DNA of 64,000 nucleotides. It comes from Pimelobacter simplex. GTDB lineage: Bacteria > Actinomycetota > Actinomycetes > Propionibacteriales > Nocardioidaceae. Positions 1 to 64,000 of this stretch are shown here, in pieces. Both the position numbers and the translations under genes were made by a program. The notes below the pieces were generated by a model. It did no database searches. It was not told where the DNA came from and worked only from the letters and a program-made list of their open reading frames with translations. The first letter of the stretch is position 1. Each line of letters starts with the position of its first letter. The stretch lies in contig NZ_CP096276.1 of assembly GCF_024662235.1 (NCBI RefSeq), forward strand, positions 1,860,001 through 1,924,000. The letters run 5' to 3'.

Positions 1-75
1 GTTCCAAGCCTCGATGAGGCGCCTGACACCATCTGTCTGTACCACCCTGTCCGGCCACCCATGGTGCGCACGGGG

Positions 76-1419
76 TCAGATCACGGCCGGCCGCTCGTTG
101 CCAGCGTCCCGGATCCCACGCTCCGTGTCGACCCGCAGGAGCAGCAGCCCGCCCAGGACGAAGAACGCGATGAGGGCGAAGATCGCCGGCCGGTAGGAGT
201 CGGTGATCTGGTAGACGATGCCGAAGGTCAGCGTGCCGAACCACGAGGTCCCGCGGTCCATGGCGTGGTAGAGGCTGAAGTACTCCGCCTCCTTGCCGCG
301 CGGGATGAACAGCGAGAAGTACGAGCGGGCCAGCGCCTGGGTGCCGCCGAGGACGACGCCGATCGCGACGCCGAGGACCAGGAAGGGCACCAGCTGCCCG
401 TCCGGTACGACGAGCGCGACGCTCACGATGGCCATCCAGCCGACGAGCCCGGCCAGGATGACCTTCTTGGCGCCGTGGCGCGCGGCAGCGCGGCCGAAGC
501 CGATCGCGCCGAACATGGCCACGAACTGCACGAGCAGGTAGGTGCCGAGCACGGTGCCCTCGCCGAAGCCGAGCTCCTCGATGCCGAAGGTCGAGGCGGA
601 GGCGATGACGGTCTGGATGCCGTCGTTGAAGAACAGGTAGGCGACCAGGAAGGTCAGCGCGACCGGGTAGTTGCGCAGGTCGCGCAGGGTCGCGGCGAGC
701 TGGCCGAAGGAGCGGGACATCAGGCCGCCGCTGACTTCCTCGACATCGACCGGGGGGTGCTGCTTGATCCGGCGCCAGGGGATGACCATGAACGCCGCCC
801 ACCAGATCGCGGCCGAGAGCAGGGAGAGGCGCACGGCCATCTCCTTGTCGAGGCCGAGGGCGTCGTGGAAGGTGACGACGGCGAAGTTGACGGCGAGCAG
901 GAGGCCGCCGCCGGCGTAACCGTAGGCCCAGCCGACCGACGAGACGCGGTCGCGCTCCTTCTCGTCGGAGATGAGGGGCAGGATCGAGTCGCTGACCACG
1001 ATCGCGGCGCCACCGGCGAGGTTGGCGACCATGAACGCGATGCTGCCGAAGAGCCAGTTCTCGCCGCTCATGAAGAACAGCAGGCCCGCGGCGACCGCGC
1101 CGATCCAGGACAGGCCGACCAGCAGGTCGGGCTTGCGGGCGGTGCGATCGGCGATCGCGCCGACGAGGGGGAAGATCAGGGCGCTCAGGAGCGTCGACAC
1201 CGTGATCACGTACGACGGCAGCGAGCCCGGCGCGATCGCGAGCCCGAGCACGTGGATCCGCCCGTGCTCGCCGACGGCGTTCTCGGCCACCGAGATCAGG
1301 TAGGGCGCGAAGAGCACGCCGGCGACGGTCGTCTGGAACGCCGAGGCGGCCCAGTCGGTGAAGTACCAGGCGCGCTGCTCGCGGGCCCGGTTGAGCGGGC
1401 CCAGGTCCGCGATCGTCAT
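76..1419 (-). CDS. MFS transporter, UMF1/Atg22-like family
   Basis: An integral membrane transporter of about 447 residues with roughly 12 hydrophobic helices. The N-terminal stretch RAWYFTDWAASAFQTTV is typical of the UMF1 (Atg22-like) branch of the major facilitator superfamily, and the first cytoplasmic loop has the MFS-type GAIADRTARKPDL motif. The substrate is unknown; some relatives export amino acids or small metabolites. I chose the ATG at 1419 rather than an in-frame codon nine residues upstream because it forms an ATGA overlap with the stop codon of the preceding phosphodiesterase gene, which suggests translational coupling. The pair may handle products of glycerophosphodiester breakdown, but that is inference. 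Confidence 0.85.
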   Translation of the reverse strand: MTIADLGPLNRAREQRAWYFTDWAASAFQTTVAGVLFAPYLISVAENAVGEHGRIHVLGLAIAPGSLPSYVITVSTLLSALIFPLVGAIADRTARKPDLLVGLSWIGAVAAGLLFFMSGENWLFGSIAFMVANLAGGAAIVVSDSILPLISDEKERDRVSSVGWAYGYAGGGLLLAVNFAVVTFHDALGLDKEMAVRLSLLSAAIWWAAFMVIPWRRIKQHPPVDVEEVSGGLMSRSFGQLAATLRDLRNYPVALTFLVAYLFFNDGIQTVIASASTFGIEELGFGEGTVLGTYLLVQFVAMFGAIGFGRAAARHGAKKVILAGLVGWMAIVSVALVVPDGQLVPFLVLGVAIGVVLGGTQALARSYFSLFIPRGKEAEYFSLYHAMDRGTSWFGTLTFGIVYQITDSYRPAIFALIAFFVLGGLLLLRVDTERGIRDAGNERPAVI

Positions 1420-2201
1420 GTCGTGCCTCCCCGCGCGGACCACCACTGGCCACGTCGCTGCAGCACATCCTTGAGCACGTCGGTGCGGTCCGTGAAGAGC
1501 CCGTCGACACCGCGGTCGAGGAGCGTGTGCATCTCGGCGGGCTCGTCGATGGTCCAGACGTGGACCTGGAGGCCGGCCGCGTGGGCGCGGCGCACGAAGC
1601 CGGGCGTGGTCACCACGAACCGGCCGCGCCGGTGGGGCACCTGGAAGGCGGCGAAGCGCCCTCCGGCGAGGAGCCGGGCCAGCCGGACGCTGGGGGAGAG
1701 CCGGAAGGCGACGATCTGCCAGGGGTCGGCCGCGGTCGGCACCCGGCCGCCGGTGAGCTCACGGAAGCGGCCGATCCGGCGGCGCGAGAACGAGGCGACG
1801 AGCAGCCGGTCCCACAGGTCGCGCTCGCGGACGAGCGCGGCGAGCGCCTCGGCCGCGCCCTCGGACTTGAGGTCGATGTTGAACCGCGCCTCGGGGAAGG
1901 CGTCGAGGAGGTCGACCAGGGTCGGCACCTCCTCGCGCCCGCCGATCCGGGCGCGGCGTACCTCGGCGAGGGTGAGCTCGCGGATCGCGCCCTGCTGGTC
2001 GGTGACCCGGTCGAGGACCTCGTCGTGGAACGCCAGCAGCACGCCGTCGGCGGTCAGGTGGACGTCGGTCTCGAGGTAGTCGTAGCCGAGCGCCGCGGCG
2101 TGCCGGAACGCGGCCAGCGTGTTCTCCAGGCCCTCGATCTCGGGGTGGTAGGCACCGCCGCGGTGCGCGAAAGCGAGGACCCTGCTTGGCTCCAGGTACA
2201 T
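1416..2201 (-). CDS. Glycerophosphodiester phosphodiesterase
   Basis: A 261-residue GDPD-family enzyme predicted to hydrolyse glycerophosphodiesters to glycerol 3-phosphate and an alcohol. The TIM-barrel motifs are present: HRGG with the first catalytic His at residue 13, ENTLAAF, LETDVHLT with the metal-binding acidic residues, and AFHDE with the second catalytic His. There is no signal peptide, so it should act in the cytoplasm. Length is normal for the family. It is first in a two-gene transcription unit with the MFS transporter, overlapping it by 4 nt. Confidence 0.88.
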   Translation of the reverse strand: MYLEPSRVLAFAHRGGAYHPEIEGLENTLAAFRHAAALGYDYLETDVHLTADGVLLAFHDEVLDRVTDQQGAIRELTLAEVRRARIGGREEVPTLVDLLDAFPEARFNIDLKSEGAAEALAALVRERDLWDRLLVASFSRRRIGRFRELTGGRVPTAADPWQIVAFRLSPSVRLARLLAGGRFAAFQVPHRRGRFVVTTPGFVRRAHAAGLQVHVWTIDEPAEMHTLLDRGVDGLFTDRTDVLKDVLQRRGQWWSARGGTT

Positions 2202-2311
2202 GGGGTGGCCTCTCAGAGGGTGCTGGGCCGCTCGGCCGGCAGCGCGGCGGGAGACGCCTCCCGGCAGCTTGCTGCCTCCCTGGCGGCGGAGACGCGCTCG
2301 GCCCATCGAGC

Positions 2312-3853
2312 TCAGATGTCGCGGAAGGTCTCGATCTCGGCGCCCAGCGAGCTGAGCCTCTCGGCGAGGTCCTCGTAGCCGCGGTGGATGACGTAGGTGC
2401 TCCGCAGCACGGAGGTGCCCTTGCTCGCCAGCATCGCCAGCAGGACGACGACCGCGGGCCGCAGCGCCGGCGGGCACACCAGCTCGGTGCCGGTCCAGGA
2501 GGTCGGGCCCTCGATCTGGATCCGGTGCGGGTCGAGGAGGGTGACCCGGCCGCCGAGCTTGTTGAGCTCGGTGAGGTAGATCGCCCGGTTGTCGTAGACC
2601 CAGTCGTGCAGGTAGGTCTGGCCCTCGGCGACCGCGCCGATGATGGCGAAGAACGGCAGGTTGTCGATGTTGAGGCCGGGGAACGGCATCGGGTGGATCT
2701 TGTCGCGGGGGGCGACGAGGTCGGAGGGGTGCGTGGTGATGTCGACCAGGCGGGTCCGGCCGTTGGCCGCGAGGTACTCCTCGGTGCGGTCGTAGCGGAA
2801 GCCCATCTCCTCGAGCACCGCGAGCTCGATCTCGAGGAACTCGATCGGCGCGCGCCGGATGGTGATCTCGGAGCGGGTCACGATCGCGGCGGCGAGCAGG
2901 GACATCGCCTCGATCGGGTCCTCGCTGGGGGAGTAGTCGACGTCGACGTCGATGCTCTCGCGGCCGGTGACGGTCAGGGTCGTGGTGCCGATGCCCTCGA
3001 CCTCGACGCCGAGCGCCTGGAGGTAGAAGCAGAGGTCCTGGACCATGTAGTTGGACGAGGCGTTGCGGATCACGGTGGTGCCGGGATGCAGTGCGGCGGC
3101 CATGAGCGCGTTCTCGGTGACCGTGTCGCCGCGCTCGGTGAGCACGATCGGGCGGCCGGGGACGATCGCCCGGTTGAGCTGGGCGTGGTACCAGCCGTCG
3201 GTCGCCTTGACCTCGAGGCCGAACGGGCGCAGCGCGGACATGTGCGGCTCGACCGTGCGGGTGCCGAGGTTGCAGCCGCCGGCGTAGGGCAGCTCGAAGG
3301 TGTCGGCGCGGTGCAGCAGCGGGCCGAGGAACATGATCACCGAGCGGGTACGCCGCGCGGCCTCCTCGTCGATGCGGGTCAGGTCGATGTCCTTGGGCGG
3401 GATGATCTCGAGGTCGTTCTCGCCGTTGATCCAGCGGGTCTGCACGCCGATGCTGTCGAGGACCTCGAGCAGCCGGTTGACCTCCTCGATGCGCGCGACC
3501 TTGCGCAGCGTGGTGCGGCCCCGGTTGAGCAGCGAGGCGCACAGGAGCGCGACGCCGGCGTTCTTGGAGGTCTTGACGTCGATGCTGCCGGTCAGGGTCG
3601 TGGGTCCCTTGACCCGCAGGTGGGTCGGGCCCGCGCCGAGCGCGACGATCTCGGAGTCGAGCGCGCTGCCGATCCGGGCGAGCATCTCGAGCGAGAGGTT
3701 CTGGTGGCCCTTCTCGATCCGGTTGATCGCGCTCTGGCTGGTGCCGAGGCGCTCGGCCAGCTGCGCCTGGGTCAGCTCACGGTGCTTGCGAGCGTCCCGG
3801 ATGAGGTTCCCGATCCGGCCCTTGTAGTCGTCGGTCGGCTCGTCGGAAGTCAT
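2312..3853 (-). CDS. MurA-like UDP-GlcNAc 1-carboxyvinyltransferase fused to an N-terminal XRE DNA-binding domain
   Basis: A 513-residue protein. Residues about 13-70 form an XRE/Cro-type helix-turn-helix (LTQAQLAERLGTSQSAINRIEKG). Residues about 78-513 form an EPSP-synthase-fold domain like MurA, which transfers enolpyruvate from PEP to UDP-GlcNAc in peptidoglycan synthesis. The substrate-binding Lys97-Asn98 pair and the catalytic loop AGGCNLG with Cys194 (equivalent to Cys115 of E. coli MurA, the fosfomycin target) are kept, so activity is plausible. The start at 3853 lies 6 nt after a TACCGT -10 box (3860-3865), indicating a leaderless mRNA; the longer ATG at 3871 sits inside an operator-like palindrome and is less likely. 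It may be a second, self-regulated MurA or a sensor derived from one. Confidence 0.85.
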   Translation of the reverse strand: MTSDEPTDDYKGRIGNLIRDARKHRELTQAQLAERLGTSQSAINRIEKGHQNLSLEMLARIGSALDSEIVALGAGPTHLRVKGPTTLTGSIDVKTSKNAGVALLCASLLNRGRTTLRKVARIEEVNRLLEVLDSIGVQTRWINGENDLEIIPPKDIDLTRIDEEAARRTRSVIMFLGPLLHRADTFELPYAGGCNLGTRTVEPHMSALRPFGLEVKATDGWYHAQLNRAIVPGRPIVLTERGDTVTENALMAAALHPGTTVIRNASSNYMVQDLCFYLQALGVEVEGIGTTTLTVTGRESIDVDVDYSPSEDPIEAMSLLAAAIVTRSEITIRRAPIEFLEIELAVLEEMGFRYDRTEEYLAANGRTRLVDITTHPSDLVAPRDKIHPMPFPGLNIDNLPFFAIIGAVAEGQTYLHDWVYDNRAIYLTELNKLGGRVTLLDPHRIQIEGPTSWTGTELVCPPALRPAVVVLLAMLASKGTSVLRSTYVIHRGYEDLAERLSSLGAEIETFRDI

Positions 3854-3859
3854 GCCTCG

Positions 3860-3887
3860 ACGGTAACTCATATATGAGATAAGGCAA
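3860..3887 (-). promoter_or_regulatory. Promoter and candidate autoregulatory operator of the MurA-XRE gene
   Basis: On the minus strand a TTGCCT -35 (3882-3887), a 16-nt spacer and a TACCGT -10 (3860-3865) precede the ATG at 3853. The spacer contains the perfect 12-bp palindrome CTCATATATGAG (3867-3878), AT-rich in a GC-rich genome. Its place between -35 and -10 is that of a repressor site; the fused XRE domain is the obvious candidate to bind it. Confidence 0.6.
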
Positions 3888-3939
3888 GCACGCGGCGCCC
3901 CGGCGCGGCGGTTCCGGTCCAGGTGGAAGACTGCGGGAC

Positions 3940-4956
3940 ATGCGCGCGACGACGATCCACGGGACCCGTGACATCCGGGTCGACGAGGTCCCCGACCCTC
4001 AGCTCAAGCGTCCCACCGACGCCATCGTCAAGGTCACCGCCGGCTGCATCTGCGGCTCGGACCTGTGGCCCTACCGCGGGGAGAACCCGATCCGTCCCGG
4101 CGCCACCATCGGCCACGAGTGCATCGGCGTGGTCGAGGAGGTCGGTGCCGAGGTGCGCGACTTCCGGCCCGGCGACTACGTGATCGTGCCGTTCTGCCAC
4201 TGCGACAACACCTGCGCCCACTGCCGCAACGGCGCTCAGTCGGCGTGCGTCAACCTGTCGATGACCTCCAGCGGCCAGGCCGAGTACGCCCGGGTCGGCC
4301 AGGCCGACGGCAGCCTCGTCGCCACCGGCGGTACGCCGCCCGAGGACCTGCTCGCCTCGGTGCTCGCGCTCACCGACGTGATGCCGACCGGGTGGCACGC
4401 CGCGGTCTGCGCGGGCGTCAAGGCGGGCGACACCGCGGTGGTGGTCGGCGACGGCGCGGTCGGTCTGTGCGCCGTGATCGCGGCCAAGGCGATGGGCGCC
4501 GAGCGGATCGTCGCGATGTCACGGCACGCCCCGCGCCAGGAGCTGGCCCAGGCGTTCGGGGCGACCCACGTGGTCGCCGCCCGCGGCAAGGAGGCGATCG
4601 CCGAGGTGCTCGAGCTCACCGACGGCGTGGGCGCCGACGCGGCGCTCGAGTGCGTGGGCACCGGTGACGCGATGACGACCGCGATCGGGGTCACCCGGCC
4701 CGGCGGCGGCGTCGGGTACGTCGGCGTACCGCACGGGGTCGAGCTGCCCGTGCGCAAGCTCTTCGAGACCAACATCGGCCTGCGCGGCGGCATCGCCCCC
4801 GTGCGCCGCTACCTGCCCGACCTGCTGCGGCTGGTCCAGGACCGGGCCATCGACCCGGGCCGGGTCTTCGACCTGACCCTGCCGATGGAGGAATCGCCCG
4901 AGGGGTACCGGGCGATGGACGAGCGGCGCGCGATCAAGGTCATGCTTCGTCCATGA
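3940..4956 (+). CDS. Zinc-dependent alcohol dehydrogenase
   Basis: A 338-residue medium-chain dehydrogenase/reductase that should oxidise an alcohol or reduce an aldehyde with NAD(P). Visible features: catalytic zinc ligand CGSD (Cys38), GHE with His59-Glu60, a structural-zinc cysteine cluster between residues 86 and 103, and the nucleotide-binding GDGAVG in the middle of the chain. Length is usual for the family. The native substrate cannot be read from the sequence. The stop codon overlaps the start of the next gene (ATGA), so both are probably one operon transcribed away from the MurA-XRE gene. Confidence 0.9.
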   Translation: MRATTIHGTRDIRVDEVPDPQLKRPTDAIVKVTAGCICGSDLWPYRGENPIRPGATIGHECIGVVEEVGAEVRDFRPGDYVIVPFCHCDNTCAHCRNGAQSACVNLSMTSSGQAEYARVGQADGSLVATGGTPPEDLLASVLALTDVMPTGWHAAVCAGVKAGDTAVVVGDGAVGLCAVIAAKAMGAERIVAMSRHAPRQELAQAFGATHVVAARGKEAIAEVLELTDGVGADAALECVGTGDAMTTAIGVTRPGGGVGYVGVPHGVELPVRKLFETNIGLRGGIAPVRRYLPDLLRLVQDRAIDPGRVFDLTLPMEESPEGYRAMDERRAIKVMLRP

Positions 4957-5759
4957 CCCTTCTCGGCCCTGACGCCTACCTCGACCACATCCGCACCGAG
5001 TCCGCCCGGTTCGCCGACGTCCTCGCGACCTGCCCGCCCGACGCACGGGTGCCCTCGTGCCCCGACTGGACCGCCGCGGACCTGGTGGCCCACCTGAGCG
5101 GGGTCCAGCACTTCTGGACCGGCATCATCGCCGGCCGGCCGGTGGCGCCCGTCGACGAGGACGCCGAGGGGCGCGCCCCCCTCGCGTCGTACGACGACGA
5201 GCTGGCGCGCTTCCGGAGCACCCACGACACCTTCGTCGCCACGCTGGCGGCAGCCGACCCGGCCGAGCCGGCCTGGTCGTGGTCGGGCCCGGACGACCAG
5301 AAGGTCGCCTTCACCTACCGCCGCCAGGCCCACGAGGCGCTGATCCACCGCCTCGACGCCGAGCTGGCCGCCGGACAGGTGACCCCGCTGCCCGCGGCGC
5401 TGGCCACCGACGGGGTCCACGAGGCCCTCGACGTGATGTACGGCGGCCTGCCCGACTGGGGCCGGTTCACCCCCGGCGAGCACGTCGTCGAGTACCGGAT
5501 GACCGACACCGCGACCTCGATCTGGACCCGCCTCGGCACGTTCGCGGGCACCTCGCCCGAGGGCAAGGTCTACGCCGACGAGCCCGACCAGCACGTCGTG
5601 GCCGACCCGGGCACCGCGCCTGCGCTCGTGGTCGCCGCGACGGCCTCCGACCTCGACGCGTGGCTGTGGCACCGCGGGGACGACGCGCGGGTGGCGATCA
5701 GCGGGGACGACGCCGTCCGGGCGCTGGTGACCGGGCTGCTGGGCCAGTCGATCGACTGA
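4953..5759 (+). CDS. DinB/mycothiol-dependent maleylpyruvate isomerase family protein
   Basis: A 268-residue protein of the TIGR03083-type family. The N-terminal four-helix DinB-like domain has the sequences PSCPDWTAADLVAHLSGV and RQAHEALIHRLDAE, whose histidines are the expected metal ligands; the C-terminal part resembles the MDMPI C-terminal (SCP-like) domain. Characterised relatives use mycothiol as cofactor, for example in maleylpyruvate isomerisation, but the reaction here is unknown. It overlaps the alcohol dehydrogenase by 4 nt. Two other DinB-superfamily proteins lie at 24566 and 46156. Confidence 0.82.
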   Translation: MTLLGPDAYLDHIRTESARFADVLATCPPDARVPSCPDWTAADLVAHLSGVQHFWTGIIAGRPVAPVDEDAEGRAPLASYDDELARFRSTHDTFVATLAAADPAEPAWSWSGPDDQKVAFTYRRQAHEALIHRLDAELAAGQVTPLPAALATDGVHEALDVMYGGLPDWGRFTPGEHVVEYRMTDTATSIWTRLGTFAGTSPEGKVYADEPDQHVVADPGTAPALVVAATASDLDAWLWHRGDDARVAISGDDAVRALVTGLLGQSID

Positions 5760-5767
5760 GGTCTCAG
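5756..5767. terminator. Palindrome spanning two convergent stop codons
   Basis: CTGAG-GT-CTCAG carries the TGA of the plus-strand gene (5757-5759) and the TGA of the minus-strand mini-gene (5764-5766). It may act as a weak bidirectional terminator, but the stem is only 5 bp and there is no T-run. The same arrangement recurs at 46148 and 59240. Confidence 0.3.
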
Positions 5768-5916
5768 GCGGGGTGGGTCGGGCCGTGGCCCGCCCCGCGC
5801 ACCTGGGCGCGGCTGCTGGACCGCCCGGCCCAGTAGACGACCCCGAAGAGCGCGCCGACGGCGAGCGCGGCGACGACCAGGACGGCGACCAAGGTGAGGA
5901 TCAGCGCGAGGCTCAT
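5764..5916 (-). CDS. Small single-span membrane protein (50 aa), unknown function
   Basis: Fifty codons starting at ATG 5916. Residues about 3-31 are one uninterrupted hydrophobic helix (LALILTLVAVLVVAALAVGA continuing to VVYWA) followed by a short polar, Arg-containing tail. No family recognised. GC-rich third positions and the convergent fit with the gene at 4953-5759 support it being real. Confidence 0.6.
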   Translation of the reverse strand: MSLALILTLVAVLVVAALAVGALFGVVYWAGRSSSRAQVRGAGHGPTHPA

Positions 5917-5989
5917 GGCCTCACTCTGACATGACCTGCGTCACACCCGGTCTATGACGTGCGTCACATGCCGGGTGATCGGGGCCGGC

Positions 5990-6121
5990 TCAGGACCGGG
6001 TCCGGACCTCGCAGCCGCAGTCGTGGTCGCACGGCAGGTAGTAGTGCCCGGCGTGCCCGCAGTAGGGGCAGGGCCGGTCGTGGGACAGGTGGCCCTGGTC
6101 GATGACGTCGGATTCCCGCAT
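5990..6121 (-). CDS. Cys/His-rich mini-protein (43 aa), probable zinc-binding
   Basis: A 43-residue reading frame from ATG 6121, preceded by a GGGAG ribosome-binding site. It contains the pair CPYC and the cluster CDHDCGC with histidines between (GHAGHYY), that is six cysteines and several histidines in about 30 residues. This looks like a small zinc ribbon or metal-binding knuckle. No named family recognised. It is divergent from the SDR at 6241, with 119 bp between them. Confidence 0.6.
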   Translation of the reverse strand: MRESDVIDQGHLSHDRPCPYCGHAGHYYLPCDHDCGCEVRTRS

Positions 6122-6240
6122 GGTGTGTCTCCCGGTGCTCTTCCTTCTTCGATCGGTCGGGTGAGGGCCGACCTGAGGCGCCGGCGATCTCCGACCGTGG
6201 GAGGAAGACAGCCCGTCGTCACGACGGCGAGGATGCGGGC

Positions 6241-7089
6241 ATGAGCGAGCTGCGCGGCAAGACCTTCCTGGTGTCCGGCGCCAACACCGGGATCGGCAAG
6301 GAGACGGTGCGGGTGCTGGCCGGGCGTGGTGCGCGGGTGGTACTCGCCGGGCGCTCCGAGGACAAGACCCGGGCGGCGATCCGCGAGATCGCCGACGAGA
6401 CCGGCAACACCGACCTGGACTACCTGCCGCTGGACCTGGGCGACCTCGCGTCGGTCCGGGCGGCGGCCGCGACCTTCCTCGCCTCGGGCGAGCGGCTCGA
6501 CGTCCTGCTCAACAACGCCGGGCTGGCCGGCAAGCGGGGGATGACGGCGAGCGGCTTCGAGCTGGCGTTCGGGACCAACCACGTCGGGACGTTCCTGCTC
6601 ACCGAGCTGCTCCGCGACCACGTCGCGGCGACCGGGCCGGGGCGGATCGTCAACGTCGCGAGCACGGGGCACTACCGCGCCAAGGGCATCGACTGGGACG
6701 CCGTACGGCGCCCGAGCGTGACGCGCACGGCGTTCGACGAGTACTGCGTCTCCAAGCTCGCCAACGTGCTCCACGCGCGTGAGCTCGCCCGCCGGATGGA
6801 GGGCACCGGGGTCACGACCTACTCGCTGCACCCGGGGGCGATCGCCTCGGACGTGTGGCGCGAGGTGCCGTTCGGCGTGCGCCACGTGATGAAGCTCTTC
6901 ATGAAGTCGACCGCCGACGGCGCCCGGACCTCGCTCTACTGCGCCACGTCGCCGGACGTGGCGGGCGAGAGCGGGCGCTACTACGACGACGAGCGGGTCA
7001 AGGAGCCGTCGCGGGTGGTGACCGACGAGCTGGCTGCCGAGCTCTGGTCGCGCAGCGAGGCGTGGGTGGCCGAGCCCGCGGTGTCCTGA
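6241..7089 (+). CDS. Short-chain dehydrogenase (retinol-dehydrogenase-like SDR)
   Basis: A 282-residue SDR. It has the cofactor motif GANTGIG near residue 14, the structural NNAG, and a catalytic YxxxK (YCVSK). Its long C-terminal region and the TNHVGTFLL pattern resemble retinol-dehydrogenase/WW-oxidoreductase-like SDRs. An NAD(P)-dependent oxidoreductase with unknown substrate. Its last 109 bp run antisense to the 3' end of the next gene. It may work with the AGPS-like operon that converges on it. A homologue-like SDR is at 53551. Confidence 0.88.
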   Translation: MSELRGKTFLVSGANTGIGKETVRVLAGRGARVVLAGRSEDKTRAAIREIADETGNTDLDYLPLDLGDLASVRAAAATFLASGERLDVLLNNAGLAGKRGMTASGFELAFGTNHVGTFLLTELLRDHVAATGPGRIVNVASTGHYRAKGIDWDAVRRPSVTRTAFDEYCVSKLANVLHARELARRMEGTGVTTYSLHPGAIASDVWREVPFGVRHVMKLFMKSTADGARTSLYCATSPDVAGESGRYYDDERVKEPSRVVTDELAAELWSRSEAWVAEPAVS

Positions 7090-8135
7090 CGGCGGTCGAC
7101 CCACTCGACGTACCCGCTGCCGGTGCGCTGCGCACCGCGCCAGGTCGTCTCGTGCCGGAAGGCCGAGACGTAGCCGGTGCCGTGGCCGTAGCGGTAGGGC
7201 GCGTCGACCTCGGCGTCCATCCGGAGCACCTCGGCGGCGCCGTCGCGGACGGTCCAGCGCATCCGGAGCGGCACCCGCATCGGGCGCCCGGCGGGGTCGT
7301 GGCGCGGCTCGGGATCCCAGGCGGTGACCTCGAACCGCACGTCGTCGTAGACCTCGGCGGTTCCGCCGCGGGTGCGCACGTGGAGCAGCCGGCAGGCGGT
7401 CACGCCGTGGGCGCTGACGTCGGTCAGCAGCAGCTGGGTGTCGGCGTCGAGGTTGACGATCTGGTAGGTGAAGAACTCGATCGGCAGCTTGGCCCAGCCG
7501 GGCAGCGGGCGCCGCAGGAGCGACTGCGGGGAGAGGCTGCGGGCGTACTCGACGGTGCCGAGTCCGGCGAAGGTGTGCTCGGTCGCGTCGTGACGCACGG
7601 TGGCGCGGTAGGGCGCGAGCAGGCTGACGTGGTCGTACGCCGGGCTGCGGACGAACCAGGACGCGAGGTCGGTGACGTCCAGCTCGACGTCGGCCTCGAA
7701 GGCCGCGTAGCGACCGGCGACGCGCACGCGGGGGAGGTCGACCTCGACGGTGAGGTCCTCGCCCCAGCGCAGCGGCCCGGACTGGGGGAACGAGCACTCC
7801 GTGGCCGCGTCGTAGCCGGCGTGGTGGTGCTGCTCGCCGTGCGCGGTCGCGGAGAGCACCATCGCGGTGTCGCGGGCGTCGGGCGCGGCGATCCGGTCGT
7901 CGTCGAAGCAGGTGGTGCCGGTCGCGCCGATGAACGTCATCGTGTTGAGGAAGCGGTAGGGCGCCGGCAGGTCGGGCAGGAAGACGCCGAGGTGGGTCCA
8001 GGCCCAGGTGCGCGAGCGCGGGTGGGGGCGGAAGAGGTCGGTCCGGCGGAACGGCTCGGTCGAGGCCTGCAGGCGGCGGTCGGTGCGCAGGAGCGCGGGC
8101 ACGAGGAGCGGCGCCGCGTGGCGCAGGAGGTTCAC
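6981..8135 (-). CDS. Conserved hypothetical protein in AGPS-like operon
   Basis: A protein of 384 residues starting at GTG 8135, whose start overlaps the TGA of the flavoenzyme gene (GTGA). I do not recognise a named domain with certainty. The chain is rich in beta-strand-like segments (YAAFEADVELDV, FEVTAWDPEPRH, GYVEWVDRR), which would fit a lipocalin/AttH-like barrel, but this is a guess. No signal peptide or membrane span. The last 36 or so residues, after a plausible domain end near GYVEWVDRR, are Ser/Arg-rich and encoded antisense to the SDR, so the tail may be a recent extension after loss of a stop codon. Confidence 0.7.
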   Translation of the reverse strand: MNLLRHAAPLLVPALLRTDRRLQASTEPFRRTDLFRPHPRSRTWAWTHLGVFLPDLPAPYRFLNTMTFIGATGTTCFDDDRIAAPDARDTAMVLSATAHGEQHHHAGYDAATECSFPQSGPLRWGEDLTVEVDLPRVRVAGRYAAFEADVELDVTDLASWFVRSPAYDHVSLLAPYRATVRHDATEHTFAGLGTVEYARSLSPQSLLRRPLPGWAKLPIEFFTYQIVNLDADTQLLLTDVSAHGVTACRLLHVRTRGGTAEVYDDVRFEVTAWDPEPRHDPAGRPMRVPLRMRWTVRDGAAEVLRMDAEVDAPYRYGHGTGYVSAFRHETTWRGAQRTGSGYVEWVDRRQDTAGSATHASLRDQSSAASSSVTTRDGSLTRSSS

Positions 8136-9742
8136 ACCAGCACCCCGGGGTTGAGGACGCCGGCCGGGTCGAGCGCGGTCTTGGCCGCGCGCAGCGCCTG
8201 GGCGAAGGGCTCGGGGCGCTGGGCGTCGTACCAGGGGCGGTGGTCGCGGCCGACCGCGTGGTGGTGGGTGATGGTGCCGCCGTGGGCGATGATCGCGTCG
8301 GAGACGGCGGCCTTGATCTCGTCCCACTGGGCCAGGGTGCTGCCCCAGCGGCCGCCCGCGTAGACGCCGTAGTAGGGCGCCGGGCCGTCGGGGTAGACGT
8401 GGGTGAACCGGCACGTGACGACGCCCTGGCCGCCGCAGACCCGGGCGATCGCGTCGGTGGCCGCGGCGGTGACGGCCGCGTGGAGGTCCGGGAACGCCGC
8501 CCAGGTGCACGCGGTCTCGAAGGTCTCCACGACCATCGCGCGGCGGGCGAGGGCGTCGCGCTGGTAGGGCATCCGGATGAACGCCGAGCGCCACGCCTGG
8601 GACGCGTCGCCGGCCTCGGTGGTCGCGCCGTGGTCGCCGGCGTCCGTGGCCCGGTCCCGGGTGGCGAGGACGGTGCCGCCGTGGTCGGCGACCAGCTCGA
8701 GGGCCCGGCCGAGCCAGGCGTCGACCGGGTGGTCCGCGGACTCGAAGGCGAGGATGAGCAGGCCGCCGTCGACCGCGGTCCCGGCGTTGATGAGGGCCTC
8801 GGCCGGGTCGAGGAGGCGGCAGTTGGCCGGGTGCAGGCTGGACTGGGCGATCGCGCGGGTGGCGGCGACCGCGGCGTCGTACGAGGTGAAGGCGACGGTG
8901 GCGGTGCGCTGCCAGGTGGGGCGCAGCTGGAGGCGCATCCACGCCTCGGTGATCACGCCGAGCGCCCCCTCGGAGCCGAGGAACATCCGGTCCGGCGAGG
9001 GGCCCGCGCCGGAGCCGGGCAGGCGGCGCGACTCGCTGGTGCCCGCGGGGGTGACCACGCGCAGCGACGCGGTGAGGTCGTCGATGTGGGTGGCGAGCGT
9101 GGCGAAGTGGCCGCCGGCCCGGGTCGCGAGCCAGCCCCCGAGCGTGGAGAACTCGAAGGACTGGGGGAAGTGGCGCAGGGTCAGCCCGTGCGGGCGCAGC
9201 TGGGCCTCGAGCGCGGGGCCGTAGGTGCCGGCCTGGATCCGTGCCGCGCGGCTGGTGGTGTCGATCTCGACGACCTGGTCGAGGTGCTCCAGGTCGAGGC
9301 TGACGGCCGGGCCCTCGAAGCGGGGCTCGACGCCGCCGACGACCGAGCTGCCGCCGCCGTAGGGGACGACGGGGGTGGCCGTCGAGGTGCACCAGTCGAG
9401 CACGTCGACGACGTCCTGCTCGGTGCGCGGGCGGACGACGAGGTCGGGCACCGGGCCGCGGACGCCGGTGAGGTTGCGGACCACGTCGCGGAAGGCCTTG
9501 CCGCGGGCGTGCCCGAGCCGGTCGACGGGATCGGCCGAGCAGAGCGCGGTGAGTGCCGCGGGCGGCGTGACCCGGGGCGCCGGTACGGCGAACGCGGCCG
9601 GGTCCGGCGGGGCGTGGTCGGTGAGGTCGTGGCCGGGCAGCAGCGCCGCCACGCGCCCGGCGAGCGTGTCGGCCTCGGCGGCCGTGAGCTGTCGGCCCTC
9701 GGTGCCCCAGCCCCACCAGGAGCGTCGGTCGGGAACGGTCAT
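8132..9742 (-). CDS. FAD-binding oxidase, alkyldihydroxyacetonephosphate-synthase-like
   Basis: A 536-residue flavoprotein of the VAO/PCMH superfamily. The FAD-binding part has VVPYGGGSSVVGG and the segment FEFSTLGGWLATRAGG; the C-terminus has the His-rich HHHAVGRDH that matches the HHHGVG motif of alkyl-DHAP synthase, the enzyme that makes the ether bond in ether lipids. A D-lactate-dehydrogenase-like oxidase is the alternative. The ATG at 9742 overlaps the TetR stop (ATGA), giving the order regulator, enzyme, unknown protein. Ether lipids are not standard in this group, so another aryl or alkyl substrate is quite possible. Confidence 0.82.
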   Translation of the reverse strand: MTVPDRRSWWGWGTEGRQLTAAEADTLAGRVAALLPGHDLTDHAPPDPAAFAVPAPRVTPPAALTALCSADPVDRLGHARGKAFRDVVRNLTGVRGPVPDLVVRPRTEQDVVDVLDWCTSTATPVVPYGGGSSVVGGVEPRFEGPAVSLDLEHLDQVVEIDTTSRAARIQAGTYGPALEAQLRPHGLTLRHFPQSFEFSTLGGWLATRAGGHFATLATHIDDLTASLRVVTPAGTSESRRLPGSGAGPSPDRMFLGSEGALGVITEAWMRLQLRPTWQRTATVAFTSYDAAVAATRAIAQSSLHPANCRLLDPAEALINAGTAVDGGLLILAFESADHPVDAWLGRALELVADHGGTVLATRDRATDAGDHGATTEAGDASQAWRSAFIRMPYQRDALARRAMVVETFETACTWAAFPDLHAAVTAAATDAIARVCGGQGVVTCRFTHVYPDGPAPYYGVYAGGRWGSTLAQWDEIKAAVSDAIIAHGGTITHHHAVGRDHRPWYDAQRPEPFAQALRAAKTALDPAGVLNPGVLV

Positions 9743-10362
9743 CGGTGGGTCTCCTGCTCGTCGAGCGCCGGGGTGCGGGACAGGGCGAGGAGCGCGCGGC
9801 GTCCGCGCTCGGTCATCTCGGCGGCGGAGCGGTCGGGGTGGCGCAGCCACCAGCCGACGAGCGCCGAGACGCTGCCCATCCAGATGTCGGTGAGGATCTC
9901 GAGGTCGTCGGCGTCGGCGACCGCGTCGAGCGCGGCGAGGGTCCCGACGCCCGAGCGGGCCTGCTCGGCGATCCGGACCCGCGCGGTCCGCGCCGCCCGG
10001 TGCGCGGCGGAGCCGGCCGGCGTGGTCCGGTCATTGAGGACGTTCCAGTCGTGGGGCCGGGGCGCGAGCGCGGTGAAGATGGCCGCGAGCGTGCCCTCGG
10101 CCAGGGTGAGCGGCGGCCCGCCCGCGGCGAGGACGGCGTCGATCCGGTCGGCGATCGAGGCGCCGGCCCGGTCGGCGCAGGCGGCGAAGAGGGCGTCCTT
10201 GGAGCCGAAGTAGCCGAGGACGAGCTGCTTGGAGACGCCGGCGCCTGCCGCGATCGCGGACAGCGAGGCGCCCGCATGGCCGTAGCGGCCGAACTCGGCC
10301 GTCGCGGCGTCGAGGATGAGCTCCTCGCGCTGGGCGCGCGGAACGCGCTTGCTGCCGGGCAT
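9739..10362 (-). CDS. TetR family transcriptional regulator
   Basis: A 207-residue TetR-type repressor. The DNA-binding helices (ASLSAIAAGAGVSKQLVLGYFGSK) are near residues 31-55; the C-terminal ligand domain is unclassified. It is the first gene of the operon with the AGPS-like oxidase and the unknown protein, and a perfect 31-bp inverted repeat lies just upstream, so it probably represses its own operon. A GGAGG ribosome-binding site precedes the ATG. Confidence 0.9.
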   Translation of the reverse strand: MPGSKRVPRAQREELILDAATAEFGRYGHAGASLSAIAAGAGVSKQLVLGYFGSKDALFAACADRAGASIADRIDAVLAAGGPPLTLAEGTLAAIFTALAPRPHDWNVLNDRTTPAGSAAHRAARTARVRIAEQARSGVGTLAALDAVADADDLEILTDIWMGSVSALVGWWLRHPDRSAAEMTERGRRALLALSRTPALDEQETHR

Positions 10363-10377
10363 GGCGGACCTCCGTGG

Positions 10378-10408
10378 TTGACCGATCGGTAATTTACCGA
10401 TCGGTCAA
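10378..10408. promoter_or_regulatory. Perfect 31-bp operator (15+1+15 inverted repeat)
   Basis: Arms TTGACCGATCGGTAA (10378-10392) and TTACCGATCGGTCAA (10394-10408) around one central T. Each arm itself holds the 10-bp palindrome ACCGATCGGT, so two TetR dimers could bind side by side. It sits 15 nt upstream of the TetR start at 10362. Confidence 0.8.
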
Positions 10409-10428
10409 CGAACGTCAACCCCCCAGGC

Positions 10429-10830
10429 TCAGGACGCCAGCGCCGCGACCGCGATCAGCCCGAAGAGCAGGGCGAACAGCACCACCAGGCCGGCGATCAG
10501 CGGGACCAGGCCCGGCGTGCGCTGCTTCTCGAACCCGATCCGGCCACTGATGAAGGTCAGCGCCGGTGCTGCGTAGAAGACGTCGGCGGTCTGCCCCGGC
10601 GCCACCTGGAACTGCTGCTCGGCGTGGCCGTAGCGCCACATCCACTGCGCGTGGCCCGAGACCCGGTGCGGTCCGGGGGCGATCGGGTAGACGTTCTGGC
10701 CGTACTGCGCCGCGACCGGGTAGCCGTCGATCTGGATGCTCGGCGTGATCATCGCCAGCATCCGGTTGCCCTGGACGGTCAGGCGCAGGTACCCGGGCGG
10801 CGGCGGAGGGGGCGGCGGCATCTGGCTCAT
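10429..10830 (-). CDS. Small membrane protein with proline-rich N-terminus, unknown function
   Basis: A 133-residue protein. Residues 5-12 are a run of prolines, the middle is a compact soluble region (DGYPVAAQYGQNVYPI, then HRVSGHAQWMWRYGHAEQQF) and residues about 110-132 are one transmembrane helix, so it is C-terminally anchored. The type is common in actinobacteria but has no assigned role that I know of. A TAGGGT -10 (10837-10842) six nt before the ATG suggests a leaderless transcript. Confidence 0.75.
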   Translation of the reverse strand: MSQMPPPPPPPPGYLRLTVQGNRMLAMITPSIQIDGYPVAAQYGQNVYPIAPGPHRVSGHAQWMWRYGHAEQQFQVAPGQTADVFYAAPALTFISGRIGFEKQRTPGLVPLIAGLVVLFALLFGLIAVAALAS

Positions 10831-10876
10831 GGACTCACCCTAGGAAACCCGGCGCGCGGGCCGGGGAGGCGGGCGT

Positions 10877-10890
10877 ACTACAGTTGTAGT
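10877..10890. promoter_or_regulatory. Operator overlapping the -10 box of the leaderless TetR gene
   Basis: ACTACA-GT-TGTAGT is a perfect 6+2+6 inverted repeat ending exactly at the GTG start (10891). It contains a TACAGT -10 (10879-10884). A repressor bound here would cover both -10 and transcription start, fitting autorepression. Confidence 0.6.
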
Positions 10891-11457
10891 GTGGCTGGTG
10901 CGCAGGGGCGTCTGCAGGACCGGAGGGCGACGGCGCTGGCGGCGGCGATCGACCTGCTGGCCGGCGGGGGAGCGCGCGCACTGACCCACCGGGCGGTGGA
11001 CGAGCGGGCGGGGCTGGCGCCGGGCTCGACGTCGAACTACTTCCGGACCCGGGCGAGCCTCATCGCCGGCGTGGTCCAGCGGCTCCTCGACGAGGACCTG
11101 GCCCTGCTGGCCGGGCTCGGTCCGCTGCCGGCGGAGCGGGACGTCGCGCCCTTCCTGGTCGGCTACGTCGAGCTGAGCCGCACCCGGCGGTGGACGGCGG
11201 CGTTGGCCCGGCTGGCACTGCTCGCCGATCCCGACGCGGGCGAGCTCGCGGCCGGCCGGAGCCGGTTGCTCGAGGCCGCCACGAGCGCGCTGGCCGGGCT
11301 CGGGCTCGCCGATCCCCGCGCGACGGCCGGCGTCCTGGTCGACCTCGTCGACGGCGCGATCGCCGGCGCCGTCGCCTACGGCAACCCGACCTCGGCGGCC
11401 GCCCTCGGCCGCGCGATCGACGCCATCGTGACCGCCGCCTCCGAGGAGCCGACATGA
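10891..11457 (+). CDS. TetR family transcriptional regulator
   Basis: A 188-residue TetR-type regulator starting at GTG 10891. The HTH is near residues 28-52 (RALTHRAVDERAGLAPGSTSNYFRTR). The GTG is 6 nt after a TACAGT -10, so the mRNA is probably leaderless. The stop overlaps the next start (ATGA), so it is cotranscribed with the DUF3995-like membrane protein and is the likely regulator of that gene. Confidence 0.85.
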   Translation: MAGAQGRLQDRRATALAAAIDLLAGGGARALTHRAVDERAGLAPGSTSNYFRTRASLIAGVVQRLLDEDLALLAGLGPLPAERDVAPFLVGYVELSRTRRWTAALARLALLADPDAGELAAGRSRLLEAATSALAGLGLADPRATAGVLVDLVDGAIAGAVAYGNPTSAAALGRAIDAIVTAASEEPT

Positions 11458-11945
11458 CCACCGCCTGCCGCACCGCCTGCCGCACCGCCTGCCGCACCGC
11501 CTGCCGCACCGCCTGCCGCACCGCCGCCCGCCGTACCGCGGGGTGGGGGCTCGCCGCCGCCGGAGCGCTCCACCTCCTCTGGGCGAGCGGGAGCCCGTGG
11601 CCGGCCGGCTCTCGCGAGGTACTGGCCGACGCCGTGACCGGGTCGCGTGCGGGCCTGCCGCCGGCGCCGCTCACGGTCGCCGTCGGCGCGGGACTCATCG
11701 GTGCCGGCGTCGCCTCGGCGACGACCTCGGCCGGCGGGGACGCTCGCCCGCGCAACGTGCTGCGCGGGGTGGTCGGCGCCGGCCTGCTCGCCCGGGCGTT
11801 CCTCGGTGGACGCCGCGCGACCCAGGTGCTCGGGATGGCGGAGCCGTCGGCGACGTTCCTCAGCCTGGACCGGCGCTGCTACCGGCCCCTCGTCGGCGTG
11901 CTCGGCGCCGGGGTGCTCGCGGGGATCGAGCGCGGCGGCCGCTAG
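11454..11945 (+). CDS. DUF3995-like membrane protein with N-terminal TACR repeats
   Basis: A 163-residue membrane protein. After Met-Thr there are five exact copies of the tetrapeptide Thr-Ala-Cys-Arg and one degenerate copy, encoded by a 12-bp tandem repeat. Then comes a region resembling DUF3995 (LAAAGALHLLWASGSPWPAG) and about four hydrophobic segments. Function unknown. The Cys/Arg-rich leader is unusual for the family and may be a recent repeat expansion. The ATG overlaps the TetR stop by 4 nt. Confidence 0.75.
   Translation: MTTACRTACRTACRTACRTACRTAARRTAGWGLAAAGALHLLWASGSPWPAGSREVLADAVTGSRAGLPPAPLTVAVGAGLIGAGVASATTSAGGDARPRNVLRGVVGAGLLARAFLGGRRATQVLGMAEPSATFLSLDRRCYRPLVGVLGAGVLAGIERGGR
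11460..11531 (+). repeat. 12-bp coding tandem repeat, 5 exact copies plus 1 degenerate
   Basis: Unit ACCGCCTGCCGC repeated exactly at 11460, 11472, 11484, 11496 and 11508, followed by a diverged copy at 11520-11531. Because the unit is a multiple of three, copy-number change would add or remove four residues without a frameshift. Confidence 0.95.
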
Positions 11946-12763
11946 CGGCTGGGCGCGACCAGGGCGAGCAGGGCGTCCCAGGCGGCCGCGCCGAGCCGGC
12001 GGTCGGCCTCCTCGGTGCCGCCGCGGGCCATCCGCTGGCCGGCGGCCACGACGTCCTCGCCGGGCAGGATCGCGCGGTGCCCGGCCTCGGGGTCGGCGAC
12101 GAGCGTCGTCGCCAGCCCGTACGACGCCCGCCGCAGCACGATCTCCTCGGCCTGCTCGCGAGCCGGCCAGACCTGGTCGTCGTCGCCCGCGACCACCAGC
12201 AGCTCGGGGATCCGCTCGACCGGGAGGGTTGCGGCGGCCACGCCGTCGGGATCGAGGGTGCGCGAGGCCCGGTAGAGACCCACGTACGACGGCGGGTCGG
12301 TGTGCGGTGTCCAGCGCTCGTCGTAGCGGACGTGGGGGAGCGGCACGCCGTCCAGCGTCCAGTGGGCAGTCTGCCGCCCATCGGCGTCGAGGCCCGCCCA
12401 CATCACGTCGGTCGGGGCGAACGCCGCGACCGCGGCGACGGGTGCGTCGGTCAGGCACGCGGTCGCCAGCGCCGCCTCGGCGCCGTACGAGACGCCCGCG
12501 ACGACGACCCGGTCGCACGCGGCGGCGAGCGCGGTGACCCGGGCCGCGAAGGTCTCGAGCGGGATCTCCCACGGGCTCTCGTGCTGCCCGGGGCCGCCGA
12601 ACCACTGGATCGACTCGGCGAGCACGCCCTGCTCGGCCAGCAGGCGGGCGCGCTGCTCGTCGACGCGGCCGCTGGAGCCGCCGAGGACGAGCGCGCCCAC
12701 GCCGTGGTGGGTGCCGGGGGTCCAGCGGACGCCGGCCGGGTCGCTCAGCTCGGTGCGGTGCAC
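11942..12763 (-). CDS. Alpha/beta hydrolase, acyl-CoA thioesterase/BAAT C-terminal-domain type
   Basis: A 273-residue hydrolase starting at GTG 12763. The nucleophile elbow is GVSYG; the acid is in GDDDQVWP and the catalytic His in AGHRAILPG. The ending MARGGTEEADRRLGAAAWDAL matches the C-terminus of the BAAT/acyl-CoA thioesterase family, which hydrolyses acyl-CoA or transfers the acyl group. Substrate unknown. A TAGGGT -10 (12771-12776) seven nt upstream indicates leaderless expression. It shares a 62-bp region with the divergent TetR gene and its operator, so it is a likely target. Confidence 0.8.
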   Translation of the reverse strand: MHRTELSDPAGVRWTPGTHHGVGALVLGGSSGRVDEQRARLLAEQGVLAESIQWFGGPGQHESPWEIPLETFAARVTALAAACDRVVVAGVSYGAEAALATACLTDAPVAAVAAFAPTDVMWAGLDADGRQTAHWTLDGVPLPHVRYDERWTPHTDPPSYVGLYRASRTLDPDGVAAATLPVERIPELLVVAGDDDQVWPAREQAEEIVLRRASYGLATTLVADPEAGHRAILPGEDVVAAGQRMARGGTEEADRRLGAAAWDALLALVAPSR

Positions 12764-12783
12764 GTCACCGACCCTACGCACCT

Positions 12784-12810
12784 CTTTAGTGGCAGGATCT
12801 GCCACTAAAG
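12784..12810. promoter_or_regulatory. Perfect 27-bp operator (12+3+12) between divergent TetR and hydrolase genes
   Basis: CTTTAGTGGCAG (12784-12795), GAT, CTGCCACTAAAG (12799-12810). It lies 8-34 bp upstream of the -10 boxes of both divergent genes, so a bound repressor could control both. The TetR protein encoded at 12826 is the likely ligand. Confidence 0.8.
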
Positions 12811-12825
12811 GAGTACGCTGGAGCC

Positions 12826-14691
<1,866 letters not shown>

Positions 14692-14738
14692 GGCGCCACG
14701 CTATCCCCGTGCGCACGCGGGTTTGCGACAATGTCCGC

Positions 14739-15215
14739 GTGGCCAGCGAGACCCCGGGCATCGACCCCGAGCGGCTGCGCACGCTCGCGCTGCTGCGCAA
14801 GGTGCGCGACCGGATCGACCGCGAGTACGCCCAGCCGCTCGACGTCGACGCGCTGGCCCGCGACGTGCACCTGTCCTCGGGACACCTCAGCCGGGAGTTC
14901 AAGCGGGCCTACGGCGAGCCGCCGTACTCCTACCTGATGACGCGGCGCATCGAGCGGGCGATGGCGCTGCTGCGCCGCGGCGACCTCAGTGTCACCGACG
15001 TCTGCTTCGAGGTCGGCTTCTCCTCGCTCGGCACGTTCAGCACCCGGTTCACCGAGCTCGTCGGCATGGCACCCAGCGCCTACCGCGACGAGGTCGCCAG
15101 CCGCGACGCGGCCCACGACGGCGTGGTCGCCGAGCCGCCCTCGTGCGTCACCAAGAAGGTCACCCGACCGATCAGGAATCAAGAAGCGGACCCGTTCCCC
15201 ACGCGACTAGCGTGA
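14739..15215 (+). CDS. AraC family transcriptional regulator (DNA-binding domain only)
   Basis: A protein of about 158 residues consisting mainly of an AraC-type double helix-turn-helix: LDVDALARDVHLSSGHLSRE and then LSVTDVCFEVGFSSLGTFST, with the family ending MAPSAYR. There is no separate ligand-binding domain, as in small MarA/SoxS-like regulators. I prefer GTG 14739 over the upstream GTG 14709. It ends 5 bp before the glyoxalase gene, its probable partner. Confidence 0.82.
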   Translation: MASETPGIDPERLRTLALLRKVRDRIDREYAQPLDVDALARDVHLSSGHLSREFKRAYGEPPYSYLMTRRIERAMALLRRGDLSVTDVCFEVGFSSLGTFSTRFTELVGMAPSAYRDEVASRDAAHDGVVAEPPSCVTKKVTRPIRNQEADPFPTRLA

Positions 15216-15220
15216 CGGAC

Positions 15221-15631
15221 ATGGAGATCAGCATTCAGCACAGCTTCCTTCCGCAGACCGACCCCGAGGCGTCGCTGGCGTTCTACCGCGACGTGCTCGG
15301 CTTCGAGGTCCTCAACGACGTCGGCTACGGCGACATGCGGTGGATCACCGTCGCGCCCCAGGGGCAGTCCGGCCCGTCGGTGGTCCTCGCGCCGCCGGCC
15401 GCCGACCCCGGCATCACCGACGACGAGAAGCGCGTCATCGCCGAGATGATGGCCAAGGGCACCTACGCCACGCTGGTCCTCAGCACGCCCGACCTCGACG
15501 CGACCTTCGAGCAGATCCAGGCGACCGGCGCCGAGGTCATCCAGGAGCCCATCGACCAGCCCTACGGCGTGCGCGACTGCGCGTTCCGCGACCCGGCCGG
15601 CAACCACGTCCGTATCAACCAGGCCGTCTGA
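15221..15631 (+). CDS. VOC/glyoxalase superfamily protein
   Basis: A 136-residue vicinal-oxygen-chelate protein with the repeated beta-alpha-beta-beta-beta fold. It shows FYRDVLGFEVLNDV near the N-terminus and YGVRDCAFRDPAGNHVRI at the C-terminus, the usual metal-binding His/Glu regions. Members detoxify methylglyoxal, bind antibiotics or cleave dioxygenase substrates. A TAGCGT -10 (15208-15213) seven nt before ATG indicates its own leaderless promoter, inside the end of the AraC gene. Confidence 0.85.
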   Translation: MEISIQHSFLPQTDPEASLAFYRDVLGFEVLNDVGYGDMRWITVAPQGQSGPSVVLAPPAADPGITDDEKRVIAEMMAKGTYATLVLSTPDLDATFEQIQATGAEVIQEPIDQPYGVRDCAFRDPAGNHVRINQAV

Positions 15632-15637
15632 GCGCAC

Positions 15638-16096
15638 GTGGCCGACCTGCCTCCCGCCCGCGACGGCGCCACCCGTCGTACCGACAGCCTGGCGCTGCTG
15701 AGCACCCCCGCGATCGACGTGTGGGTGGCGACGGCGGCGGCGGACGGCCTGCCGCACCTGGTGCCGGTCTCGCTGGCGTGGGCGGGGGAGCGGGTCGTGC
15801 TCGCGGTCGACGGCGCCTCGCTCACCGCGCACAACCTGCAGGCCTCCGGCCGGGCCCGCCTCGGCGTCGGCCCGACCCGCGACGTCGTCATGATCGACGC
15901 GGTCCTGGAGCGCACCGCCGGGGTGGACGACGACGCGGCGCTCGGCGAGGCCTACGCCGCCCAGGCCGACTGGGACCCGCGTGGCGTCGCCGGCTACGTC
16001 TTCCTCGTGCTGCGACCGGAGCGCCTCCAGGCGTGGCGCGAGGCCAACGAGACGGCCGGGCGGACCCTGCTCCGCGACGGCACGTGGGTCGTGTGA
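15638..16096 (+). CDS. Pyridoxamine 5'-phosphate oxidase-family (split-barrel) protein
   Basis: A 152-residue split-barrel flavin-binding protein starting at GTG 15638. Its core (IDVWVATAAADGLPHLVPVSLAW, then NLQASGRARLGVG) is typical of PNPOx-like proteins that bind FMN or F420. It ends in a Trp/Arg-rich segment rather than the PNPOx C-terminal signature, so it is probably not a true PdxH. Six bp downstream of the glyoxalase gene, probably cotranscribed. Confidence 0.78.
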   Translation: MADLPPARDGATRRTDSLALLSTPAIDVWVATAAADGLPHLVPVSLAWAGERVVLAVDGASLTAHNLQASGRARLGVGPTRDVVMIDAVLERTAGVDDDAALGEAYAAQADWDPRGVAGYVFLVLRPERLQAWREANETAGRTLLRDGTWVV

Positions 16097-16132
16097 GCCT
16101 TTCCGGCGGAGGCTCTTCCTAGACTCACCCGG

Positions 16133-17854
16133 GTGAGTCACGAGTTCGTCCTCATCGCGGCCGCCGGCCTGGCGATCAGCATCGTCGCGTCGGTGTTCTC
16201 CCGGCGTACGGGCGTCGCGGCGCCGCTGCTGCTCGTCGCGCTCGGCATCGGCACGAGCTTCATCCCCGCGACCCCGCACCTCGAGCTGGAGCCCGAGCTC
16301 ATCCTGGCCGGCGTCCTGCCACCGCTGCTCTACGCCTCGGCCGTGCAGCTGCCGGTGATCGACCTGCGCCGCAACCTCTCGCTCATCACGTGGCTCTCGG
16401 TGGTCATGGTGATCGTGTCGGCGGTCGTGGTCGGGCTGCTGGTGCACCTGGTCTTCCCGGCGATCCCGCTCGCGCTCGGCATCGCGCTCGGCGCGGTGGT
16501 GAGCCCGACCGACGCGGTCGCCGCGACCGCCGTCGGGCGCCGGGTGGGCCTGCCACCCCGCCTGGTGACGGTGCTCGAGGGCGAGAGCCTGGTCAACGAC
16601 GCGTCCGCGCTCGTCGTCCTGCGCTCGGCGATCGTCGCGGTCGGCGTGACCGGTGCGTTCAGCCTCGGCGAGACCTCGGTCGACTTCGTGTGGGCGGTCG
16701 TGGGCGCCGGGTTGGCCGGCTGGTTCGTCGCCTGGGTGACGGTGCTGGTGCGCGAGCGGCTCGACGACCCGGTGCTCAACACGACGATCTCGTTCGTGAC
16801 GCCCTTCCTCGCCTACGTGCCGGCCGAGGAGATGCACGCCTCCGGCGTCCTGGCGGTCGTGGTGGCCGGCCTGGTCACCGGCGCGATGGGGGCCAAGCGG
16901 TTCAGCGCCCGCGACCGGCAGACCCAGACGACGACCTGGGCGACGATCAACTTCATCCTCGAGAACGGCGTCTTCCTGGCGCTCGGCTACCAGCTGCCCA
17001 TGCTCATCGACGACGCCAAGGCCGAGACCAGCACCGGCGAGGTCGTCGGCATGGTCGCGCTCGTCCTGGCCGCACTGGTCGCGCTGCGCTTCGCCGGTCT
17101 CGCCTGGCCCGCCCTGGTCGGTCGCTACGGACCCTCCGACCGCAGCGAGCGGGTCCGCGAGCGGCTCGACCAGATCGAGCAGCGCGTCGACACCTGGGAG
17201 CCCAAGGACGACCGCGAGGAGACCCGCCTGCGCTGGGCCCGCCGCCGGATCGCGCGGGCCAGCGCCGACATCGCCTTCGAGGAGCGCGAGCCCATCACGG
17301 CCCGCGGCTACGTCGTCCTCGCCTGGGCCGGGATGCGCGGTGTGGTCACGCTCGCGGCCGCCCAGACCATCCCGAGCGGGACGCCGCACCGCGACACCGT
17401 CGTCCTCGTGGCGTGCCTGGTGGCCATGGTCTCGCTCGCCCTGTTCGGGCTCACCCTGCCCGCGCTGATCCGGCGGATGGACTTCCCCTCGGCCGATCCC
17501 GCCGAGCGCCGCGACGACCTGCTCACCCTGATGCGCCAGATCGCCGAGGACGCCACCGACACCCTCGGCCCGCTCGACGAGCAGCGTGTCGACGGCGAGC
17601 CGCTCGACCCCGCCGTCGTCGAGTCCCTCAAGGAGCGCTTCCTGCCGATGCTCCTCGCCGGCGTCCACCGCGCCGCCGAGAGCAAGCCGGGCCAGCGCGA
17701 GCAGGCGTTCATCGTGCAGCGCCGCTACCTCGACGCGATGCGCGAGGCCCTGCTCAAGGAGCGCTCCATCGGCGCCTTCAGCACCGAGACGTTCAAGCAG
17801 GTCGAGGGATTCCTCGACCGCGAGGAGCAGCGCTTCTCGGGCCAGCCCGGCTAG
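16133..17854 (+). CDS. Na+/H+ antiporter, CPA1 family
   Basis: A 573-residue cation:proton antiporter. Twelve or so transmembrane helices fill residues 1-430; the ion-binding region carries SPTDAVAATAV and LEGESLVNDASALV, hallmark CPA1 motifs with the conserved Asp residues. The last 140 residues are a charged cytoplasmic tail. It exchanges Na+ (or K+) for H+ across the plasma membrane. Start GTG 16133 is 7 nt after a TAGACT -10 (16120-16125), so a leaderless mRNA is likely. Confidence 0.92.
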   Translation: MSHEFVLIAAAGLAISIVASVFSRRTGVAAPLLLVALGIGTSFIPATPHLELEPELILAGVLPPLLYASAVQLPVIDLRRNLSLITWLSVVMVIVSAVVVGLLVHLVFPAIPLALGIALGAVVSPTDAVAATAVGRRVGLPPRLVTVLEGESLVNDASALVVLRSAIVAVGVTGAFSLGETSVDFVWAVVGAGLAGWFVAWVTVLVRERLDDPVLNTTISFVTPFLAYVPAEEMHASGVLAVVVAGLVTGAMGAKRFSARDRQTQTTTWATINFILENGVFLALGYQLPMLIDDAKAETSTGEVVGMVALVLAALVALRFAGLAWPALVGRYGPSDRSERVRERLDQIEQRVDTWEPKDDREETRLRWARRRIARASADIAFEEREPITARGYVVLAWAGMRGVVTLAAAQTIPSGTPHRDTVVLVACLVAMVSLALFGLTLPALIRRMDFPSADPAERRDDLLTLMRQIAEDATDTLGPLDEQRVDGEPLDPAVVESLKERFLPMLLAGVHRAAESKPGQREQAFIVQRRYLDAMREALLKERSIGAFSTETFKQVEGFLDREEQRFSGQPG

Positions 17855-17864
17855 CCCGGCCAGC

Positions 17865-18647
17865 TCACAGCAGCGTCGCGAGGACCTGCGCGACTCCCTC
17901 GTCCGCGCACGGCGGCGCGACGTGGTCGGCCACCTCGCGGACGCTCTCGTGCGCGTCCGCCATCGCGTACGACGTCCCCGCCCACGCCAGCATCGGGATG
18001 TCGTTCGGCATGTCCCCGAACGCCACCACGTCGGCAGCCTCCACCCCCAGCCCCGCGCACAGCGCGACCAGCGCGCTGGCCTTGGTCACGCCCGTGGCAC
18101 TGATCTCCATGAGGCCCGGCACCGACCAGGTGGGCGTGGCCAGGTCGCCGACCGCCGCGACGACCCCGTCGCGCAGTACGTCGGCGCTGCTGCCGGGCGC
18201 GCGCACCAGGAGCTTGACGGCGGTCGCGTCCCAGACGTCGGCCAGCGGGCCGCGGACCGCGTCCGCCGGCAGGTGGTAGGGCTCCTCCCAGTGCGGGTCC
18301 TGCCGGATCCCGTCGAGGCACTCCACCGCGAAGGACGCACCGGGCACGCTCTCGGCGATGGCCGCGACGAGCTCCAGGCCGGGGCCGGGATCGATCCCGC
18401 TGACGGCCACGGGCGTGCGCCGGTGGACGTCGTACGTGATGGCGCCGTTGGACACGATCGCCCGGCCGTGCTCGCCGACGTAGCGCCACAACGGCTCCAT
18501 CCAGCGCAGCGGCCGGGCCGTCACGAAGACGATCGGCACTCCGGCGGCGTCGGCGCGGCGCAGCACCTCGGCGGTGTACGGCGGCACGGAGTCGCTGTCG
18601 TAGGGGAGCAGGGTCCCGTCGAGGTCGGTCGCGACGAGGAGGCTCAT
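17865..18647 (-). CDS. HAD-superfamily hydrolase, Cof/IIB type
   Basis: A 260-residue phosphatase of the haloacid dehalogenase superfamily, cap type IIB. Motif I DLDGTLL with nucleophile Asp near residue 8, motif II TARP, the Lys of motif III (TKASAL) and motif IV GDMPNDIPML are all present. It probably dephosphorylates sugar phosphates or similar. A TAGGCT -10 (18655-18660) seven nt upstream of ATG 18647 indicates leaderless transcription, divergent from the immunity-like gene. Confidence 0.9.
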   Translation of the reverse strand: MSLLVATDLDGTLLPYDSDSVPPYTAEVLRRADAAGVPIVFVTARPLRWMEPLWRYVGEHGRAIVSNGAITYDVHRRTPVAVSGIDPGPGLELVAAIAESVPGASFAVECLDGIRQDPHWEEPYHLPADAVRGPLADVWDATAVKLLVRAPGSSADVLRDGVVAAVGDLATPTWSVPGLMEISATGVTKASALVALCAGLGVEAADVVAFGDMPNDIPMLAWAGTSYAMADAHESVREVADHVAPPCADEGVAQVLATLL

Positions 18648-18692
18648 CCGCGCAAGCCTAGACCGCGCCGTGCGACGACTAGCGTGGCGGCC

Positions 18693-19217
18693 ATGATCCT
18701 GCCGCCGGTCCGGGACCCCCGGTTCACGACCCTGCGCCGCGGCGGGTCGCTGACCGACGCCGACCACCACCTGCTCGCGCAGTGGGCCGCGGAGTGCGCC
18801 GAGCACGTCCTGCCGCTCTTCGAGGCGGCCCGGCCCAACGACCCCCGGCCGCGCGCGGCGATCGCGGCGGTCCGCGCCTGGACCCGCGGCGAGATCACGA
18901 TGACCGCCTCGCGCACCGCCGGAGGTCACGCGATGGGCGCGGCCCGGGACCTGCGCGGGGCGCCCCGGCACGCTGCCTACGCCGCCGGGCAGGCGGCGGT
19001 CGTCGCCCACGTCGCCGCGCACGAGCTCGGCGCGGCCGCCTACGCGATCAAGGCCGCGCGGGCCGCCGTACCGGACGAGAAGGGTGTGCCGGGCGAGGAG
19101 GCACGGCGGCGCGAGTGCGCGTGGCAGCGCTCGCGGTTGCCGGAGGCGATCCGGGACCTGGTCCTCGACGACCAGCGGCTGCGCAACGACCTGTGCTGGT
19201 CGGTGTTCGACGTCTGA
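18693..19217 (+). CDS. Putative immunity protein (Imm-5-like), orphan
   Basis: A 174-residue alpha-helical protein. The patterns HLLAQWAAECAEHVLPLFE, RPRAAIAAVRAWTRGEI and AYAAGQAAVVAHVAAHELGAAAYA resemble proteins annotated as putative Imm-5-like immunity proteins, from memory of that family. No toxin gene, polymorphic-toxin fragment or secretion gene is adjacent, so the name says little about function here. A TAGCGT -10 (18680-18685) precedes the ATG by 7 nt. Confidence 0.65.
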   Translation: MILPPVRDPRFTTLRRGGSLTDADHHLLAQWAAECAEHVLPLFEAARPNDPRPRAAIAAVRAWTRGEITMTASRTAGGHAMGAARDLRGAPRHAAYAAGQAAVVAHVAAHELGAAAYAIKAARAAVPDEKGVPGEEARRRECAWQRSRLPEAIRDLVLDDQRLRNDLCWSVFDV

Positions 19218-19229
19218 GCCGGCCCGGCC

Positions 19230-20147
19230 CTAGCCGCCGGACGTCAGGTGCGCGGCGAGCCAGGCGTCGATCTCGGCCGTCGCCGCCGCGGCCAGGGGCG
19301 TCGGGTGCACGGTGAACCCGTGGGGCGCCTCGGGATAGACGCTCAGCGCGACGTCGACCCCGGCCGAAGCGAGCCGTCCGGCCATCGCCAGGTTGTCCTC
19401 GAGCAGGACGTCCTCCGCCCCGACGACGAGCAGCACCGGAGGCAGCCCGGTCAGGTCGGCATAGACGGGGGAGAGGTCGGGGTGGGTCCGGTCGGCGGCC
19501 GCGCCGGCATAGGCGTCGAGGAAGTACTCGTCCGCGATCCGGCGTCCGGCCGGGGTCTGCCCGCTGAGGTCGAAGGTGCCGAACTGCAGCACCGCCGTAC
19601 GAAAGGGTGCGAGCCCGCGCTCGCGCATCCGGAGCAGGGTGGCCGCGGCCAGCGTCGAGCCCGCGGAGAAGCCGAGCAGTGCCAGCTCGGTGGTCCCGAA
19701 GCGGTCCGCGGCGTGCTCGGCGAGCCAGAGCGCGACGCTCGCGCAGTCGTCCGGAGCGGCCGGCCAGGGGTGCTCGGGGGCGAGGCGGTAGTCCACGCTC
19801 ACCACCACGACACCGAGTGCGTCGGCGAGCCGTCGGTTGCGGACGTCGCTCGCCGCGGCCGAGCCCAGGTAGAAGCCGCCGCCGTGCAGCTCGAGCACCA
19901 CACCCGCGGGCGGTACGCCGGCCGGCAGGTGGATCCGCACGGGCACGGTGTGGCCGTCAGCACCGACGAGCTCGGTGAGCGGAGGCGGGTCCGCCGGGAC
20001 GGGCACGGGCACCGCGGCGCGGAGGGCGTCGAGCTCGGCCGGGCCGGACGGACCGCGGCCCGGCACCCGGCCGTCGTAGAAGGCGCGGGACTGCTCCGCG
20101 AGCGGGAGCAACCGGGGGTCGACCAGGTGGGCGAGCCCGAGCCTCAC
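19230..20147 (-). CDS. Alpha/beta hydrolase, hormone-sensitive-lipase (HSL) family esterase
   Basis: A 305-residue esterase/lipase starting at GTG 20147, which overlaps the TetR stop (GTGA). It has the oxyanion motif HGGGF, the nucleophile elbow GFSAGS, an Asp near GAEDVLLED and the catalytic His in PHGF. These define the HSL (IV) family, acting on short- to medium-chain esters. No signal peptide. It forms an operon with, and is probably controlled by, the TetR gene upstream. Confidence 0.9.
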   Translation of the reverse strand: MRLGLAHLVDPRLLPLAEQSRAFYDGRVPGRGPSGPAELDALRAAVPVPVPADPPPLTELVGADGHTVPVRIHLPAGVPPAGVVLELHGGGFYLGSAAASDVRNRRLADALGVVVVSVDYRLAPEHPWPAAPDDCASVALWLAEHAADRFGTTELALLGFSAGSTLAAATLLRMRERGLAPFRTAVLQFGTFDLSGQTPAGRRIADEYFLDAYAGAAADRTHPDLSPVYADLTGLPPVLLVVGAEDVLLEDNLAMAGRLASAGVDVALSVYPEAPHGFTVHPTPLAAAATAEIDAWLAAHLTSGG

Positions 20148-20767
20148 CGGGCCTCCTCGGTGAGGAGGGCGGCCACCACGTGGGGGATGACGGTGTCGAT
20201 CGCGTGGCGCACGGTGCCGTCGGTGTCTCCGGTCAGCAGCGCTCGTCGTACGGCGTCGTTGTAGATGCCGATGATCGTGTCGGCCAGCTCGGCGACCGGC
20301 AGCGACGCGGACGCGCCGGCCGCGGCCAGCACCTCGGTCGCGACCTCCTCGACGGCGGCGCGCATCGCGCGGTCGAGGTCGGCGATGGCCGCGCGCACGT
20401 GGGGCTGGTCGAGGCTGTGCACCTCGAACTCGGTGGTGAGCCGGAACCACGCGGGATCGAGCCGGAAGGTCGCCGCGACCGCACGGGCGAGGTGCTGGGT
20501 GAGCACGACCGGGTCGGGTGCGCGCTCCGGCGCGCCGAGGACGCCGGCGACGGCCTCGCGCAGCCGGCGTACCTGCTCGTCGGACTCGATCCGGTAGAGC
20601 TCGAGGAAGAGCTCCTCCTTGCTCGCATGGTTGGAGTAGAACGCCCCGCGGGTGAACCCGGCGCGAGCGCAGATGGCGCTGACGCTGGCGCCCCGGATGC
20701 CGTGCTCGGCGAACACCTCGCGGGCCGCCGCGACCAGGCGCTGCTGGGTGTCGGCACGGCTGCGCAT
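20144..20767 (-). CDS. TetR family transcriptional regulator
   Basis: A 207-residue TetR-type regulator; HTH ASVSAICARAGFTRGAFYSNHASKEEL near residues 27-53. A TAGACT -10 (20775-20780) lies 7 nt upstream of the ATG, so the transcript is likely leaderless. The gene is divergent from the metallophosphoesterase and a GATACA/TGTATC inverted repeat lies between them. It is the first gene of the operon with the HSL esterase. Confidence 0.88.
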   Translation of the reverse strand: MRSRADTQQRLVAAAREVFAEHGIRGASVSAICARAGFTRGAFYSNHASKEELFLELYRIESDEQVRRLREAVAGVLGAPERAPDPVVLTQHLARAVAATFRLDPAWFRLTTEFEVHSLDQPHVRAAIADLDRAMRAAVEEVATEVLAAAGASASLPVAELADTIIGIYNDAVRRALLTGDTDGTVRHAIDTVIPHVVAALLTEEAR

Positions 20768-20820
20768 GGCGAGCAGTCTAGGTCGATCGGGCGTGCCCCT
20801 TCCCGTCGCCGCGCCTGCTC

Positions 20821-20835
20821 GATACATTGTGTATC
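20821..20835. promoter_or_regulatory. Candidate TetR operator between divergent operons
   Basis: GATACA-TTG-TGTATC, a perfect 6+3+6 inverted repeat, AT-rich against its surroundings, about 40 bp upstream of the phosphoesterase start and 54 bp from the TetR start. A single repressor site here could affect both operons. Confidence 0.55.
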
Positions 20836-20875
20836 CAATTCGCGGAGGGCAGGGGAGCGGCATGAGGACTCGGGT

Positions 20876-22675
20876 GTGGCGGGGCTGAGCAGGCGCGCGT
20901 TCGTGCACGGGGTCGGGGCGCTCGCGGCCGCCGGCGGTCTCCAGGCGGACGCCTTCGGTGCCCAGGTGGCCCGGCGACTGGCCGCGGTCGGTCCGGCGGC
21001 GCGCCTCGACGACATCCCGTCGACGCTCCAGCAGACACTGCTGCGCGGCTCGGTCGTGCAGGGGGAGTACCGCCGGCTCACGACCGGCGCCGGCGAGCCC
21101 TACCTGCCGCGCCTCGACCTGCTCCGCCGTACGCCGGACGCGGGGCGGGTGAAGGACCGCCGGTCGCTGCTCTACCTCGCGCACCTCTCGGACCTGCACC
21201 TCATCGACGCCCAGTCGCCGTGCCGCATGGAGCCGATGATCGTGCAGAGCGAGTCGACCTGGGCCGGCGCCTTCCGGCCGCACGAGCAGCTCACCGTGGC
21301 GACCGTCGCGGCGATGGTCGACGGCTTCCACCAGGCCCGGTTCAGCCCGCTCACCCGGGCGCCGATGGGCGCCGCGGTGGTCACCGGCGACAGCGCCGAC
21401 ATGCTGTCGAACCTCGAGCTGCGCTGGTACATCGACCTGCTCGACGGCGGCACCGTCGACCCCGGCTCCGGCGGCGACCGCTACCACGGCGTCCAGGCGT
21501 GGGCGGACGCCGCGTGGGCCTACCGTCCCGACGACCCGAAGGGCAGCGCGTACGCCCGCTACGGCTACCCGCGCCTGCCCGGCCTCCTCGACCAGGCCGT
21601 GGGCCGCAAGGTCCGCTCGATCGGCCTCGCCGCGCCCTGGTACGCCGTCTTCGGCAACCACGACGTCCTGCTGTTCGGCGCCTTCGGCGTGACCGAGCAG
21701 ATGGAGCGGATGGCCGTCGGGAGCCGCAAGTCCTACTCGATGCCGACGACGCTCTCGACGATGCTGACCGACTACGCCGCCCAGAACAGCGCCTGGACGC
21801 AGGCCGGTGGCGTCGCCCGCGAGCTGCTCGGCGCGCCCGGCACGAAGTCGGTGCCGGCGAACCCGGAGCGCCGGCTCTTCGACCAGAAGGCCTTCATGGC
21901 CGAGCACTTCCGCACGGCCTCGCGCCCCGGCCCGGTCGGCCACGGCTTCACCGAGCGCAACCTGCGCACCGGCGAGACCTGGTGGCGTGCCGACCTCAGC
22001 AGCACCGTCCGGCTGCTCGGGCTCGACACCTGCAACGCCGTCGCCGGCCCGGACGGCGCCGTCGTCGAGAGCCAGCTCCAGTGGCTCGAGCGCGAGCTCC
22101 AGCAGGCCGAGCGCGACCACCGGCTCGTGCTCGTCGCCTCGCACCACAACAGCCGCACCCTCGACAACCCGTCGCACCGGCCGGGCGCGACCGAGCGCCT
22201 GCACCACTCGTCCGACGTGGTCGAGCTGCTGCTGCGGCACCCGGTCGCGGTGGCCTGGCTCAACGGGCACACCCACGTCAACCAGATCCTCGCCCACCGA
22301 TCGGGGGAGAGCGGGTTCTGGGAGATCACGACCGCCTCGTGCATCGACTTCCCCCAGCAGCAGCAGACCGTCGAGATCGTCGACAACCGCGACGGGACGC
22401 TGTCGCTCTTCACCACCGTCATCGACCACGCGTCGCCCGCCGTACCGACGGGGGACGGGTCGGCCGTGGACCTCGCCTCGCGCAGCCGCGAGCTCGCCCT
22501 CAACGACTGGGTCGAGTCGCCCCTGATGCGCCGCGGCTCGCCGCTCGACCGCAACACCGAGCTGCTGCTGCCCGCGCCGTTCCCCCTCGACGGCGTCACC
22601 GACGCCACGCTCGAGGCGGAGCGGATGACCCACCTGGCCCGGATCACCGCCCACGAGCAGGCGGCCGGCCGATGA
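20876..22675 (+). CDS. Tat-exported metallophosphoesterase, TIGR03767-like
   Basis: A protein of 599 residues from GTG 20876. The N-terminus carries a twin-arginine motif (SRRAFVHGVGALAAAGG), so it is predicted to be exported folded. The calcineurin-like metal-binding motifs follow in order: SDLHLID, TGDSAD, FGNHDVL and GHTHVN. The length and inserted segments match the actinobacterial TIGR03767 family, whose substrate is not known to me. I chose the GTG because GAGG lies 8 nt upstream; an ATG at 20862 is out of frame and encodes only eight codons. It overlaps the next gene by 4 nt. Confidence 0.85.
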   Translation: MAGLSRRAFVHGVGALAAAGGLQADAFGAQVARRLAAVGPAARLDDIPSTLQQTLLRGSVVQGEYRRLTTGAGEPYLPRLDLLRRTPDAGRVKDRRSLLYLAHLSDLHLIDAQSPCRMEPMIVQSESTWAGAFRPHEQLTVATVAAMVDGFHQARFSPLTRAPMGAAVVTGDSADMLSNLELRWYIDLLDGGTVDPGSGGDRYHGVQAWADAAWAYRPDDPKGSAYARYGYPRLPGLLDQAVGRKVRSIGLAAPWYAVFGNHDVLLFGAFGVTEQMERMAVGSRKSYSMPTTLSTMLTDYAAQNSAWTQAGGVARELLGAPGTKSVPANPERRLFDQKAFMAEHFRTASRPGPVGHGFTERNLRTGETWWRADLSSTVRLLGLDTCNAVAGPDGAVVESQLQWLERELQQAERDHRLVLVASHHNSRTLDNPSHRPGATERLHHSSDVVELLLRHPVAVAWLNGHTHVNQILAHRSGESGFWEITTASCIDFPQQQQTVEIVDNRDGTLSLFTTVIDHASPAVPTGDGSAVDLASRSRELALNDWVESPLMRRGSPLDRNTELLLPAPFPLDGVTDATLEAERMTHLARITAHEQAAGR

Positions 22676-23103
22676 GCACCGCACCCTGGCCGGTCCGCGC
22701 CCTCGTCGCCGTCGCCGAGCGCGTGCCGCACACCCCGCGCGCCCGGCGCGCGATCCTCGCCGTCGCCGGGCTGGCGACCGTCGGTGCGGTCGCCGTGGCC
22801 GCGAGCTCGGTCGACTCGGTGTACGAGGGTCTCGCGCCCGTCAGCGGCGACCGGGCCTCGAACGTCCGGGTCGCGACCATCGACTTCCTGCTCGCGGCGG
22901 AGACCTCGTTCCTGGTCGTCCCGGACTGCATCGCGTCGGCCGCCGGCGAGGTCACCTGCACCGGGACGACCGTCGACGGCGAGGTCCTCAGCTCGCGCTC
23001 GCCGGCCGACGACCCGGACGTCGTCGAGATCCGGGTGGGGGAGAAGGTCGTCTACGCGGGCTCGATCGCGGACGTGCTCGCGGACGCGGCGGAGGGCCGA
23101 TGA
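22672..23103 (+). CDS. Membrane-anchored hypothetical protein
   Basis: A 143-residue protein. Residues about 25-47 form a transmembrane segment or uncleaved signal (AILAVAGLATVGAVAVAASS) and the remaining 95 residues, with two cysteines (DCIA and VTCT) likely in a disulfide, should lie outside the membrane. No family recognised. Coupled by 4-nt overlaps to the exported phosphoesterase before it and the membrane protein after it, which suggests the three act together at the cell surface. Confidence 0.75.
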   Translation: MSTAPWPVRALVAVAERVPHTPRARRAILAVAGLATVGAVAVAASSVDSVYEGLAPVSGDRASNVRVATIDFLLAAETSFLVVPDCIASAAGEVTCTGTTVDGEVLSSRSPADDPDVVEIRVGEKVVYAGSIADVLADAAEGR

Positions 23104-23672
23104 ACGCCGACACCGCCGCCCCGGCTGCCACGGCTGCTCGGCTGCCGATCGCCGGCGTCACGCTGACCCTGACCGCGCTGGTGCAGGCCGCGAGCGTCGT
23201 CCCGGCGCTGGGGCGGGGCCCCGGCGGCCTCCTGCTCCCGGCGCTCGTCGCCGGCCTCGCGATCGCGCTGTCCCTGGCGGTCACGGCCTCCTGGACCGCC
23301 GCGCCCTCGGCCGCCGCCTGGACCGGACCCGACCTGCGGCTGCTGGTGTGGTCCGCCGGGTCCGTCGTCGCGGTCAGCGCCCTGCTCGTCGTGCTCCCAC
23401 CCGCCGCGCTCCTCCTGCTGGCAGTGCTGCCGGGACCGCTGATGACCGTCGCCGCCGGACACCCGGCCCGGCGCACGGGGGAGGCGTGGCGTCGTACGCC
23501 GGGGCGGGCGGTGGGCCGCGCGCTCCTGACGCTCGCGCTGGCCGTCGTGGTCTGGCTGCTCGCCGTCGTCCTCGGTCTCGTCGACGCGGGTGTCGCGGGG
23601 GCGTTCGCGTGGTGGGTCGTCGCGGGCGTGGTCCAGGTGCGGGTGCTGCGGATGTGGTCGCGCGGCGCCTAG
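23100..23672 (+). CDS. Polytopic membrane protein, unknown function
   Basis: A 190-residue protein with about five hydrophobic helices (around residues 17-35, 45-62, 80-112, 138-158 and 165-180) and little else. No named family recognised. Third gene of the phosphoesterase operon; its ATG overlaps the preceding stop by 4 nt. Confidence 0.72.
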   Translation: MNADTAAPAATAARLPIAGVTLTLTALVQAASVVPALGRGPGGLLLPALVAGLAIALSLAVTASWTAAPSAAAWTGPDLRLLVWSAGSVVAVSALLVVLPPAALLLLAVLPGPLMTVAAGHPARRTGEAWRRTPGRAVGRALLTLALAVVVWLLAVVLGLVDAGVAGAFAWWVVAGVVQVRVLRMWSRGA

Positions 23673-23681
23673 GGTGCTGGC

Positions 23682-24257
23682 ATGGCCGAGGTACTGCTCT
23701 TCCACCACATCCAGGGCCTGACCGACGGCGTACGGGCGTTCGCGGACGACCTGCGCGAGTCCGGCCACACCGTGCACACGCCCGACCTGTTCGACGGCCG
23801 CACCTTCGCCAGCATCGACGACGGCTTCTCCCACGCCCGCGACGCCGGCTTCGACGCGCTCCGCGCCCGCGGACTCGCCGCCGCCGACCCACTCGGCCCG
23901 GACCTCGTCTACGCGGGCTTCTCCTTCGGCGTCACCATCGCCCAACGCCTCGCCCAGACCCGCCCCGGCGCCCGCGGCGCGCTCCTCATGTACTCCTGCC
24001 TGCCTGTGGGGGAGTTCGGCAGCGCGTGGCCGGACGGCGTACCGGTGCAGGTGCACGGCAAGGAGGGCGACGAGTTCTTCGACGAGGACCTCCCGGCCGC
24101 CCGCGAGCTCGCCGCCTCGACACCTGACGCCGAGCTGTTCGTGTACCCGGGGGAGCAGCACCTCTTCGCCGACTCCTCGCTCGACGCCTACGACCCGGAG
24201 GCGGCCGCGTTGCTGCTCGATCGGGTGCGAACGTTCCTGGCGCTGCGTCCGCGCTAG
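23682..24257 (+). CDS. Dienelactone hydrolase family protein
   Basis: A 191-residue alpha/beta hydrolase of the dienelactone hydrolase family. N-terminal VLLFHHIQGLTDGVRAFADDL matches the family; the nucleophile region GFSFG is where the family has a Cys or Ser, here Ser. The acid and base lie near GKEGDEFF and YPGEQHLFAD. Substrate unknown; the family ranges from chlorocatechol degradation to general esterases. TAGGGT -10 (23670-23675) six nt before ATG, so probably leaderless. Confidence 0.85.
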   Translation: MAEVLLFHHIQGLTDGVRAFADDLRESGHTVHTPDLFDGRTFASIDDGFSHARDAGFDALRARGLAAADPLGPDLVYAGFSFGVTIAQRLAQTRPGARGALLMYSCLPVGEFGSAWPDGVPVQVHGKEGDEFFDEDLPAARELAASTPDAELFVYPGEQHLFADSSLDAYDPEAAALLLDRVRTFLALRPR

Positions 24258-24258
24258 G

Positions 24259-24456
24259 TCACGGCCGCCATTCCTTCCGGGGCGGCTTGTCCTTGTGCAG
24301 GACGAGGTACGGGCCGTCGGCAGCGCCCGACCTGCCGGGCATGGCCTGCACGAGCGTCCAGCCCTCGTTCTCCGCACCGTTGAGCAGTTCCTGGACGCGA
24401 CTCTCGAAGGTGCCCACGCCGGGCACGTTCTCCAGATCGACAACTCGGTACGGCAT
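24259..24456 (-). CDS. Small protein (65 aa), DUF4177-like
   Basis: A 65-residue protein. The layout MPYRVVDLE at the start, then ENEGWTLVQAMPG and LVLHKDKP, resembles small DUF4177-type proteins, whose role is unknown. A GAGAGGAG ribosome-binding site precedes the ATG. Its 3' end lies one base from the convergent hydrolase stop. Confidence 0.68.
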   Translation of the reverse strand: MPYRVVDLENVPGVGTFESRVQELLNGAENEGWTLVQAMPGRSGAADGPYLVLHKDKPPRKEWRP

Positions 24457-24565
24457 CGCGTGCTCCTCTCGGTAGCGGATCCCGTCGGATCCGGCTGAAG
24501 ACTAGCGACGCCGTCCCGCACCGAGAGGTGCCGGACGAAGGCCAGGTCATGGCAGGCTGTCGTGG

Positions 24566-25147
24566 GTGAGCGGCAACTCGGGAAAAGGCACCGTCGGCAC
24601 GGAGTCCGGTCTGGCGGACGACGCCTACTCTCCGAAGTGGACCGACGACGACCGCCCGCGCATCCCGCGCGTGGCCGGCGAGCGCGAGGCGCTGTCGGCG
24701 TACCTGGACCACTACAGGGCGACCGTGGAGCTCAAGTGCCGCGGCTTGACCGCGGATCAGGCGCGCACGAGATCCATGCCACCGTCGACCATGTCGCTGC
24801 ACGGCCTGGTCCGCCATCTCGCCGCTTGCGAGCGCTGGTGGTTCCAGCAGAACTTCGAACGACGCGACGTCCCGTTCCTGTTCTTCACCGAGGACAACCC
24901 GAACCTCGACTTCGACCTGCCCGCGGACGCCGATCTTGACGCCGACCTGGAGACCTGGCGCGCCGAGTGCGCGACCTCCCGCGAGATCGTGGCGGCTCAC
25001 GAGCTCGACGACACCGCGCGTCCGCTGGACTGGTACGAGGACGTCGACCTGCGCTGGCTGGTGCTCCGGATGATCACCGAGTACGCGCAGCACTGCGGTC
25101 ATGCTGACCTGCTGCGGGAGGGGATCGACGGGCGGACCGGAGTCTGA
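24566..25147 (+). CDS. DinB family protein (DUF664-like)
   Basis: A 193-residue DinB-fold protein starting at GTG 24566. Expected metal-site histidines are in SLHGLVRHLAACERWW and EYAQHCGHADLLREGIDG, the latter a clear DUF664 signature. Function probably thiol- or metal-dependent but unproven. Its codon choice is less GC-biased than that of the surrounding genes, and it is the first of several such genes up to 26.5 kb. Confidence 0.85.
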   Translation: MSGNSGKGTVGTESGLADDAYSPKWTDDDRPRIPRVAGEREALSAYLDHYRATVELKCRGLTADQARTRSMPPSTMSLHGLVRHLAACERWWFQQNFERRDVPFLFFTEDNPNLDFDLPADADLDADLETWRAECATSREIVAAHELDDTARPLDWYEDVDLRWLVLRMITEYAQHCGHADLLREGIDGRTGV

Positions 25148-25251
25148 GCAGCCTGTCGAGGAGTCCCTGACCAAACTGGCATGAACGGGAGCTGGTAGGC
25201 CGGGAGTAGCGGTGCCGGACTCACCCGGATCGCGGCAGAGATCAGCGGGCG

Positions 25252-25617
25252 CTAAGTTGAGGCGCGTCCGTGCGTGACCTGGTCGAACCAGTGCGCAGCT
25301 ACCTGCGCGGCTTGCTCGGCTGAGGAAACGCTCGCGACCAAGCCGTCTGGCGGCTCGAGGCTCATCCCTGTTGCGCGGCCTCGAACGCCGTCGTCCCAGT
25401 TCAGGTACGCGGGGCTCTTCCCGCCGACCAGTTCCAGCCCGTCGAAGTCGATGCGCCACGTGGCAGCCAGGACGCCGTCGATCATGTCGTCGTACGAGGC
25501 AGTCATCCAGAGCGTCCCGTCGTGGTCGACGTGATACCAGTCCTGAGCGTCCCGAACGAGCGCGCTGAGACGGTCGAAGAACTCCGACTCGCTTGCGGTT
25601 GGTGGGGCTGCACGCAC
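25252..25617 (-). CDS. Hypothetical protein (121 aa)
   Basis: A 121-residue protein starting at GTG 25617. No family recognised. It is acidic, rich in Trp and Asp (DWYHVDHDGTLWMTASYDDM), without membrane spans, and looks like a small soluble domain. Less GC-biased codons than neighbours, like the DinB gene upstream; possibly acquired together. Confidence 0.6.
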   Translation of the reverse strand: MRAAPPTASESEFFDRLSALVRDAQDWYHVDHDGTLWMTASYDDMIDGVLAATWRIDFDGLELVGGKSPAYLNWDDGVRGRATGMSLEPPDGLVASVSSAEQAAQVAAHWFDQVTHGRAST

Positions 25618-26140
25618 GGCTACGAGTCTCTCAGGTGTCGACGGGAATCCTGGCTCTCGGAGAGGTTGATGCCCCGCAACTTCAGCAGCGGGGACCTACT
25701 CTTACCCTCGTTCCCCATTCGCCGATAAGTGACATTATGTCATGTGGTGAAGGTTGAGCATTGCTGAGGTTCGCCTCCTGGGTCGCCGCGGCCTCTCCTG
25801 TGGTCGGCCTCGACGCTGCCGGCATCTCAGGGAACGGCACCTAGGCCGAGTTCCCGATTCCGGTCGCTGAGCTCACCACCACCTGAGGTACGCCGACCCG
25901 CTGGGACGGCAAGCACGGTTCGGTCCTGGCCACGTCAAGTCGCTCGGCATCGCGCTGAGCCCCGAGGGCGGCGCCCCGTCGTTCGTTCTGACAGCGCTGT
26001 CCTCCGGCATGTGCCGCATCGACAGCACGCCCGTGGACGCCGAGGTTCCCGGAGCGGGCGTCTCAGCGAACCGGGCGGCGTTGGCGGAGCATCGATTTCA
26101 TCTCGCTCACGCCCGTTCCGGCCATGATCCAGGGCCTGCG
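25618..26140. other. Gene-poor 520-bp stretch with degenerate coding traces
   Basis: No intact gene seen. The plus strand gives peptide-like fragments broken by stops in more than one frame, for example VGLDAAGISGNG and AEFPIPVAELTTT around 25800-25880, then SLGIALSPEGGAPSFVL around 25935-25990 in another frame. This looks like one or more decayed genes. A short palindrome, TGACAT-T-ATGTCA (25730-25742), lies in a locally AT-rich patch at its start and could be a regulatory site or an element end. Confidence 0.5.
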
Positions 26141-26518
26141 CTAGGCCCGGACGCGGTCGGCGATCGCGTCGACCACGACCCGATCCGCGGCGCCGTGGCC
26201 CTGCAGCAAGCCGTCCGGCTCCCCGGTCCGGAGCCACTCCAGCACCTGTGCCGGCGCACAGTGCCCGCCGGTCTCCCACCGCGCCTCGACCAGGTCGAGC
26301 GGCTCCTCGCCGTCGGGCATCCGTGACCACCCCAGTCCCCCGTCGGCCGTGACGTAGACGAGCCAGGTCGGCGCGTCGTCCATCGTCACGCAGGCGCAGA
26401 TCCACAGCGCGTGCACGACCGGGAGCCGAGGCCCGTCGGTGGGCAGCTCCGGCGCCGGCGAGCGTGCGGCTGCCCGGCTGAGGATCGCCTCGACCGGGGC
26501 CACGTCAGGGTCCTGCAC
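26141..26518 (-). CDS. Hypothetical protein (125 aa)
   Basis: A 125-residue soluble protein starting at GTG 26518. No domain recognised. The middle part (ALWICACVTMDDAPTWLVYVTADGGLGWSRMPDGEEPLDLVEARW) reads like a small alpha/beta domain. A TAGGGT -10 (26525-26530) six nt before the GTG, like many genes in this window, supports its reality and a leaderless mRNA. Confidence 0.65.
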   Translation of the reverse strand: MQDPDVAPVEAILSRAAARSPAPELPTDGPRLPVVHALWICACVTMDDAPTWLVYVTADGGLGWSRMPDGEEPLDLVEARWETGGHCAPAQVLEWLRTGEPDGLLQGHGAADRVVVDAIADRVRA

Positions 26519-26612
26519 GAGCCCACCCTAGGCCGCCCGGGGGTCCCGATCGCACCCGAATTCCCGCCGAGTCCCTTCCGCTCCCCCTGTGACGTGTGCA
26601 ACACTCCCGTCC

Positions 26613-26630
26613 ACCGAGCGATCGCTCGGT
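26613..26630. promoter_or_regulatory. 18-bp perfect palindrome, TetR-type operator of the monooxygenase/ABC/ligase cluster
   Basis: ACCGAGCGATCGCTCGGT is fully palindromic and lies 43 bp upstream of the monooxygenase start. Sites of this CCGAnCG type are common for TetR regulators of acyl and aromatic catabolism. No free-standing TetR gene exists in the cluster, but the ligase at 31748 ends in a TetR domain. Confidence 0.7.
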
Positions 26631-26672
26631 CGGCCCGATCAGGGCCGTCGAGGTCCACAAGGAGGGACTCAC

Positions 26673-28442
26673 GTGAGGGTTGACACCGACTCGTCACCTG
26701 ACGAGGTGAAGGCGGCCTTCCAGGCTTGGCTCACGGACTTCGCGGAGGCGATGGAGACGGCGGACACCGCCGCGGCCACGGCACTGCTCGATGCAGGCTG
26801 CTGGTGGCGCGACCTCCTCGCGCTCAGCTGGGACCTCGGGACGTACCACGGCACCGACAAGATCGCCGGGCTGCTCGACGAGCACCTCGCGGCGGCGAAG
26901 GTGACCGGGGTGCGGCTGGTGAGCGACTTCGGTCCGCGCTTCGTCGCCGAGGAGGGCGGCGGGGGCTCGATCGAGGGCTTCTTCGCGTTCGAGACGGCGG
27001 GTGCCTGGTGCCGTGGGGTGGCGCGCATCCGGCAGAACGACGGCGGGTGGCGCGCCTGGACCGTGATGACGGGTGCCGAGGACGTCAAGGGCCACGAGCG
27101 GGCGCTGGGCGGACGGCGTCCGACCGGGCCGCGGCACGAGGTCGGCGCGACGACGCAGCGCAACTGGAAGGACAAGCGCGAGGACGCGCTGGCCTACGCC
27201 GACCGGGAGCCCGACGTGGTGATCCTGGGTGCGGGTCAGGGTGGGCTCGCCCTGGCGGCCAACCTGCGGCTGATGGGCGTCGACGCCCTGATCCTGGAGA
27301 AGAGCGAGCGGATCGGCGACGGCTGGCGACGGCGCTACCACTCGCTGGTGCTGCACGACCCGGTCTGGGCCGACCACCTGCCCTACCTGCCGTTCCCGCA
27401 GTCGTGGCCGATCTACTCCCCCAAGGACAAGATCGCCGACTGGTTCGAGTTCTACGCCCAGGCGATGGAGCTCAACGTGTGGTGCTCGGCCGAGATGACC
27501 GACGCCGTGTACGACGACCAGGCCGGCGCCTGGACCCTGTCGGTCCGGACCAAGGACGGCGAGCGCACCCTGCGTCCGCGCAACGTGGTGCTGGCGACCG
27601 GTGCGGCCGGCGAGCCCAACATCCCCGACTTCCCGGGGCGCGACGGCTTCGCGGGCACGGTCTACCACTCCAGCAAGCACGGTGCCGGCGGCAGCTGGGC
27701 CGGCAAGAAGGCGATCGTCGTCGGTGCCTGCAACAGCGGTCACGACATCGCCCAGGACCTGCACGAGGCGGGTGCGGACGTGACGCTGGTGCAGCGCTCG
27801 TCGACCCACATCATCAGCCAGAAGAACGGCATCCCGGCGATCTTCGGGGCCAACTTCACCGAGTCCGGTCCGCCCACCGAGTACGCCGACCTGCTGGCGA
27901 GCGCCTATCCCTGGCCGCTCGTGCTCCAGGACGCCAAGGAGGGCGTCAAGCGCACCGCCGAGCTCGACAAGGACCTGCTCGCCTCGCTCGAGGCGGTCGG
28001 TTTCCAGCTCAACGACGGCCCCGACGGCACCGGCCTCATGGGCTTCGCGCTGGCCAAGGGCGGCGGCTACTACATCGACGTCGGTGCGTCCGGCCTCATC
28101 GCCGAGGGCAAGATCGGGCTCGCCCAGGGCGCCGGCCTCGCGGAGTTCACGCCGCACGGGATCCGGCTCGACGACGGGCGTGAGCTCGACGCCGACCTGG
28201 TCGTCCTGGCGACGGGCTACTCCAACATGCGCGAGACCGCGCGGCGTCTCTTCGGCGACGGCGTCGCCGACAAGCTCCCCACCGTGCTGGGCATCGGTGA
28301 GGACGGAGAGATCGGCGGGCTCTACCGCCGTACCGGCCAGCCGGGGTTCTGGTTCATGGGCGGCCCGCTGGCGTGGGTCCGCGTCTACTCCAAGCACCTC
28401 GCGCTCCAGATCACCGCCGACCTGCACGACGTACGCCCCTGA
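26673..28442 (+). CDS. Flavin-containing monooxygenase with N-terminal NTF2-like domain
   Basis: A 589-residue two-domain protein. Residues about 1-135 are an NTF2/SnoaL-like cone domain (AFQAWLTDFAEAMETADTAA). Residues about 170-589 are an NAD(P)H- and FAD-dependent monooxygenase of the FMO/Baeyer-Villiger/YUCCA type: FAD motif GAGQGG, NADPH motif GACNSG, and the FMO linker FPGRDGFAGTVYHSS. It would oxygenate a ketone or heteroatom with O2. Start GTG 26673 follows an AAGGAGG ribosome-binding site. First gene of a cluster with an ABC importer, a fused CoA ligase and an SDR. Confidence 0.9.
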   Translation: MRVDTDSSPDEVKAAFQAWLTDFAEAMETADTAAATALLDAGCWWRDLLALSWDLGTYHGTDKIAGLLDEHLAAAKVTGVRLVSDFGPRFVAEEGGGGSIEGFFAFETAGAWCRGVARIRQNDGGWRAWTVMTGAEDVKGHERALGGRRPTGPRHEVGATTQRNWKDKREDALAYADREPDVVILGAGQGGLALAANLRLMGVDALILEKSERIGDGWRRRYHSLVLHDPVWADHLPYLPFPQSWPIYSPKDKIADWFEFYAQAMELNVWCSAEMTDAVYDDQAGAWTLSVRTKDGERTLRPRNVVLATGAAGEPNIPDFPGRDGFAGTVYHSSKHGAGGSWAGKKAIVVGACNSGHDIAQDLHEAGADVTLVQRSSTHIISQKNGIPAIFGANFTESGPPTEYADLLASAYPWPLVLQDAKEGVKRTAELDKDLLASLEAVGFQLNDGPDGTGLMGFALAKGGGYYIDVGASGLIAEGKIGLAQGAGLAEFTPHGIRLDDGRELDADLVVLATGYSNMRETARRLFGDGVADKLPTVLGIGEDGEIGGLYRRTGQPGFWFMGGPLAWVRVYSKHLALQITADLHDVRP

Positions 28443-28511
28443 CCACTCCCGGTCACCGCACCCCACGAGTCGGCTCGGGCGCTCTGGGCGACACCCTCGA
28501 AGGAGAAACAG

Positions 28512-29657
28512 ATGCAAGGCAGTAGAAAGGCCCGGGCCAAGTTCGGTCTGGTCGCGATCGTGGCGGGGCTCAGCCTGGTGACGGCGGCCTGCGCCGACGA
28601 CGGCGGCTCCGGGGGCGACTCGTCGTCGGGCAAGAAGCTCGTCTACTTCATGGCGCCCAACACGACGCCGACCCGCTACATCCAGCAGGACGGACCGGAC
28701 TTCGAGAAGGCCATCAAGGCGCTCGACCCCGACGTCGAGGTGAAGTTCGTCAACGGTGGCGGCGACTCCGCGACCCAGCTGTCGCAGGCGAACGCCGCCA
28801 TCGCGGCCGGCGCCAAGGCGCTCGTCGTCGTCGCGGCCGACCCCAACACCAGCGCGGGTCTGCTCCAGGCCGCCGCGACGGCGAAGGTCCCGGTGATCGG
28901 CTACGAGAACCCGCCGCTCAACGGCCCGCTCTACGCCCAGGTGATCTTCGACCCCTACAAGGTCGGCATCCAGCAGGCGGAGTACTTCAAGAGCCAGGTC
29001 GAGGCCGGCGCGTTCGGCAGCGGCTCGGTCGACCTCGCCCGCCAGTACGGCAACAAGGGCGACGTCTACACGACCGAGATGCTCAAGGGTCAGGACGAGG
29101 TGCTCAAGCCCCTCATCGACGACGGCACGCTCAACGTGGTCTGCGAGGACTACATCAAGGACTGGGCGCCCGACAACGCCCAGAAGGCGGCCGAGCAGTG
29201 CCTGACCAAGACCCAGGGCAAGATCGACGCGTTCCTCGGGTTCTACGACGGCAACGCGTCCGGCATCATCGCCGCGCTCAAGGGCAAGAACGCCGACATC
29301 CCCGTCTACGGCGGGCAGAACCCCGAGCTGACCGGTCTGCAGTACCTGCTGACCGGTGACCAGCAGGACACCGTCCTCAAGGCGTTCTCGGTCGAGGCCG
29401 AGGCCGCGGCGAAGATCGCGCTGGCCGCGATGAAGGGCGAGGACCCGCCGTCCGACCTGGTCAAGGACGAGGTCAACAACGGGACCGACGACATCCCGAC
29501 CGCCAAGCTCGACACCACGCTGATCCACCTCGAGGACGGCAAGGACCCGGGCGAGATCGTCCAGCAGGCCGTCGACCTCGGCATCTTCACGTGGGAGCAG
29601 ATCTGCGACGGCGGTCCCGCCGCGAGCACGCCCACCTGCAAGGCGAAGGTCGGCTGA
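28512..29657 (+). CDS. ABC transporter substrate-binding lipoprotein, CUT2 (ribose/xylose) class
   Basis: A 381-residue periplasmic-binding-protein type 1 lipoprotein. The lipobox LVTAAC places the lipid-anchored Cys at residue 27. The mature part resembles sugar-binding proteins of the XylF/RbsB type (KALVVVAADPNTSAGLLQAA, VPVIGYENPP, FYDGNASGIIAALKG). It captures the substrate outside the membrane. Context argues that the ligand may not be a sugar. A GAAGGAGA ribosome-binding site precedes ATG; a strong hairpin follows the gene. Confidence 0.9.
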   Translation: MQGSRKARAKFGLVAIVAGLSLVTAACADDGGSGGDSSSGKKLVYFMAPNTTPTRYIQQDGPDFEKAIKALDPDVEVKFVNGGGDSATQLSQANAAIAAGAKALVVVAADPNTSAGLLQAAATAKVPVIGYENPPLNGPLYAQVIFDPYKVGIQQAEYFKSQVEAGAFGSGSVDLARQYGNKGDVYTTEMLKGQDEVLKPLIDDGTLNVVCEDYIKDWAPDNAQKAAEQCLTKTQGKIDAFLGFYDGNASGIIAALKGKNADIPVYGGQNPELTGLQYLLTGDQQDTVLKAFSVEAEAAAKIALAAMKGEDPPSDLVKDEVNNGTDDIPTAKLDTTLIHLEDGKDPGEIVQQAVDLGIFTWEQICDGGPAASTPTCKAKVG

Positions 29658-29676
29658 CCGACCGTCCACGTCGGGA

Positions 29677-29719
29677 GTGCGGCCGCCGATCCACCCGTCC
29701 GGCGGACCGGCGGCCGCAC
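29677..29719 (+). terminator. Intercistronic hairpin between binding protein and ATPase genes
   Basis: GTGCGGCCGCCG (29677-29688) pairs perfectly with CGGCGGCCGCAC (29708-29719), a 12-bp GC stem whose 19-nt loop holds a smaller GTCC/GGAC stem. No T-run follows. It lies in the 100-bp gap after the binding-protein gene. Such hairpins in ABC operons stabilise the upstream message or attenuate the downstream genes so that more binding protein is made. Confidence 0.65.
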
Positions 29720-29757
29720 CCCACCCGAACCACCCCTACTCAGGGAGGAAATCCCCC

Positions 29758-30537
29758 ATGCCTGACGCCGGTGAGCTGCTGCTGCAGCTGAGCCAGGTCT
29801 CGAAGTACTTCGGTGGCGTGCGTGCGCTCCACGAGGTCGACCTCGAGCTCCACCGCGGTGAGGTCGTCGCCCTCGTGGGCGACAACGGAGCCGGAAAGTC
29901 CACGCTCATCAAGGTCATCTCGGGCGTCGAGCACCCCGACGCGGGTGCGATCCGGGTGCGCGGCGAGTCCGTGCGCCTCGACACCCCGCGCGCCGCGCAG
30001 AGCGCCGGGATCCACACGGTCCACCAGGACCTGGCCCTGTGCGACAACCTCGACGCGGTCCGCAACCTGTTCCTCGGCCAGGAGCTCACCGGAGGACTCC
30101 TGCGCGGCCGGCCGCTGAGCCGGCACCGCATGGAGGTCGAGGCCCGCAAGGTGCTCGACAGCCTCGCCGTACGCCTCCGCTCGCTCACCGCGCCGGTCGG
30201 CGGGCTCTCTGGCGGCCAGCGCCAGGGCATCGCCATCTGCCGCGCCCTCATCTCCGACCCCAGCCTCGTGCTGCTGGACGAGCCGACCGCGGCCCTGGGC
30301 GTGACCCAGCGCGCCGAGGTGCTCGACCTGATCCTGCGCCTGAAGTCCCAGAACCGCGGCGTGCTCGTGATCTCCCACGACCTCAAGGACGTCCAGGAGG
30401 TCGCCGACCGCGTCGTCGTCATGCGCCTGGGCAGCAAGGTCGCCGAGTTCGGCCGCGGCGACTACACCTCCAGCGACCTGATCGCCGCAATCACCGGGGC
30501 CCACGAGGCTCCTCGAACCCGTGAGGGCAGCCGATGA
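29758..30537 (+). CDS. ABC transporter ATP-binding protein, CUT2 class
   Basis: A 259-residue ATPase with a single nucleotide-binding domain: Walker A GDNGAGKST near residue 42, Q-loop HQDLAL, signature LSGGQ, Walker B LVLLDEPTAAL and switch His in ISHDLKD. Many sugar CUT2 ATPases have two fused domains; this one has one, as in FrcA-type systems, so it probably works as a homodimer. ATG 29758 is preceded by AGGGAGGA. Overlaps the permease by 4 nt. Confidence 0.92.
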   Translation: MPDAGELLLQLSQVSKYFGGVRALHEVDLELHRGEVVALVGDNGAGKSTLIKVISGVEHPDAGAIRVRGESVRLDTPRAAQSAGIHTVHQDLALCDNLDAVRNLFLGQELTGGLLRGRPLSRHRMEVEARKVLDSLAVRLRSLTAPVGGLSGGQRQGIAICRALISDPSLVLLDEPTAALGVTQRAEVLDLILRLKSQNRGVLVISHDLKDVQEVADRVVVMRLGSKVAEFGRGDYTSSDLIAAITGAHEAPRTREGSR

Positions 30538-31751
30538 CCACGCAGCAGATCCCGCTCCCGCCGACCACGGCCGCGCCCGGCGAGGTGGACACTCCCCTGC
30601 TCTCGCGCCTGGTCGAGGGACTCAGCGGCAAGTACCGCAGCATCCCCGTGCTGCTGGTGCTCGGCCTGATCTGGACCTACTTCTACTCGCAGAACTCGGC
30701 GTTCCTGACGTCCGGCAACATCACCACGCTGACGCTGCAGATCGTCACGACGGCGATCCTCGCGCTCGGCGTGGTGTTCGTCCTCCTCGTCGGCGAGATC
30801 GACCTGTCGTCGGCCATGCTGTCCGGCGTCTGCGCGACGGTGACCGCGCAGCTCGCGATCAAGAGCGAGTGGCCGCTGTGGCTGGCGATCCTCGGCGGGG
30901 TGGCCGTCGGGCTGCTGTTCGTCCTGGCCGAGGTGCTCGCCGTGATCTTCGGGGTGCCGTCCCTGATCGTCACCCTCGGCGGCATGGTCATCCTCCAGGG
31001 CCTCCTGCTCGTCGTGCTGCCGCCCGAGTTCACGATCAACGTGGCCGGCACCGACTACGCCAAGATCTCCTCCACCTACATCCCGTCCGGCTGGAGCATC
31101 GCGCTCGGAGCCGTGGGCTGGCTGCTCTTCTGCGCCACCCGCTACCGCGCCCAGCGCGAGCGCGGAGCCGAGGCGACGTCCTCCCTGCTCGTCGCGGTCG
31201 GTGTGCCCGCCGTGGTCAGCGGCGTCGTGATCTTCGGCGCGATCGCCGTGCTCGGCGGCGGCCCCGGACTCCCCCTGCCGGTGCTGATCCTGGTCGGCAT
31301 GCTGCTCCTGGCGGCGTACGCCACGGGCCGGACCCGCTACGGGACGCACCTGTACGCCGTCGGTGGCAACCGCGAGGCCGCGCAGCGCGCCGGCATCCCG
31401 GTCTCCCGTATGGTCGTCTACTCCTTCCTCGTCCTCGGCGTGTGCGCCGCGGTGGCCGGCATGGTGGAGGCCTCGCGCCTGCTCGCCGTGTCGAACTCCT
31501 CCGGCGGCGGCCCCCTGATGCTCAACGCGATCGCCGCGGCGGTGGTCGGCGGGGTCAGCCTGTTCGGCGGCCGCGGGACCGTGTGGGCCGCGCTCCTGGG
31601 CGCGCTCGTCATCGGGTCGATCAACAACGGCGTCCAGCTGCTCGGCATGTCCACCGAAGTCCAGAGCTTCGCGACCGGCGGTGTCCTTATCCTTGCTGTT
31701 GCGATCGACGTCGTGATCACCCGTGGGTCACTGCTGCCGAACCGCCGATGA
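30534..31751 (+). CDS. ABC transporter permease, CUT2 (XylH/RbsC) class
   Basis: A 405-residue inner-membrane permease with about ten helices. It shows the family loops GEIDLSSAMLSGV and YAVGGNREAAQRAGIPV, the latter being the coupling-helix EAA-like region of branched sugar permeases, and the GRGTVWAALLGALVIGSINNG segment. It forms the channel with the ATPase and lipoprotein encoded just upstream. Its stop overlaps an ATG (31748) of the ligase-TetR gene, so the whole set is probably one transcript. Confidence 0.92.
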   Translation: MTTQQIPLPPTTAAPGEVDTPLLSRLVEGLSGKYRSIPVLLVLGLIWTYFYSQNSAFLTSGNITTLTLQIVTTAILALGVVFVLLVGEIDLSSAMLSGVCATVTAQLAIKSEWPLWLAILGGVAVGLLFVLAEVLAVIFGVPSLIVTLGGMVILQGLLLVVLPPEFTINVAGTDYAKISSTYIPSGWSIALGAVGWLLFCATRYRAQRERGAEATSSLLVAVGVPAVVSGVVIFGAIAVLGGGPGLPLPVLILVGMLLLAAYATGRTRYGTHLYAVGGNREAAQRAGIPVSRMVVYSFLVLGVCAAVAGMVEASRLLAVSNSSGGGPLMLNAIAAAVVGGVSLFGGRGTVWAALLGALVIGSINNGVQLLGMSTEVQSFATGGVLILAVAIDVVITRGSLLPNRR

Positions 31752-34399
31752 GCAGCGAACGAGCAGATGTGGCAATCGAAAGGGGATGTGCGGACGTGAC
31801 TGTCGAGGCAGCGTGGCTGCCCACAGACGACCAGATCGACAGCTCTCGGGTGGTGGACTTCGCTCGCTGGCTCGGCAAGGAGGGCGTCGTCACGCTCGCC
31901 GACCCGCGGGACTTCCGTGAGCTGCAGGCCTGGTCCGCCGCCGAACCCGCGCGGTTCTGGGAGTCGGTCGCCCGCTACTTCGGCGTCGACTTCGCGACCG
32001 AGGCGACGGAGGTGCTCTCGTCCCACGAGATGCCGGGGGCCCGCTGGTTCCACGGCGCGACGCTGAACTTCGCCCGGGAGATGCTCAAGCACGGCGCCGC
32101 GGAGCGCGAGGCGATCGTCCTCGTCCGCGACGACGGGCACCGCGAGTCGATCACCTTCGGCCAGCTGCGCGACCAGGTCGCCGCCGTCGCCGGGGCCCTC
32201 GCCGATCGCGGCATCGGCCAGGGCGACCGGATCGTGGCCTACCTGCCCAACTGCATCGAGGGCGTGGTCGCCTTCCTCGCCTCCGCGACGCTGGGCGCGG
32301 TCTGGTCCCAGACCGGCATGGACTACGCCCCCGCTGCGGCGATGGACCGCCTCGGCCAGCTCGACCCGACCGTCTTCATCGCCGGCACGGGCTACCTGTT
32401 CAAGGGCGAGAAGCAGGACCGGCGCGAGGCCGTGGCCGAGCTCCGCGTGCTGCTGCCCGTCGACGCGCTGGTCGTCTCGATCGAGACCGGCGGCGTCTAC
32501 CGCGACGACACGACGCCGTGCGACGTCACCTGGGAGCAGCTCCAGCGGTTCAGCAAGCCGGTGGCGACGCCGGTCGACGTACCGTTCGACCACCCGCTCT
32601 GGGTGCTCTTCACGTCCGGCACCACCGGGCGCCCCAAGGGCATCGTGCACGGGCACGGCGGCGCGTTGCTGGAGCAGCTCGTCTCCCCCGGCTTCCACAT
32701 GGGGGTCGACGAGGCCGACGTCTTCTTCTGGTTCACCACCCCCAACTGGATGATGTGGAACGCCCAGATCTGCGGGCTCCTGCACGGCGCGACCATCGTG
32801 CTGTTCGACGGCAGCCCGACCCACCCCGACACCGGTCTGCTCTGGCGGGTCGTGCAGGACCTCGGGGTCACGGTGTTCGGCACCAGCCCCGGCTACCTCC
32901 AGGCCAGCGCGCGCGACGGGCTGGAGCCCGGCCGCGACCTCGACCTGTCCGCGCTCGAGCTGATCGGCGTCACCGGCTCGGTGCTGCCGGCCAGCAGCAA
33001 CCACTGGGTCCGCGACCACGTGCGGGCCGACCTCCAGGTCGGCTCGATGAGCGGTGGCACCGACATCGTCGGCATCTTCGTGGCCAGCGCCCCCAACCTC
33101 CCCGTGTACGACGGCGAGATCAGCGGGACCGCTCTCGGCGTCGCGCTGGAGGTGTGGGACGAGAAGGGCAACCGGCTCCCCGACGGCGAGACCGGCGAGA
33201 TGGTGATCACCCAGCCGATGCCGTCGATGCCGATCGCGTTCTGGGACGACCCCGAGGGCGAGCGCTACCGCGACGCGTACTTCGACGTCTTCCCCGGCGT
33301 GTGGCGCCACGGTGACTCGATCACGATCTCCGAGCGCGGCACGATCATGATCCACGGCCGTACCGACTCCACCCTCAACCGCAACGGCGTCCGCCTCGGC
33401 AGCGCCGAGATCTACGAGGCGCTGGACTCGCTGCCCGAGATCAGCGACAGCCTCGTCGTGGGCGTCGAGCTCGCCGAGGGCGGCTACTGGATGCCGTTGT
33501 TCGTCGTCGCCGAGGGCGTCGCCGACGACTCCGGGCTGCGCTCGCGCATCGTCGAGACGATCGCCGGGCGTACCTCCCGCCGGCACGTCCCCGACGAGAT
33601 CATCGTCGCCCCCGCACTCCCCCGGACGCGCACCGGCAAGCGGCTGGAGGTGCCGGTCAAGCGCATCCTCCAGGGGACCTCCCCGCGCCGGGTCACCAGC
33701 ACGGGCGCGGTCGACGACGTCGACGCGCTGCAGTGGCTCATCGACTTCGCGCGCAAGCGCAACGGCGACTCGGCCGCGGCGACGACGGTGCTGCCGACGG
33801 ACACCTACGAGGACTGGCGGATCTACCACGAGCAGGACCTGCCGCGGGTGCTCGCCGCCGCGCTCGACGTGTTCACCGAGAAGGGCTACCACGGCACGAC
33901 GACCCGCCAGCTCGCCGATCGCTCGGGCCTCTCGGTGCCCGGGATCTACCACCACTACAAGTCGAAGCAGGACATCCTCTTCGACCTCATGATGGTGATC
34001 GTCGACGAGCTCGTCGAGCGCAGCCGGTTCGCGGTCGCCCAGGCCGAGTCCGACCCGCGCTCGCAGTTCGACGCCCTGGTGTCGAGCATGCTCCTGTTCC
34101 ACGTCTACCGCCGCAAGGGCGCGATCGTGTCCACCAGCGAGCTGCGCAGCCTGGAGCCCGGCAACCGGCGCAAGTACGTCGACCGCCGCGACGAGCTGCA
34201 GGCGCTGCTGGACCAGATCATCGAGCGCGGCGTCACCGACGGGGTCTTCCACACCCCCTACCCCGGCGACGCCGGGCGGGCGATCGCGTCGATGTGCGCA
34301 GGCGTCGCGACCTGGTACCGGCCCGAGGCGCCGCTGAGCTTCGACCCGCTGCTCGACCGCTACCTGTCGATCGCCGAGTCGATCGTCGGCGTGCGCTGA
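31748..34399 (+). CDS. Acetoacetyl-CoA-synthetase-like ligase fused to a C-terminal TetR regulator
   Basis: An 883-residue fusion in one continuous frame. Residues about 20-665 are an acyl-adenylate ligase of the acetoacetate-CoA ligase type: AMP motif FTSGTTGRPKG near residue 290, GSMSGGTD, and catalytic Lys in RTRTGKRLE near 630. Residues about 690-883 are a full TetR protein, with HTH TTTRQLADRSGLSVPGIYHH and then KSKQDI, plus a helical ligand domain. No stop, repeat or frame change separates them. ATG 31748 overlaps the permease stop; GTG 31796, ten nt after AAAGGGG and closer to the usual family start, is an equally good start. It should make a CoA thioester and also bind DNA, probably the palindrome at 26613. 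Confidence 0.88.
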   Translation: MSSERADVAIERGCADVTVEAAWLPTDDQIDSSRVVDFARWLGKEGVVTLADPRDFRELQAWSAAEPARFWESVARYFGVDFATEATEVLSSHEMPGARWFHGATLNFAREMLKHGAAEREAIVLVRDDGHRESITFGQLRDQVAAVAGALADRGIGQGDRIVAYLPNCIEGVVAFLASATLGAVWSQTGMDYAPAAAMDRLGQLDPTVFIAGTGYLFKGEKQDRREAVAELRVLLPVDALVVSIETGGVYRDDTTPCDVTWEQLQRFSKPVATPVDVPFDHPLWVLFTSGTTGRPKGIVHGHGGALLEQLVSPGFHMGVDEADVFFWFTTPNWMMWNAQICGLLHGATIVLFDGSPTHPDTGLLWRVVQDLGVTVFGTSPGYLQASARDGLEPGRDLDLSALELIGVTGSVLPASSNHWVRDHVRADLQVGSMSGGTDIVGIFVASAPNLPVYDGEISGTALGVALEVWDEKGNRLPDGETGEMVITQPMPSMPIAFWDDPEGERYRDAYFDVFPGVWRHGDSITISERGTIMIHGRTDSTLNRNGVRLGSAEIYEALDSLPEISDSLVVGVELAEGGYWMPLFVVAEGVADDSGLRSRIVETIAGRTSRRHVPDEIIVAPALPRTRTGKRLEVPVKRILQGTSPRRVTSTGAVDDVDALQWLIDFARKRNGDSAAATTVLPTDTYEDWRIYHEQDLPRVLAAALDVFTEKGYHGTTTRQLADRSGLSVPGIYHHYKSKQDILFDLMMVIVDELVERSRFAVAQAESDPRSQFDALVSSMLLFHVYRRKGAIVSTSELRSLEPGNRRKYVDRRDELQALLDQIIERGVTDGVFHTPYPGDAGRAIASMCAGVATWYRPEAPLSFDPLLDRYLSIAESIVGVR

Positions 34400-34442
34400 C
34401 CGGGCTGAACGACCTCACGACCTGAACGAAGGAGGAACGAGC

Positions 34443-35276
34443 ATGGGACGTGTCGACCAGAAGGTCGCGCTCATCACCGGTGCCGGACGGGGCCAGGGGC
34501 GCGCGCACGCCGTACGACTGGCGGAGGAGGGTGCCTCGGTCATCGCGTTCGACATCTGCGCCCCGGTCGCCTCGGTGAGCTACGACATGGCGACCGCGGC
34601 GGACCTCGAGGAGACGTGCGCCCTGGTCCGGGCGGCCGGAGGGCAGGTGTACTCGGCCCAGGTCGACGTCCGCGACCTCGACGTCCTGGAGCGCGAGCTC
34701 GCGGCCGGCGTCGCGGCGCTGGGTGGGCTCGACATCGTCGTCGCCAACGCCGGCATCGCCAGCTATGCGGCCGGGCACGAGATCTCCGAGGCCGCCTGGC
34801 AGGAGATGATCGACATCAACCTCACCGGGACGTGGCACACGATCAAGGCCGCCGTGCCGCACCTCGTGGCGGGTGGCCGCGGTGGCTCGATCGTGCTGAC
34901 CAGCTCGGCGGCCGGACTGCAGGGCACCCCGAACCTCGCGCACTACGTCGCCGCGAAGCACGGTGTCACCGGTCTGATGCGGACGTTCGCCAACGAGCTG
35001 GCGCCGCACTGGATCCGCGTCAACAGCGTGAACCCGACCCAGGTGGACACGCCGATGATCATGAACGACGAGATCTTCCGCATGTTCCGCCCCGACCTGG
35101 ACGCCCCGGGCCGCGACGACATCGTCGATGTCTCGATCTCCACCAACGCCCTGCCCGTGCCGTGGGTCGAGGCGAGCGACGTGGCCAACGCGGTGCTGTT
35201 CCTGGCCTCGGACGAGGCCCGCTACATCACCGGGGTGGCCCTGCCCGTCGACGCGGGGATCCTCGCCAAGGTCTAG
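34443..35276 (+). CDS. Mycofactocin-coupled SDR family oxidoreductase
   Basis: A 277-residue SDR whose N-terminus, TGAGRGQGRAHAVRLAEEG followed by a DIC segment, is the signature of the mycofactocin-dependent group (TIGR03971-like). These enzymes hold NAD tightly and pass electrons to mycofactocin rather than to free NAD. Catalytic Ser (LTSSA) and YVAAK are present. It would oxidise an alcohol to a ketone or aldehyde. An AAGGAGGAA ribosome-binding site precedes ATG 34443; last gene of the cluster. Mycofactocin synthesis genes should exist elsewhere in the genome. Confidence 0.88.
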   Translation: MGRVDQKVALITGAGRGQGRAHAVRLAEEGASVIAFDICAPVASVSYDMATAADLEETCALVRAAGGQVYSAQVDVRDLDVLERELAAGVAALGGLDIVVANAGIASYAAGHEISEAAWQEMIDINLTGTWHTIKAAVPHLVAGGRGGSIVLTSSAAGLQGTPNLAHYVAAKHGVTGLMRTFANELAPHWIRVNSVNPTQVDTPMIMNDEIFRMFRPDLDAPGRDDIVDVSISTNALPVPWVEASDVANAVLFLASDEARYITGVALPVDAGILAKV

Positions 35277-35283
35277 CCGGGAC

Positions 35284-36039
35284 TCAACGACCGCCGGCCA
35301 CGTCCAGGTGGGCCCCGGTCGTGTACGACGCCTCCTCGCCCACCAACCAGCAGATCGCGGCCGCCGCCTCCTCCACCGTCCCCGCCCGCCCGAGCGGGAC
35401 CGACGGTGCGAGGCGGTCGAGCCGGTCGGGTGCGCCGTTGCGGGCGTGGATCTCGGTCGCCATCAACCCCAACCGGACGCTGTTGACCCGGATCCCGTCG
35501 GACGCGACCTCGACCGCGAGACCCGTGGTCACGGCATCGACGGCGGCCTTGGCGGCGGCGTAGTCGACGTACTCGTGGGCGGAGCCGAGCACCGCCGCTC
35601 GCGACGACACGTTGACGATCGCCCCACCCGCTCCCCCACGCCCGGTCGCCATGACCCGGACGGCATTGCGCGCGCAGAGCAGCGTCCCGACCACGTTGAC
35701 GTCGAGCGTGCGCCGGATCCGCTCGGCACCCATGTCGGCCACGTCGGAGGCCGGCGCGACGATGCCCGCGTTGTTGACCAGCGCCCGGAGCGGGCCTGCC
35801 TCGGCCTCGGCCGGGAGTCCGTCGTACAGGGCGTCGACCTGGGCCTCGTCGGCGACGTCGGCCCGGACCGCGCTCGCCCACGCGCCGGCGGCCACGCAGT
35901 CGGCGACGACCTCGCGGGCGGCGTACTCGTCGGAGTGGTAGGTCAGCAGGACGTTCCAGCCCTCGCGGGCGAGGCGGCGGGCGGTCGCGGCGCCGACGCC
36001 GCGGCTGCCTCCGGTGACGATCGCGAGTCGGGAGGCCAT
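35284..36039 (-). CDS. Short-chain dehydrogenase
   Basis: A 251-residue classical SDR: TGGSRGVG near residue 9, NNAG, catalytic Ser in NVSS, YAAAK, and a typical C-terminal VAGG end. NADP use is suggested by the HSD segment after the second strand. FabG-like, substrate unknown. Convergent with the mycofactocin SDR (7 bp apart) and 22 bp downstream of the GntR gene, so probably in its transcription unit. Confidence 0.87.
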   Translation of the reverse strand: MASRLAIVTGGSRGVGAATARRLAREGWNVLLTYHSDEYAAREVVADCVAAGAWASAVRADVADEAQVDALYDGLPAEAEAGPLRALVNNAGIVAPASDVADMGAERIRRTLDVNVVGTLLCARNAVRVMATGRGGAGGAIVNVSSRAAVLGSAHEYVDYAAAKAAVDAVTTGLAVEVASDGIRVNSVRLGLMATEIHARNGAPDRLDRLAPSVPLGRAGTVEEAAAAICWLVGEEASYTTGAHLDVAGGR

Positions 36040-36061
36040 GAAGGTCACGCTAGCGGCGTAC

Positions 36062-36694
36062 TCAGCCCAGCAGCCCGTCGCACGCCGTCGCCGCCGCCGA
36101 CGGGTCACCCGCGACGATCGCGTCCGCCAGTACGTCGAGCCGCGCGCTGACCTCGCGGCTGTCGGCCGGTGCCGGTGCGCTCGCGGCGAGCATGTCGTCG
36201 AGGTCGGCGAGCAGCGAGACACCGGCGAGGCGGCGGATGCAGCGCCAGGTGTGGTCGAAGGTTCGGGCCCGGCCGTCGTCGGCGAGCATCGCGATGCGCA
36301 GGGAGCCCTGGTGGTGGGCGGCGGCGGCCCGGGCGAGGCCGGCGAGGACGGCCTCGCGGGCGGTGAGGACCTCGGCCGGGGCGCTCTCGGCGCGCTCGGC
36401 GACCTGGCGCTCGATGCCGCTCCCCCGGGCGGGCGGGTCGACGTCGGGCTCGCGGACGAGGGCGCCGATGCCGTGGCGTACCTCGATCCGGCCGCGGGTC
36501 TCGAGGGCGGCGAGGGCCCGCGAGAGCGTCGCCCGGCTGACGCCGAGCTCGGCCGCGAGCTGGCGCTCCGGGGGCAGCCGGTCACCACTGACCAGGCCCT
36601 GGGCCTCGATGAAGTCGGAGATGTGCGCCACGAGGCTCTCGTACAGCCGCTCGCGCCGCAGGGGCGGCAGCGCGCGTCCTGATCCCGCATCCAT
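36062..36694 (-). CDS. GntR/FadR family transcriptional regulator
   Basis: A 210-residue regulator. N-terminal winged HTH with the GntR signature (LVSGDRLPPERQLAAELGVSRATLSRALAALETRGRI) and a C-terminal helical FCD-like effector domain that has an Arg/His pattern weaker than usual. It has a TAGGCT -10 (36701-36706) six nt before ATG, indicating a leaderless mRNA. Divergent from the MatC-like carrier, so likely its regulator. Confidence 0.87.
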   Translation of the reverse strand: MDAGSGRALPPLRRERLYESLVAHISDFIEAQGLVSGDRLPPERQLAAELGVSRATLSRALAALETRGRIEVRHGIGALVREPDVDPPARGSGIERQVAERAESAPAEVLTAREAVLAGLARAAAAHHQGSLRIAMLADDGRARTFDHTWRCIRRLAGVSLLADLDDMLAASAPAPADSREVSARLDVLADAIVAGDPSAAATACDGLLG

Positions 36695-36744
36695 GCCGGG
36701 AGCCTAGTGGAGAAGTGTCCGGGTTGCCAGGTGGCTCATCCACT

Positions 36745-36829
36745 GACATGATCCGTCGACATGACCGCCGTCACATGACCCCGGTCACACGTACCCCGGC
36801 CCTCGGAACGGACTCCCTGTGTCACATGA
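36745..36829. promoter_or_regulatory. Repeated ACATGA boxes between GntR and MatC-like genes
   Basis: Four copies of (G/C)ACATGA at 36745-36751, 36758-36764, 36772-36778 and 36823-36829, the first three 13-14 bp apart. The spacing is near one helical turn and a third, and the block lies between two divergent starts. Candidate regulator-binding array for the GntR protein. Confidence 0.4.
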
Positions 36830-38171
36830 ACTGATCTCCCTGGCGGTCCTCGTGATCGTCTTCCTCGTCGCCACCGTGCGCGGCGTGAACATGGGCGCGC
36901 TCGCCCTGGTCGCGTCGTTCATCGTCGGCCTCTCCGTGTACGACGCCACGGTGGACGACGTCCTCGCCGGGTTCCCGAGCGACCTGTTCGTGATCCTCGT
37001 CGGCGTCACGTATCTCTTCGCCCTGGCCAAGAACAACGGCACCGTCGACTGGATCGTCCATGCCGCGGTCCGCGCGGTCGGCGGCCGCGTCGCGCTCGTG
37101 CCGTGGGCGATGTTCCTGGTCTGCGCCGTCGTGACGTCGGTCGGTGCGGTGAGCCCGGCGGCGGTCGCGATCGTCGCGCCGGTCGGCATGGGCTTCGCGG
37201 TGCGCTACCAGATCCATCCCGTGATGATGGGCATGATGATCGTGCAGGGCGCGACGGCGGGCAGCTTCTCCCCCATCGGCATCTTCGGCAGCATCACCAA
37301 CGGCGTCGTCGACGACCGCGACCTGCCGGGCAACCCGGGGCTGCTGTTCGTCAGCACCTTCCTCGCGGCCACCCTGATCGCGGTCATCACCTACCTCGCC
37401 TTCGGCGGACGCCAGCTCATCGCCCGCGGCCGCGAGGACGCGCACGTCGCCGCGATGGCGGCCACCGCCGAGACCGCGTCGTACGCCGCCACGCGGACCG
37501 TGGGCTCCGCCGAGCCCCACTCGGCGGCCGAGGTCAAGGCCAACGCTGCCGTACCGGCCCAGGACGACCCGCACCGCCTCGACGCCCAGCGCTCCGTCAC
37601 CCTGCTCGGCCTGCTGGCCCTCATCGTGGGCGCCCTCGGCTTCGACCTCGACGTCGGCTTCACCGCGCTCACCATCGCCGTCGCGCTGACCCTCGCGTTC
37701 CCGCAGTCGGCCAAGGGCGCGGTCGAGAAGATCAGCTGGGGCACGGTCCTGCTCATCGGCGGCATCGTCACCTACGTGACGCTGCTCGAGAACCAGGGCG
37801 TCGTGCAGTGGCTCGGCGAGGAGGTCGCCGGCGTCGGCGCCGCCGTGATCGCCGCGCTCCTCATCTGCCTCATCGGCTCGGTCGTCTCGGCGTTCGCCTC
37901 GACCACGGGCATCATCGGCGCGCTCATCCCGCTCGCCGTACCGTTCCTGCTCACCGACCAGGTCAACGCCGTCGCCCTCATCGCCGCGCTCGCGATCTCG
38001 AGCTCGGTGGTCGACTGCAGCCCGTTCTCGACCAACGGCGCGCTCGTCGTGGCCAACGCCGAGCCCGAGGACCGCGAGCTGGTCTTCAAGCGGCTGATGC
38101 AGTGGGGCATGTCGATCGTGCTCATCGCGCCGCTGGTCGCGTGGGGCGTCCTGGTCCTGCCGACCACCTGA
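36819..38171 (+). CDS. MatC-like dicarboxylate (malonate) carrier / SLC13-type permease
   Basis: A 450-residue membrane protein starting at GTG 36819, about twelve helices. The first 150 residues match the MatC N-terminal domain (VRGVNMGALALVASFIVG, KNNGTVDWIVHAAV, GAVSPAAVAIVAPVGM). Residues about 215-250 form a hydrophilic loop. MatC-type carriers import malonate or related dicarboxylates. The pair with a divergent GntR gene mirrors the matR-mat arrangement of malonate operons, but no malonyl-CoA synthetase or decarboxylase is adjacent. Confidence 0.82.
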   Translation: MSHELISLAVLVIVFLVATVRGVNMGALALVASFIVGLSVYDATVDDVLAGFPSDLFVILVGVTYLFALAKNNGTVDWIVHAAVRAVGGRVALVPWAMFLVCAVVTSVGAVSPAAVAIVAPVGMGFAVRYQIHPVMMGMMIVQGATAGSFSPIGIFGSITNGVVDDRDLPGNPGLLFVSTFLAATLIAVITYLAFGGRQLIARGREDAHVAAMAATAETASYAATRTVGSAEPHSAAEVKANAAVPAQDDPHRLDAQRSVTLLGLLALIVGALGFDLDVGFTALTIAVALTLAFPQSAKGAVEKISWGTVLLIGGIVTYVTLLENQGVVQWLGEEVAGVGAAVIAALLICLIGSVVSAFASTTGIIGALIPLAVPFLLTDQVNAVALIAALAISSSVVDCSPFSTNGALVVANAEPEDRELVFKRLMQWGMSIVLIAPLVAWGVLVLPTT

Positions 38172-38194
38172 CGACGACCACCTGAGGAAGACTG

Positions 38195-38403
38195 ATGAGC
38201 ATGGCGGACGAGAGCGCGCTGCTCGTCGCGTGCCCGGCGGCGGTGCCCACGGTTCGTGGGCGCCGCCTGGGCGTGCCTTCGTACGCGCGCCGTTGGTCGC
38301 CCTGACCACGGCGGTCGCGGAGGACTTCTCGGAGCACCCGCCCTACGGCGGCGCGTTCGACGACGTCGTGCCGCACCTGACCGCCGATTCCCCTGGCGGT
38401 CCG
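38195..38403 (+). pseudogene. Broken 2'-5' RNA ligase family gene
   Basis: A GAGGAAG ribosome-binding site and ATG 38195 start a typical family N-terminus (ADESALLVACPAAVPTV), but the frame stops at about 38305. A different frame then resumes with ALTTAVAEDFSEHPPYGG and FDDVVPHLTA, the region around the second HxT motif. The middle of the protein with the first HxT motif is missing and the C-terminus is cut, so this is a deleted and frameshifted remnant of a 2H phosphoesterase gene. Confidence 0.75.
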
Positions 38404-38479
38404 CGGCCCGGCGGGTCAGAATCGACGTTCCCGGCCGCACCGACTCGGTGGTGCGGCCGACGATCTCGGGAGGTCCCCC

Positions 38480-39949
38480 ATGTCCCGCACCCGGTCCGCG
38501 CTCGCCGCGGTCCTCGCCGCCGCCCTGGCGGCCACGCTCACGGTCGGTGCCGCCGCTCCCCCGGCGACCAGCACCCCCACGAGCACCGGCGGCGCGACGA
38601 GCGCCGACATCGCCGATCGGATCGCGGCGCTGCCCGGCGTCACGTCGGTCACGGAGGCGACGGCACCGGCCGGCTACCGGTTCTTCCGGCTCACGTTCCG
38701 CCAGCCCGCCGACCACCGCAACCCGCGGGCCGGCACGTTCGAGCAGCGCCTGACGCTGCTCCACAAGGACACGAGCCGTCCGATGGTGATGTACACCAGC
38801 GGCTACAACGTCTCCCAGAACCCCAGCCGCAGCGAGCCGACGCAGATCGTCGACGGCAACCAGCTCAGCATGGAGTACCGCTACTTCGAGCCGTCGATCC
38901 CGGCCCGCACCGACTGGCCCCAGCAGCTCACGATCTGGCAGGCGGCGGCCGACCAGCACGCGATCATCCGCTCGTTCCAGCTGCTCTACCGCGAGAACTG
39001 GATCACCACCGGCGGCTCCAAGGGCGGGATGACGGCGACCTACCACCGCCGGTTCTTCCCCGACGACGTCGACGGGACCGTCCCGTACGTCGCGCCCAAC
39101 GACGTCGACAACGACAAGGACGCCTACAACACGTTCCTCGCGAACGTCGGCACCGATCCCCAGTGCCGGGCCGCGCTGACCGCCGTCCAGCGGCGGATCC
39201 TCGGCCCCGATCGCGCGTGGTTCCTCGAGCGCACCCGGCAGGACGCCGAGGCGACCGGTGACGGCTGGGAGATCCTCGGCAGCCTGGACCGGGGCATGGA
39301 GACGGCGGTCGTCGACCTCTACTTCACGTTCTGGCAGTACTCGCCGCAGTCGGCGTGTGCGGACGTGCCCGGTCCCGAGGCGACCAACGAGCAGGTGTGG
39401 GACTGGACCCAGGGCGTCGTGCCGCTGACCGGCTACCTCGACCAGGGGCTGCGCGGCACCTTGGCGTACTACTACCAGGCGGCCTACCAGCTCGGCTGGT
39501 ACGAGGCGTACGAGAAGCCGCTCGCCGGCGTGCTCCGCTACCCGGGCGGCTGGGGCGGCGCGAACTTCGTGCCGCGCGAGCTGCGGCCGATCCGCTTCGA
39601 CAAGCGCGCGATGGCCGACATCGACCGCTGGGTGCGGACCAGGTCGACCCAGATGCTCTACGTGTACGGCGGCAACGACCCCTGGGGCGCCGAGCAGTTC
39701 TCGTGCGGCAAGCCCGCCAAGCCGGGGCACCACGGCAGGCCGGGCAAGCGCCGCGAGTGCTCGGTCCACGTCGTCGAGGGCGGCACCCACGGGGCCCGGA
39801 TCGCGCAGCTGCCCGAGGCCGAGCGGGCCGCGGCGACGGCGCAGATCAGGGAGTGGGCCGGTCTGGACGACAGCACGGTCCGGCCGGCGCGCAACGCCGC
39901 GCTCGACCGGAGGCCGGACTACCTGCGCCCGCCCGGCGCGCTCCGCTGA
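38480..39949 (+). CDS. Secreted S37 (PS-10) family peptidase, tripeptidyl-aminopeptidase type
   Basis: A 489-residue exported serine peptidase. Residues 1-26 are a signal peptide (SALAAVLAAALAATLTVG). The catalytic Ser is in GGSKGGM near residue 179; the probable Asp is in GGNDPWGA and the His in GGTHGARI. Sequence and length fit the S37 family of Streptomyces-type tripeptidyl aminopeptidases, which remove N-terminal tripeptides from extracellular proteins. Downstream of the broken RNA ligase gene; no operon partner evident. Confidence 0.88.
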   Translation: MSRTRSALAAVLAAALAATLTVGAAAPPATSTPTSTGGATSADIADRIAALPGVTSVTEATAPAGYRFFRLTFRQPADHRNPRAGTFEQRLTLLHKDTSRPMVMYTSGYNVSQNPSRSEPTQIVDGNQLSMEYRYFEPSIPARTDWPQQLTIWQAAADQHAIIRSFQLLYRENWITTGGSKGGMTATYHRRFFPDDVDGTVPYVAPNDVDNDKDAYNTFLANVGTDPQCRAALTAVQRRILGPDRAWFLERTRQDAEATGDGWEILGSLDRGMETAVVDLYFTFWQYSPQSACADVPGPEATNEQVWDWTQGVVPLTGYLDQGLRGTLAYYYQAAYQLGWYEAYEKPLAGVLRYPGGWGGANFVPRELRPIRFDKRAMADIDRWVRTRSTQMLYVYGGNDPWGAEQFSCGKPAKPGHHGRPGKRRECSVHVVEGGTHGARIAQLPEAERAAATAQIREWAGLDDSTVRPARNAALDRRPDYLRPPGALR

Positions 39950-39965
39950 GCAGGCAGGACGACGC

Positions 39966-40520
39966 TTGCTCCCCACCTCGGTCCCGCGGATCGACCACCC
40001 GCCCGTCGTGCTCCGCCCCTTCGCGGAGCACGACGCGGCGCTGGTCGCCTCGGTCGTCGACGACCCGGTGATCCCGCTGATCACGACGGTCCCGACGACC
40101 GCCGACCCGGAGGCGATCGCGGCGTACCTGCGCCGGCAGCACGACCGGCTGGCGCAGGGCGTCGGCTACTCCTTCGCGGTGGCCGACGCGGTCACCGGCG
40201 AAGGGGTGGGCCAGATCGGGCTGTGGACGGCCGACCTCCCCGCCGGCCGTACGACGACCGGGTACTGGATCGCGCCCCAGCACCGCCGCCGCGGCTACGC
40301 CCGCGCCGCCCTCGCCGCGGTGACCTCGTGGGCGCTGGCCCACGACGAGGTCGCCCGCGTCCAGCTGCACGTCGAGCCGGCCAACGAGGCGTCGTGGCGC
40401 ACCGCCGAGGCCTGCGGCTACGAGCGCGATGGGCTGCTGCGCTCGTGGGAGCGGGTCGGCGCGGAGCGCCGCGACATGTACGTCTATGCGGCCGTGCGCC
40501 CCGACCGGACGCTCAGGTGA
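39966..40520 (+). CDS. GNAT family N-acetyltransferase (RimJ-like)
   Basis: A 184-residue acetyltransferase. Acetyl-CoA motif QHRRRGYARAAL and the RimJ/RimL-type end VEPANEASWRTAEACGYERDGLL are clear. The start is probably TTG 39966, an unusual codon; no better ATG or GTG lies near the family start. Substrate unknown, possibly a protein N-terminus or a small amine. Converges on and overlaps the next SDR gene by 8 bp. Confidence 0.83.
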   Translation: MLPTSVPRIDHPPVVLRPFAEHDAALVASVVDDPVIPLITTVPTTADPEAIAAYLRRQHDRLAQGVGYSFAVADAVTGEGVGQIGLWTADLPAGRTTTGYWIAPQHRRRGYARAALAAVTSWALAHDEVARVQLHVEPANEASWRTAEACGYERDGLLRSWERVGAERRDMYVYAAVRPDRTLR

Positions 40521-41277
40521 GGTTGAGCCCGCCGTCCGAGAGGAGCACCTCGCCGGTGAGGTAGTCCGACGCGACCAGCATCGCGACCGCCTGGGCGATG
40601 TCCTCGGGACGGGCGGCCCGGCGCATCGGTGCGCGCTCGCGCCACAGCTCCTGGGCCGCGGTCCAGTCGGCCGTGAGCGGGGTGTCGACCAGGCCCGGGG
40701 CGACGGCGTTGACCCGGACCTCCGGGGCGAGCGCGACGGCGAGCAGCCGGGTCGTGTGGTTGAGCGCCGCCTTGGTCGCGGCGTACGGGATCGAGGCGCC
40801 CTTGGGTCGCACACCCGCGTGCGAGCTGATGTTGACGACGCACCCGGCGCGGCCGTGGCCGTCCCGGGCGGCCGCGCGGAGGTACGGCTCGGCCTCGGCC
40901 ACCAGGTGGAACGGGGCGATCACGTTGACCTCGTGCAGCTCGCGCCAGAGCGCGGGAGTCGCCGCGACGAGGTCGGCGTGCGGGACGACGCGGCTGATGC
41001 CCGCGTTGTTGACGAGGACGTCGAGACGCCCGGCGTGGGCGGCGGCCTCATGGACCAGCCGGACGCGGTCGTCCTCGTCGGCGAGGTCGGCCTGTACGTA
41101 GACGGCGTCACCCAGCTCGGCGGCCATCGCCTCGCCGGCGGCGACCGAGCTGCGCGAGTGCAGGACGACGGTGTACCCGTCGGCGACGAGGCGGCGGGCG
41201 ACGGCGGCGCCGATCCCGGAGGTGGATCCGGTGACCAGGGCGACCGGGCGCTCGGCGGTGGGCAGCACGGCGCTCAC
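40513..41277 (-). CDS. Short-chain dehydrogenase
   Basis: A 254-residue SDR starting at GTG 41277, overlapping the HD-domain gene stop (GTGA). TGSTSGIG, NNAG, NISSHAG and YAATK are present. FabG-like; NADP(H) is likely. It is the last gene of a four-gene operon (CoA-transferase, carboxyltransferase, HD hydrolase, SDR), so it may reduce or oxidise the CoA-bound product. Confidence 0.87.
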   Translation of the reverse strand: MSAVLPTAERPVALVTGSTSGIGAAVARRLVADGYTVVLHSRSSVAAGEAMAAELGDAVYVQADLADEDDRVRLVHEAAAHAGRLDVLVNNAGISRVVPHADLVAATPALWRELHEVNVIAPFHLVAEAEPYLRAAARDGHGRAGCVVNISSHAGVRPKGASIPYAATKAALNHTTRLLAVALAPEVRVNAVAPGLVDTPLTADWTAAQELWRERAPMRRAARPEDIAQAVAMLVASDYLTGEVLLSDGGLNLT

Positions 41278-41933
41278 GCCTCGTCCGGCCGGATCCAGCC
41301 GCGGCGCAGGCCCTCGTCGACCAGTCGCCCGGTGAAGGAGCCGAGCGAGGTCGAGCCCGCGACGACACCGGCCTCGCGCGCCCGGACGGTGCTCTCGGTG
41401 GCGCCCGGCAGCTGCCAGGTGCCCCCGCGCGCGAGCCAGTTGAGGAGCATCGGCTGGAGCCGGTCCATCGCCTTGCCGAAGCGCGCCTCGGGCGACCGCC
41501 CGGCCTCGAACTCGTCCCACAGTTCGCGGATCTCGCCGGCCTGGTCGGCGGGCAGCAGCCCGAAGAGCCGCTCGGCGGCCGCCTCCTCGCGCTCGGCCTG
41601 GTCGTCGGCGGCTCCGGGCACGAACACCGGGCTGTCGCCGGCGTAGATCTCGACGAGGTCGTGGATGACCACGAGCTTGACCGCGTGGCCGACGTCGATC
41701 GGCTCGTCGGCGTACTCGGCGAGGAGGACGACCATGAGCGCGAGGTGCCAGGAGTGCTCGGCGTCGTTCTCGCGGCGCTCCGCGGCGGCCAGCGGCGAGG
41801 CACGCAGGATCGTCTTGAGCTTGTCGGCCTCCGCGACGAACCGCAGCTGGGCGGCCAGCCGCTCGCCGACCCCCTCGGGGAGCGGCGAGCGGTCGAGGAT
41901 GAGGGGGTCGTCGGTCAGCGGGACGTCGGGCAT
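41274..41933 (-). CDS. HD domain hydrolase (YfbR/HDDC2-like)
   Basis: A 219-residue metal-dependent phosphohydrolase. The HD superfamily motifs are in AEHSWHLALM and VVIHDLVEIYAGD, as in 5'-deoxyribonucleotidase YfbR/HDDC2-type proteins. The C-terminal 40 residues (VVAGSTSLGSFTGRLVDEGL) are extra. Its 5' end overlaps the carboxyltransferase gene by 19 bp and its stop overlaps the SDR start, so it is firmly inside the operon although its biochemical link to it is unclear. Confidence 0.85.
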   Translation of the reverse strand: MPDVPLTDDPLILDRSPLPEGVGERLAAQLRFVAEADKLKTILRASPLAAAERRENDAEHSWHLALMVVLLAEYADEPIDVGHAVKLVVIHDLVEIYAGDSPVFVPGAADDQAEREEAAAERLFGLLPADQAGEIRELWDEFEAGRSPEARFGKAMDRLQPMLLNWLARGGTWQLPGATESTVRAREAGVVAGSTSLGSFTGRLVDEGLRRGWIRPDEA

Positions 41934-43351
41934 GCGCCCAAGCCTGCCAGCACCTGGCCGACCTCCGCCGCGACGGCGACCGCGAGGTCCGTGGCGGAGT
42001 CGCCGTCCCGCTCCGGTACGACGACCTGGATGCTCCCCGCCGCGAGCAGGTCGCTCGCCCGGACGTGCTGCGCGCGCGCCATGTCAGGAGCGTGGTCGAC
42101 GTCCCCGTGCATGATCACGCTGGCGCCCTCGGGCGGCAGCGGGGTGAGCCAGGCCCGCTCGGCCGCGACGATCGTCTGGGCCGGCAGCAGCGCGAGGGCG
42201 CCGCCACCGCAGCCCTGGCCGAGCAGGACCGACACCGTCGGCACGCTCAGGGTGGTCAGGGTGGCGATGCAGCGGGCGATCTCGCCGGCCATCGCGCCCT
42301 CCTCGGCGCGCTGCGAGAGCTCGGCGCCGGGGGTGTCGATGACGGTGACCAGGGGCAGCCGGAGCTCCTCGGCGAGGCGCATCCCGCGGCGGGCGGCGCG
42401 CAGGGCGGCCGGTCCGAGGGGCTGGGTCTCGCTCTGGCGGGCGCGGTCCTGGCCGACGACGACGCAGGGCTGGCCGTCGATCCGGGCGAGCGCGACGAGG
42501 ACGGAGGAGTCCCGCTCGCCCTCGTCGGTGCCGTAGAGGCGCACCCGCTCGGTCGTGCCGTGGCGCAGGAGGTCGCGGACGCCGGCCCGGCCGGACGCGC
42601 GCGTGGCCACGATGCTGTCCCAGGCGTCGCGCTCGACCAGGTCGCCCTCGCGACGCGGCAGGGCCGGTGCGGTGGGGGCGTCGACGAGGACGTGGAGCGT
42701 CCGGTCGACGAGCGCGGGCAGGTGCTCGGTGGGGACGACGGCGTCGATGATGCCCTTGGCGACGAGGTTCTCCGCGACCTGGACGCCGGGCGGGAACGGC
42801 TCGCCGTTGAGCGCCTCGTAGACCTTGGGACCGAGGAAGCCGACGAGCGCGCCGGGCTCGGCGACCGTGACGTGGGCCAGCGACCCCCAGGACGCGAACA
42901 CCCCGCCGGTCGTGGGGTGGCGCAGGTACGCCAGGTAGGGCAGGCCCGCGGCACGGTGGTCCATCAGCGCGCGGGAGATCTCGACCATCTGCAGGAAGGC
43001 GGGGGTGCCCTCCTGCATCCGGGTGCCGCCCGAGGCGGTGGCCGCCAGGAGGGGCAGGCCCTCGGCGGTCGCCCGGCGTACGGCGGCCACGATGCGCTGC
43101 GCCGCGGCCCGCCCGATCGAGCCGGCCAGGAAGCGGAACTCGTTGACGACGACCGCGACGGGACGCCCGTGCACCAGGCCGCGGCCGGTGAGCACGGACT
43201 CGTCCGTGCCCGCCTTCTCGGCGGCCGCGCGCAGCTCGGCCTGGTAGGCCTCGGGGTGAGCGCTGATGTCGACGGGCGCGTCCCAGGAGGTGAAGGTCCC
43301 GGGCTCGAGGACGAGGTCGAGCAGGTCCCGGGCGCCGAGCCGGGCGCTCAC
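41915..43351 (-). CDS. Fused carboxyltransferase (acetyl-CoA carboxylase beta+alpha-like)
   Basis: A 478-residue protein with two crotonase-fold carboxyltransferase halves: the beta-like half (SGGTRMQEGTPAFLQM) in the middle of the first 240 residues and the alpha-like half (DTPGAELSQRAEEGAMAGEIAR) near residues 345-370. It lacks the zinc ribbon of bacterial AccD. Such fused subunits carboxylate acyl-CoA using carboxybiotin from a separate subunit, or decarboxylate in related enzymes. No biotin carboxylase or carrier gene is here. GTG 43351 overlaps the CoA-transferase stop. Confidence 0.85.
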   Translation of the reverse strand: MSARLGARDLLDLVLEPGTFTSWDAPVDISAHPEAYQAELRAAAEKAGTDESVLTGRGLVHGRPVAVVVNEFRFLAGSIGRAAAQRIVAAVRRATAEGLPLLAATASGGTRMQEGTPAFLQMVEISRALMDHRAAGLPYLAYLRHPTTGGVFASWGSLAHVTVAEPGALVGFLGPKVYEALNGEPFPPGVQVAENLVAKGIIDAVVPTEHLPALVDRTLHVLVDAPTAPALPRREGDLVERDAWDSIVATRASGRAGVRDLLRHGTTERVRLYGTDEGERDSSVLVALARIDGQPCVVVGQDRARQSETQPLGPAALRAARRGMRLAEELRLPLVTVIDTPGAELSQRAEEGAMAGEIARCIATLTTLSVPTVSVLLGQGCGGGALALLPAQTIVAAERAWLTPLPPEGASVIMHGDVDHAPDMARAQHVRASDLLAAGSIQVVVPERDGDSATDLAVAVAAEVGQVLAGLGACPTSR

Positions 43352-44577
43352 GCCTCGCCCCGCACCCAGTCGCGGACGGCGGCGCCGTGCTGGTCGAGCG
43401 TGGGCGGCGCCCGGTGCCCGGTGGGCGTCTGCTCGGCGCCGTCGGCACCGAAGAAGCGCAGCGGCGGACCCGGCAGGGTGACCGTGCCGAGGGTGGCGTG
43501 CTCGACGTCGAGCAGCAGTCCCTGGCTGGCGGTCTGGTCCCAGTCGTAGACCTCGTCGAGGGTGCGCACCTTGCCCGCCGGGATGCCCGCGTCGGCGAGC
43601 TTGGCGAGCAGCTTCTCGGCGTCCCAGTCGGCGAAGACGCCCTCGACGAGCGCGATCGTCTCGGCCCGCCGGCTCACCCGCTCGGGGTTGGTCGCGAAGC
43701 CCTCCTGGGCCGGGTCGAGGTCGAAGGCCGCGCAGAAGCGGGCCCACAGCGCCTCGGAGCCGACCGCGATCTGCACGGCGCCGCCGGAGCAGCGGAACAG
43801 CCCGTAGGGCGCGATCGACGGGTGGTGGTTGCCCTGGGCCTGGCCGAGCTCGCCGCCGACGGTCCAGCGGGTGCCCTGGAAGGCGTGGACTCCGACGACC
43901 GCCGCCAGCAGCGAGGTCCGTACGACGGTCCCGCGGCCGGTCCGCTCGCGCTCGTGGAGCGCGGCGAGGACGCCGTAGGCGCCGTACATGCCGGCCAGGA
44001 CGTCGGCGATCGGCGTCCCGACCCGCTGCGGGTCCTCGGGACCGGAGCCGGTCAGCGACATCAGACCCGCCTCGCCCTGGGCGATCTGGTCGTAGCCGGC
44101 CCGACCGCCCTCGGGGCCGTCGTGGCCGAAGCCGGTGATGGAGAGGGCGACCAGGCGCGGGTTGCGCTCCTGGAGCCGGTCCAGGCCGAGCCCGAGGCGC
44201 TCGAGCACCCCGGTCCGGAAGTTCTCGACGATGACGTCGGCGCGGTCGACCAGGTCGAGCAGGACCGCCCGGTCGGCGGGGTCCTTGAGGTCGAGCGCGA
44301 TCGACTCCTTGTTGCGGTTGGCGGAGAGGAAGTACGTCGACTCCCGCTCCCCTCCCCTGTCGGGCGTGACGAACGGCGGCCCCCACCCGCGAGTGTCGTC
44401 GCCGTGGCCGGGCGCCTCGACCTTGACGACCCGGGCGCCGAGGTCGCCCAGCATCATCGTGGCGTGCGGGCCCGCCAGCGCGCGGGAGAGGTCGACCACC
44501 AGGACGTCGGACAGCGGTCCTGACAGCGACGACGGAAAGCCCTCGACGTCCGGCCGTGCGGCCTGGTCAGCTCCCAT
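43348..44577 (-). CDS. CaiB/BaiF (class III) CoA-transferase
   Basis: A 409-residue family III CoA-transferase: DLSRALAGPHATMMLGDLGARVVKVE, then FLSANRNKESIALDLK, and the catalytic Asp in GYDQIAQGEAGLMS. These enzymes move CoA between carboxylic acids, so it would activate the pathway substrate. First gene of the four-gene operon; divergent from a FadR-type regulator across 117 bp. Confidence 0.9.
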   Translation of the reverse strand: MGADQAARPDVEGFPSSLSGPLSDVLVVDLSRALAGPHATMMLGDLGARVVKVEAPGHGDDTRGWGPPFVTPDRGGERESTYFLSANRNKESIALDLKDPADRAVLLDLVDRADVIVENFRTGVLERLGLGLDRLQERNPRLVALSITGFGHDGPEGGRAGYDQIAQGEAGLMSLTGSGPEDPQRVGTPIADVLAGMYGAYGVLAALHERERTGRGTVVRTSLLAAVVGVHAFQGTRWTVGGELGQAQGNHHPSIAPYGLFRCSGGAVQIAVGSEALWARFCAAFDLDPAQEGFATNPERVSRRAETIALVEGVFADWDAEKLLAKLADAGIPAGKVRTLDEVYDWDQTASQGLLLDVEHATLGTVTLPGPPLRFFGADGAEQTPTGHRAPPTLDQHGAAVRDWVRGEA

Positions 44578-44655
44578 GGTGGTCCACCTCTCCCGTGCAC
44601 GCCGGCGAGCCCGGCACCGACCCAACCGGCTGGGAGGTTGGATCAGTGGCCTAGC

Positions 44656-44694
44656 CAATAGGACAATGTCGGCGGCTGTCAATAGGATGCGGAC
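44656..44694 (+). promoter_or_regulatory. Leaderless promoter and CAATAGGA repeats of the GntR gene
   Basis: TAGGAT -10 (44683-44688) six nt before ATG 44695. The octamer CAATAGGA occurs at 44656-44663 and again at 44680-44687, overlapping the -10, 24 bp apart. This may be the binding site of the GntR protein, controlling itself and the divergent CoA-transferase operon. Confidence 0.4.
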
Positions 44695-45396
44695 ATGGCC
44701 GACGGACGACCGCTCCCCCCGAAGGTGACCCGGACCCGCCTGTACGAGCAGGTCGCCGAGCAGATCACCGAGTGGATCACCGCCACCGGGCTCGCCGTCG
44801 GCGACCGGCTCCCGCCCGAGCGCGAGCTCGCCCAGCAGCTCGGCGTCAGCCGGGCCACCCTCAGCCAGGCGCTCGTCGCGCTCGAGGTCGTCGGCGTCGT
44901 CACCGTCCGGCACGGCGACGGGACCGTGCTCACCCGGCCCACCGAGGGCACGATCGCCCAGGCGATCCGCGCCCACGCCGACCGGCTGCCCGAGATCATC
45001 GAGACCCGCGACGCGCTGGAGACCAAGATCGCGGCGCTCGCGGCCGAGCGTCGTACGGACGCGGACCTGGCCGAGATCGAGGCCGCGATCGCCGCCATGG
45101 AGACCGACGTCGCCGCCGGCGGGCGCGGGGTCGAGGGCGACGAGCGCTTCCACGCCGCCGTCACCGCGGCCAGCCACTCCGCGCTCCTGGCCCGGCTCAT
45201 GCTCGAGATCGGCCCGCTGGTGCGCGAGACCCGGCTCGAGTCGCTCTCCCAGCCCGAGCGCCCGCACGCCTCGCTCGCCGGTCACCGGCGCATCGCCGAC
45301 GCGATCGCGGCCGGCGATCCCGCGGCGGCCGCAGCCGCGATGCACGCCCACATCGGTCTGGTCAGCGACGTCGCCCTGATCCGTACCGACGGGTGA
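44695..45396 (+). CDS. GntR/FadR family transcriptional regulator
   Basis: A 233-residue regulator: winged HTH (LAVGDRLPPERELAQQLGVSRATLSQALVALEVVGVV) and a helical FCD domain with RDALETKIAALAAERR, a His in FHAAVTAASH and another in GHRRIADAI, which fit metal- and acid-binding positions of the FCD family. Divergent from the CaiB operon and coupled by GTGA overlap to a TSUP carrier. It likely controls both. Confidence 0.9.
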   Translation: MADGRPLPPKVTRTRLYEQVAEQITEWITATGLAVGDRLPPERELAQQLGVSRATLSQALVALEVVGVVTVRHGDGTVLTRPTEGTIAQAIRAHADRLPEIIETRDALETKIAALAAERRTDADLAEIEAAIAAMETDVAAGGRGVEGDERFHAAVTAASHSALLARLMLEIGPLVRETRLESLSQPERPHASLAGHRRIADAIAAGDPAAAAAAMHAHIGLVSDVALIRTDG

Positions 45397-46151
45397 GCGG
45401 CCTCGAGCAGCTCGCCGTCCTGGCAGCCGGCTTCGGCGCGGGCATCCTCAGCTCGACCGTCGGCGTCGCCTCGCTGCTGAGCTTCCCCGTCCTGGTCGCG
45501 CTCGGGCTGCCGCCGGTCGTCGCCAACGCGTCCAACACCGTCGGGCTGATCCCGGCCGGGCTCAGCGGCTCGTTCGGCTACCGCGCCGAGCTGCGGGAGC
45601 ACCCCCGGGTCACCCGCGTCGTCCTGGCCTGCTGCGCGCTGGGCGCCGTCGTGGGCGCGATCCTGCTCCTGGCGCTGCCGGCCGCGGCGTTCGAGACCGC
45701 GGTGCCGTGGCTGATCCTGCTCGCGTGCGGCCTCGTCGGCGCCCAGCCGTGGATCGCGCGCGGGCTCGCCCGCTACCGCGACGCCGAGGACGGACCCCGG
45801 CACCACCTGTCGCCGCTGACCACGGTCTTCGCCGGCCTGACCGGCATCTACGGCGGCTACTTCGGCGCCGGCGCGGGCGTGATGATGGTGGCGGTCCTCG
45901 GCATCGGAACGGACGTCGAGCTGCGCGTGGTCAACGCGCTCAAGACCCTCTCGCTCCTGGCCGGCAATGTCGTGGCCGGACTGATCTTCGTCGTCGTCGC
46001 GGACCTCGACTGGGCGGCCGTCGGGCTGCTCGCGGCCGGCTCGATCGGCGGTGGCTACCTCGGCGCGCGGATCGGGCGGAGGCTGCCGTCGGGGGTCTTC
46101 CGGGCGGCCGTCGTGGCGGCCGGCGTGGTCGTCGCGATCGTGATGCTCTGA
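45393..46151 (+). CDS. TSUP (TauE/SafE) family membrane transporter
   Basis: A 252-residue membrane protein starting at GTG 45393 with about eight helices. It shows the duplicated TSUP motif (AGFGAGILSSTVGVASLLSFPVLV and then GLTGIYGGYFGAGAGVMMVAVL). TSUP proteins move sulfite, sulfonates or small organic acids across the membrane. Placed after a FadR-type regulator, it may export or import the acid used by the divergent CoA-transferase operon. Confidence 0.88.
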   Translation: MSGLEQLAVLAAGFGAGILSSTVGVASLLSFPVLVALGLPPVVANASNTVGLIPAGLSGSFGYRAELREHPRVTRVVLACCALGAVVGAILLLALPAAAFETAVPWLILLACGLVGAQPWIARGLARYRDAEDGPRHHLSPLTTVFAGLTGIYGGYFGAGAGVMMVAVLGIGTDVELRVVNALKTLSLLAGNVVAGLIFVVVADLDWAAVGLLAAGSIGGGYLGARIGRRLPSGVFRAAVVAAGVVVAIVML

Positions 46152-46159
46152 GCGCTCAG
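46148..46159. terminator. Palindrome CTGAGCGCTCAG spanning convergent stops
   Basis: A perfect 12-bp palindrome that holds the TGA of the TSUP gene (46149-46151) and the TGA of the minus-strand gene (46156-46158). Possible compact bidirectional terminator; no T-run. Confidence 0.3.
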
Positions 46160-46743
46160 CGACGTCCGGCCAGCCGCAGCAGCCGGTCCTGGAGGGTGTC
46201 GCCGGGACCGGCCAACGCCGTCGCCGGCCCGTAGTAGCCGTGCCCGCGCAGCCGCTCGATCGTCGCCGCGGACCCGATCAGCCGGGCGCAGAGGTCGTCG
46301 CCGATGGCCGGGTCGGACCCGGTCGCGACCGCGATGTCCCAGGCGTGCAGCGTCTGCTCCAGGAGGCGCAGCTCGAGCAGGTCGCGGCCTGTGATGTCGC
46401 CCGCGGAGTGGCGCGCGGTGCGGTCGAGCGCACCCGGCTCGGCGAACGCCGCGCGCAGCGCACCCTGGATCTCGTCGAGCGCGGCGACCGGGTCGTCGCC
46501 CAGGAAGGTCAGCGCCCGGGAGGCGGTCACCTCCTCGGCCGGCGCCCCGATCACCCAGAGCCGGTAGCGGACGGCGTCGCCGATGACGTGCTCGGCGACG
46601 TCGCGCGCGGTCCAGCCCTCGCACGGTGACGGCGCGTCCCACTGGTCCGGGGCGACGTCCGCGAGGCGGGCGCGGAGCAGCGCGGTGGCGGCGTCGAGGT
46701 GCGCCAGGTCAGCCAGATCCGTCTGGTCCGTCAGGTCAGTCAC
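46156..46743 (-). CDS. DinB-fold metal-binding protein, TIGR03086-like
   Basis: A 195-residue protein of the mycothiol-dependent/DinB superfamily. Typical TIGR03086 segments: PSPCEGWTARDVAEHVIGDAVRYRLWV, LRLLEQTLHAWDIAVATG. The expected metal ligands are the histidines in those two segments. Its first residues repeat Thr-Asp-Leu/Ala-Asp-Leu, an acidic lead. Overlaps the next gene by 8 bp. Enzyme activity unknown. Confidence 0.82.
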   Translation of the reverse strand: MTDLTDQTDLADLAHLDAATALLRARLADVAPDQWDAPSPCEGWTARDVAEHVIGDAVRYRLWVIGAPAEEVTASRALTFLGDDPVAALDEIQGALRAAFAEPGALDRTARHSAGDITGRDLLELRLLEQTLHAWDIAVATGSDPAIGDDLCARLIGSAATIERLRGHGYYGPATALAGPGDTLQDRLLRLAGRR

Positions 46744-47197
46744 CGGCGACCACCAGCGAGCCGCCGTCCCAGGTCGCGACCAGGCGGGCGCCGGCCCCCT
46801 CCCCCTCGCGCCGTACGACGACCGAGCCGGGCAGCCGGTCGACCAGCTCGCCGGCGTCCCAGAGCTCGAGCACGGCCTGCTCCTGCTCGCCGGCCAGCGC
46901 GCGCTCGTAGCAGCCGAGCGCGACCGGGTCGGTCGTGCCGTCGTAGACCCAGCGGGTGCCGAGCACCGAGTGCTCCAGCGTGCCGACGAGCGTCGCGCTC
47001 TCGTGGGGCGCGCCGCGGTAGGTCAGCGGCACGTGGCGCACCTGGTCGCCGACGCGGAGCAGGAACGCCTCGACGCCCACCTCGCCGGCCGGGTCGTCGT
47101 ACCGGAAGGCGCCGAGGACCTCGACGTCCACGGCCAGCCAGCCGGACAGCAGCTCGGCCTTGCTCGGGGTCAGCGTCGCGCGGTGGATGATCGCCAT
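46736..47197 (-). CDS. Maltokinase N-terminal cap-like protein (CG0192-related)
   Basis: A 153-residue stand-alone protein. The start MAIIHRATLTPSKAELLSGWLA is the hallmark of the actinobacterial family that resembles the N-terminal cap of maltokinase; no kinase domain follows. Function unknown. A TAGGGT -10 (47204-47209) six nt before ATG suggests a leaderless transcript. Cotranscribed with the DinB-type gene downstream. Confidence 0.75.
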   Translation of the reverse strand: MAIIHRATLTPSKAELLSGWLAVDVEVLGAFRYDDPAGEVGVEAFLLRVGDQVRHVPLTYRGAPHESATLVGTLEHSVLGTRWVYDGTTDPVALGCYERALAGEQEQAVLELWDAGELVDRLPGSVVVRREGEGAGARLVATWDGGSLVVAGD

Positions 47198-47249
47198 GAC
47201 CCGACCCTAGAGCGCGCCGCCGACAGGCGGGCGCGATCCGGCGGTCGGC

Positions 47250-47840
47250 TCAGCGCACCCGCAGGCCGTCGACGACCGCGGTGACGAGCCCCTCGACCCA
47301 GGCGTCGTCCACGGCGTCGTGCCCGCGCAGGACCATCGCGACCAGCGTGGCACCGAAGACCATCTCGACGAACACACCCAGGTCGATGTCGGGTCGCGCC
47401 TCGCCGCGCTCCGACGCCTCGGCCAGCCGGCCGGCCAGGGACTCCCAGCCGGAGGCCAGCAGCCGGGCGCTCAGCTCCTGCTCGAGCGCGTGGTCGGCCA
47501 TCATCTCGCTCATCAGCGCCGGGGTCGCGCGCCGGCCCGCGGGCGAGCCGACGATCGCCAGGCAGCGCTCGACGACCGCGCGGACCTCCGAGCGCAGGTC
47601 GGCGGCCCCGGTCGGGGCGCCGACGGCGTCGGTGGGATAGACCGCCTCGTGCACGAGGTGGGCCTTGGAGGCCCAGCGCCGGCGGATGGCGGGCACCGAC
47701 GTCCCGGCCCGCTGGGCGATCGCGCGGAAGGTCAGGTCGGCGTACCCGAGCTCGGCGACGAGCTCGCGCGTGGCGACGAGCACGGCCTCGTCGATCCGGC
47801 TGTCGCGTGGACGGCCGGCGACGGCTGCTGCCTCGCTCAT
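47250..47840 (-). CDS. TetR family transcriptional regulator
   Basis: A 196-residue TetR-type regulator with HTH LTFRAIAQRAGTSVPAIRRRWASK near residues 36-60 and a TetR_C_11-like helical C-terminus. A strong GAGGAGGT ribosome-binding site precedes ATG 47840. Divergent from the acyl-CoA ligase operon at 47939, across 98 bp with an imperfect inverted repeat, so probably its repressor. Confidence 0.87.
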   Translation of the reverse strand: MSEAAAVAGRPRDSRIDEAVLVATRELVAELGYADLTFRAIAQRAGTSVPAIRRRWASKAHLVHEAVYPTDAVGAPTGAADLRSEVRAVVERCLAIVGSPAGRRATPALMSEMMADHALEQELSARLLASGWESLAGRLAEASERGEARPDIDLGVFVEMVFGATLVAMVLRGHDAVDDAWVEGLVTAVVDGLRVR

Positions 47841-47893
47841 GGGTACCTCCTCAGATCACCAGACCCTTGACGGTAGGGCGGAGTCTATTTATG

Positions 47894-47911
47894 TTTCGTT
47901 CCGCAACGCAA
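47894..47911. promoter_or_regulatory. Imperfect inverted repeat between divergent TetR and ligase genes
   Basis: TTTCGTTCCGCAACGCAA: arms CGTT/AACG around CCGC, with outer TT/AA also pairing and one mismatch between. A reasonable TetR operator candidate, weaker than the others in this window. Confidence 0.35.
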
Positions 47912-47938
47912 TGTGAAGCGGATCACCCAGGAGCACGC

Positions 47939-49606
47939 GTGACACCTTCGTTCCCCCACGGCTCGGTCGCGGAGCTGCTGCTCGCGCGCGCCGAGGACGA
48001 CCATCCTGCCCTCCTGTTCGGCGACGACACCCTGACGTGGCGGGAATTCGTCGCCGCGGCCCAGGTCCGGGCCGGGGCCCTCACCGCGCTGCGGCGGCCC
48101 GGTCCCTGGCACGTCGGCGTGCTCATGGACAACGACCCGGAGTACCTCCTGCTCATCGCCGGCGCCGCGCTGTGCGGCGCCACCGTGGTCGGCGTCAACC
48201 CGACCCGGCGCGGGGCCGAGCTCGCCGCGGACATCCGCGCCACCGACTGCCAGACCCTCCTCGTCGGGCCCGAGCACCGCGCCCTCCTCGACGGCGTGGA
48301 CACCGCCGGGGTCGACGTCCTCGACCTGCACGGCGAGCGCTACCGGGACGCGATCGCCGCAGCGGAGGAGCACCCCGTCACCACCACCGCTCCCCCGGGC
48401 ACCGAGCACGTGCTGCTCCTGCTCTTCACGTCCGGCTCGACAGGCGCGCCCAAGGCGGTCGTCTGCTCGTCGTTCCGGCTCGCGGTGATCGGTCAGCTCA
48501 ACCGGCACGGGCTGACCCGCGAGGACGTCGCCTACAACGCGATGCCGCTCTTCCACGGCAACGCCCTCATGGCCGCGTGGGCGCCGATCCTCGTCGTCGG
48601 CGGCACGCTGGCGATGCGCGACCGGTTCTCCGCCTCGGGCTTCCTGCCCGATGTCGAGCGCTTCGGGGCGACGTTCTTCAACTACGTCGGCCGCGCGCTG
48701 TCGTACGTGCTCGCCCAGCCCGAGGACCCGCGCGAGGGCCGCACCCGGCTCCGCTACGGCTTCGGGACCGAGGCGTCGACGCGGGACCGCGAGGAGTTCG
48801 TCCGGCGCTTCGGCTGCCGCGTCGTCGAGTCCTACGGCTCGTCCGAGGGCGTCTGCGCGATCCTGCGCAGCCCCGACACTCCCCCGGGTGCGCTCGGCCG
48901 GCCCGATCCCCAGATGGGCCTGGAGATCGTCGGCGCGTCCGGGACGGTGTGCCCGCCCGCCGCCTTCGGCCCGGACGGCCGGCTCCTCAACGCCGCTGAG
49001 GCGATCGGCGAGATCGTGGTGCGCGGCGGCGCGGCCCGCTTCGAGGGCTACTACAACAACCCCGCGGCCATGGCCGCCAAGGTGCGCGACGGCGACTTCT
49101 GGACCGGCGACCTCGCCTACGCCGACGCCGAGGGGCACTTCTGGTTCGCCGGGCGCAGCTCGGACTGGATCCGGGTCGACAGCGAGAACTTCGCGACTGC
49201 CCCGATCGAGCGGATCCTCGCCCGGCACCCGGCTGTCGCCACCGCGGTCGTGTACGGCGTACCGGACCCGCGCACGGGCGACGAGGTGATGGCGTCCCTC
49301 CTGCTCGTGCCCGGCGAGCGCCTGGACGCCGCCGCACTCGACCGCTTCCTCGACGAGCAGCCCGACCTCGGCACCAAGTGGCGTCCGCGCCTGGTGCGCG
49401 TGGTCGAGGAGCTGCCCCTGACCGGCACCGGCAAGCTCGACAAGCAGGTGCTGCGCGGCGAGGCCTGGCTCACCGACGACCAGGTCCTGCACGCCACCCC
49501 CGACGGCTACCGCCCCTTCACCGCGGCCGACCGGACCGCCCGGGAGGCGTCCTTCGCCGCCCACGGCCGGCTCGCGCTCCACCCCACCGAAAGGCAGCAC
49601 CCATGA
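47939..49606 (+). CDS. AMP-dependent acyl-CoA ligase
   Basis: A 555-residue acyl-adenylate ligase starting at GTG 47939 behind an AGGAG site. Motifs: LLLFTSGSTGAPKAVV (AMP binding), YGSSEG, the hinge region and the Asp of WTGDLAYADAEGHFWFAGR, and the catalytic Lys in LTGTGKLDKQ. It activates an unknown carboxylic acid to its CoA ester; resemblance to FadD17/long-chain or carnitine-CoA ligases is only general. It starts the operon with the NTF2-like protein and SDR. Confidence 0.9.
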   Translation: MTPSFPHGSVAELLLARAEDDHPALLFGDDTLTWREFVAAAQVRAGALTALRRPGPWHVGVLMDNDPEYLLLIAGAALCGATVVGVNPTRRGAELAADIRATDCQTLLVGPEHRALLDGVDTAGVDVLDLHGERYRDAIAAAEEHPVTTTAPPGTEHVLLLLFTSGSTGAPKAVVCSSFRLAVIGQLNRHGLTREDVAYNAMPLFHGNALMAAWAPILVVGGTLAMRDRFSASGFLPDVERFGATFFNYVGRALSYVLAQPEDPREGRTRLRYGFGTEASTRDREEFVRRFGCRVVESYGSSEGVCAILRSPDTPPGALGRPDPQMGLEIVGASGTVCPPAAFGPDGRLLNAAEAIGEIVVRGGAARFEGYYNNPAAMAAKVRDGDFWTGDLAYADAEGHFWFAGRSSDWIRVDSENFATAPIERILARHPAVATAVVYGVPDPRTGDEVMASLLLVPGERLDAAALDRFLDEQPDLGTKWRPRLVRVVEELPLTGTGKLDKQVLRGEAWLTDDQVLHATPDGYRPFTAADRTAREASFAAHGRLALHPTERQHP

Positions 49607-50183
49607 TCGAGCTCAACCGCAACCACCTCGTCGACCTCATCACCGAGCGGCTCGCGGCCACCGAGTCCCCGCGCCAGCGCACGATGCTGGAGCGGATGCG
49701 GGTCCACGCGGCCGCCGAGCGCGACGGCGACCTGGAGACGCTGGTCGGGACGCTCGGCGAGGCCACGAACTACCACTTCTGGGAGCTCTCGGGCGATGTC
49801 GGGCCCAAGACCCGCGAGGGCGTCGCGGCGTACTACCGCAACCTGGTCGAGCACCACGGCCACGTCCTGGAGTTCTTCTGCGAGCGGATGGTCGTCGACG
49901 ACCACTGCATCGTCATCGAGGGCAACCTGACGATGATCCAGCCGGGCGCGCTCATGGTGCAGCACCCGATGGCGGGCGACTTCGCCGAGGCCGACAAGAA
50001 CTACCTGATCCGGATGCGCAACGTGATCTTCTGGTCGTTCGACGAGGAACTGATGATCATCGGCGAGGACTCCTACAGCGGCGGCCCGATCGAGATGCGC
50101 GTCCTCGAGGACCACGAGCTGCCCGCCGACTTCGCCGCGCTGGTCGGCGCCAGACCCCCGGTCGGCGATACTGCGCTGCATGA
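49603..50183 (+). CDS. NTF2/SnoaL-like protein, normal stop codon apparently lost
   Basis: ATG 49603 overlaps the ligase stop. Residues 1-183 form a complete NTF2/SnoaL-like domain (RMRVHAAAERDGDLETLVGTLGE, then VIFWSFDEE and IGEDSYSG) and should end near ELPADFAALVGA. At that point the frame has codon 184 AGA (50152-50154), one base from TGA and very rare here, and it stays open without homology until 51048, through the whole SDR gene in another frame. I end the feature at the SDR start. Either a stop was mutated, or there is a frameshift (a TGA at 50181 exists in the next frame), or the base call is wrong. Such proteins are isomerases, hydratases or cofactors in ring-degrading pathways. Confidence 0.65.
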
Positions 50184-50959
50184 GCCAGCGCAGTGTCGTC
50201 GTCACCGGAGCCGCGGCCGGCATCGGCCGGGCCGTCGCCGAACGGTTCCACGCCGCCGGCTACCTCGTCGGCGCGTACGACGTCGACGCCGCCGGGCTCG
50301 CCACCCTGGCCGACGAGCTCGACGGCATCGTCACCGGCCAGCTCGACGTCCGCGACGCCACGGCCTGGGAGCAGCGCCTCGCCGAGCTCACCGAGCGCAC
50401 CGGCGGGACCCTCGACGTCCTCGTCAACAACGCGGGGATCCTGCGCAGCGGCCCGTTCGCCGAGATCCCCCTCGACGCCCAGCAGCGGATCGTCGACGTC
50501 AACGTCAAGGGCGTCCTCAACGGCTGCCACGTCGCCCATCCCTACCTGCGCGCCACCCCCGGCGCCCACGTGGTCAACCTGGCCTCGGCCAGCGCGATCT
50601 ACGGCCAGCCCGAGCTGGCGACGTACTCGGCGACGAAGTTCGCGGTCCGCGGCCTGACCGAGGCGCTCGACCTGGAGTGGGCCGCCGACGACATCACCGT
50701 CCGCGCGGTCTGGCCGCTCTTCGTCAGCACCGCGATGACCAGCGACATGGACATCGCCTCCACCCGCGCCCTCGGCGTCCGGCTCACCGCGGACGACGTC
50801 GCCCGCGAGGTCCTCGACGTCGTCGGCGCCCACCGGCTCCCGCAGCCCGTGCACCGCGCGGTCGGGACGCAGGCCAAGGTGCTCATGGCGTCGTCGGGGC
50901 TCGCGCCGGCCTGGGTGCTGCGCCGGATCAACGCGCGGATCGCGGGCGGGCACCGGTGA
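50180..50959 (+). CDS. Short-chain dehydrogenase
   Basis: A 259-residue SDR: TGAAAGIG near residue 9, NNAG, a Ser in LASASA and YSATK. Third gene of the ligase operon. It lacks the usual C-terminal GG end and instead finishes with LPQPVHRAVGTQAKVLMASS, as in SDRs with an oxidoreductase of larger acyl or steroid-like substrates. Substrate unknown. Confidence 0.85.
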   Translation: MSQRSVVVTGAAAGIGRAVAERFHAAGYLVGAYDVDAAGLATLADELDGIVTGQLDVRDATAWEQRLAELTERTGGTLDVLVNNAGILRSGPFAEIPLDAQQRIVDVNVKGVLNGCHVAHPYLRATPGAHVVNLASASAIYGQPELATYSATKFAVRGLTEALDLEWAADDITVRAVWPLFVSTAMTSDMDIASTRALGVRLTADDVAREVLDVVGAHRLPQPVHRAVGTQAKVLMASSGLAPAWVLRRINARIAGGHR

Positions 50960-51135
50960 GCGCGGGCCGGGTACGAGCGGCCGAGCTGGTCGCCGCGGGC
51001 TTGCGGGGGCCGCGCTGTCCGCGCTCGCCGCGGCCTGGTCGCTGCTGACCTACCGGCCCGAACGCCGCCGCCGCGCTCGCCCTCGGCGCGGCCGCGACCG
51101 CGGTGACCGGCGGCCGCCGGGTCACAGCTCCCTGA
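50956..51135 (+). pseudogene. Small membrane-protein gene with two compensating frameshifts
   Basis: GTG 50956 overlaps the SDR stop and reads VSAGRVRAAELVAAGL, then the plausible continuation GAALSALAAAWSLLTYRP lies in another frame (from 51009), and NAAAALALGAAATAVTGG and the stop at 51133 lie in the first frame again. Read alone, the first frame stops at 51046-51048. One base seems missing near 51003 and one extra near 51060. Together they make a hydrophobic protein of about 60 residues. Decay or sequencing error are both possible. Confidence 0.5.
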
Positions 51136-51991
51136 CGCGCGGCAGCGCCTGCTCGACCAGGTCGACCGCCCACCCCTCCGGGTCGTCGGTCGGCGGCATC
51201 ATCGAGGTGAGCGTGACGCCGAGCGCGGCGTACTGCTCCATCTCGCGCGCGAACCGGTCCGGCTCGGCGACCGGGTCGCCGAACCACAGGATGGTCTTGC
51301 GGATCTCGTCGTAGTCGCGCCCGGCGTCGTCGCAGTGGCGGCGCAGGACGTCGAGCTTGTGGGCGACGCCGTCGGGGCCCTCGCCGGTGAAGAGGTTGCA
51401 GGCGTCGCCGTAGTGGGCGACCAGGCGCAGCGTCTTGCGCTCCCCGGAGCCGCCGATGACCACCGGCACCCGCCCCCATACGGCGGGCGGCACGCAGATC
51501 GTCTCGGCCAGGCGGTAGTGCTCGCCCTCGAACGGGCCGTCGTCGTCGCTCCACATCTGCCGGCAGATGCGCAGCGTCTCCTCCAGGCGCTCGAAGCGCT
51601 CTGCCACCGGCGGGAACGGTACGCCGAGCCCGGCGTGCTCCCGGTCGTACCAGGCCGCGCCGATGCCGAGCCAGGCCCGCCCGTGCGAGAGGACGTCGAG
51701 CGTGGTGACGACCTTGGCCAGCAGGCCCGGGTGCCGGTAGGTGACGCCGGTGACGAACAGGCCCAGGTCGATGCGCTCGGTCAGCGCGGCGACGTACCCG
51801 AGGGTGGTGTAGCCCTCCAGCATCGGCTCGGCGGGACCGCCGGCCATCTCCATCTGGAAGTAGTGGTCCATCACGGTGAACAGGGCGATGCCGCCCTCGT
51901 CGGCGACCTTCGCGGTGGCGGCGATCCGGTCGGCGAGCGTGGTCTGCCACTGCGGGTGGGTGAAGGTGGCGTAGTGGATGCCGAGGTCCAT
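51122..51991 (-). CDS. LLM class F420-dependent oxidoreductase
   Basis: A 289-residue TIM-barrel protein of the luciferase-like family, F420-type. It shows the family pattern YRHPGLLAKVVTTLDVLSHGRAWLGIGAAW, VPVVIGGSGERKTLRLVAHYGDACN, and the early FTVMDHYFQM. These enzymes use reduced or oxidised F420 for hydride transfer. The substrate is open. It converges on the ligase/NTF2/SDR operon. Start ATG 51991. Confidence 0.9.
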   Translation of the reverse strand: MDLGIHYATFTHPQWQTTLADRIAATAKVADEGGIALFTVMDHYFQMEMAGGPAEPMLEGYTTLGYVAALTERIDLGLFVTGVTYRHPGLLAKVVTTLDVLSHGRAWLGIGAAWYDREHAGLGVPFPPVAERFERLEETLRICRQMWSDDDGPFEGEHYRLAETICVPPAVWGRVPVVIGGSGERKTLRLVAHYGDACNLFTGEGPDGVAHKLDVLRRHCDDAGRDYDEIRKTILWFGDPVAEPDRFAREMEQYAALGVTLTSMMPPTDDPEGWAVDLVEQALPRVREL

Positions 51992-52041
51992 GGAGCCAAC
52001 GTAGCCCGGAGCACTCAGGTCCGCTGCGTACGATGCGCCCC

Positions 52042-52758
52042 ATGCGTTCCCGCCTGCTCGCCGGTGTCCCGGCCCTGTTGCTGCTCGCCACGCTCTCCGC
52101 CTGCGGGGAGGACGACTCGCGAGCGTCGGACAACACCTCGCCGACGCCCTCCCCGAGCGCAACGGTCACGGTCGACGACGGACAGAACGCAGGCACGCCG
52201 GCGACGAGTGGTACGTGCGACTACAAGGAGGACGGCACGGTCAAGGACGTCCAGCTCCCACCGGCACCCACGGTCGATGGCCCGGTGCGGGCGACCATCA
52301 AGACCTCGGCCGGCGACCTCGCGGTGACCCTCGACGGCAAGAAGGCTCCTTGCACCGTGAACTCATTTCTCTTTCTCGCCGCGAAGGGCTACTTCGACGA
52401 CACTCCCTGTCACCGGCTGACCTCCTACGACACACTGTCCGTCCTGCAGTGCGGCGATCCGACCGGACAGGGCACCGGTGGTCCGGGCTACACGATTCCC
52501 GACGAGCTCGACCCAGCGGCGACCTACTCCGCCGGGACGCTCGCCATGGCGAACACCGGCGATCCGCACTCAGGCGGCTCGCAGTTCTTCATCGTCTACG
52601 CCGACAGCCAGCTCAAGCCTGACTACACCGTCTTCGGATCGATCGACAAGGCAGGTATCGACCTTGTCACGAAGCTCGCCAAGGCCGGCTCGACCCCGAC
52701 CGGCGACGGTGCCCCCAACACCCCGGTATCGATCGAGAATGTCGCGATCGTAAAGTAG
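52042..52758 (+). CDS. Cyclophilin-type peptidyl-prolyl isomerase, lipoprotein
   Basis: A 238-residue exported lipoprotein: signal peptide ending in lipobox LSAC, Cys21 the lipid site, then a Ser/Thr/Pro-rich linker (residues 25-60) and a cyclophilin domain with CHRL, GDPTGQGTGGPGY and SGGSQFFIVY. It helps fold proteins outside the membrane. ATG 52042 lies 7 nt after a TACGAT -10 (52029-52034), which favours it over ATG 52033. Note less GC-biased codons than the neighbours. Confidence 0.9.
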   Translation: MRSRLLAGVPALLLLATLSACGEDDSRASDNTSPTPSPSATVTVDDGQNAGTPATSGTCDYKEDGTVKDVQLPPAPTVDGPVRATIKTSAGDLAVTLDGKKAPCTVNSFLFLAAKGYFDDTPCHRLTSYDTLSVLQCGDPTGQGTGGPGYTIPDELDPAATYSAGTLAMANTGDPHSGGSQFFIVYADSQLKPDYTVFGSIDKAGIDLVTKLAKAGSTPTGDGAPNTPVSIENVAIVK

Positions 52759-52798
52759 TTCATGACAGAACATGACTACCGCTGACACAAGGATCGCC

Positions 52799-53278
52799 AT
52801 GATTTCCAGGTCTCGAATGTTTCCCGTCCTCGTAGCGTCCGGGGTCGCGGCCGCATCGCTCCTCACCTCGGCACCCGCGGGCGCGGTCAAGGTGAGCGCG
52901 GGTGTGCGCGTCATCAACTGCGCCGTGACGGTGGACAACCCGCACTACTCCAAGGGCGCCCAGGGCGTCATCGCCAAGGTTCGATACACCTGCACCGGCA
53001 ACACCACCGGTTCGCTCCGTATCGACGGATACCTGACTCGCTACCAGTCGGGGCAGATGGGCCCGTACGCACCCGTGCGCCAGAACGTCGGCACCGTTCG
53101 TTCGGTCGGCCCTGGCGCCAGCGGCACGGTCTACATCCCGGCTGACGGCACGCGCGGAGCGGCATGCGACATGAGCGACTTCTACCACGCGTGGTCCCGC
53201 GCCACGCTGACCGCCGAGGGACAGGTCAAGTCCGGCGCCCCGAAGTCCGGCGTTGTGCATCCGACGAAGTGCAGCTGA
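52799..53278 (+). CDS. Secreted hypothetical protein with two likely disulfides
   Basis: A protein of about 159 residues. Residues 1-30 are a signal peptide (VLVASGVAAASLLTSAPAGA). The mature chain has four cysteines (VINC, YTC, GAAC, TKC), suited to two disulfides, and a beta-rich sequence. No family recognised. AAGGA lies 6 nt before ATG 52799, which I prefer over ATG 52772. Forty bp downstream of the cyclophilin gene. Confidence 0.7.
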   Translation: MISRSRMFPVLVASGVAAASLLTSAPAGAVKVSAGVRVINCAVTVDNPHYSKGAQGVIAKVRYTCTGNTTGSLRIDGYLTRYQSGQMGPYAPVRQNVGTVRSVGPGASGTVYIPADGTRGAACDMSDFYHAWSRATLTAEGQVKSGAPKSGVVHPTKCS

Positions 53279-53282
53279 CCTG

Positions 53283-53564
53283 ATGGGCGAGGGCGACCCG
53301 GATCTGTTCGACGAGCGGCTCGTCGCAACCGAGACCAAGACGGCCGACTTCTGGCTGGAGCTGACGTCCCACCTGGGCTCGCCGTCCCCGTCGGTGGAGA
53401 GCTACGTCTTCCGGGGAGCCGAGCTGGCGGACGTCACCCGCTGGATCGAGTCGCGGGTCGACCAGAGCGCTGTCAGGGCGCGGATCTACCTGCTGCTACC
53501 TGCCGGTCCCGGCGCCGCGGACGGTCCTCACCAGTTCCACGGCTTGCTGCTCATGTCGAGCTGA
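53283..53564 (+). CDS. Hypothetical protein (93 aa)
   Basis: A 93-residue acidic soluble protein from ATG 53283, four bp after the preceding stop. No domain recognised. Its last 14 bp overlap the convergent SDR gene. Codon use similar to the secreted protein upstream, so probably cotranscribed. Confidence 0.55.
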   Translation: MGEGDPDLFDERLVATETKTADFWLELTSHLGSPSPSVESYVFRGAELADVTRWIESRVDQSAVRARIYLLLPAGPGAADGPHQFHGLLLMSS

Positions 53565-54432
53565 GCTGGACCGAGCGCTCCCACAGCGCCTGCGCCAGCG
53601 CGGGGTCGTCGGCCTTCGGCGACATCCGCGCGGGCGCGGGCCAGCCCCACAGCTCGGTGACTCCGTGGGGGCCGATGTAGGTCCCGCTCGGGACGTCCAT
53701 CGTCGCGGCGTAGACCGTGCACAGGGCGCCGCGCCAGGCGGGCATGCCGACGAGCTTCTGGCCGTAGTAGCCGATGGCGGTGACCACGGGGTTGCCCGAG
53801 CCGCCGGTGATCTTGGTGGCGGACGCTCCCGGGTGTGCGGCGACGGCGCGCAGCGGCGAGCCCTCCGCGGCGAAGCGGCGGTCGAGCTCGCGCATGAAGA
53901 GCAGGTCGGCGAGCTTGGAGTCGCCGTAGGCCTGGAACGGCCGGTACGGCCGCCGCTCCCAGCCGAGGTCGTCGAGGTCGAGCGCGCCCGAGCGGTGCTC
54001 GCGCGAGCTGACCATCACCACCCGGTCGGTGAGCAGCGGAAGGAGCTCCTGGGTGAGCAGGAAGTGCCCGAGGTAGTTGGTCGCCAGGTGCATCTCGACG
54101 CCCTCCGCCGAGCGCCCCAGCGGTACGCCGAGCACCCCGGCGTTGTTGACGAGCACGTCGACAGGACGCCCGCCCTCGCGCAGCCCCGCCGCGAACGCCC
54201 GGACCGACGCCAGGTCGCTGACGTCGACCTGGCGCACCTCGACCCGCCCCTTGTCGTGGCCGGGCACGGTCCGGGCCGCCGCCTCGCCCTTGTCGACGCT
54301 GCGGCAGGCCATCACGATCTCGGCGCCGCGCGAGCCCAGGATCCGGGCGGTCTCGAGGCCGAGACCGCCGTTCGAGCCGGTGATGACGAACCGCCGGCCC
54401 GGCTGGGGCGGCACCTGGGTCCACGGACGCAT
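53551..54432 (-). CDS. Short-chain dehydrogenase (retinol-dehydrogenase-like SDR)
   Basis: A 293-residue SDR: TGSNGGLG near residue 18, NNAG, VSS, and YGDSK as the active-site YxxxK. The order and spacing, with LATNYLGHFLLTQELLP, are those of the WWOX/retinol-dehydrogenase-like group, as for the gene at 6241. NADP(H) is likely (CRSVDKG after strand 2). Divergent from aminopeptidase N. Confidence 0.88.
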   Translation of the reverse strand: MRPWTQVPPQPGRRFVITGSNGGLGLETARILGSRGAEIVMACRSVDKGEAAARTVPGHDKGRVEVRQVDVSDLASVRAFAAGLREGGRPVDVLVNNAGVLGVPLGRSAEGVEMHLATNYLGHFLLTQELLPLLTDRVVMVSSREHRSGALDLDDLGWERRPYRPFQAYGDSKLADLLFMRELDRRFAAEGSPLRAVAAHPGASATKITGGSGNPVVTAIGYYGQKLVGMPAWRGALCTVYAATMDVPSGTYIGPHGVTELWGWPAPARMSPKADDPALAQALWERSVQLSST

Positions 54433-54486
54433 GGCCCGAACCCTCCCACAACCACCAGCCCCGCGGGCGGGTTCTAGGCTGGCGGG

Positions 54487-56922
54487 ATGAGCCTCACCCG
54501 CGCTGAAGCCGAGCACCGCGCGAGCGTCCTCGCCGTCGCCTCCTACGACGTCGACCTCGACCTCAGCGGAGCCGACGACGTCTTCGTCTCCCGCACCACC
54601 CTCCGGTTCCGCAGCGAGACGAGCACCACGACGTTCGTCGACGTGAAGCCCACGGCGCTGCACGCCGTACGGCTCGACGGGGCGCCGCTCGACACCGCTC
54701 TCCTCGCCGACGGCCGGGTGCCGCTCGACCTGTCCGCGGGCGAGCACGAGCTCGTGGTCGAGGCGACCATGTCCTACCGCCACGACGGCGAGGGACTGCA
54801 CCGCTCGGTCGACCCGGCCGACGGCCGCGCCTACGTCTACGGCATGTCGTTCATGGACGCCGCGCCGTCGGTGTTCGCGTGCTTCGACCAGCCCGACCTC
54901 AAGGCGCCGTACACGATGCGGGTCACCGCGCCGGCCGACTGGCTCGTCGTCGGCAACGCGCCCGCCCGCGAGATCGGCAGCGAGGGGACGACGAAGCGCT
55001 GGGAGCTCGGCCCCACGCCGCCGCTGGCGACCTACTTCGTGACCGTCGTGGCCGGGCCCTACCACGTGCTGCGCGACGAGCACGACGGCATCCCGCTCGG
55101 CCTCAGCGCCCGCCAGAGCCTCGCCGCGACGCTGGACCGTGAGGCCGGTGAGCTGTTCACGCTGACCCGGCAGTCGTTCGACGAGCTGCACCGGCTGTTC
55201 GGCATCCGCTACCCGTTCGGCGACTACCACCAGGCGTTCGTGCCGGAGTTCAACGCGGGCGCGATGGAGAACCCCGGCTGCATCACCATCCGCGACCCCC
55301 TGCTGTTCGAGTCCAGCTCGACCCGGGCCGACCGCAGCTTCCGCGCCAACCTCATCGCCCACGAGATGGCCCACCAGTGGTTCGGCAATATCGTCACGCC
55401 GGCGTGGTGGGACGACCTGTGGCTCAACGAGTCGTTCGCCGAGTACATGGGCCGTCGGGTCATCACCGACGCCACCGAGTACGCCGACGCGCCGGTCCAC
55501 GACTCCTACGCCCGCCGCACGTGGGGCATCACCGCCGACCAGCGCCCCACCACCCACCCGGTCGCCGGCAACGCCGCCCCCGACGCGCTCTCGGCGCTCC
55601 AGAACTTCGACGGCATCTCCTACGCCCGCGGCGCCAACGTCCTGCGCCAGCTCGCGATCCGGCTCGGCGACGACGCCTTCCTCGGCGGCGTGCGCGAGCA
55701 CTTCGAGCTGCACCGCTTCGGCAACGCCACCATGCACGATCTGTTCGCGAGCTGGGAGCGGGCCGCCGGTGGCGCGACCCTCGACGGCTTCGTCAAGGAC
55801 TGGCTGCTGACGCCCGGAGCCGACCGGCTCGACCTCGACCGCAGCGCGGGCGTCGTCCGGCGGACCTCGCCGGCGGCCCACCCGGCCGAGCGCCGGCACC
55901 AGCTCCAGGTCGCCGTCCACGGTCCCGACGGGTGGACCCAGCAGGCGTTCGTCGTCGACGGTGCCGAGACCCCGCTCGCGGTGGGCGAGGCGCCGGTCCT
56001 GCTCGACGCGGCCGAGACCACCTGGGCGGTGTGCCCGCCCGACGCCCTGACCATGGCCGCCCTGCCGGCGCTCGCGCCCGGGATCACCGACCCCCAGCTG
56101 CGCGCGACGATGTGGAACAGCGTCCGGCTCGGCCTCTTCGAGGGCGCGCTCACGCTCCCCCAGGTCGCCGACCTGCTGGCGGCCGCCCCGCCGGTGGAGG
56201 ACACCTCCGACGGCGCCCGGAACCTGCTCCCGTGGGTGCTCGAGACCGTGCTCCCCCTCGCGCCCGACGGCACCACCGAGCGCTTCCACGCCGCCGTCCG
56301 GGCCGCGGCCGAGGCGGCGCCCGAGGGCTCCGAGCTGCAGCTCTCGGCGTTCCGGGCGACCGTGCTCTCCGCGGGTGACGCGGCCGAGCTCGAGCGCTGG
56401 GCGGCCGGCGAGGACGTGCTCCCCGGCATCGCCGCCGACGTCGACCTGCGCTGGAAGGCCCGCCGCCGCCTCGCCGAGATCGGCGCCACCGACCAGGGCG
56501 CCCTCGACGCCGCCCTGGCCACCGAGCCGACGGGCGCGGCCAAGGTCCACCACGCGCGGGCCGTGGCCTCGCTGCCCGCCACCGAGGCCAAGGAGTTCGC
56601 CTGGGCCCGCGCGACCGGCGAGATCGAGGTGCCCAACTACGAGGTCAAGGCCGCGGGGGCGGGTCTGTGGCGCGCCGACCAGCGCGCGCTGACCGAGCAC
56701 TACGCGCGCTCCTACTTCACCCAGCTCGGGACCCTCGTCGAGGCGCACCAGGGCTGGGTCCAAGGCGACGTGATCGAGGCGTTCTTCCCCATCACCCACC
56801 TCGACGACGCGACCGAGGCGGCCGCCCTGGCCGCGCTGGACGGCGACCTGCCGGGCGCCGTGCGCCGGCGCCTGACCGACCGCCTCGACGAGCTGCGGCG
56901 GCGCCGGGCGGTGCTGGCGTGA
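54487..56922 (+). CDS. pepN: Aminopeptidase N (M1 family)
   Basis: An 811-residue zinc metallopeptidase removing N-terminal residues from peptides in the cytoplasm. The substrate motif GAMEN is near residue 258; the zinc site HEMAHQWFGN near 292-301 and the third ligand Glu in NESFAE near 314. The C-terminal ERAP1-like half ends in a charged helix. Length is standard for actinobacterial PepN. A TAGGCT -10 (54475-54480) six nt before the ATG indicates leaderless expression. Its stop TGA overlaps the next ATG by one base (TGATG). Confidence 0.95.
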   Translation: MSLTRAEAEHRASVLAVASYDVDLDLSGADDVFVSRTTLRFRSETSTTTFVDVKPTALHAVRLDGAPLDTALLADGRVPLDLSAGEHELVVEATMSYRHDGEGLHRSVDPADGRAYVYGMSFMDAAPSVFACFDQPDLKAPYTMRVTAPADWLVVGNAPAREIGSEGTTKRWELGPTPPLATYFVTVVAGPYHVLRDEHDGIPLGLSARQSLAATLDREAGELFTLTRQSFDELHRLFGIRYPFGDYHQAFVPEFNAGAMENPGCITIRDPLLFESSSTRADRSFRANLIAHEMAHQWFGNIVTPAWWDDLWLNESFAEYMGRRVITDATEYADAPVHDSYARRTWGITADQRPTTHPVAGNAAPDALSALQNFDGISYARGANVLRQLAIRLGDDAFLGGVREHFELHRFGNATMHDLFASWERAAGGATLDGFVKDWLLTPGADRLDLDRSAGVVRRTSPAAHPAERRHQLQVAVHGPDGWTQQAFVVDGAETPLAVGEAPVLLDAAETTWAVCPPDALTMAALPALAPGITDPQLRATMWNSVRLGLFEGALTLPQVADLLAAAPPVEDTSDGARNLLPWVLETVLPLAPDGTTERFHAAVRAAAEAAPEGSELQLSAFRATVLSAGDAAELERWAAGEDVLPGIAADVDLRWKARRRLAEIGATDQGALDAALATEPTGAAKVHHARAVASLPATEAKEFAWARATGEIEVPNYEVKAAGAGLWRADQRALTEHYARSYFTQLGTLVEAHQGWVQGDVIEAFFPITHLDDATEAAALAALDGDLPGAVRRRLTDRLDELRRRRAVLA

Positions 56923-57734
56923 TGAAGGCCCGGCGCCCCGGCCCGACCGGGCGCCTGCGTGTCGCCGAGCACGTCGCCACCGGCGTACGCCGCCACGAGG
57001 ACCGGGTCCTGACCGAGGAGCCGCTCGAGATCCGGCTCGCGTGGCCGGGCGCCGCGGCCCGCCGGGTGTGGACGACGCTGCGCACGCCCGGTCACGACTT
57101 CGAGCTGGCCGCGGGCTGGGTCCACCACGAGGGCCTGGGCCGGGCCTCGGGCGTGGCCTACTGCACCGACGTCGAGCTGCGCCCCGAGCAGGAGTTCAAC
57201 GTCGTCACGGTGACCCTCGACGCCGTCCCGGCGCGGGTGCCGAGCCAGCTCGACGCGCTCAGCGCCGGGTCGGCCGCCTGCGGGGTGTGCGGGACCGACG
57301 AGGTCGACGAGGTGCTGGCCCGCCGGCCCTCGCTCCCCTGGTCGGGGCCGCTGCCCGCGGACGACCTGGTCCGGACGCTGCCCGACCTGATGCGGCCCCG
57401 GCAGGAGCTCTTCGCCAAGACCGGCAGTGCGCATGCGGCCGGGCTGTTCACCGCGGCGGGCGAACTGGTCGTCGTACGGGAGGACGTGGGGCGGCACAAC
57501 GCCGTCGACAAGGTCGTCGGCGCGCGCCTGCTCACCGGCGCACCGTCGGCCGAGGCGGTCCTCGTGATCAGCGGCCGGGCCGGCTTCGAGCTGGTCCAGA
57601 AGGCCGTCGCGAGCGGGATCGGCGCCCTCGTCGCGGTCGGGGCCCCCACCGGGCTCTCGGTGCGGATGGCCGAGGCCGGCGGACTCGCGCTCTACGGCTG
57701 GACCCGCGCCGAGCGGACCGTCCGCTACGCCTGA
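56922..57734 (+). CDS. fdhD: Formate dehydrogenase accessory sulfurtransferase FdhD
   Basis: A 270-residue protein that transfers sulfur to the molybdenum (Mo-bisMGD) cofactor needed by formate dehydrogenases. The active-site motif AACGVCGTDEVDE (near residues 120-130) with both cysteines is intact. The family regions PGHDFELAAGWVHHEGL, FAKTGSAHAAGLF and REDVGRHNAVDKV are present. Coupled to pepN by a 1-bp overlap. Together with moaA nearby it implies a molybdoenzyme elsewhere in the genome. Confidence 0.93.
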   Translation: MKARRPGPTGRLRVAEHVATGVRRHEDRVLTEEPLEIRLAWPGAAARRVWTTLRTPGHDFELAAGWVHHEGLGRASGVAYCTDVELRPEQEFNVVTVTLDAVPARVPSQLDALSAGSAACGVCGTDEVDEVLARRPSLPWSGPLPADDLVRTLPDLMRPRQELFAKTGSAHAAGLFTAAGELVVVREDVGRHNAVDKVVGARLLTGAPSAEAVLVISGRAGFELVQKAVASGIGALVAVGAPTGLSVRMAEAGGLALYGWTRAERTVRYA

Positions 57735-57794
57735 TCGGCCGCTCACCGGCGAGCCCCTCGGGGTTCTGTCGGGCCCTGCTGTTTGACTGCTCCC

Positions 57795-59246
57795 ATGGCC
57801 GTTCTCCTCGCCCTCCTCGTCGGACTCCTGCTCGGTGCAGGGGTCGGCTGGCTGGTGCGCCAGGCCACCGCGCCGGCCGCCCCCGAGGTCGCGCCCGGCG
57901 AGGCGCCCGAGGTGGTCGCCGAGCGGCACGAGGCGGCGCTGGCCCAGCTGCGGGCGACCCACGAGTCCGCGCTCGCGGCGCTGCGCCACGAGGTCGAGCG
58001 CGCCGAGATCCAGGGCGAGGCCCAGGTCGCGCGGGCCCGGGCCGAGGAGTCCGCGGCCCGGGCCGCCGTCCAGTCCGAGCTGACCGGGGCGCTGGCCACG
58101 GTCGACGAGCTGCGGGTGGCGGTCGACGAGGCGCGCGGCCAGTACCGCGCGCTCCTCGACCAGCAGCGCCAGGCCCAGCGCGAGCGCGAGGCCAACGAGG
58201 CCGGCCAGACCCAGGTCCTCAAGACGCTGACGCCGGTCGTCGAGCACCTGCGCTCGATGCAGCAGAAGGTCGACGACCTCGAGAAGGCGCGCGTCCAGCA
58301 GCACACCGAGCTCGCCACCCAGATCAAGCACACCCAGCGCTCCGTCGAGGACTCCCGCAAGGCCGCCGACACCCTCGCCTCGGTGCTCAAGAACAACGCC
58401 GTCCGCGGTGCCTGGGGCGAGACCCAGCTGCGCACCCTGGTCGAGACCGCGGGTCTGCTCAACCGGGTCGACTTCGAGCTCCAGCACTCCGTCGAGGCCG
58501 ACTCCGGCCACCGCCGTCCCGACATGGTCATCAACCTGCCCGGCGGCAAGCAGATGGCGATCGACGCCAAGGTCCCCTACAACGCGTTCATGGACGCCCA
58601 GCGCGAGGGCATCGAGCCCGAGACCCGCCAGCGGCTCCTCGAGGACCACGCCCGCAAGGTCCGCGGCCACGTCGACACCCTGGCCCGCAAGGGCTACTGG
58701 ACCGGCCTCAACGTGAGCCCCGAGTTCACCGTCGCGTTCATCCCCAACGAGCAGCTGCTCAACGCCGCGATCGACGTCGACCCCTCGCTGATGGAGCACG
58801 CCTTCGCCAGCGGCATCGTGCTGGCCACGCCCACCAACCTGTGGAGCATGCTCAAGACGGTCGCCTTCACCTGGAAGCAGGAGGCGCTCACCGAGGACGC
58901 CCAGGTCCTCTTCGAGCTCGGCCAGGTGCTCTACCGCCGCATCCTCAAGCTCTCCGAGCACGTCGACAAGCTCGGCCGCTCGCTCCAGCGCAGCGTCAAG
59001 GACTACAACGCCTTCACCGGCTCCCTGGAGCGCTCGGTGCTCCCCGCGGCACGCAAGCTCAACGCCGCCGACCCGGTCGCGACCATCGAGGCGCCCAAGG
59101 AGGTCGAGGAGGTCCCGCGCGCGCTGACCTCGTCGGAGTTCTCCGCGCTCGCCGACCTCGAGCGCGACGAGCTGACCTTCGACTTCGAGGCCCTCGGCTC
59201 CGACGACGCGGTCGACGCCGAGATCGTCGACGAGCAGACCGGCTGA
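57795..59246 (+). CDS. rmuC: DNA recombination protein RmuC homolog
   Basis: A 483-residue protein: an N-terminal transmembrane segment (AVLLALLVGLLLGAGVGWLV), a long coiled coil to about residue 195, and the RmuC nuclease-like domain (RGAWGETQLRTLVETAGLL, RRPDMVINLPGGKQMAIDAKVP, WTGLNVSPEFTVAFIPNEQLL). RmuC homologs limit inversions and other recombination in E. coli. ATG 57795 gives a normal N-terminus; an in-frame TTG four codons upstream is less likely. Confidence 0.92.
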   Translation: MAVLLALLVGLLLGAGVGWLVRQATAPAAPEVAPGEAPEVVAERHEAALAQLRATHESALAALRHEVERAEIQGEAQVARARAEESAARAAVQSELTGALATVDELRVAVDEARGQYRALLDQQRQAQREREANEAGQTQVLKTLTPVVEHLRSMQQKVDDLEKARVQQHTELATQIKHTQRSVEDSRKAADTLASVLKNNAVRGAWGETQLRTLVETAGLLNRVDFELQHSVEADSGHRRPDMVINLPGGKQMAIDAKVPYNAFMDAQREGIEPETRQRLLEDHARKVRGHVDTLARKGYWTGLNVSPEFTVAFIPNEQLLNAAIDVDPSLMEHAFASGIVLATPTNLWSMLKTVAFTWKQEALTEDAQVLFELGQVLYRRILKLSEHVDKLGRSLQRSVKDYNAFTGSLERSVLPAARKLNAADPVATIEAPKEVEEVPRALTSSEFSALADLERDELTFDFEALGSDDAVDAEIVDEQTG

Positions 59247-59260
59247 GTCCTGCTCAGCCG
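59240..59260. terminator. Hairpin over the convergent stops of rmuC and moaA
   Basis: CGGCTGAG-TCCTG-CTCAGCCG: 8-bp stem with a 5-nt loop. The TGA of rmuC (59244-59246) lies in the left arm and the TGA of moaA (59254-59256) in the right arm. With a gap of only 7 bp this is the only place for a bidirectional terminator; it lacks a T-run. Confidence 0.5.
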
Positions 59261-60246
59261 CCGATGGCCGACATCGGCCGGTCGGGCTGCAGGAAGGCCG
59301 GGTCGTCGATGCCGTGCCCGGCGGCCTTGCCCCACATGGCGGTGCGCCAGCGCTCGGCGAGCTCGGCGTCGGACGCGCCGGCCCGCAGGGCGGTACGCAG
59401 ATCCGACTCGGAGCGGGCGAAGAGGCAGTTGCGGACCTGGCCGTCGGCGGTGAGCCGGACCCGGTCGCAGTCGCCGCAGAACGGGCGGGTCACCGAGGCG
59501 ATGACGCCGACGGTGGCGGGGCCGCCGTCGACGAGGAAGAGCTCGGCGGGGGCGCTCCCCCGCGGCTCGTGCGCGGGAGCCAGCGTGAAGCGCGAGGCCA
59601 GCGAGGCGAAGATCTCGTCGGCGGTGACCATCGCGTCGCGGTCCCAGCCGTGCTGGGCGTCGAGCGGCATCTGCTCGATGAAGCGCAGGTGGTAGCCGCG
59701 CTCGATGCACCAGGCGAGCAGCTCGGGTGCCTGGTCGTCGTTGACGCCGCGCAGCAGCACGGCGTTGACCTTGACCGGTCCGAGCCCGGCCGCCTCGGCG
59801 GCCGCCAGCCCCTCGACGACGTCGGCGAACCGGTCGCGGCGGGTGATCTCGTGGAAGGTGTCGGAGCGGACGGTGTCCATGCTGACGTTGACCCGGTTGA
59901 GCCCGGCCTCGGCGAGGGCCGACGCGGTACGGGCGAGGCCGAGCGCGTTGGTGGTGATCGACATCTCGACGCCGGCGTCGAGGGCGCGCACCTGGCGCAC
60001 GATGTCGACCAGTCCCCGGCGCACGAGCGGCTCGCCGCCGGTGAAGCGGACCTCGGTGACGCCGAGCTCGCGCACGGCCACCCCGATGAGCCGGACGACC
60101 TCGTCGTCGGAGAGCTGGTCGTCGAGCGGCATCCAGTCCAGGCCCTCGGCCGGCATGCAGTAGGTGCAGCGCAGGTTGCAGCGATCGGTCAGCGAGACGC
60201 GGAGGTCGGTCGCGACACGGCCGTGCTGGTCGAGGAGAGGCTGCAC
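59254..60246 (-). CDS. moaA: GTP 3',8-cyclase MoaA
   Basis: A 330-residue radical SAM enzyme that starts molybdenum-cofactor synthesis from GTP. N-terminal CxxxCxxC cluster at Cys23, Cys27, Cys30 (SLTDRCNLRCTYC), the GGEPL motif, and the C-terminal second-cluster cysteines (FCGDCDRVRLTADG, NCLF). The C-terminal Gly-Gly needed for activity is present. The start is GTG 60246, six nt after a TATGCT -10 (60253-60258). No other moa genes are adjacent; FdhD is 1.5 kb away. Confidence 0.95.
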   Translation of the reverse strand: MQPLLDQHGRVATDLRVSLTDRCNLRCTYCMPAEGLDWMPLDDQLSDDEVVRLIGVAVRELGVTEVRFTGGEPLVRRGLVDIVRQVRALDAGVEMSITTNALGLARTASALAEAGLNRVNVSMDTVRSDTFHEITRRDRFADVVEGLAAAEAAGLGPVKVNAVLLRGVNDDQAPELLAWCIERGYHLRFIEQMPLDAQHGWDRDAMVTADEIFASLASRFTLAPAHEPRGSAPAELFLVDGGPATVGVIASVTRPFCGDCDRVRLTADGQVRNCLFARSESDLRTALRAGASDAELAERWRTAMWGKAAGHGIDDPAFLQPDRPMSAIGG

Positions 60247-60302
60247 ACACCCAGCATAGGCCGGGGTCCAGTTGGCTTCCGGTTGGTCCTACCGTTGGGG
60301 GT

Positions 60303-61223
60303 GTGCGTTCCCTGCTGAGCTCCTGGCGGTTCCTGCTGAGCCGTCGCTGGGTCCTCTTCTTCCTGGCCATCATCCTGCTCGGCTACGGCACCTGGTGGCT
60401 CGGCGAGTGGCAGTTCGGCCGGCTGGAGGACCGCAAGGAGCGCAACGCCGTCGTCGTCGCCAACGAGGACCGGGATCCGGTCCCGGTCGACGAGGTGCTC
60501 GCGCCCGGCCGCCCGGTCGCCGAGACCGACGAGTGGCGGCTCATCACCGCCACCGGCGAGTACGACGCCGAGAACACCGTGGTGGTCCGCTACCGCACGC
60601 GCAAGAGCGCCCCGGGGGTCGAGGTGGTCGTCCCGTTGGTGACCGCCGACGGCACCGCGGTGCTGGTGGACCGGGGGTGGTTCGCCACCGACAACCCCGA
60701 GATCGGTCCCGACGAGCTCCCGGCCCCGCCCGAGGGCGAGGTGACGATCACCGGCTGGGTCCGCGCGGACGGCACCGGCGGCAGCACCCAGGTCAGCGGC
60801 CGCTCGACGCGCGCGATCGCGAGCGGACCGATCGGCAAGGCGACCGGGCTCGACGTGTTCACCGGGTTCGTCGCGCTCAAGGCCGAGGACCCCGAGCCGG
60901 CCGAGGCGCTGGAGCCGGTCGAGCTGCCCGAGCTGGGCGAGGGACCGCACTTCTTCTACGGGCTGCAGTGGTGGTTCTTCGGCGTCCTCGGGGTCGGCGG
61001 GTTCGCCTACCTCGCGTGGGACGAGCGACGCAACGGGCCGCGCGGCGAGCGCAAGGGCACCAAGCGGCGCCAGGGCGGCCCGTTCTCGCGCCGCGAGGAC
61101 GCCCGGGTTCAGAGCGGGCGCGACATCCCGCCGTCGACGGGCAGCATCACGCCGGTCAAGAACGACGCGGCGGGCGAGAGCACGAACGCCGCGACCCGGC
61201 CGAACTCCTCGGGCCGGCCGTAG
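60303..61223 (+). CDS. SURF1 family protein (cytochrome oxidase assembly)
   Basis: A 306-residue membrane protein. Two transmembrane segments flank a large outer-facing domain: residues about 16-34 (WVLFFLAIILLGYGTWWLG) and about 215-237 (YGLQWWFFGVLGVGGFAYLAW), the latter the usual SURF1 ending, with DRGWF in between. It aids assembly of cytochrome c oxidase. GTG 60303 is 7 nt after a TACCGT -10 (60290-60295). The last 70 residues are a charged tail; the final 38 are encoded antisense to the convergent SDR (115-bp overlap). Confidence 0.9.
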   Translation: MRSLLSSWRFLLSRRWVLFFLAIILLGYGTWWLGEWQFGRLEDRKERNAVVVANEDRDPVPVDEVLAPGRPVAETDEWRLITATGEYDAENTVVVRYRTRKSAPGVEVVVPLVTADGTAVLVDRGWFATDNPEIGPDELPAPPEGEVTITGWVRADGTGGSTQVSGRSTRAIASGPIGKATGLDVFTGFVALKAEDPEPAEALEPVELPELGEGPHFFYGLQWWFFGVLGVGGFAYLAWDERRNGPRGERKGTKRRQGGPFSRREDARVQSGRDIPPSTGSITPVKNDAAGESTNAATRPNSSGRP

Positions 61224-61879
61224 CGGCGCAGCGGGATCTGGGCGCGGGCGGCCGCGGCGGAGGCCTCCGGGTCGCCGGTGGCCGCGTCGAGCTCGGCGAC
61301 GCGCTCGGTGCCGACCCGGCCCGGGAGCAGTCCGTTGACCCGGATGCCCTGGGGCCCGAGCTCGTCGGCAAGTGTCTTGGCGGTCATCGCCAGACCGGGA
61401 CGCAGCCCGTTGGAGATCGCGAGGTCCGCGATCGGCTGGATCACGCTGGTCGAGAGCACGAACGCCAGCGATCCGCCCTCGCCGAGCTCGGCGGCGACCT
61501 CGCGCGCCAGGCGTACGGCGCCGAGGAAGACCGAGCCGAACGCGGTGGTCCACTGCTCGTCGGTCATCGCGGTGACCGGCCCGGACGGCGGACCGCCGAC
61601 GCTGATCAGGGCGCCGTCGAGGCGGCCCCAGGTGGCGCGCGCGGCGTCGATGAGGCGGGCGGGCGCCGCCGGGTCGGCGTTGTCGGCGACCACGCCCACG
61701 GCGCAGCCCGCTCCCCCGATCGCGGTGAGCGCGGCGACCGCGCTGTCGACCGACGCCGCGGTCCGTCCGGAGAGCACCACCCGGGCACCGTCGGCGACGA
61801 GCGCCTCGGCGGACGCGCGGCCGAGGCCGCGGGTCGCGCCCGTGAGTACGTACACCCGGTCGGTGAGCTGCAGGTCCAT
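61109..61879 (-). CDS. Short-chain dehydrogenase
   Basis: A 256-residue SDR. TGATRGLG near residue 13; the usual NNAG is replaced by ISVGGPPSGP, and the active-site Tyr/Lys motif is weak (region LRPGLAMTAK lacks the Tyr), so catalysis may be unusual or absent. C-terminal VDGGM is kept. ATG 61879 overlaps the glpD stop by one base, so it is the third gene of the glycerol operon. Confidence 0.83.
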   Translation of the reverse strand: MDLQLTDRVYVLTGATRGLGRASAEALVADGARVVLSGRTAASVDSAVAALTAIGGAGCAVGVVADNADPAAPARLIDAARATWGRLDGALISVGGPPSGPVTAMTDEQWTTAFGSVFLGAVRLAREVAAELGEGGSLAFVLSTSVIQPIADLAISNGLRPGLAMTAKTLADELGPQGIRVNGLLPGRVGTERVAELDAATGDPEASAAAARAQIPLRRYGRPEEFGRVAAFVLSPAASFLTGVMLPVDGGMSRPL

Positions 61880-63648
61880 CAGGAAGTCTCCGTCTCCATC
61901 TCGATCTCCTCGATCTCCTCGGCGATCCGGGAGACCGGTACGACGTCCGCCGCGCCCTTGCGCGCCGCGTCGGCCGTGTGGTCGTCGGGCTGGCGCTGCG
62001 ACTCGCGCTCGGCCTCGACCCGCTTGAGGTAGTGCTCGACCTCGCGCTCGCGCTGGTCGGCGTCCCAGCGCAGGTGCCCGCGGACGAGCTCGGCGACGTG
62101 GGGCGCGGCGGCGACCCCGCGGTCGAAGGTCTCGAACGAGATCCGCATCCGTCGGGTCAGGATGTCGTCGAGGTGCCGCGCCCCCTCGTGGGTGACGGCG
62201 TAGACGGCCTCCACCTTGAGGTAGTCCTCGGCCCCCGGCAGCGGCTCGCCCAGCTCGGGCTCGGCGGCGACCAGGTCGAGGACCTCGAGCACCAGCGAGC
62301 CGTAGCGCTCCAGGAGGTGCTCGACGCGGTTGATCGCGAGCCCGGACTGGGTGGCGAGCGCGCGCCGCTGGTTCCAGAGCGCCTGGTAGCCGTCGGCGCC
62401 CACGAGAGGCACGCTCTCGGTCACGCACGCGCCGGCGGTGCGGCCCTGGACCGAGGCGAGCCCGTGCACGGCCTCGTCGACGGCGTCGGCCGCCATCACC
62501 CGGTAGGTCGTGTACTTGCCGCCCGCGACGACCACCAGTCCCGGGACGCTGTGGGCCACGGCGTGCTCGCGGGAGAGCTGGGAGGTCGCGTCGGACTCGC
62601 CGGCCAGCAGCGGGCGCAGGCCGGCGTAGACGCCCTCGACGTCGTCGCGGGTGAGCGGCACCTCCAGCACCCGGTTGACGTGCTCGAGCAGGTAGTCGAT
62701 GTCGCTGCTGCTCGCCGCCGGGTGGTCCTTGGAGAGCGACCAGTCGGTGTCGGTGGTGCCGATGATCCAGTGCCGCTTCCACGGGATCACGAAGAGCACG
62801 GACTTCTCGGTGCGCAGGATCAGCCCGGTCTCGCCGCGGATCCGGTCGCGCGGGACGACGAGGTGGATGCCCTTGCTCGCGCGCACCTTGAACTGACCGC
62901 GCTCGCGCGCCATCGACTGGGTCTCGTCGGTCCACACGCCGGTGGCGTTGATGACCTGGGAGGCGCGGATGTCGAAGCGGTGGCCGGTCTCGAGGTCGAT
63001 CACCTCGGCGCCGACGACGCGCTCGCTCTCCTTGATCAGGCCGACCACACGGGTGCGCGAGGCGACCGCCGCGCCGTACGTCGCCGCGGTGCGCGCCAGG
63101 AACATCGTGTGCCGGGCGTCGTCGACCTGGGCGTCGTAGTAGCGGATCGCCCCGACGAGGGCGTCCTTGCGCAGCGACGGGAACGCCTTGCGGGCGCCGT
63201 GGCGGGTGAGGTGCTTGTGCAGCGGCAGGCTGCTGCCGTAGCCGCTCGCCTTGGACATGGCGTCGTACATCGCGACGCCGGTGCCGGCGTACCAGCGCTC
63301 CCAGCCGCGCCCGTTGAGCGGGTAGAGGAAGGGCACCGCCCGGACCAGGTGCGGGGCGAGCCGCTCCATCAGGAGACCGCGCTCCTTGAGCGCCTCGGCG
63401 ACGAGGCGGAAGTCCATCATCTCCAGGTAGCGCAGGCCGCCGTGGATGAGCTTGGAGCTGCGGCTCGACGTACCGGAGGCGAAGTCGCGGGCCTCGACGA
63501 GACCCACCGACAGGCCGCGGGTGGCGGCGTCGAGCGCGGCGCCGGAGCCGACCACGCCGCCGCCGATGACGAGGACGTCGAGGGGCTGCTCGGCCAGGCG
63601 CTTGAGCGCGGCGCTGCGGGCTCGGGGGGACAGGGCGGCGGGACTCAT
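61879..63648 (-). CDS. glpD: Aerobic glycerol-3-phosphate dehydrogenase
   Basis: A 589-residue FAD-dependent enzyme that oxidises glycerol 3-phosphate to dihydroxyacetone phosphate, feeding electrons to quinones at the membrane. FAD motif [19 protein letters not shown]; family signature [19 protein letters not shown]; the C-terminal DAO_C domain ends in a charged tail with [12 protein letters not shown] 63648 overlaps the glycerol kinase stop (ATGA). Confidence 0.95.
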
Positions 63649-64000
63649 CCGGGCACCTCCACCCAGTCGAGCGTACGTTGCACGGCCTTCTTCCACTGCG
63701 CGTACCCGCTCGCGCGGCGGTCGTCGTCCCACTGGGGCTCCCAGCGGGTGTCCTCGCGCCAGTTCTGGCGCAGCTCGTCGGTGTCGCGCCAGTAGCCCAC
63801 CGAGAGCCCGGCCGCGTACGCCGCTCCGAGCGCGGTCGTCTCGGGCACCACCGGCCGGCTCACCGGGACGCCGAGCACGTCGGCCTGGATCTGCATGCAC
63901 AGGCTGTTGAGCGTGACCCCGCCGTCGACCTTGAGCACCTCGACCGCGACCCCGGAGTCGGCGCACATCGCCTCGACGACGTCGCGCGACTGGTAGCAGA
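63645..64000 (-). CDS. glpK: Glycerol kinase, 3' end (partial, runs off the window)
   Basis: The C-terminal 117 or so residues of a FGGY-family kinase, starting beyond the right edge. It shows the GlpK pattern [11 protein letters not shown], then [20 protein letters not shown] and [20 protein letters not shown]. The enzyme phosphorylates glycerol to glycerol 3-phosphate for GlpD. Its stop overlaps the glpD start by 4 nt. Confidence 0.93.

Follow-up and report, generated by a model that had tools for sequence, protein, structure and literature searches.

The window, a stretch of 64,000 nucleotides of Pimelobacter simplex DNA, carries a gene in which a CoA ligase is followed in frame by a complete TetR regulator. 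The frame 31748-34399 on the forward strand encodes 883 residues with zero stops in its translation, and the fusion was confirmed as real and conserved. The gene product is predicted to be a single chain with two functions, in which an AMP-forming acyl-CoA ligase from an AACS-like subfamily is joined to a TetR repressor. We favour, with a probability of about 0.68, a model in which the fusion represses its own operon via a palindrome and an acyl-CoA derived from the ligase, or a nearby intermediate, relieves this repression. The positions of all features are given in Table 1.

Table 1. Fused gene, its parts, the surrounding operon and the predicted operator in the window
Feature	Position	Strand	Remarks
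Likely operator, perfect palindrome ACCGAGCGATCGCTCGGT	26613..26630	.	42 bases upstream of the monooxygenase-like gene, counted to its likely GTG start
First operon gene, FAD/NAD(P) monooxygenase-like (FMO-like / Pyr_redox_3), 589 aa	26673..28442	+	domain matches; likely GTG start
Sugar-type (xylose/ChvE-like) substrate-binding protein	28512..29657	+	Peripla_BP_4; hits to the xylF and ChvE models stay under the cut-off
ABC transporter ATPase, RbsA-like, one ABC domain	29758..30537	+	domain matches
ABC transporter permease (BPD_transp_2, GguB-like)	30534..31751	+	domain matches
Fused gene, AACS-like CoA ligase and TetR	31748..34399	+	883 aa, or 867 aa from GTG 31796
Ligase part, residues 21-671	31808..33760	+	4wd1 alignment; catalytic Lys is residue 631
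Linker, residues 673-689	33764..33814	+	17 residues separating the ligase and TetR parts
TetR_N DNA-binding domain, residues 702-745	33851..33982	+	Pfam
TetR_C_24 effector domain, residues 768-876	34049..34375	+	Pfam; helices in the structure model
Mycofactocin-coupled short-chain dehydrogenase	34443..35276	+	TIGR03971 over cut-off

Five Pfam matches in the 883-residue protein exceed their cut-offs, namely ACAS_N (57-109), AMP-binding (119-490), AMP-binding_C (557-631), TetR_N (702-745, PF00440, E 2.3e-15) and TetR_C_24 (768-876, PF17932, E 1.4e-23). The alignment to the solved Streptomyces enzyme AacS (S. lividans, 4wd1) covers residues 8-657 of its 658 and ends at residue 671 of the fusion, thus the TetR part begins directly after a complete ligase. 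An earlier note on this DNA had described a single open reading frame of ligase and TetR without a stop. This description was borne out by complete domains and by conservation: all eight fused genes read as DNA, the window gene counted in, have no internal stop. The permease stop overlaps the ATG at 31748. The gene may instead start at GTG 31796 (867 aa), which is the choice of the gene caller and has an equivalent in four of the five closest relatives (P0002, P0004-P0006). The additional claim of a missing ribosome-binding site between the halves has to be qualified, since three of the eight fused genes (the window gene and those of loci L062 and L065) contain a weak candidate for an internal start, where AGGA precedes a GTG at residue 701. 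Together with a GTG at residue 681, which has no Shine-Dalgarno sequence and occurs in the window gene, L061, L062 and L064, this candidate would permit two products, a short TetR protein besides the full-length fusion, the regulator then being mostly a free dimer. However, AGGA-GTG is present in just three of eight genes, a start there would truncate the first TetR helix, and L063 and two Aeromicrobium genes carry neither GTG; we regard two products as improbable.

The ligase half scores above the cut-offs of both acetoacetate-CoA ligase models of NCBIfam (TIGR01217, 682.6 bits versus 520.9; NF002937, 797.2 versus 639), and the matches span residues 20-671 at full length. The acyl-pocket stretches of solved AacS are not kept in the alignment to 4wd1: the fusion has PNWMMWNA, GTDIVGIF and YDGE in place of TGWMMWNF, GTDVCSCF and HIGE. 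This altered set is common to the 13 fused rows compared, to five split rows and to L019, and absent from the other 12 unfused paralogues and the eight nearby ligases compared; of the 24 P rows, this comparison took in six.

The protein database contains further fused relatives. A search with the alignment revealed at least 27 other fused clusters among the 120 matches listed, and scoring of the TetR part alone gave 23 fused relatives among proteins of fitting length. The fusion was located in seven named genomes of Nocardioides, Pimelobacter and Aeromicrobium, there within the same monooxygenase and ABC transporter operon as far as the contigs extend, and in 4 of 198 family genomes. At five further loci, the ligase and the TetR regulator are adjacent, separate genes of the same operon; Nocardioides sp. 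SYSU D00038 carries such a split pair. These unfused pairs indicate that the two halves belong together, and also that the fusion is unnecessary for regulation. Both the fused relatives in the database and those in the named genomes agree with the earlier reading of one fused enzyme-repressor, and the opposing expectation of homologues that are always split fails, since fused and split forms both exist. In the TetR tree, 31 fused rows group weakly (49/67); in a joint tree of 40 rows the fused rows are not grouped, and their grouping is found in 0 of 200 bootstrap trees and is not rejected (AU p 0.119). The tyrosine of a P-T/S-x-x-Y-like linker was seen by eye in all 24 aligned fused proteins and is missing from the five split TetR starts, which hints at one fusion event.

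The catalytic K631 and the SVPGIYHHY of the DNA-recognition helix are invariant in 24 of 24 aligned fused proteins. For the HTH, dN was 0.02-0.05 and dS 0.31-0.46 in five pairs; five of the seven relatives entered this dN/dS table, the Aeromicrobium pairs being left out. Both halves appear to be under purifying selection, and the linker had the highest replacement rate among the four parts in all five pairs. A structure model of the fusion reached moderate confidence (pLDDT 74.3, pTM 0.60), with nine helices from 700 to 880, in keeping with the helix-turn-helix and all-helical effector domain of TetR proteins. The recognition helix is poorly modelled, and the relative placement of the two halves is not fixed by the model; residues 674-697 of the linker region have a pLDDT below 50, and the short linker is presumably flexible. 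That the TetR part is a relic carried by the enzyme, or the fusion an error of assembly, is hardly credible. Only the rarity among the family genomes speaks for it, against the invariant recognition helix, the signs of purifying selection, a palindrome that accompanies the protein and the recurrence of the fusion in independent assemblies, on which a sequencing or assembly artefact or frameshift was rejected.

The operon begins with a monooxygenase-like gene, whose orthologues (67-90 % identical) hold the same position in related loci. Downstream of the fused gene, the mycofactocin-coupled dehydrogenase is retained in L061-L065 and is probably the last operon gene in this lineage. The exact 18-mer ACCGAGCGATCGCTCGGT has a single occurrence in its own 6.26-Mb genome. 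It stands at the same place before the operon in nine of nine related loci that include the start of the first gene, with variation in the two central bases. Among the 198 family genomes, 14 contain the exact pattern: the five that carry the pair, fused or split, show it ahead of the operon, five more have it adjoining a TetR relative of 40-51 %, and four have neither. A degenerate form was present in 41 of 46 gaps between TetR relatives and an acyl-CoA dehydrogenase gene and in none of 9,200 shuffles. A chance palindrome was rejected on its uniqueness in the genome, on these gaps and on its tracking of the protein through the family genomes. The palindrome at 26613-26630 is likely the operator of the TetR part, as the earlier note had suggested for this target. 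From the conserved palindrome before the operon and the degenerate form beside TetR relatives, it is very probable that the operon is under the control of its own TetR part. A wider regulon in the own genome is not supported: the degenerate site CCGARCGNNYGNTCGG gives 15 hits on the two strands, at 13 places, as against 10 in the control, near background, and only 26613-26630 is the full 18-mer. With two mismatches allowed, noise predominates, with 499 hits per strand compared with 371 in the control. Five versions of the site were sought in the literature searched and not found in print. In Rhodococcus, Gordonia, Williamsia and Nocardioides, the site predicts target genes of a TetR clade on which no study was found.

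In the favoured model, the TetR part would occupy the 18-base palindrome as a dimer just upstream of the first operon gene and block transcription of the monooxygenase, ABC transporter and ligase/repressor genes, its own included. Once the transported compound had been converted to a carboxylic acid, the ligase half would turn this acid into an acyl-CoA, and the thioester, or a nearby pathway intermediate, would enter the TetR_C_24 pocket and end repression. We infer DNA binding by the TetR part, repression rather than activation, and an effector that originates from the ligase reaction. Relatives keep the pair, joined or adjacent, with the same DNA site before the operon, which makes it probable that the enzyme takes part in switching the genes of its operon.

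The ligase product is a plausible inducer. Conversely, the fusion may only fix equal amounts and togetherness of two independent activities, catalysis and DNA binding, with the transported or an upstream compound as effector. We give this explanation somewhat less than even chances. It is in line with the split pairs, whose operon and palindrome are the same, and with a linker that is replaced fastest in all five pairs and modelled with low confidence. The CoA-contact residues of KstR2, which we take to be R162, W166 and R170, also fit it: they align by eye to A, A and T in the fusion, which gives no support to CoA binding of the KstR2 kind. Against it, genes of TetR relatives and of acyl-CoA enzymes adjoin each other and have this site in the gap, an arrangement in favour of an effector that is linked to CoA and close to the ligase step. 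A self-sensing enzyme would go further than the favoured model. Its TetR half would capture the acyl-CoA made by the same dimer, or rotation of the ligase domain would alter operator affinity, the movement passing through the ligase C-terminus to the attached TetR; the switch of the operon would then be catalytic turnover within a single molecule instead of the bulk pool of the metabolite. We consider this unlikely. In line with the favoured model, TetR proteins with an acyl-CoA response are known: Fad35R responds to palmitoyl-CoA (PMC4418694), and KstR2 to HIP-CoA, according to a Nocardioides simplex transcriptome paper (PMC7807495). A text search of the latter paper found neither acetoacetyl-CoA nor acetoacetate.

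A 4-hydroxy- or 4-keto-acid pathway is suggested for the operon by ACAD11-like neighbours in relatives. The dehydrogenase in these operons has ACAD11 as best solved match; the APH kinase matches 3dxp best and the kinase part of ACAD11 as hits 3 and 4 of 5 (E 2e-44). Both genes lie downstream of the TetR gene in L066, L067 and L069, the kinase in L068 and L071. LvaC and LvaA of the lva operon are the bacterial counterparts in the ACAD10-ACAD11 4-hydroxy-acid pathway, as stated in PMC12440821. The likeness belongs to the operons of the relatives, as neither an ACAD11-like dehydrogenase nor the kinase follows the fused gene in the window's operon; their nearest homologues are 37-41 % identical and located elsewhere.

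Both TetR proteins and CoA ligases form large families in bacteria, and Fad35 is one of the ligases. Known trigger enzymes include PutA, BirA and NadR, and we know of none in which an acyl-CoA ligase and a TetR protein are combined. The open-licence papers covered contained no description of a protein with a ligase followed by a TetR part, consistent with the statement of the earlier note; databases do hold such proteins, the named entries being called acetoacetate--CoA ligase or acetoacetyl-CoA synthetase. Entries labelled merely 'acetoacetate--CoA ligase' can thus conceal a regulator. A natural conserved fusion whose palindrome is conserved too, and which has split relatives in living bacteria, forms a test bed for an inducer generated in cis, which would bring the TetR family into the trigger enzymes and offer a natural biosensor template.

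Like PutA, BirA and NadR, the fusion unites a DNA-binding regulator with an enzyme that looks intact, as judged from sequence architecture, and its own operon is the likely target, regulation being deduced here. The ligase half resembles AacS of S. lividans over about 650 alignable residues and both NCBIfam cut-offs, but a TetR protein is appended C-terminally. The regulator shares its two Pfam domains with the TetR_C_24 proteins KstR2 and 3vpr, which are among the nearest solved sequences; unlike these, it carries an N-terminal enzyme, and the CoA contacts of KstR2 are missing. A TetR regulator with a CoA-ligase operon is described for qsd (PMC6262395), and Fad35R binds the Fad35 promoter (PMC4418694). 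The pairing is the same as here, but regulator and ligase are in both cases two proteins.

The gene for the ligase-repressor protein is a single uninterrupted frame of 883 codons. Pfam recognized three AMP-forming ligase parts and two TetR parts, all above cut-off, and NCBIfam assigned residues 20-671 to acetoacetate-CoA ligase, exceeding the cut-offs of both models. The alignment to the solved S. lividans acetoacetate-CoA ligase AacS (4wd1) runs to the penultimate residue of that enzyme and ends at residue 671 of the fused protein, and TetR_N begins at residue 702 (Pfam), thus by its alignments the gene is two complete proteins joined by a short linker. This bears out the earlier note, which had read a whole ligase and then a whole TetR repressor in one frame. 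The true start may be GTG 31796, the start in four of the five closest relatives; ATG 31748 overlaps the stop of the permease gene. An AlphaFold model of moderate quality (pLDDT 74.3, pTM 0.60) placed nine TetR helices between residues 700 and 880, with low confidence for 674-697, several ligase stretches and 728-738, the recognition helix. In the portions of open-licence papers covered by searches on the fusion, on TetR trigger enzymes and on the site, no ligase-TetR fusion protein was described, in agreement with the earlier note, and the words "fused" and "multidomain" are absent from the text searched of a 2026 study on TetR ligand-binding domains (PMC13176608). The fusion would represent the trigger-enzyme idea in a new form, with a putative self-made inducer as the key step. 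At least 116 TetR_N matches occur in the genome, and five genes with such a match lie in the window besides the fused gene.

Features of the window and of two related loci (L066, L067)
Feature	Position	Remark
Fused ligase-TetR gene	31748-34399 (+)	
Palindrome, candidate operator	26613-26630	42 bases upstream of the first operon gene's likely start
Monooxygenase-like gene	26673-28442	first operon gene
TetR_N gene	9739-10362	
TetR_N gene	10891-11457	
TetR_N gene	12826-13395	
TetR_N gene	20144-20767	
TetR_N gene	47250-47840	
Second palindrome, L066	8697-8714	between separate TetR and dehydrogenase genes
Second palindrome, L067	6577-6592	same location, one mismatch

The enzyme-repressor fusion is real and conserved in the sequence comparisons. 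Scoring the TetR part alone against proteins of fitting length yielded 23 clusters of 864-894 amino acids, all with both domain sets. A profile search with an alignment of 24 fused proteins scored 8000 proteins, of which 7862 reached an E value of 1e-100 or lower; the 120 matches listed comprised 27 fused proteins and 93 ligases without TetR_N. By the best matches listed, 4 of 198 family genomes contain the fusion (100, 89, 60 and 59 % identity); in a further genome, G061, the halves are encoded by adjoining separate genes. A scan of one genome per species with the TetR part as query required exact short peptides and possibly missed some members. The best 80 of 302 relatives comprised seven fused loci from Nocardioides and Pimelobacter (L061-L065) and Aeromicrobium (L070, L072), five (L066-L069, L071) with a same-strand ligase gene immediately upstream and eight with a ligase of 48-50 % identity about 2 kb upstream; the other 60 had no ligase above thresholds within the stretch fetched. 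In those eight (L079, L091, L098, L100, L105, L113, L125, L132) the intervening space is large enough for a further gene. The outcome that the earlier note named as refuting, homologs always split, did not occur: both forms were found. Both halves are maintained: catalytic lysine 631 and the recognition-helix stretch SVPGIYHHY are invariant in the 24 fused proteins aligned, with a one-residue departure from this stretch in each of L063 and L072 among the seven named fused loci, and synonymous exceeded replacement change in both halves in all five pairs compared. A linker tyrosine shared by the fused proteins favours a single fusion event. The TetR tree grouped the fused rows weakly. In the joint tree, which points to two fusions or a subsequent split, the fused rows did not group, nor did they in any of 200 bootstrap trees; a constraint keeping them together was not rejected (AU p 0.119).

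The gene order monooxygenase-like protein, substrate-binding protein, ATPase, permease and ligase is common to the window and L046, L048, L049 and L050 (the same places as L068, L064, L070 and L072), and to the remaining L061-L072 loci as far as their contigs reach. The ligase stop and a TetR start codon share 4 bases in the split loci L068, L069 and L071, and the two genes are separated by a gap in L066 and L067. A short-chain dehydrogenase follows the fused gene in the window and L061-L065. The TetR gene is followed by a dehydrogenase and an APH-type kinase in L066, L067 and L069, and by the kinase in L068 and L071; these two genes of the relatives are absent from the window's operon. About 180 N-terminal residues of the window's monooxygenase lack a Pfam match and resemble by eye a SnoaL/NTF2-like domain.

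The palindrome, suggested in the earlier note for a binding test with the protein, is a well-supported candidate operator. The same 18-mer, with AT or AG as centre, stands before the first operon gene in all nine L061-L072 loci that include the start of this gene (L063, L067 and L071 stop short of it), and it occurs once in the own genome. The exact pattern with free central bases was present in 14 of 198 family genomes: in five, those with the fused or split pair, it precedes the monooxygenase gene, in five it lies beside a TetR gene with 40-51 % identity to the fused TetR part, and in four neither was found within the 3 kb examined. In 46 of the 80 named loci a dehydrogenase gene lies at most 400 bases downstream of the TetR gene, and 41 of these gaps contain CCGARCGNNYGNTCGG (shuffled gaps: 0 of 9,200); the exceptions are L067 (one mismatch), L069, L129, L130 and L137. 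Outside these gaps, CCGARCGNNYGNTCGG occurred 27 times in 1.56 Mb, by reading in nine monooxygenase promoters, before a farther dehydrogenase (10), before a TetR gene (6) and elsewhere (2). This degenerate form was close to background in the whole own genome (15 matches versus 10 for the control). The DNA site accompanies the protein clade, and this co-occurrence is the strongest evidence for the predicted binding of the TetR half to the palindrome. Due to the second palindrome in L066 and L067, one regulator may govern two transcription units there. In L073-L140, a TetR clade of Rhodococcus, Gordonia, Williamsia, Amycolatopsis and others, CCGARCGNNYGNTCGG or a near-form lies between the TetR gene and the gene of an ACAD11-like acyl-CoA dehydrogenase, and an APH kinase gene comes next. 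A GTGTG..ACACT-like stretch just 5' of the palindrome in most printed loci looks like part of a promoter.

Direct support extends to architecture, conservation, operon and palindrome. By analogy to TetR biology, the TetR half would bind DNA as a dimer and repress, and a small molecule would release it. With less confidence, this effector might be the product of the ligase half. The CoA-contact residues of KstR2 are not retained in the TetR part, which counts against the ligase product as effector. AMP-forming CoA ligases are described to turn their C-terminal domain by about 140 degrees between half-reactions (PMC4053389). Since the TetR part is attached to the segment after this rotating domain, a mechanical coupling is conceivable.

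The acyl-pocket stretches PNWMMWNA, GTDIVGIF and YDGE of the fused ligase all differ from TGWMMWNF, GTDVCSCF and HIGE of AacS, thus plain acetoacetate is a doubtful substrate. Those fused and split relatives that are shown have this set with small changes, as does the unfused L019; it is not that of the remaining 12 family paralogues or the eight nearby ligases shown. Another unusual fusion in this ligase family is P0117, an AACS-like database protein of 921 amino acids with an HpcH/HpaI aldolase domain (PF03328). Among solved proteins, ACAD11 was the top match of the relatives' dehydrogenase; for the kinase, an entry annotated as putative acyl-CoA dehydrogenase was the best of five matches, and the kinase part of ACAD11 took the third and fourth ranks. 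Our best guess for the pathway acid is a 4-keto or 4-hydroxy acid. According to PMC12440821, the two ACAD11 activities convert 4-hydroxyacyl-CoA to 2-enoyl-CoA, and their counterparts in bacteria are LvaA and LvaC, encoded in the levulinate operon.
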